Shown here: piece after piece, positions 1-15,479 of the stretch
Layout: each line of letters opens with the position of its first letter
Position numbering within the stretch: the stretch's first letter is position 1
Assembly: GCA_013811765.1 (NCBI GenBank)
Contig: JACCUO010000055.1
Span: 1-15,479 of the forward strand
Origin: Thermoleophilaceae bacterium
Lineage (GTDB): Bacteria; Actinomycetota; Thermoleophilia; Solirubrobacterales; Thermoleophilaceae
Direction of reading: 5' to 3'
Length of the DNA stretch: 15,479 bases
Notes under the pieces: model-generated
Databases searched by the model: none
What the model saw: only the letters and a program-made list of their open reading frames with translations
What the model was told of the DNA's origin: nothing
Made by a program: the position numbers and the translations under genes

Positions 1-1082
1 ACGTCGAGGCCGATGACCTTCGGGACGTCCACCTGCTCGGGGCGCGTGAAGGCGTAGGCCATGAGCCCGATCAGCGCGAGCACGAGCAGCGCGAGCGCCG
101 CCGCCGGCCAGCGCCGCCGGCGGTGAACCTCCTCCAAGGGCGGCTCGGTCGCGACGGTGCGCAAGGCCGTGGGAGGCAGCTCGGTCACCGGGACCGGCAG
201 CGCTTCGAAGACCGCGGTGCTGCCGGTGGCCGGCGCGCCGTCGCCGTATGCCTCGACGTAGGGGCGGCACGCCTCCAAGGCCCCGGCGAAGTCCTCGCCG
301 CTCTGCCAGCGCGCCGCCGGGTCCTTTGCGAGGGCACCCATCACGACCGACTCGAGGTTCGGCTCGATTGCCAGGCCCTCGGCTGACATCGGCGGTGGCG
401 GCGCGGACAGGTGCTTGAGCGCGATCGAGACCGCGCTGTCACCCTCGAACGGCAACCGGCCGGTGAGCAGCTCATAGAGCATCACGCCGATCGAGTACAG
501 GTCGGAGGCGGCTGTGACCGCGTGACCCTGGGCCTGCTCGGGGGAGAGGTACTGGGCCGTGCCCATGATCGATCCGGTCTCGGTCATCTCCGAGGCCCCC
601 GCGCGGGCGATGCCGAAGTCGGTCACCTTGGCATGACCGCGGTCGTCGACGATCACGTTGTGGGGTTTGAAGTCGCGGTGGATCACGTCTTGGCGGTGCG
701 CGAAGCCGGCGGCCTGCAGAATCTGCACCCCGAGGTCGATCACGCGCATCTGGTCCAGCGGGGCCTCGTCGACCACGATGTCCTTGAGCGTGCGTCCCTG
801 CAGGCACTCCATCGCGATGTAGTAGGTACCGTCGTGCTCGCCGCGATCGAAAACCCCCACCACGTGGGGATGCTGGAGCCCCGCGGCGGCCTTCGCCTCG
901 CGGCGGAAGCGCTCCACGAACTCGACGTCCTGGGCAAAGCGGCGGTGGAGCATCTTGAGCGCCACCTCCCGCCCGAGGTGGGTGTCCTCTGCCCGGTACA
1001 CGTCGGCCATGCCGCCGGACCCGATCCGCCCGAGGACCCGGTAGCGGCCGTCGACCACGGTGTCCACGGCGACCTCCGTCAT
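1..1082 (-). CDS. pknB: PASTA-type Ser/Thr protein kinase PknB (3' end outside window)
   Basis: Transmembrane receptor-like Ser/Thr kinase, read on the minus strand from ATG at 1082. About 360 residues are visible; the rest lies beyond base 1. Kinase domain is roughly residues 14-275: glycine loop GSGGMADVY (21-29), catalytic Lys43, HRDFKPHN (135-142, Asp137; Phe replaces the usual Leu/Val), DFG (155-157). Activation-loop Thr167 and Thr169 align with the two autophosphorylated threonines of mycobacterial PknB, followed by GTAQYLSPEQ. A proline/threonine-rich linker leads to an Arg-rich stop-transfer (RRRRW) and one membrane helix (about 324-343), then VDVPKVIGLDV, the start of a first PASTA repeat. 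PASTA repeats bind muropeptide or lipid II outside the cell. The start overlaps the pbpA stop as ATGA, with GGAGG nine bases upstream, so it is translationally coupled. Expected substrates are FHA proteins and wall-synthesis factors. Only the number of PASTA repeats is unknown. Confidence 0.95.
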   Translation of the reverse strand, partial: MTEVAVDTVVDGRYRVLGRIGSGGMADVYRAEDTHLGREVALKMLHRRFAQDVEFVERFRREAKAAAGLQHPHVVGVFDRGEHDGTYYIAMECLQGRTLKDIVVDEAPLDQMRVIDLGVQILQAAGFAHRQDVIHRDFKPHNVIVDDRGHAKVTDFGIARAGASEMTETGSIMGTAQYLSPEQAQGHAVTAASDLYSIGVMLYELLTGRLPFEGDSAVSIALKHLSAPPPPMSAEGLAIEPNLESVVMGALAKDPAARWQSGEDFAGALEACRPYVEAYGDGAPATGSTAVFEALPVPVTELPPTALRTVATEPPLEEVHRRRRWPAAALALLVLALIGLMAYAFTRPEQVDVPKVIGLD

Positions 1083-2512
1083 CCGCCCCCGCCTCCGATC
1101 AGCGCCTCGAGCACCCGCTTGGCCAGCGGCGCCGCCTCCGTGCCGCCCTGCCCCTGCGTGCGCTCGATCGTCACGGCCACGGCCATGCGGGGCCGGTCGA
1201 TGGGGGCGAAGCCGATGAACCAGGCCTGGTTGGCCGTGGCGTTGTCCACCTCCGCGGTGCCCGTCTTGCCCGCCACGTCGATGCCGGACAGGGCGGCGGC
1301 CGTGCCGGTTCCCTCCCGCACCACGTTGCCCATCATCTCCGCGAGCATCCCGGCGGCCTTCTCGGACATCACGGTCGACTGCTCCTCCGGCTCGACCCTC
1401 TCCTTGACGCGCCCGTCCTTGCCGACGACCTTCTCGGTGAGCGCAGGACGCATGAGCTTGCCGCCGTTTCCGACCGCGGCAGCCACCATCGCCATCTGGA
1501 GCGGGCTCACGAGGATCGCCCCCTCCGAGCCTCCCTGCCCGATTGCCACGCGACCCACGTCGAAGCCGCCGTCGCCGTCGAGCACGCGGCCGCGCTCGTC
1601 GCGCACGCCGCTGGCACTCATCTGAGAGTCGGGGTAGTCGAGGGGCGGATCCTGGTTGAAGCCAAAGCGCTGCATGTAGTTCACCAGCGTGCCGCGGCCG
1701 AGGCGCTCGCCCACCTGAGCCCAGACCGTGTTGACGGAGTTGGTCAGCGCGTCGGTGAGCGAGATCGGGCCGAAGTCCTGGCCGCCGGAGTTGGCGAGCG
1801 GCACCCCGCTCACAGGGCGCGGGGAGGAGCCGTCGACGATCGACTGCGGGTTGAACTTCCCGCTGTCGAGCGCCGCGGCGGCGGTCACCACCTTGAAGGT
1901 CGAGCCGGGCGGGTACTGCGACTGGGTCGCGCGGTTGAGCAGCGACAGCTCCTTGAAGCGGGTGGGCACGTCGTTGGGGTTGTACTCCGGCACACTCACC
2001 ATCACGCGGACGCGGCCGGTCTGGGGCTCCATCGCCACGATCGAGCCCTTGCGGCCGCCGAGCGCTGCGAGCGCCGCTCGCTGGCCGCGGGGGTCAAGCG
2101 TGGTGGTCACGTCCTGGCCCTCGCGGTCCTTGCTCTGGAGCTGACTGAAGATGGAGCCGAACTCGCTCTCCTTGCCGACCAGTTGGTCGTTGCGTGATCG
2201 CTCGAGGCCGGCCCGCCCCTTCGAGATGAAGTTGTAGCCAATGGCGTGGGAAAAGAGCGGGCCCGCCGGGTAGGTGCGCGTGAACGTACGCCGGCTCCCC
2301 GATCCACGCCCGACGCTGCGGGCCAGCACCGAGCCGTCGCGTGCCAGGATCAGTCCTCGCGGGATCCGCTGCTCCTCGATCAGCGGCCGCCGGTTGTTCG
2401 CGTTTGTCTCCAGATCCTTTGCCCCGAGGACCGTCCACCACGAGGTGAAGGCCACGAGGGTCGCGAAGAGCAGCGTGCAGAGCCCGAAGAGCTGGACGAT
2501 CTGCCGGTTCAT
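1079..2512 (-). CDS. pbpA: Class B penicillin-binding protein (transpeptidase) PbpA
   Basis: A 477-residue D,D-transpeptidase that cross-links peptidoglycan outside the membrane. One N-terminal membrane helix (about 7-27) is followed by a dimerisation/pedestal region with the IPRGLILARDGSVLA stretch (50-64). The transpeptidase domain carries all three active-site motifs: S204-T-F-K207 (nucleophile Ser204), S259-V-N261 and K416-T-G. Length is close to mycobacterial PbpA (about 490). It lacks the glycosyltransferase domain of class A enzymes, so it should act with the adjacent SEDS protein RodA, whose gene ends 13 bases upstream. Its stop overlaps the kinase start by four bases. ATG at 2512 is chosen because it immediately precedes the membrane anchor. 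The short glycine-rich C-terminus has no PASTA domain. Symbol follows the cluster order; FtsI would be an alternative name for the class, but the lack of PASTA and the RodA pairing favour PbpA. Confidence 0.95.
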   Translation of the reverse strand: MNRQIVQLFGLCTLLFATLVAFTSWWTVLGAKDLETNANNRRPLIEEQRIPRGLILARDGSVLARSVGRGSGSRRTFTRTYPAGPLFSHAIGYNFISKGRAGLERSRNDQLVGKESEFGSIFSQLQSKDREGQDVTTTLDPRGQRAALAALGGRKGSIVAMEPQTGRVRVMVSVPEYNPNDVPTRFKELSLLNRATQSQYPPGSTFKVVTAAAALDSGKFNPQSIVDGSSPRPVSGVPLANSGGQDFGPISLTDALTNSVNTVWAQVGERLGRGTLVNYMQRFGFNQDPPLDYPDSQMSASGVRDERGRVLDGDGGFDVGRVAIGQGGSEGAILVSPLQMAMVAAAVGNGGKLMRPALTEKVVGKDGRVKERVEPEEQSTVMSEKAAGMLAEMMGNVVREGTGTAAALSGIDVAGKTGTAEVDNATANQAWFIGFAPIDRPRMAVAVTIERTQGQGGTEAAPLAKRVLEALIGGGGG

Positions 2513-2525
2513 GGGCCCCGCCGCA

Positions 2526-3977
2526 TCAGACCAGGCCTCCCTGGAGAGCGCCGCGGTCCTCTCGCGCGTGGTCGGAGACGGTCAGGAGCAACGCGAGCAG
2601 AACCATGTTCGCCACGATCGAGCTGCCCCCATAGGACACGAAGGGGAGCGTGACCCCGGTCAGCGGGATCACCTTCGTCACCCCGCCAACGATCACGAAC
2701 ACCTGCAGGGCCAGCACGGAGGTGAGGCCCACGGCGAGCAGCTTCGAGAACCCGTCAGCCGCGACCAGCGCCGTCTTGAACCCCCGCGCCACGAAGAGCA
2801 GGTAGCCGAGTATCAGCCCGGCCGCTCCGAACAGCCCGAGCTCGTTGGTTATCACGGCGTAGATGAGGTCCGTATGCGCGGCAGGCAGGATCTTGGTGCC
2901 GCCGGGGAGATCGAGTAGCGCCTGACCGAAGCCCCGCCCGAAGAGGCCACCGTCAGCCTGTGCGAAGAGGGACTGGGCGATCTGGTAGCTACCGCCCACC
3001 TTCTCCAGCAGGTCCGGGTCAAACGGGTGCAGCCACGTGTCGACTCGGCTCTGCACGTGGCTCACGCTGTTGGCGAAGAACATCGCCCCGCCGAGGAACA
3101 TCGTGGCACCCGCGCCCACGAGGGAAAGGCGGTCGGTGGCAACGTAGAGGAGCGCCAGGAAGCCACCGAAGAACATCAGCGAGCTGCCGAGGTCGCGGAT
3201 GAACAGGAGCATCAGCATCGCCATCCCCCAGATCAGGAGCAGGGGCCCGAAATGCTTGAGCGAGGGTCGCTCGCGCAGGATCGACACGAGGGAGATCGCG
3301 AAGATGGCCAGCAGCACGGTCGCGGCGGTGCCGAGGCCAAGGAGGCGAACGAGGACGAGCACCCCGAGCGCCGCCGCACCGATCAGCAGCAGCTGGCGCT
3401 GGGGCGGAAGCGGACGCAGGCGCGCTCGCACGAGCATGTCACCGGTGTCCCGGAGATAGCTCGCGAGGAAGATGATGATGGCGATCTTGGCGAACTCGGC
3501 GGGCTGGAACTTGATCGGCCCGAGCTGTACCGCGAGGAAGGCGCCGTTCACCTGGGCCCCGATACCGGGTAGTCGCGGCATCACCAGGAGCGCCAGTCCC
3601 GCGGCGGCGATCGTGTACCGGTAGCGCTCGAGGGCGTGGTGGTCCCGCAGAAACACGATCGTCGCGCAGAAGCAGGCCAGCCCGATCACAAACCACTGGG
3701 CCTGCTCCCGCGCCAGCTCGGCGTCGATCCGGTAGATCATCACCAGCCCGAACGCGGCCAGCAGCGCTGCCAGTGGGAACAGATAGGGGTCGGCATCCGG
3801 CAGCCGGCTGCGGATGAACAGGTGGGCGAAGACGCAGCACCCGAGGAAGAAGAGCCCATAGGTTGCTGTCGCATCGCTCACGTCCTCGGTTCGCGTCAGC
3901 AGAACGGCGGCAAAGCCCGCCGTCACGAGGAGCGATACCGGAATGAGTCCGAGCAGCTCGCGTGTGCGGGCGCTCAC
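2526..3977 (-). CDS. rodA: SEDS-family peptidoglycan glycosyltransferase RodA/FtsW
   Basis: A 483-residue polytopic protein with about a dozen membrane helices, the shape, sorting and sporulation (SEDS) polymerase that extends glycan strands from lipid II. Visible family signatures are LGPIKFQPAEFAK (152-164), RDLGSSLMFFGGFLALLYVAT (261-281), whose Asp262 matches the catalytic Asp of RodA, QSRVDTWLHPFDP (309-321), AHTDLIYAVITNELG (367-381) and the C-terminal PFVSYGGSSIVANM (445-458). Translation starts at GTG 3977, overlapping the upstream phosphatase stop as GTGA. No strong ribosome site is seen, so coupling to the phosphatase is likely. It is followed by the class B PBP, the standard SEDS-bPBP partner arrangement. 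Whether it serves elongation (RodA) or septation (FtsW) is assigned from the PstP/FHA/PknB context. Confidence 0.94.
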   Translation of the reverse strand: MSARTRELLGLIPVSLLVTAGFAAVLLTRTEDVSDATATYGLFFLGCCVFAHLFIRSRLPDADPYLFPLAALLAAFGLVMIYRIDAELAREQAQWFVIGLACFCATIVFLRDHHALERYRYTIAAAGLALLVMPRLPGIGAQVNGAFLAVQLGPIKFQPAEFAKIAIIIFLASYLRDTGDMLVRARLRPLPPQRQLLLIGAAALGVLVLVRLLGLGTAATVLLAIFAISLVSILRERPSLKHFGPLLLIWGMAMLMLLFIRDLGSSLMFFGGFLALLYVATDRLSLVGAGATMFLGGAMFFANSVSHVQSRVDTWLHPFDPDLLEKVGGSYQIAQSLFAQADGGLFGRGFGQALLDLPGGTKILPAAHTDLIYAVITNELGLFGAAGLILGYLLFVARGFKTALVAADGFSKLLAVGLTSVLALQVFVIVGGVTKVIPLTGVTLPFVSYGGSSIVANMVLLALLLTVSDHAREDRGALQGGLV

Positions 3978-5194
3978 TCGCGCGCCCTACCCTCGTCGAG
4001 GGTCCCCCGCTCGAGTTGGCGGATCAGGTCTTCGCCGTCCCCTCGGGTGCGCCACTCGTGATCGAGGAGGCGGTCGAGGCGGCCGACGCCGACCGCGCCT
4101 GCCGGCACGCTGCTGGTGTAGTCGGCTGTGTAGAGCTCGAGCCCCAGCGGCATCTCGTAGGGAAGGCCGCGATAGAGAGTGATGAGCCCCGCCTCATCGG
4201 TGCCGACGAAATAGACCTGCCGAGCTCCGAGGTAGAGCCCGCCGCAGATCACGGTCGCCACCGCGAGGGCCGCCATCACGCCGGCGGCCCGGCGCCACCC
4301 ACTCCGCCGCTTCGGAGTGGCGGGCGCGCGCCTGCGTACCGCGGCCCTTGGCGGCGGCGGTGGTGACGCAACCGCAGAGCGCTCCTGCTCCTGGACGGCG
4401 GTCCGGAGATCGTCGGCGGTGAGACCCTGGTGAATCGTCTCACCCGACGAGAGCGGCGACTCTCCCGACGGGCCATCGGGCTCGTCCTCCACCCGGAACA
4501 GGACCACGGTGATGTTGTCCTTGCCCCCACTCTGGTTGGCGGCGCGCACGAGTGCATCAGCCGCTTCCTGGAGGGAGCCGGTGGCGCGGAGGATGCCCGC
4601 GATCTCGGGCTCGGAGATCATCCCTGTCAGCCCGTCGGAGCAGAGCAGGTAGACGTCGCCATCGCGGGCGGAGTGGCTGTGGGCGTCCACCTCGACCTCG
4701 GCCTCGGGCCCCAGCGCGCGGGTGATGATCGAGCGCTGGGGGTGGTTTTCGGCAGCGGCGGCGGTGAGCTGGCCACTGCGCACCAGCTCCGCCACCAGCG
4801 AATGGTCGTGCGTGAGCTGCTCGAGCTCGCCATCCCGAGCGCGGTACGCACGGCTGTCCCCCACGTGCCCCACGCTCACGTTGCGACCCTCGACGATCGC
4901 TGCCGTGGTCGTTGTTCCCATGCCCGCGCGCGACTGGTCGCGTGCCGCCAGTTCGTAGATCTTTCTGTTGGCCTCTCGGATCATGCGGGTGAGGCGCTCC
5001 TCTGGCGTACCCCCCTCCCCGTCCCCCGCAGCGAGGACATCCACCGCCATCTGCGAGGCCACCTCGCCGGCCTGGGCGCCGCCCATGCCGTCCGCAACGG
5101 CGAACAGCGGCCCGCAGACGAAGTTGTCCTCGTTGGCCTCCCGCTGCATGCCAACATCGCTCAGGCCCGCATGTTCAACGACTCGCAGAGCCAT
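3974..5194 (-). CDS. pstP: PP2C-family Ser/Thr phosphatase, membrane-anchored (PstP type)
   Basis: A 406-residue metal-dependent phosphatase that reverses phosphorylation by the operon's kinases. The catalytic domain (about 5-236) shows the PP2C metal ligands: Asp23 in REANEDNF, Asp35-Gly36 in VADGMGG, Asp113 in GHVGDSRAY, Asp187 in CSDGLTGM and Asp226 in GGKDNITVV. A charged, proline-rich juxtamembrane linker (about 237-303, with a run of prolines at 278-282) precedes one membrane helix (about 304-324) and a small extracytoplasmic part of about 80 residues with no family I recognise. This is the PstP architecture, though shorter than the mycobacterial protein (about 510). ATG at 5194 is supported by AGGAG five bases upstream, which overlaps the fhaB stop; the gap to fhaB is two bases. 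The stop overlaps the rodA GTG. Confidence 0.95.
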   Translation of the reverse strand: MALRVVEHAGLSDVGMQREANEDNFVCGPLFAVADGMGGAQAGEVASQMAVDVLAAGDGEGGTPEERLTRMIREANRKIYELAARDQSRAGMGTTTTAAIVEGRNVSVGHVGDSRAYRARDGELEQLTHDHSLVAELVRSGQLTAAAAENHPQRSIITRALGPEAEVEVDAHSHSARDGDVYLLCSDGLTGMISEPEIAGILRATGSLQEAADALVRAANQSGGKDNITVVLFRVEDEPDGPSGESPLSSGETIHQGLTADDLRTAVQEQERSAVASPPPPPRAAVRRRAPATPKRRSGWRRAAGVMAALAVATVICGGLYLGARQVYFVGTDEAGLITLYRGLPYEMPLGLELYTADYTSSVPAGAVGVGRLDRLLDHEWRTRGDGEDLIRQLERGTLDEGRARE

Positions 5195-5196
5195 CG

Positions 5197-5685
5197 TTAC
5201 TCCTGGTAGCGGTACTCGCTGTCGCCGATCCGGATCACATCCGCCACCTTGAGCCGCTCGGGGCCGCGCAGGCGGCGGCCGTTCAGATAGGTGCCATTCG
5301 TAGAGCCCATGTCCTCGACGTTCATGAAGTCGCCCCGCGAGTAGACACGCGCGTGGGCCGCGGAGGCAAACGGGTCGTCGATCGGGATCTCGGCGCTGTC
5401 CGCGCGGCCGAGCGTGACGCCGCCGGTGATCTCGAACACGGTTCCCGGCTCGAAGCCGAGCGCCGCGATCACCTCCAACCGCGGGCGCATGTTGTCCATC
5501 AGACCTTCCCCGCGGCGCTCCTGGTGGCGCCGCGACGCGCTCGGCGGGTCGACGGGGTCGCCCACGGCCGCCGCGTCCTGACCGCGGGCGAGGTCACGCA
5601 GGGCGCTGCGGGAGACCCACAGCAGAAACAGGTACAGAACAGCGAGGAAACCGAACTTCAGAGCCACCGCGAGAGGGTCGTCCAC
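5197..5685 (-). CDS. fhaB: Membrane-anchored FHA-domain protein (FhaB/FipA type)
   Basis: A 162-residue protein with a short membrane helix at the N-terminus (about 7-24), a charged linker, and a C-terminal FHA domain (about 70-160). FHA phosphothreonine-binding residues are visible: Gly93-Arg94, Ser108, His111 and GSTNGT (127-132). In mycobacteria the homologue couples PknA/PknB signalling to the divisome. Size is near the mycobacterial FhaB (155). Translation starts at GTG 5685; AGGA lies seven bases upstream and overlaps the fhaA stop. It sits between fhaA and the phosphatase with gaps of 9 and 2 bases, so co-translation is very likely. Confidence 0.93.
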   Translation of the reverse strand: MDDPLAVALKFGFLAVLYLFLLWVSRSALRDLARGQDAAAVGDPVDPPSASRRHQERRGEGLMDNMRPRLEVIAALGFEPGTVFEITGGVTLGRADSAEIPIDDPFASAAHARVYSRGDFMNVEDMGSTNGTYLNGRRLRGPERLKVADVIRIGDSEYRYQE

Positions 5686-5694
5686 GGGCGCGTC

Positions 5695-6462
5695 CTACTC
5701 GAGCTCGAAGTCGAGGTCGGTCAGCCCCATCGTGATGCGATCGCCGTGACGAAGCTGGGCCTTGTCCACCCGACGGCGGTTCACCTTGATGCCGTTGGTC
5801 GACCCGAGATCAACGACCCGCCACCCCGTGCCGTCTCGGTGCAGCTCGGCGTGCCGGCGCGAGACGTTGACGTCGTCCACCACCACGTCGCAGTCCCGGC
5901 TGCGCCCTATGACCATGCGCTCGCCGGTGAGCACGTTGCGGCGCCCACCCGTGGACAGCACCGCCCGGGACGGTGCACCCGGCTCCGGATCAAGGCGGCG
6001 CGCCGAGCTGTCGGGTGAATAGACCATCGTGTGGCCGAAATCGCCGGCCGAAGGGGCGGCTTCGGGGCCGGGAGCCTCCTCCTGATCCTCTGGCGCGGTC
6101 AGGAGCTGGGCCTGGATACCGAACTCACCGAGCGACAGCCGCTCGTCGGTCAGGAACTCAACCGCGGGACGGCTGGTGAGCGCGAGCCGTTCGGTGCGCG
6201 CGTGCTCGAGCAGGTAATCCGACAGCTCCTTGCGAAGTGCCGGTTCGTAGCTTGCAAACTGCTCGCGATCCGCGGATGAGAGAAAGACCCGGTAGTGGTT
6301 GGGCACGTACACCCGCGAGACGGAGACCGACTTCGCATCCTCCATCTCCTTGGCGAGCTTGCGAGCAAGCTCGACCGGCTCCACGCTCGACTTGAAGGCA
6401 CGGCTGAACGCGCCCTCGACTAGCCCGCCAAGCTTGGCCTCTAGATTTCGGAGAACGCTCAC
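5695..6462 (-). CDS. fhaA: DUF3662 + FHA-domain protein (FhaA type)
   Basis: A 255-residue soluble protein. Residues 1-120 form the DUF3662/FhaA N-terminal domain, and residues 165-255 an FHA domain with Gly186-Arg187, Ser201, His204 and GSTNG (220-224). Known homologues bind phosphorylated pseudokinase MviN (MurJ) and regulate peptidoglycan synthesis. The linker is only about 45 acidic, proline-rich residues, so the protein is half the length of mycobacterial FhaA (about 530), which has a long low-complexity spacer. In the linker, HTMVYSP (144-150) puts a Thr in a context that could be a kinase site. The start is GTG 6462, chosen because the conserved N-terminal helix begins there; no convincing Shine-Dalgarno lies in the 29 bases after the upstream kinase stop. 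Confidence 0.92.
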   Translation of the reverse strand: MSVLRNLEAKLGGLVEGAFSRAFKSSVEPVELARKLAKEMEDAKSVSVSRVYVPNHYRVFLSSADREQFASYEPALRKELSDYLLEHARTERLALTSRPAVEFLTDERLSLGEFGIQAQLLTAPEDQEEAPGPEAAPSAGDFGHTMVYSPDSSARRLDPEPGAPSRAVLSTGGRRNVLTGERMVIGRSRDCDVVVDDVNVSRRHAELHRDGTGWRVVDLGSTNGIKVNRRRVDKAQLRHGDRITMGLTDLDFELE

Positions 6463-6491
6463 GCGCGAATCGAATCAGTCATCGGGTCAGG

Positions 6492-8312
6492 TCAGGGTAA
6501 TGCGGGGTCGGCCGAACCGCAGCGAGCTGCCGGGGTGAGCGACACCACGACCAGGGCCACGCCCGCCGCGAGGCAGGCCCCGGCCACGGCACCACGGGCG
6601 TAGTCAAGTTCCGTGGTGGCGGCCAGGAGGTCTCCGAGGGCGCCGTGGGCAACCACGAGCGCGGCGGCCCACAGAGCTGCAACCACCAGGTCGATCGTTA
6701 GGTACCGACCTCTCAAGAGCATCGGCAGGACGAGCGCGAATGCCACCCAGACGGCCAGCGGCGCGAGGGCGGGAGAAGACACCACCGGCAGCAGCGCGTC
6801 GGTCCCTGCGTCGAATAGAGACCCCTCCCAATCGCCGCGAGGCAGCGCCCCGTCGGCGGCGCCGAAGAGGAGTTCCCGCCCCGTCATGATCTCCCCCGCC
6901 GCGAGCCACAGAAAGCCCGCAGCCGCCAGGCCCGCGCGCCGCCAGAGCGTGGATGCGAGCGCCGCGACCCCCACGAAGAGGGGTCCAAGCGCCACGCTTC
7001 CCAGCAGCGGCGCCAGGATCGGCACCGACCACAGCAATCCGGCGCGTGGCAGCAAGAGTGGCGTGGGGGCCAAGACCGCGGCCAGGACCAACGCCGTACC
7101 CTCACGACCGGCGTCGGGGGACGCCAACCACGCGCAGACGCCGACCGCGCAGGCGATCCATCCCCCCCGGGGCAGTAGCGTCACCAGACCGGCAGCCACC
7201 CCCCCTCCAGCCGCGGTCGAGAAGGGGGGAGCGGGGCCGAGCCCCTCAAGAGCCGCGAACACGAGCAGTCCAGCCGCCAGTCCAGCCGCCAGCCTTGCGC
7301 CGACCGCGCCACGGGCGCGCGGGCTCTCGTTTCCTTCGGTCCCACGGGGGCTTTCCCAGCGGCACGGTCGCGTGCGCAGGCGCGTCCGTGCCCGCACCGC
7401 CGTGAGGCCGAAGCGCTCGATCGTCTCGGGCTCGACCAGGCCGTCGTCGTCCGACAACGCCGCCTGGGCCTCTTGGAGGAGCCTGCCGAATTCCGCGGGC
7501 TCTGGCCGGAACTCCGGCTCGGGGTCGAGCGCTGCGTCAACGGCTGCGCCCAGGGCCGACGGCAGGTCGGGCCGGTGCTCCCGCAAGGGAGGGAGCGGAC
7601 GGCCGAGGCGCCGCGCGGTGGCGGCCGGGCTTTCCCGGCGGACAGGGTTGAAGCCGCTCCACGCCTCGTAGAGCGTCAAGGCGAGCGAGTAGACGTCGCA
7701 CGCCGGTGAGATACGCCGCCCCTCGGCCTGCTCGGGTGCCATGTAGGCGAGCGTGCCCACCACATCCCCGGTCGCAGTCAAGGTGTCGCCCGTACCGAGC
7801 TGTGCGATGCCGAAGTCCGTGAGCTTTGCAAAGCCGGCTCCGGCCGCGGGCTCGGCCAGCACCATGACGTTGGCGGGCTTCACGTCACGGTGGATGACCC
7901 CGCGAGCATGGGCGTGCTCGAGCGCCTCGCACAGCGCGACGCCGATGCGGGCCACGTCACGGTCGGAGACCGCCCCCTCACGTGAGAGCTCCTGAAGCGT
8001 GGCTCCCCGCACCAGCTCGGAAACGAGATAGACATCGTGCTCGTCAGAGCCCATCTCGTAGAGGGCTACGATCCCCGGGTGGTTGAGCCGCGCCGCTGCG
8101 AGAGCCTCCCGCTCCACGCGTGAGCGCTCCAGATCTCCGTCCCCACCCGGGACGATCTTGACCGCCACGTCGCGCTCAAGGCGCTCGTCGTGAGCGCTCC
8201 ACACGACACCAAAGCCCCCCGAGCCGATCCGGCGCTCGAGCCGGTAGCGTCCCAGGACGAGCCCGGAGTGGGGGTCTTCGGGAGGGGCGGGGGTGGTATC
8301 GGGCCTGCTCAT
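6492..8312 (-). CDS. Ser/Thr protein kinase with polytopic membrane C-terminal half
   Basis: A 606-residue protein. The N-terminal half is a complete Hanks-type kinase (about 22-280): GSGGFGVVW (30-38), Lys52 in VAVK, Glu69, HRDVKPAN (141-148, Asp143), DFG (166-168), TxT in the activation loop (Thr179, Thr181) and MAPE (191-194). A basic linker (about 300-335) follows. Residues 337-595 are almost entirely Ala/Leu/Val/Gly and read as nine or ten membrane helices, with a soluble-looking loop at about 476-505; I recognise no sensor, PASTA or transporter family in it. It leads the fhaA-fhaB-pstP-rodA-pbpA-pknB operon, 29 bases before fhaA, so it probably feeds the same FHA/PstP circuit, perhaps sensing membrane state or lipid-linked precursors (inference). 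The frame is open to 8513, but ATG 8312 is chosen because kinase homology starts just after it. It overlaps the stop of a possible leader ORF as ATGA. Confidence 0.88.
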   Translation of the reverse strand: MSRPDTTPAPPEDPHSGLVLGRYRLERRIGSGGFGVVWSAHDERLERDVAVKIVPGGDGDLERSRVEREALAAARLNHPGIVALYEMGSDEHDVYLVSELVRGATLQELSREGAVSDRDVARIGVALCEALEHAHARGVIHRDVKPANVMVLAEPAAGAGFAKLTDFGIAQLGTGDTLTATGDVVGTLAYMAPEQAEGRRISPACDVYSLALTLYEAWSGFNPVRRESPAATARRLGRPLPPLREHRPDLPSALGAAVDAALDPEPEFRPEPAEFGRLLQEAQAALSDDDGLVEPETIERFGLTAVRARTRLRTRPCRWESPRGTEGNESPRARGAVGARLAAGLAAGLLVFAALEGLGPAPPFSTAAGGGVAAGLVTLLPRGGWIACAVGVCAWLASPDAGREGTALVLAAVLAPTPLLLPRAGLLWSVPILAPLLGSVALGPLFVGVAALASTLWRRAGLAAAGFLWLAAGEIMTGRELLFGAADGALPRGDWEGSLFDAGTDALLPVVSSPALAPLAVWVAFALVLPMLLRGRYLTIDLVVAALWAAALVVAHGALGDLLAATTELDYARGAVAGACLAAGVALVVVSLTPAARCGSADPALP

Positions 8313-8395
8313 CTGGCTTCCCTTTCGCGCCCCCGGCGGCGCCCCCTTCCCGCCGCCGGCAGCCGGCGGGCCGTGACAACCGACCGGAGGTTCAT
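8309..8395 (-). CDS. Possible 28-codon leader ORF upstream of the membrane kinase
   Basis: An Arg-rich short frame, beginning MNLRSVVTARR, runs from ATG 8395 to a TGA whose bases overlap the kinase ATG (ATGA). AGAGGAGGAG stands directly upstream (minus strand, 8397-8406), a much better ribosome site than the AAAGGGAAG before the kinase ATG itself. The arrangement is what translational coupling would look like, with ribosomes finishing the leader and restarting on the kinase. Composition (11 Arg in 28) is what GC-rich noncoding DNA would also give, and no known leader peptide is recognised. It may be chance; conservation of the ATGA overlap in relatives would decide. Confidence 0.35.
   Translation of the reverse strand: MNLRSVVTARRLPAAGRGRRRGREREAR
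8353..8369. repeat. 7-bp inverted repeat in the divergent junction
   Basis: CCGCCGG and CCGGCGG flank a CAG/CTG spacer. It forms a perfect hairpin on either strand and falls inside the leader ORF, about 40 bases before the kinase ATG. No T-run follows on either strand, so it is not a standard terminator. In DNA this GC-rich, such repeats arise easily. Confidence 0.4.
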
Positions 8396-8396
8396 A

Positions 8397-8406
8397 CTCC
8401 TCCTCT
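8397..8406 (-). promoter_or_regulatory. Strong purine ribosome-binding site facing the kinase
   Basis: Minus-strand AGAGGAGGAG followed by T and ATG (8395). It is the only strong Shine-Dalgarno near the kinase start but points to the leader ORF rather than to ATG 8312. It is partly complementary to the plus-strand site at 8412-8417, so the two divergent transcripts, if both start upstream, would carry complementary 5' ends. Confidence 0.4.
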
Positions 8407-8411
8407 GGAGC

Positions 8412-8417
8412 GAGGAG
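8412..8417 (+). promoter_or_regulatory. Ribosome-binding site fixing the GTG start at 8423
   Basis: GAGGAG ends five bases before GTG 8423, which selects this start for the CARDB-like protein. The nearby CATACT at 8393-8398 could serve as a poor -10, but no matching -35 at normal spacing was found, so no promoter is called. Confidence 0.7.
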
Positions 8418-8422
8418 CGATT

Positions 8423-9511
8423 GTGTCCTTCTTCGACGAACCTGATCCGTCAGCAGGCCGCGCTCGCCCAGGGCGCCCCAAGCCACCCATGGGCCCCACA
8501 GACCGACAGACACTCATGGTACGGCGATCCATCGCCGCCGGGGCAGGCCTGCTCGTGCTGGTCCTCTTCATCTTCCTGCTGCGCGGATGCCTGGATGCCC
8601 GCAAGGAGCGCGCGTTCAAGGACTACGTCCGCGACGTCGGGGCGCTCGTTCAGGAGTCCGATCAGGAGAGCAAATCCCTGTTCGAGTTGCTCTCTGGCGG
8701 TGGAGGGAGCGATGTGGATGTCCAGATCAAGCTCGATGGCTTCGCCGCGGAGTCCTCGAAGCTCGTGGATCGCGCCCGGGGGACCGACCACCCAGATGAG
8801 CTCCGCCGCGCCCAGAATGCCCTGATAGAGGCGCTCGAGTTCCGCCGGGACGGGATCCGCGGGATAGCCGACGCGCTGCCAAACGCCATCGCCCAGCAGC
8901 AGGACCGCCGCGAGGGTACCGAGCGGATCGCCCGCGAGATGCAGAATTTCCTCACGAGCGACGTGATCTACTCCGCTCGGGTGATCCCGAACCTGGCGGG
9001 GCCTCTGAAGGAGGCGAAGCTGAGTGGGGAACAGCTCCCGCAGAGCCAGTTTCTCCCGGAGGTCGCCTGGCTTCAACCGGACACGGTGGCCGACCGGGTA
9101 GGCAAGCTTGGCGGAGGAGGAGGAGGCGGTAAGGGGCCCGCAGCGCCGGGGTTGCACGGCAACGGCATCGCCGGCGTAACGCTCGGCGGGCAGGCGCTCA
9201 ATCCCGGGGCCGCGGCGAGCATCCGCGCGACCGATGACCTCAAACTCCAGGTTCAGGTGATCAACCAGGGAGAGAACACGGAGACCGACGTGAAGGTGAA
9301 GGTCACGATCGGCAAGGGCGGCGATGCGATCAAGCTCGAGAAGGTGCTCGACTCGATCGCGGCCGGTGAGACCAAGCCCGTGGAGATCCCCGTTGCCACG
9401 CGCCCCCCGACCGGGCAGAACGTGCCGGTCACAGTGGAGGTAGAGCCCGTGGCGGGCGAGAAGAAGACCGAGAACAACAAGGGCGCCTTCTCCGCCATCT
9501 TCACCCAGTAG
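8423..9511 (+). CDS. Membrane-anchored protein with CARDB-like C-terminal domain
   Basis: A 362-residue protein, not assigned to a named gene. It has a proline-rich cytosolic start (1-33), one membrane helix (about 37-54, RR before it, so the C-terminus is probably outside), and a helical region (about 60-228) rich in charged residues. A run of seven glycines (230-236) leads to a beta-rich domain (about 245-362). The last part, LQVQVINQGENTETDVKVKV...LDSIAAGETKPVEIPV...VTVEVEPVAGEKKTENNKG, has the pattern of a CARDB/Ig-like adhesion fold (alternating hydrophobics, N-x-G-E-x-x-x, terminal E-N-N). The start is GTG 8423, set by GAGGAG at 8412-8417. It is transcribed divergently from the kinase operon and is 20 bases before the DUF4446 gene. 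A cell-envelope role is inferred from topology only. Confidence 0.8.
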   Translation: MSFFDEPDPSAGRARPGRPKPPMGPTDRQTLMVRRSIAAGAGLLVLVLFIFLLRGCLDARKERAFKDYVRDVGALVQESDQESKSLFELLSGGGGSDVDVQIKLDGFAAESSKLVDRARGTDHPDELRRAQNALIEALEFRRDGIRGIADALPNAIAQQQDRREGTERIAREMQNFLTSDVIYSARVIPNLAGPLKEAKLSGEQLPQSQFLPEVAWLQPDTVADRVGKLGGGGGGGKGPAAPGLHGNGIAGVTLGGQALNPGAAASIRATDDLKLQVQVINQGENTETDVKVKVTIGKGGDAIKLEKVLDSIAAGETKPVEIPVATRPPTGQNVPVTVEVEPVAGEKKTENNKGAFSAIFTQ

Positions 9512-9519
9512 AGCGGTTG

Positions 9520-9525
9520 TAGGCT
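9520..9525 (+). promoter_or_regulatory. TANNNT -10 element positioned for a leaderless transcript
   Basis: TAGGCT ends six bases before GTG 9532, so a transcript beginning at the usual +1 would start on the G of the start codon. Between the upstream stop and the GTG there is no good Shine-Dalgarno. No clear -35 is seen, as is common for actinobacterial promoters of this type. Confidence 0.4.
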
Positions 9526-9531
9526 GACGGC

Positions 9532-10047
9532 GTGGAATCGCTGACATCGACAGAGGGCCTCGTGGCTCTGGCGGCGGCGGGCGTGGGACTGCTCGCACTG
9601 ATTTTGGCCGTGGTCCTGGCCGTGAAGCTGCGGAGGCTGCGGGCCGCCCAGCGTGCGGTCCTCGGGGATGGCGAGGAGCGCGACCTCGTCCAGCACGCCG
9701 AGCGCCTCGAGCGGGGGTTTGCCGAGCTCCGCGACTGGGTCGAGGACACGACAGCCGGCATCGACGCCCGGATGACCGGCGCGGAGGAGCGGATCGCCGC
9801 CTGCGTGACCCACCGCTCACTCATCCGCTACGACGCCTACGGCGAGATGTCCGGGCAGCAGTCGAGCTCGGTCGCCCTCCTGGACGCCACGCGCTCGGGA
9901 GTCGTCCTGTCTTCGATCCTGCACCGGGAAAACGCGCGTGTGTACGTGAAGCAGATCGTTGCGGGTGAGTCCGAGTTGCAGCTGTCTCCCGAAGAGCATC
10001 AGGCGATCGAGACCGCGCTGGCCGGCCCCCCCGGTGGCGCCGCCTGA
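9532..10047 (+). CDS. DUF4446 family membrane-anchored protein
   Basis: A 171-residue protein of unknown function. One N-terminal membrane helix (about 9-32) is followed by a short basic, helical segment with heptad-like spacing (about 33-85), then the DUF4446 core: SLIRYDAYGEM (95-105), SSSVALLDATRSGVVLSSI (111-129), REN-ARVYVKQI (131-142) and LSPEEHQAI (151-159). These are the recognisable family blocks; family members are widespread in Gram-positive bacteria and uncharacterised as far as I know. GTG 9532 is chosen because the hydrophobic anchor follows directly. It ends 11 bases before pheA and may be co-transcribed with it, while also having its own possible -10. Confidence 0.88.
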   Translation: MESLTSTEGLVALAAAGVGLLALILAVVLAVKLRRLRAAQRAVLGDGEERDLVQHAERLERGFAELRDWVEDTTAGIDARMTGAEERIAACVTHRSLIRYDAYGEMSGQQSSSVALLDATRSGVVLSSILHRENARVYVKQIVAGESELQLSPEEHQAIETALAGPPGGAA

Positions 10048-10058
10048 TCTCCCCTGCG

Positions 10059-10907
10059 GTGGCGATTACCGTCGCCTATCTTGGCCCCGCCGGCACCTAC
10101 ACCGACGAGGCCATGCGCGCCTCGGCCCACGGAGAGATCCTGCCTGAGCCCCGATCGACGGTCTTCGAGACCGTGATGGCCGTCCAGGAGGGCCAGACCG
10201 ATCGCGCGGTGGTGCCGATAGAGAACTCGCTCGAAGGTGGGGTGGCGGCCACGCTCGACGCACTGGCCGGCGAGGCCGACCTGGTGCGGATCATCGCCGA
10301 GGTCGTGCACCCGATCCACCATTGCCTGGTGGCGGCGACAGCGCTGCCGCTCGAGGCCGTCGTGCGGGTGCTCTCCCATCCCCAGGCCACCGCTCAATGT
10401 GCTCGCTACCTGCGCCAACGGCTGCCCCGAGCCGAGCGTATTAGCGCCACCTCGACCGCCGAGGCCGTGCGGATCGTCGGAGAGGCCGATGAGCACTGGG
10501 CGGCGCTCGGCTCCCGTCTGTCGGCGGAGCTGTACGGGTGCCAGGTGCTCGCCGACGGCGTGGAGGACCATCCCGGCAACGTCACGCGCTTTGTCTGGCT
10601 CGCCCGCGAGGGCGACGAGCCGCCCGTGACCAAGAGACCCGCCAAGACCTCGATCGTCTTCTGGGGATTCAACGACTCTGCGCCTGGCGCCCTCGTGGAC
10701 GTGCTCCGCGAGCTATCGGATCGGGAGATCAACCTGACGAAGATCGAGTCGCGCCCCCGCAGCGTGCGGCTCGGTCACTACATGTTCTTCGCCGACCTAG
10801 AGGGCCACGAGCACGAGCCGACCGTGGCGCAGGCCCTTACCGCCCTCGCGGAGCGGGTGGAGACGCTGCGGGTACTCGGCTCCTACCCCGCCGCGGCGGG
10901 GGGATAA
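10059..10907 (+). CDS. pheA: Prephenate dehydratase (monofunctional, with ACT domain)
   Basis: A 282-residue cytosolic enzyme converting prephenate to phenylpyruvate in phenylalanine synthesis. The dehydratase domain (1-185) shows YLGPAGTYT (7-15), PIENSLEG (53-60), SHPQA (106-110) and the catalytic HPGNVTRF (171-178, Thr176-Arg177-Phe178). A C-terminal ACT domain (about 195-280) contains GALVDVLRELSDREINLTKIESRP, including the GALV and ESRP motifs that bind phenylalanine for feedback inhibition. There is no chorismate mutase domain, so chorismate must be converted by another gene. Length is normal for the family. GTG 10059 is chosen because the conserved N-terminal strand starts there; it has no evident Shine-Dalgarno and lies 11 bases after the DUF4446 stop, suggesting coupling. 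Confidence 0.96.
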   Translation: MAITVAYLGPAGTYTDEAMRASAHGEILPEPRSTVFETVMAVQEGQTDRAVVPIENSLEGGVAATLDALAGEADLVRIIAEVVHPIHHCLVAATALPLEAVVRVLSHPQATAQCARYLRQRLPRAERISATSTAEAVRIVGEADEHWAALGSRLSAELYGCQVLADGVEDHPGNVTRFVWLAREGDEPPVTKRPAKTSIVFWGFNDSAPGALVDVLRELSDREINLTKIESRPRSVRLGHYMFFADLEGHEHEPTVAQALTALAERVETLRVLGSYPAAAGG

Positions 10908-10934
10908 TCTCGGTGCGGGCGTCGGGGCGTCCAT

Positions 10935-10940
10935 TAGACT
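10935..10940 (+). promoter_or_regulatory. TANNNT -10 element before the HNH gene
   Basis: TAGACT lies nine bases before GTG 10950, so the transcript would have a leader of only one to three bases. No purine-rich ribosome site is present between them, which fits near-leaderless initiation. No -35 is recognised. The 42-base gap from pheA allows an independent promoter. Confidence 0.4.
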
Positions 10941-10949
10941 GGCGAAACG

Positions 10950-11579
10950 GTGGCGGCGATGGCCCAGGCGGTTTCCACAGCAGCCGAGGCTGGTGATTCA
11001 GACCCAGCCCATCTTCGCGCGCTACCGCCGTACGCCCCCCGGGGGGGCGCCCCGCCCGGCGGGCGTGGCACCACCTCGGGCCGGGTTCTCGTGCTCAACG
11101 CCTCCTACGAGCCGATCAACGTCTGCACCGTGCGTCGCGCGGCCGTGCTCGTGCTGAAGGATCGTGCGGAAATCCTCGAGCGCGGGGAGTGGGCACTGCA
11201 CGCGGAGACGATGACGCTCCCCCGCCCGGCGGTGATCCGGCTCAAAGCCTACGTCCGGGTGCCTCGTGACGCACACCGCCGCAAGATCACGCGCCGCGCC
11301 GTGTTCGCCCGCGATGCCTGGAAGTGCCAGTACTGTGGGCACGAGCGCGGCAATCTCACCGTCGACCACGTGATCCCGCGGTCAAAGGGCGGCGGGTCGG
11401 GATGGGACAACATCGTGACCTGCTGCGCCCCTTGCAACCGGCGCAAGGGCGACCGCCTGCCGCGCCAGGCGAACATGGTGCCCCGGCGCCCTCCCAGCGC
11501 ACCGAGCTCCACGATCTTCATCCATGTGGCCGCGCCCGTAATACCCCAGGCGTGGGAGCCGTACCTGGCCGCCGCATAG
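10950..11579 (+). CDS. HNH endonuclease-family protein
   Basis: A 209-residue protein of a conserved actinobacterial HNH family. After a low-complexity N-terminus (1-44), the conserved body begins VLVLNASYEPINV (46-58), continues with VIRLKAYVRVPRDAHRRKITRRAVFARD, then the zinc-finger HNH motif: Cys126-x2-Cys129, Asp139-His140, Asn154, Cys159-x2-Cys162 and NRRKGDR (163-169). The C-terminus is P-W-x-PYL. Family members are presumed metal-dependent nucleases; the substrate is not known, and this type is chromosomal rather than part of an obvious restriction or intron system. The start could be GTG 10950, ATG 10959 or GTG 11091; the first fits the -10 at 10935. The N-terminus contains a C6G7 run at 11035-11047 where slippage would change the frame. 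Confidence 0.85.
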   Translation: MAAMAQAVSTAAEAGDSDPAHLRALPPYAPRGGAPPGGRGTTSGRVLVLNASYEPINVCTVRRAAVLVLKDRAEILERGEWALHAETMTLPRPAVIRLKAYVRVPRDAHRRKITRRAVFARDAWKCQYCGHERGNLTVDHVIPRSKGGGSGWDNIVTCCAPCNRRKGDRLPRQANMVPRRPPSAPSSTIFIHVAAPVIPQAWEPYLAAA

Positions 11580-11639
11580 TCTGGGCCCAAGCGATCGGCT
11601 GCGCTCCTCCCCTTAGAGTCCGCGTGGGCCCTGAAAGCA

Positions 11640-11667
11640 CGAGGGGCGCCCGATCGGGCGCCCCTCG
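11640..11667. terminator. Perfect 28-base palindrome, likely transcription terminator
   Basis: A 12-bp GC-rich stem (CGAGGGGCGCCC on each side) with a GATC loop; the whole 28 bases are self-complementary. On the minus strand it is followed by TGCTTTC, a weak T-tract, so it fits best as the end of the small RNA. On the plus strand it lies 60 bases after the HNH stop but has no T-run. It may work in both directions between the convergent genes, as GC-rich actinobacteria often use hairpins without good T-tracts. Confidence 0.65.
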
Positions 11668-11850
11668 CTGGCTGCGTGTCTGGACCAATCGACGGCGGAC
11701 CTACCGGAGCTCGCGCTCCATGGCCGGAGGGACCATTCCCGGCCTCCGCATTGCCGACGGTGCCTCGGTTGGACTCCGCTTGACGGGGCCCAGCTTCGGT
11801 CTAGCGGCCGGACACCTCCAGGGTCCCGGCATGTCTGTCAATCAAAGTAC

Positions 11851-11865
11851 GGACCACCTCCTTTC
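11851..11865 (-). promoter_or_regulatory. Extended 16S rRNA-complementary (super Shine-Dalgarno) sequence
   Basis: Minus strand GAAAGGAGGTGGTCC. The usual bacterial 16S 3' end, GGAUCACCUCCUUUC, would pair with all 15 bases, with one G-U. Normal ribosome sites pair over 4-7 bases. No start codon with normal spacing opens a credible gene downstream: TTG after 11 bases and GTG overlapping the site give only 14 or 18 codons. Confidence 0.7.
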
Positions 11866-11877
11866 CCTGGTAGGCCC

Positions 11878-11883
11878 AATATA
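11878..11883 (-). promoter_or_regulatory. TATATT -10 element of the candidate small RNA
   Basis: TATATT on the minus strand matches five of six consensus bases, standing out as AT-rich in a very GC-rich region. It is 46 bases downstream of the gyrA stop. The sequence 16-19 bases upstream gives no convincing -35. The expected +1 is close to 11871. Confidence 0.5.
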
Positions 11884-11892
11884 AGCACATCG

Positions 11893-11928
11893 GGCCGTCG
11901 TCCTGACGAGGTTCACCTCGCGGCGGCC
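11893..11928. repeat. Nested inverted repeats just after the gyrA stop
   Basis: CGAGG and CCTCG (11907-11920) flank a TTCA loop, and GGCCG / CGGCC form a possible outer stem (about 11893-11928). It begins within two bases of the gyrA stop on the minus strand. It could stop or protect the gyrA transcript, but no T-tract follows, so a terminator call is not supported. Confidence 0.35.
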
Positions 11929-11929
11929 A

Positions 11930-14554
11930 TCACTCCGCTTCGGTGTCGGTGGTGGGGGCCTCGTCGTCCTCCTCGGGCCCCTCGGGCCCGGGGGCTTTCC
12001 CACCATCCTCCCCCTCACCGGTGGGCTCCAGGTCGGCGATCGGCTCGAGGGCTCCGAGCGTCTCCTCCTGGACCACCGCGGAGGTGTCCGCCTCGTTCTC
12101 CATCACCAGCGCGACCGCGCTCACGCGGTCGTCCTCGCGCAGGTTCATCACCCTCACCCCCTGTGCCGACCGGCCCTGCCGTGAAATCCCCCGGACGCCG
12201 GTGCGTTGCACCATTCCGTTCTGGGAGATGAAGACGAGGTCCTGGTGCTCGCGGACGATCAGCGCCCCGGCCACGCCACCCTTCCGCTCGGTCAGGTGGA
12301 TGGTCTTCACTCCCATCGCCCCGCGCCCCTTGACCGGGTACTCGGCGATCGCCGTTCGCTTGCCGTAGCCGTTCTCGGTCACCACGAGCAGCTCGGTCTC
12401 GTCGCGCGCGATGTCCATCGCCAGGACGCAGTTGTCCCCGCGTGACACGTTCATGCCGCGAACGCCGGCGGTGTCGCGGCCCATCGGACGGGCGTCCGCC
12501 TCGCTGAAGCGCGCGGCCTGTCCGGAGCGCGAGACCATGATGATGTCGTCCTCGCCGCTCGTGCGGCGCACCGCCACCAGCTCATCGTCCTCGCGGATGT
12601 TGATCGCGATGATCCCGTCGGCCTTGATCGGGGTGTTGTAGGCAAGGAACTCGGTTTTCTTGATCTGCCCCTTCTTGGTCGCGCACACCAGGTATCTGCC
12701 CTCGGTGAAGTCGCGGGTCGAGAGCACGGCGCGTACGAACTCTCCGTCGCGCAGCGGGAGCACGTTTACGAGCGCCCTGCCCTTGGCGGTGCGCGAGGCC
12801 TCCGGAAGCTCGTAGACCTTCTGCCGGTAAACCTTGCCGCGGTTGGTGAAGAAGAGGAGGTAGTCGTGGGTCGAGCAGACGAACAGGTGCTCGATGTAGT
12901 CCTCGTCCTTCGTGTCCATCCCCATCACCCCCACCCCTCCGCGCTTCTGGTTGCGGTAGGTGGAGAGCGGCAGCGACTTGATGTAGCCGGAGTTGGTGAT
13001 CGAGATGACCATCTGCTGGTCGGCGATCAGGTCCTCGATGTCGATGTCATCCTCGGAGTGGGTGATCTCCGTGCGGCGCTCGTCGCCGTAGGCGTGCCTT
13101 ATCTCGAGCAGCTCCTCCTTGATCAGGTCACGGACGCGCTGCTCGTCCCCGAGCAGCTCGCGCAGCCACTTGATCCGCTCGACGACCTCGGCGTGCTCCT
13201 GCTCGAGCTTGCCGGCCTCGAGCGCCGTTAGGCGCTGCAGCCGCAGGTCGAGAATCGCCTGGGCCTGGATGCGTGACAGCTCGAAGCTCTCCATCAGGCC
13301 GTCGCGAGCGGCGTCCGGGTCGCGGGAACTGCGGATCAGCGCGATCACAGCCTCGATGTCCCTGATCGCGATCAGCAGCCCCTCGAGAATGTGCAGCCGC
13401 GCCTCGCGCTGCCGGAGCTCGTGCTTGGTGCGCCGGACCACCACCTCGACCTGGTGCTGCACGTACTCCCGGATCAGCTCCCGCAGGGAGAGCGTGCGCG
13501 GCACCCCGTCGGCGAGAGCCACCATGTTCACGCCGAAGGTGCTCTGCAGCGGCGTGAACTTGAACAGGTTGTTGAGCACGACCTTCGGGATCGCGTCACG
13601 CTTGAGCTCGATGACCAGCCGGATGCCGTTCTTGTCCGACTCGTCGCGCAGGTCGGAGATCTGCGGGATCCTGCCGTTCTGGACGACCTCGGCGATCTTC
13701 TTGATCAGGCCCGACCCGTCGTTGCGGCCGTCTCCCTTGTAAACCTGGTAGGGCAGCTCGGTGACGATGATCGACTCCTTGCCCTGCCGCATCGGCTCGA
13801 TGTGCGCCCTGCCCTGGACCACCACCCTGCCGCGCCCGGTCTCGTAGGCGTCCTTGATCCCCTGCCAGCCCTTGATCACCCCGCCGGTCGGGAAGTCGGG
13901 CCCCTTGATGTGCTTCATCAGCCCGGCGACGTCGATGTCCGGGTTGTCGATGAACGCGACGGTCGCGTCGATCGCCTCGCCGAGGTTGTGCGGCGGGATG
14001 TTCGTGGCCATGCCGACGGCAATGCCCGATGAGCCGTTGACCAGCAGGTTCGGATAGCGCGACGGCAGGACCGTCGGCTCCTGGCGCGTCTCCTCGTAGT
14101 TGGGGACGAAGTCGACGGTGTCCGCGTCGATGTCGCGGAGCATCTCCGTCGAGAGCTTCGTCAGCCGAGCCTCGGTGTAGCGGTAGGCCGCGGCGGAGTC
14201 ATTGTCGATCGAGCCGAAGTTGCCCTGCCCGTCGATGAGCGGGTAGCGCATGGCGAAGTCCTGCGCCATGCGCACGAGCGTGTCGTAGATCGCCGAGTCG
14301 CCGTGCGGGTGGTAGTTGCCCATCACGGCGCCGACCACGGTGGCGCTCTTGCGGTAGCCCCTGTTCGGCTGAAGCCCTGACTCGTGCATCGAGTAGAGCA
14401 CCCGCCGGTGCACCGGCTTGAGGCCGTCGCGGGCGTCCGGCAGCGCGCGCCCGACAATCACGCTCATCGCATAGTCGAGGTAGGACGAGCGCATCTCCTC
14501 CTCGAGCCCACGCGGCTCGACATTGCCGCCGGAAAGCACCTCTATGCCCGCCAT
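11930..14554 (-). CDS. gyrA: DNA gyrase subunit A
   Basis: An 874-residue subunit that cuts and rejoins DNA in the A2B2 gyrase, introducing negative supercoils. The N-terminal breakage-reunion domain (about 15-510) has catalytic Tyr126 in [10 protein letters not shown] and the quinolone-determining region [13 protein letters not shown] (79-91), with Ser87 and Asp91, the residues usual in quinolone-sensitive enzymes. The C-terminal beta-pinwheel (about 512-820) carries the GyrA box as QKRGGVG (536-542), a variant of QRRGGKG, so it is gyrase rather than topoisomerase IV. The last 55 residues (820-874) are an acidic, low-complexity tail. Compared with E. coli there is a short extra segment, [11 protein letters not shown] (272-282), after ELPYQV. 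ATG 14554 is supported by GGAGGGG upstream, which overlaps the gyrB stop; the genes are 12 bases apart. Confidence 0.98.
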
Positions 14555-14566
14555 GCGGAGCCCCTC

Positions 14567-15479
14567 CTAGACATCGAGGTTGATGACATTTCTCGCGTTC
14601 TCCTCGATGAACTCCCGGCGCGGCTCGACCCTGTCCCCCATCAGCATCGAGAAGATCTGGTCGGCGCCGGCGGCGTCGTCGATGGTGACCTGCAGCAGCG
14701 TGCGGCGCTCAGCGTCCATCGTCGTGTCGTAGAGCTGGTCCGGATTCATCTCCCCGAGGCCCTTGAACCGCTTGAGGTCTACGCCCTTCCGCGCGACGTC
14801 GAGGACCTTCCTGCGCAAGTCCTCGAAGGAGAGTGCCCGCTCCTCTTCCTTGCCGAGCCTCACGTCGAACGGCGGGGTGCCCGCAAGCTCTTCGAGCTCC
14901 GAGTGCACGCGCACGAAGTTGCGGTACTCAGAGCGCTCGAACATCTCGCGCCGCAGCCTGTGGGTGGTGGCGGACCCCGTCTTGCGCTCCACCACCCGGA
15001 CGACCAGCTCGGCCGGATCGTCAGAGATCAGCTCAGTCTCGTGGGGTTCCTCCTCCGGCGCACGCTGGCGGAGGAGCGCGACTGCCTCTTCTGCTCCGGC
15101 CACTCCCTTGTCGAGGATCTGGGATTCCTCCAAGAAGGTGATCGTCTCGTGTCCATACTCCGCCCGCAACGCGGCGGCCCAGCCCTCGTACTGCTTGAGC
15201 AGCCGGCCGTACTTCTGCCAGCGCGCGTGCGTCAGCTTGAAGTCGTCCCCATCGGAAGCGAGGACCTCAACCTTCTCGAGCTTGTCCCTGAGCAGGACGT
15301 CTTCCAGCTCGGAGTCCTTCTCGATGTAGAGATCCCGGCCACCCCGGGCGATCTTGTAGAGCGGCGCCTTGGCGATGTAGACGTAGCCGGCCTCGATCAG
15401 GTCCGGCATCTCGCGGAACAGGAACGTGAGGATGAGCGTGCGTATGTGAGCGCCGTCGACGTCGGCGTCGGTCATCACG
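14567..15479 (-). CDS. gyrB: DNA gyrase subunit B, C-terminal part (5' end outside window)
   Basis: The last 304 codons of the ATPase subunit of gyrase; the N-terminal ATPase and transducer domains lie beyond the right edge. The visible part starts inside TOPRIM at VMTDADVDGAHIRTL, with the Mg-binding Asp-x-Asp-x-Asp, then APLYKI. It ends with the standard block KRFKGLGEMNPDQLYDTTMD (236-255), LLQVTIDDA, LMGDRVEPRREFIEENA and NLDV. Between PLYK and KRFKGLGEM there are about 190 residues (roughly 44-233), where mycobacterial GyrB has about 35-40. The extra segment resembles in position and in its ends (EYRNF..., SFEDLRRKVLDVARKGVDLKRF) the insert of about 170 residues in E. coli GyrB. There is no true start in the window; the apparent GTG at 15478 is an internal Val. 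Confidence 0.97.
   Translation of the reverse strand, partial: VMTDADVDGAHIRTLILTFLFREMPDLIEAGYVYIAKAPLYKIARGGRDLYIEKDSELEDVLLRDKLEKVEVLASDGDDFKLTHARWQKYGRLLKQYEGWAAALRAEYGHETITFLEESQILDKGVAGAEEAVALLRQRAPEEEPHETELISDDPAELVVRVVERKTGSATTHRLRREMFERSEYRNFVRVHSELEELAGTPPFDVRLGKEEERALSFEDLRRKVLDVARKGVDLKRFKGLGEMNPDQLYDTTMDAERRTLLQVTIDDAAGADQIFSMLMGDRVEPRREFIEENARNVINLDV

Follow-up and report, generated by a model that had tools for sequence, protein, structure and literature searches.

What occupies the 350 bases between a gene for an HNH endonuclease and gyrA in the genome of a Thermoleophilaceae bacterium? The stretch of DNA analyzed here, 15,479 nucleotides in length and referred to as “the window,” carries the HNH gene on the plus strand (10950-11579) and gyrA, identified as DNA gyrase A by Pfam, on the minus strand (11930-14554), so that the gap runs from the end of the one at 11579 to the 3′ end of the other at 11930. 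A first-pass annotation had placed within it a minus-strand element with a promoter, a 16S rRNA complement, hairpins, and a palindrome, and every one of these named parts was found in the sequence. The features that bear on transcription are as follows.

11879..11887, minus strand: extended −10 box TG-C-TTATAT, with TG at 11887-11886 and the hexamer at 11884-11879; recognizable in relatives
11636..11871, minus strand: predicted transcript of ~235 nt, both ends being predictions
11641..11666, minus strand: 26-nt perfect palindrome, read from the sequence; probable terminator common to the element and the convergent HNH gene

The −10 box that the annotation had reported is therefore present, in extended form. 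The predicted start of transcription, base 11871 on the minus strand, coincides with position 1 of the Rfam family RF02471 and of our own covariance model, R1. Among the matches listed, three groups of loci (43, 45, and 77 sequences) are enriched in T at −12, A at −11, and T at −7, at constant spacing to the 5′ A, and a −35 box was seen in only one of these groups. The 3′ end of the transcript was set just past the palindrome (11666-11641), which is perfect over 26 nt and, much as annotated, has almost no T-tract behind it. A G+C-rich hairpin also comes next in relatives.

The HNH gene lies downstream of the element and is convergent with it. Among the matches listed, the first gene called downstream was on the opposite strand at 85 of 165 loci and on the same strand at 26, with none called at the other 54, as counted from a homology-based ORF call and no gene finder. 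The families of neighboring genes vary by lineage, with gyrA and HNH in the taxonomic order of the window and what we take to be Fur, YgfZ-like, and other genes in other lineages. Because the −10 box is at a fixed distance and the neighbors differ between lineages, the element appears to be a gene of its own. Pfam found no match in a 186-amino-acid plus-strand ORF that spans it (11324-11884), and ARAGORN found no tRNA and no tmRNA across the window (0 genes), a result that removes the tRNA-like domain on which a tmRNA assignment would depend. By eye, positions 10943 to 11030, from upstream of the plus-strand HNH ORF into its start, look vaguely tRNA-like; ARAGORN finds none there. Spread via mobile elements was also considered and dropped, as blastn of the element against 72,556 plasmid and 50,697 phage records, a search that detects similar DNA only, gave no match.

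The element is conserved in relatives, a finding whose absence the annotation had named as a refutation: BLAST with positions 11625 to 11900 matched 46 of 60 related genomes (47 of 61 counting its own). The Rfam scan that it had proposed gave a divided answer, with no match anywhere in the window at the gathering cutoff and, at a low threshold, a match to RF02471 (Ms_IGR-5) at 17.0 bits (E 0.081), short of that family's curated cutoff of 45 bits. This alignment sets base 11871 against the first position of the model, and RF02471 is the only low-threshold match that spans the 5′ core; STnc320, microRNA families, and CC2171 were rejected, lying on the palindrome or far below cutoff. One genome in the 61 among relatives reaches the RF02471 cutoff, with a copy from the same order at 45.5 bits.

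We built model R1 from 31 aligned homologues, all from outside the window's class: 8 from other classes of the same phylum, 22 from other actinobacterial genera, families, or orders, and one (L173) labeled Actinobacteria only. Its training set includes loci that score 81 to 176 bits with RF02471. This covariance search, which the annotation had recommended, finds the element at 50.7 bits (E 1.8e-13), its sole match in the window up to E 10. Because R1 detects the window at this E value and an orthologue from the same order lies above the cutoff, common descent with RF02471 members is indicated, and we take the window element to be a divergent homologue of Ms_IGR-5, a family reportedly first discovered in M. 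smegmatis. R1 also recovers 95 of 95 other sources, which are homologues previously found by BLAST, pattern, or Rfam, plus one extra noise match in L076.

In a sample of the phylum, R1 matched 138 of 396 genomes (111 of 300 among those ≥90% complete with ≤5% contamination); six of the 138 matches score below 25 bits and may be chance, and nine, including these six, are known from the score table alone. RF02471 was found in 67 of 296 genomes at E 0.01, the limit also applied to R1, and in 25 of 296 above cutoff, the samples of 296 and 396 being overlapping rather than identical. There is one R1 match per genome in 137 of the 138; G386 has two, on separate contigs (L282 and L310). Three copies (L091, L111, and L187) are on contigs titled Acidobacteria or Acidobacteriota, which may be misnamed or misbinned actinobacterial MAGs.

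Near its 5′ end, the predicted transcript carries two features of translation.

11851..11866, minus strand: 16-nt complement of the 16S rRNA 3′ end, an extended Shine-Dalgarno (SD) sequence, GGAAAGGAGGUGGUCC, identified by duplex energy
11801..11845, minus strand: short ORF of 14 codons plus stop, with a TTG start at 11845 and TAG at 11803-11801, identified by homologue frame counts

The 16S-complementary 5′ end noticed in the annotation holds up well. GGAAAGGAGGUGGUCC and the 16S tail GGAUCACCUCCUUUCU form 16 gap-free pairs, of which two are G-U, and at −29.9 kcal/mol the duplex is the best of 7,728 sampled 24-nt stretches from both strands of the window; the best stretch outside the element reaches −21.3 kcal/mol. 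A search of 41 genomes turned up the 16S tail GGCTGGATCACCTCCTTTCT in 13, one of them of the same genus; in the element's own genome, which is incomplete, it was not found. Predicted engagement of the element by ribosomes is well supported.

In the window, the TTG start of the ORF sits 11 nt past GGAGG. Among the matches listed, the stop is at a fixed place in 165 of 165 loci (TAG in 131, TGA in 26, and TAA in 8), the loci having come from BLAST, Rfam, and patterns, with at least 105 from a pattern that required GGAC, GAGGTG, and the first stop base and 8 from another that fixed TAG. In the same loci, again among the matches listed, ATG, GTG, TTG, or CTG lies in frame 5 to 15 nt past GGAGG in 152, the remaining 13 each begin with ATC, ATT, or ACG at a distance of 8 nt, and the other two frames are open in 43 and 0.

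A set of 196 distinct homologues (207 aligned rows, 197 of them distinct over the first 75 bases, minus the noise row L076:229-300 at E 0.11) permits comparison with a null. The ORF is open in all 196, with a start 7 to 13 nt past GGAGG that is canonical (ATG, GTG, TTG, or CTG) in 173, and its length is 12 to 15 codons in 187. Starts are TTG (86), ATG (40), CTG (30), GTG (17), ATC (11), ATT (7), ATA (3), and ACG (2), and stops are TAG (151), TGA (39), and TAA (6). Shuffling of the linker left canonical starts in a mean of 22.9 of 196 and at most 36 (500 rounds), or a mean of 41.6 and at most 60 with near-cognate starts included; the near-cognate starts and the 7- to 13-nt range were picked after viewing the data, and the shuffles obey the same rule. 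In the other two frames a canonical start fits 0 and 5 of 196. The same ORF picture is given by 70 distinct sequences found by model only, in which no base was fixed by a pattern (stops TAG 52, TGA 16, and TAA 2). For L266 the scripted stop was wrong, being too near, and the frame read by eye is TTG plus 10 codons. With SD, start, open frame, and stop all kept against the null, the short ORF has the marks of one that is translated.

Start codons differ in position. Weak starts sit close to GGAGG (52 of 53 CTG, AUN, and ACG starts at ≤9 nt) and ATG starts sit far from it (40 of 40 at 10 to 13 nt). TTG and GTG are mostly at 10 to 12 nt, and CTG, AUC, AUU, AUA, and ACG are at 7 to 9 nt.

The same bases take part in a predicted fold, whose components are listed below.

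11867..11870, minus strand: P0 5′ strand, CCAG; highest covarying pairs, pair counts
11818..11821, minus strand: P0 3′ strand, CUGG; covariation, pair counts
11808..11816, minus strand: P1 5′ strand, GGUGUCCGG, within the ORF; covariation, pair counts, RNAalifold
11759..11768, minus strand: P1 3′ strand, CCGAGGCACC, with one bulged A; pair counts, window fold, RNAalifold
11801..11807, minus strand: P2 5′ strand, CCGCUAG, containing the stop codon; pair counts, RNAalifold
11776..11782, minus strand: P2 3′ strand; pair counts, RNAalifold
11769..11775, minus strand: junction AGUCCAA, unpaired and partly conserved; MAFFT alignment A1
11722..11744, minus strand: P4 hairpin, with a variable stem and a conserved loop; pair counts
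11822..11827, minus strand: pseudoknot arm GGGACC, within the ORF; covariation, pair counts
11729..11734, minus strand: pseudoknot arm GGUCCC, in the P4 loop; covariation, pair counts

Mutual information calculated with no structure assumed, from 165 loci among the matches listed, gave its highest rank to a pair that joins the 5′ end to the bases just preceding GAGGUG. Further top ranks, among the same matches, went to more P0 pairs and to GGUGnCnGn with the downstream CACC region (P1), and the next to the stem of P4 and to bases on either side of GGAC and GUCC. When P0, P1, P2, P4, and the pseudoknot were scored on the 31 R1 sequences, 85.2% of cells paired, with 81 double-change cells versus 34.4 in shuffled data; P4 pairs in 67.7% only, and the outer pseudoknot pair is unpaired in 22 of 31. 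For the 95 loci outside R1, 93.7% of cells pair versus 81.4% when shuffled, and 312 double-change cells compare with 85.7 (0 of 500 shuffles as high), in an alignment of 96 rows, one of them noise, that was fitted to P0, P1, P2, and P4 and not to the pseudoknot, and whose sequences had already helped in recognizing P0 and the pseudoknot. Versions of the structure slid along these loci pair in 30 to 45%.

The pseudoknot arms change together across genomes. In another 80 sequences, obtained with R1 alone, in which the arms were chosen as the best complement, they read GUGACC/GGUCAC, GCGACC/GGUCG, GAGACC/GGUCU, UGGACC/GGUCCA, and GGGACC/GGUCCC, and one position shows all four Watson-Crick pairs. 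Under a blind choice of hairpin, GTC lay in the best loop of 128 of 184 sequences (56 being without GTC, and 12 sequences lost), and 123 of these 128 pair at the pseudoknot, against a mean of 107.6 and a maximum of 114 in 2,000 shuffles. RNAalifold on MAFFT alignment A1 predicted P1 and P2, not P0 or P4, and paired the GGAC arm with GUCC of the SD, in pairs that hardly vary. The GGAC arm (11827-11822) can thus pair either with the SD GUCC (11854-11851) or with the P4 loop. Overall, the predicted fold of four helices (P0, P1, P2, and P4) and a pseudoknot is well supported.

The apical loop of P2 is a site of insertion: L027 has ~100 nt extra there relative to the otherwise near-identical L008, and in L025 the loop holds a stretch with repeated GTTGTCCCGCCGAGCACCGACCC-like units.

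Not every argument of the first-pass annotation survives. An unconstrained fold of the window alone includes P0 and P1, but folding energy does not single out the minus strand, which has a z of −1.50 (15 of 200 shuffles fold equally well) and is bettered by the plus strand at −2.70; we would rest the case for the element on conservation and covariation, not on folding energy. A GCGA loop at about 11720-11707, taken as a GNRA tetraloop and as evidence of strand, is GAGG in L003 from the same genus, and the hairpin is not evident by eye in other rows; because it is not conserved, the loop says nothing on strand. Promoter, 16S complement, ORF, and covariation all indicate the minus strand. Compensatory changes support structure and ORF together, rather than a coding frame in place of structure, the outcome that the annotation had thought would count against an RNA. 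Comparison of homologues shows SD, ORF, and fold sharing the same bases.

RF02471 and the window have in common the 5′ end, an SD-like segment, GGAC, GAGGUG, and the stop region, together with P2, P4, and an outer helix. They differ in the structure line of Rfam, where GgCugC is the partner of the SD region and P0, P1, and the pseudoknot are absent. In the Rfam consensus structure P2 and P4 agree with ours, and covariation backs P0 and P1, not Rfam's SD helix. P0, P1, and the pseudoknot are new relative to the Rfam model, which also lacks the ORF and is filed as an sRNA. In an open-access collection that does not include the founding paper (PMC3527728), our search met no description of Ms_IGR-5 as having an ORF, a pseudoknot, or a function, and a text search of PMC5521070 and PMC9569102 found no mention of IGR-5.

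If the ORF is translated, is it the peptide that matters or the act of translation? The 185 unshifted frames read ...T-x-E-V-x-x-x-stop, with E-V at the fifth and fourth positions from the end in 185 of 185 and T in 171 of 185. The residue before E is of nine kinds and the residue after V of twelve, as P0 and P1 change. In 10 of the 196 homologues (11 with L266) the stop is one base nearer GGUG and the start has moved along, giving unrelated, GGGSS-like peptides on the same RNA motif. This shifted-frame group is small, several of its members come from one family in the window's own class, and the pseudoknot was sought in it and not found, so it is structurally deviant too. Because the frame shifts against the RNA in this group yet stays open, what is conserved is the open frame and not the peptide sequence.

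With somewhat more belief than doubt, we favor an autonomous small regulatory RNA whose fold ribosomes open by translating a sacrificial ORF. The SD would recruit the 30S subunit very firmly, and start codons, being often weak (UUG, CUG, AUC, and AUU), may tie initiation to the condition of its machinery; the start codon would set the sensitivity. A ribosome is of such a size that, on the short ORF, it must melt P0, P1, P2, and the pseudoknot. In reading the 14 codons it would open all of these, and at the stop codon it would occupy P1 and P2. Because the reading ribosome must open the pseudoknot and the three helices, the RNA would have two shapes, and translated and untranslated RNA would differ in shape and possibly in effect. 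One shape, by way of an exposed strand, altered stability, or a held 30S subunit, would be the signal to a target, with output in trans and the peptide as a by-product. GGAC, paired with the SD GUCC or with the P4 loop, could form a second switch arm. The annotation had offered a ribosome-binding regulatory RNA: covarying helices, a pseudoknot, and an extreme SD bear out the structured, ribosome-binding part, and the regulatory output is what we infer.

Leader-peptide attenuators and dual-function sRNAs (e.g., VcdRP) are the nearest known kinds. As in these, a ribosome on the short ORF would alter RNA structure, and both ORF and structure are on one small RNA; unlike these, the element has no downstream gene in cis, and its ORF and structure occupy the very same bases rather than adjoining stretches. 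In Staphylococcus aureus, extended SD sequences with noncanonical starts are described for infC (AUA), cvfC1 (AUU), and ccpN (AUA) in PMC13009471. These share with the element a very long SD pairing with AUU/AUA-type starts and differ in that their ORFs encode proteins, whereas here a 14-codon ORF lies in a covarying fold. Other studies bear on expression: in M. abscessus and M. smegmatis, ribosome footprints are described on the MS_IGR-5 homologues, with the authors' caution that footprints likewise occur on most non-coding RNAs of E. coli (PMC4974804), and a copy was detected by RNA-seq in S. lividans (PMC8079986), as its own transcription unit in S. avermitilis (PMC8780764), and as a transcript in M. 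smegmatis (PMC10454040).

Other readings share part of this evidence. One, which we regard as unlikely, makes the 16-bp pairing with 16S rRNA the function itself, so that the RNA parks or titrates small subunits in slow growth and the ORF and pseudoknot restrict how far the ribosome can travel. It draws on the −29.9-kcal/mol duplex, on an SD segment that is invariant apart from changes that are mostly G-U compatible, and on the structured block right behind the start codon, but a pure decoy could do without both an open frame and a stop codon, and, barring very high expression, a single copy (137 of 138 genomes) is more what one expects of a regulator than of a titrant. Rather unlikely, too, is an mRNA for a regulatory micropeptide, in which the product that works in trans would be the peptide of 14 residues and the folds would do no more than adjust how much of it is made. 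The ORF kept in 196 of 196, E-V in 185 of 185 and T in 171 of 185 unshifted frames, the strong SD, and the footprints on homologues in PMC4974804 would all suit it; yet the bases that encode E-V and T, GAGGTG and GGAC, are structural as well and were partly imposed by the search anchors, and codons in P0 and P1 vary freely with the pairing partner (nine and twelve residues). The micropeptide is disfavored because of the shifted frames, in which the same RNA yields unrelated peptides.

An ordinary non-coding sRNA acting in trans, its ORF incidental, would agree with the Rfam class and with a standalone unit that has its own promoter and terminator. It is strongly disfavored, and we think it quite improbable: canonical in-frame starts number 173 of 196 versus at most 36 with shuffled linkers, the other two frames give 0 and 5, and three kinds of stop occur at one place. 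To a cis-acting leader or attenuator of a neighboring gene we give less credence still. The logic of a leader ORF is there, and among the matches listed the first downstream gene is codirectional at 26 of 165 loci, but a leader lies upstream of the gene that it controls and reads into it, and here the HNH gene is convergent, with mixed neighbors elsewhere; 85 of the 165 loci listed have an opposite gene and 54 none called, and neighboring families differ between lineages. The annotation's second suggestion, a leader mRNA for a tiny peptide, is accordingly upheld in its short ORF and unlikely as to “leader,” because the downstream gene is convergent. Taken as a whole, its interpretation was essentially right.

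Filed as sRNA, the family appears to undergo translation in addition to folding, the two constraints falling on one set of bases, and it extends well past the genomes that Rfam's model detects. Its parts (an ultra-strong SD, often weak starts, a sacrificial ORF of 10 to 19 codons, and a pseudoknot over the ORF) could make up an RNA switch, widespread in actinobacteria, that has the translating ribosome as its ligand; the switch would report how readily ribosomes initiate and, in trans, influence growth or the supply of ribosomes, a broader proposal that we advance tentatively and ourselves doubt more than we believe. Should the ribosome-gated reading be right, the actinobacteria, among which are the chief producers of antibiotics, would possess a general RNA monitor of translation initiation.
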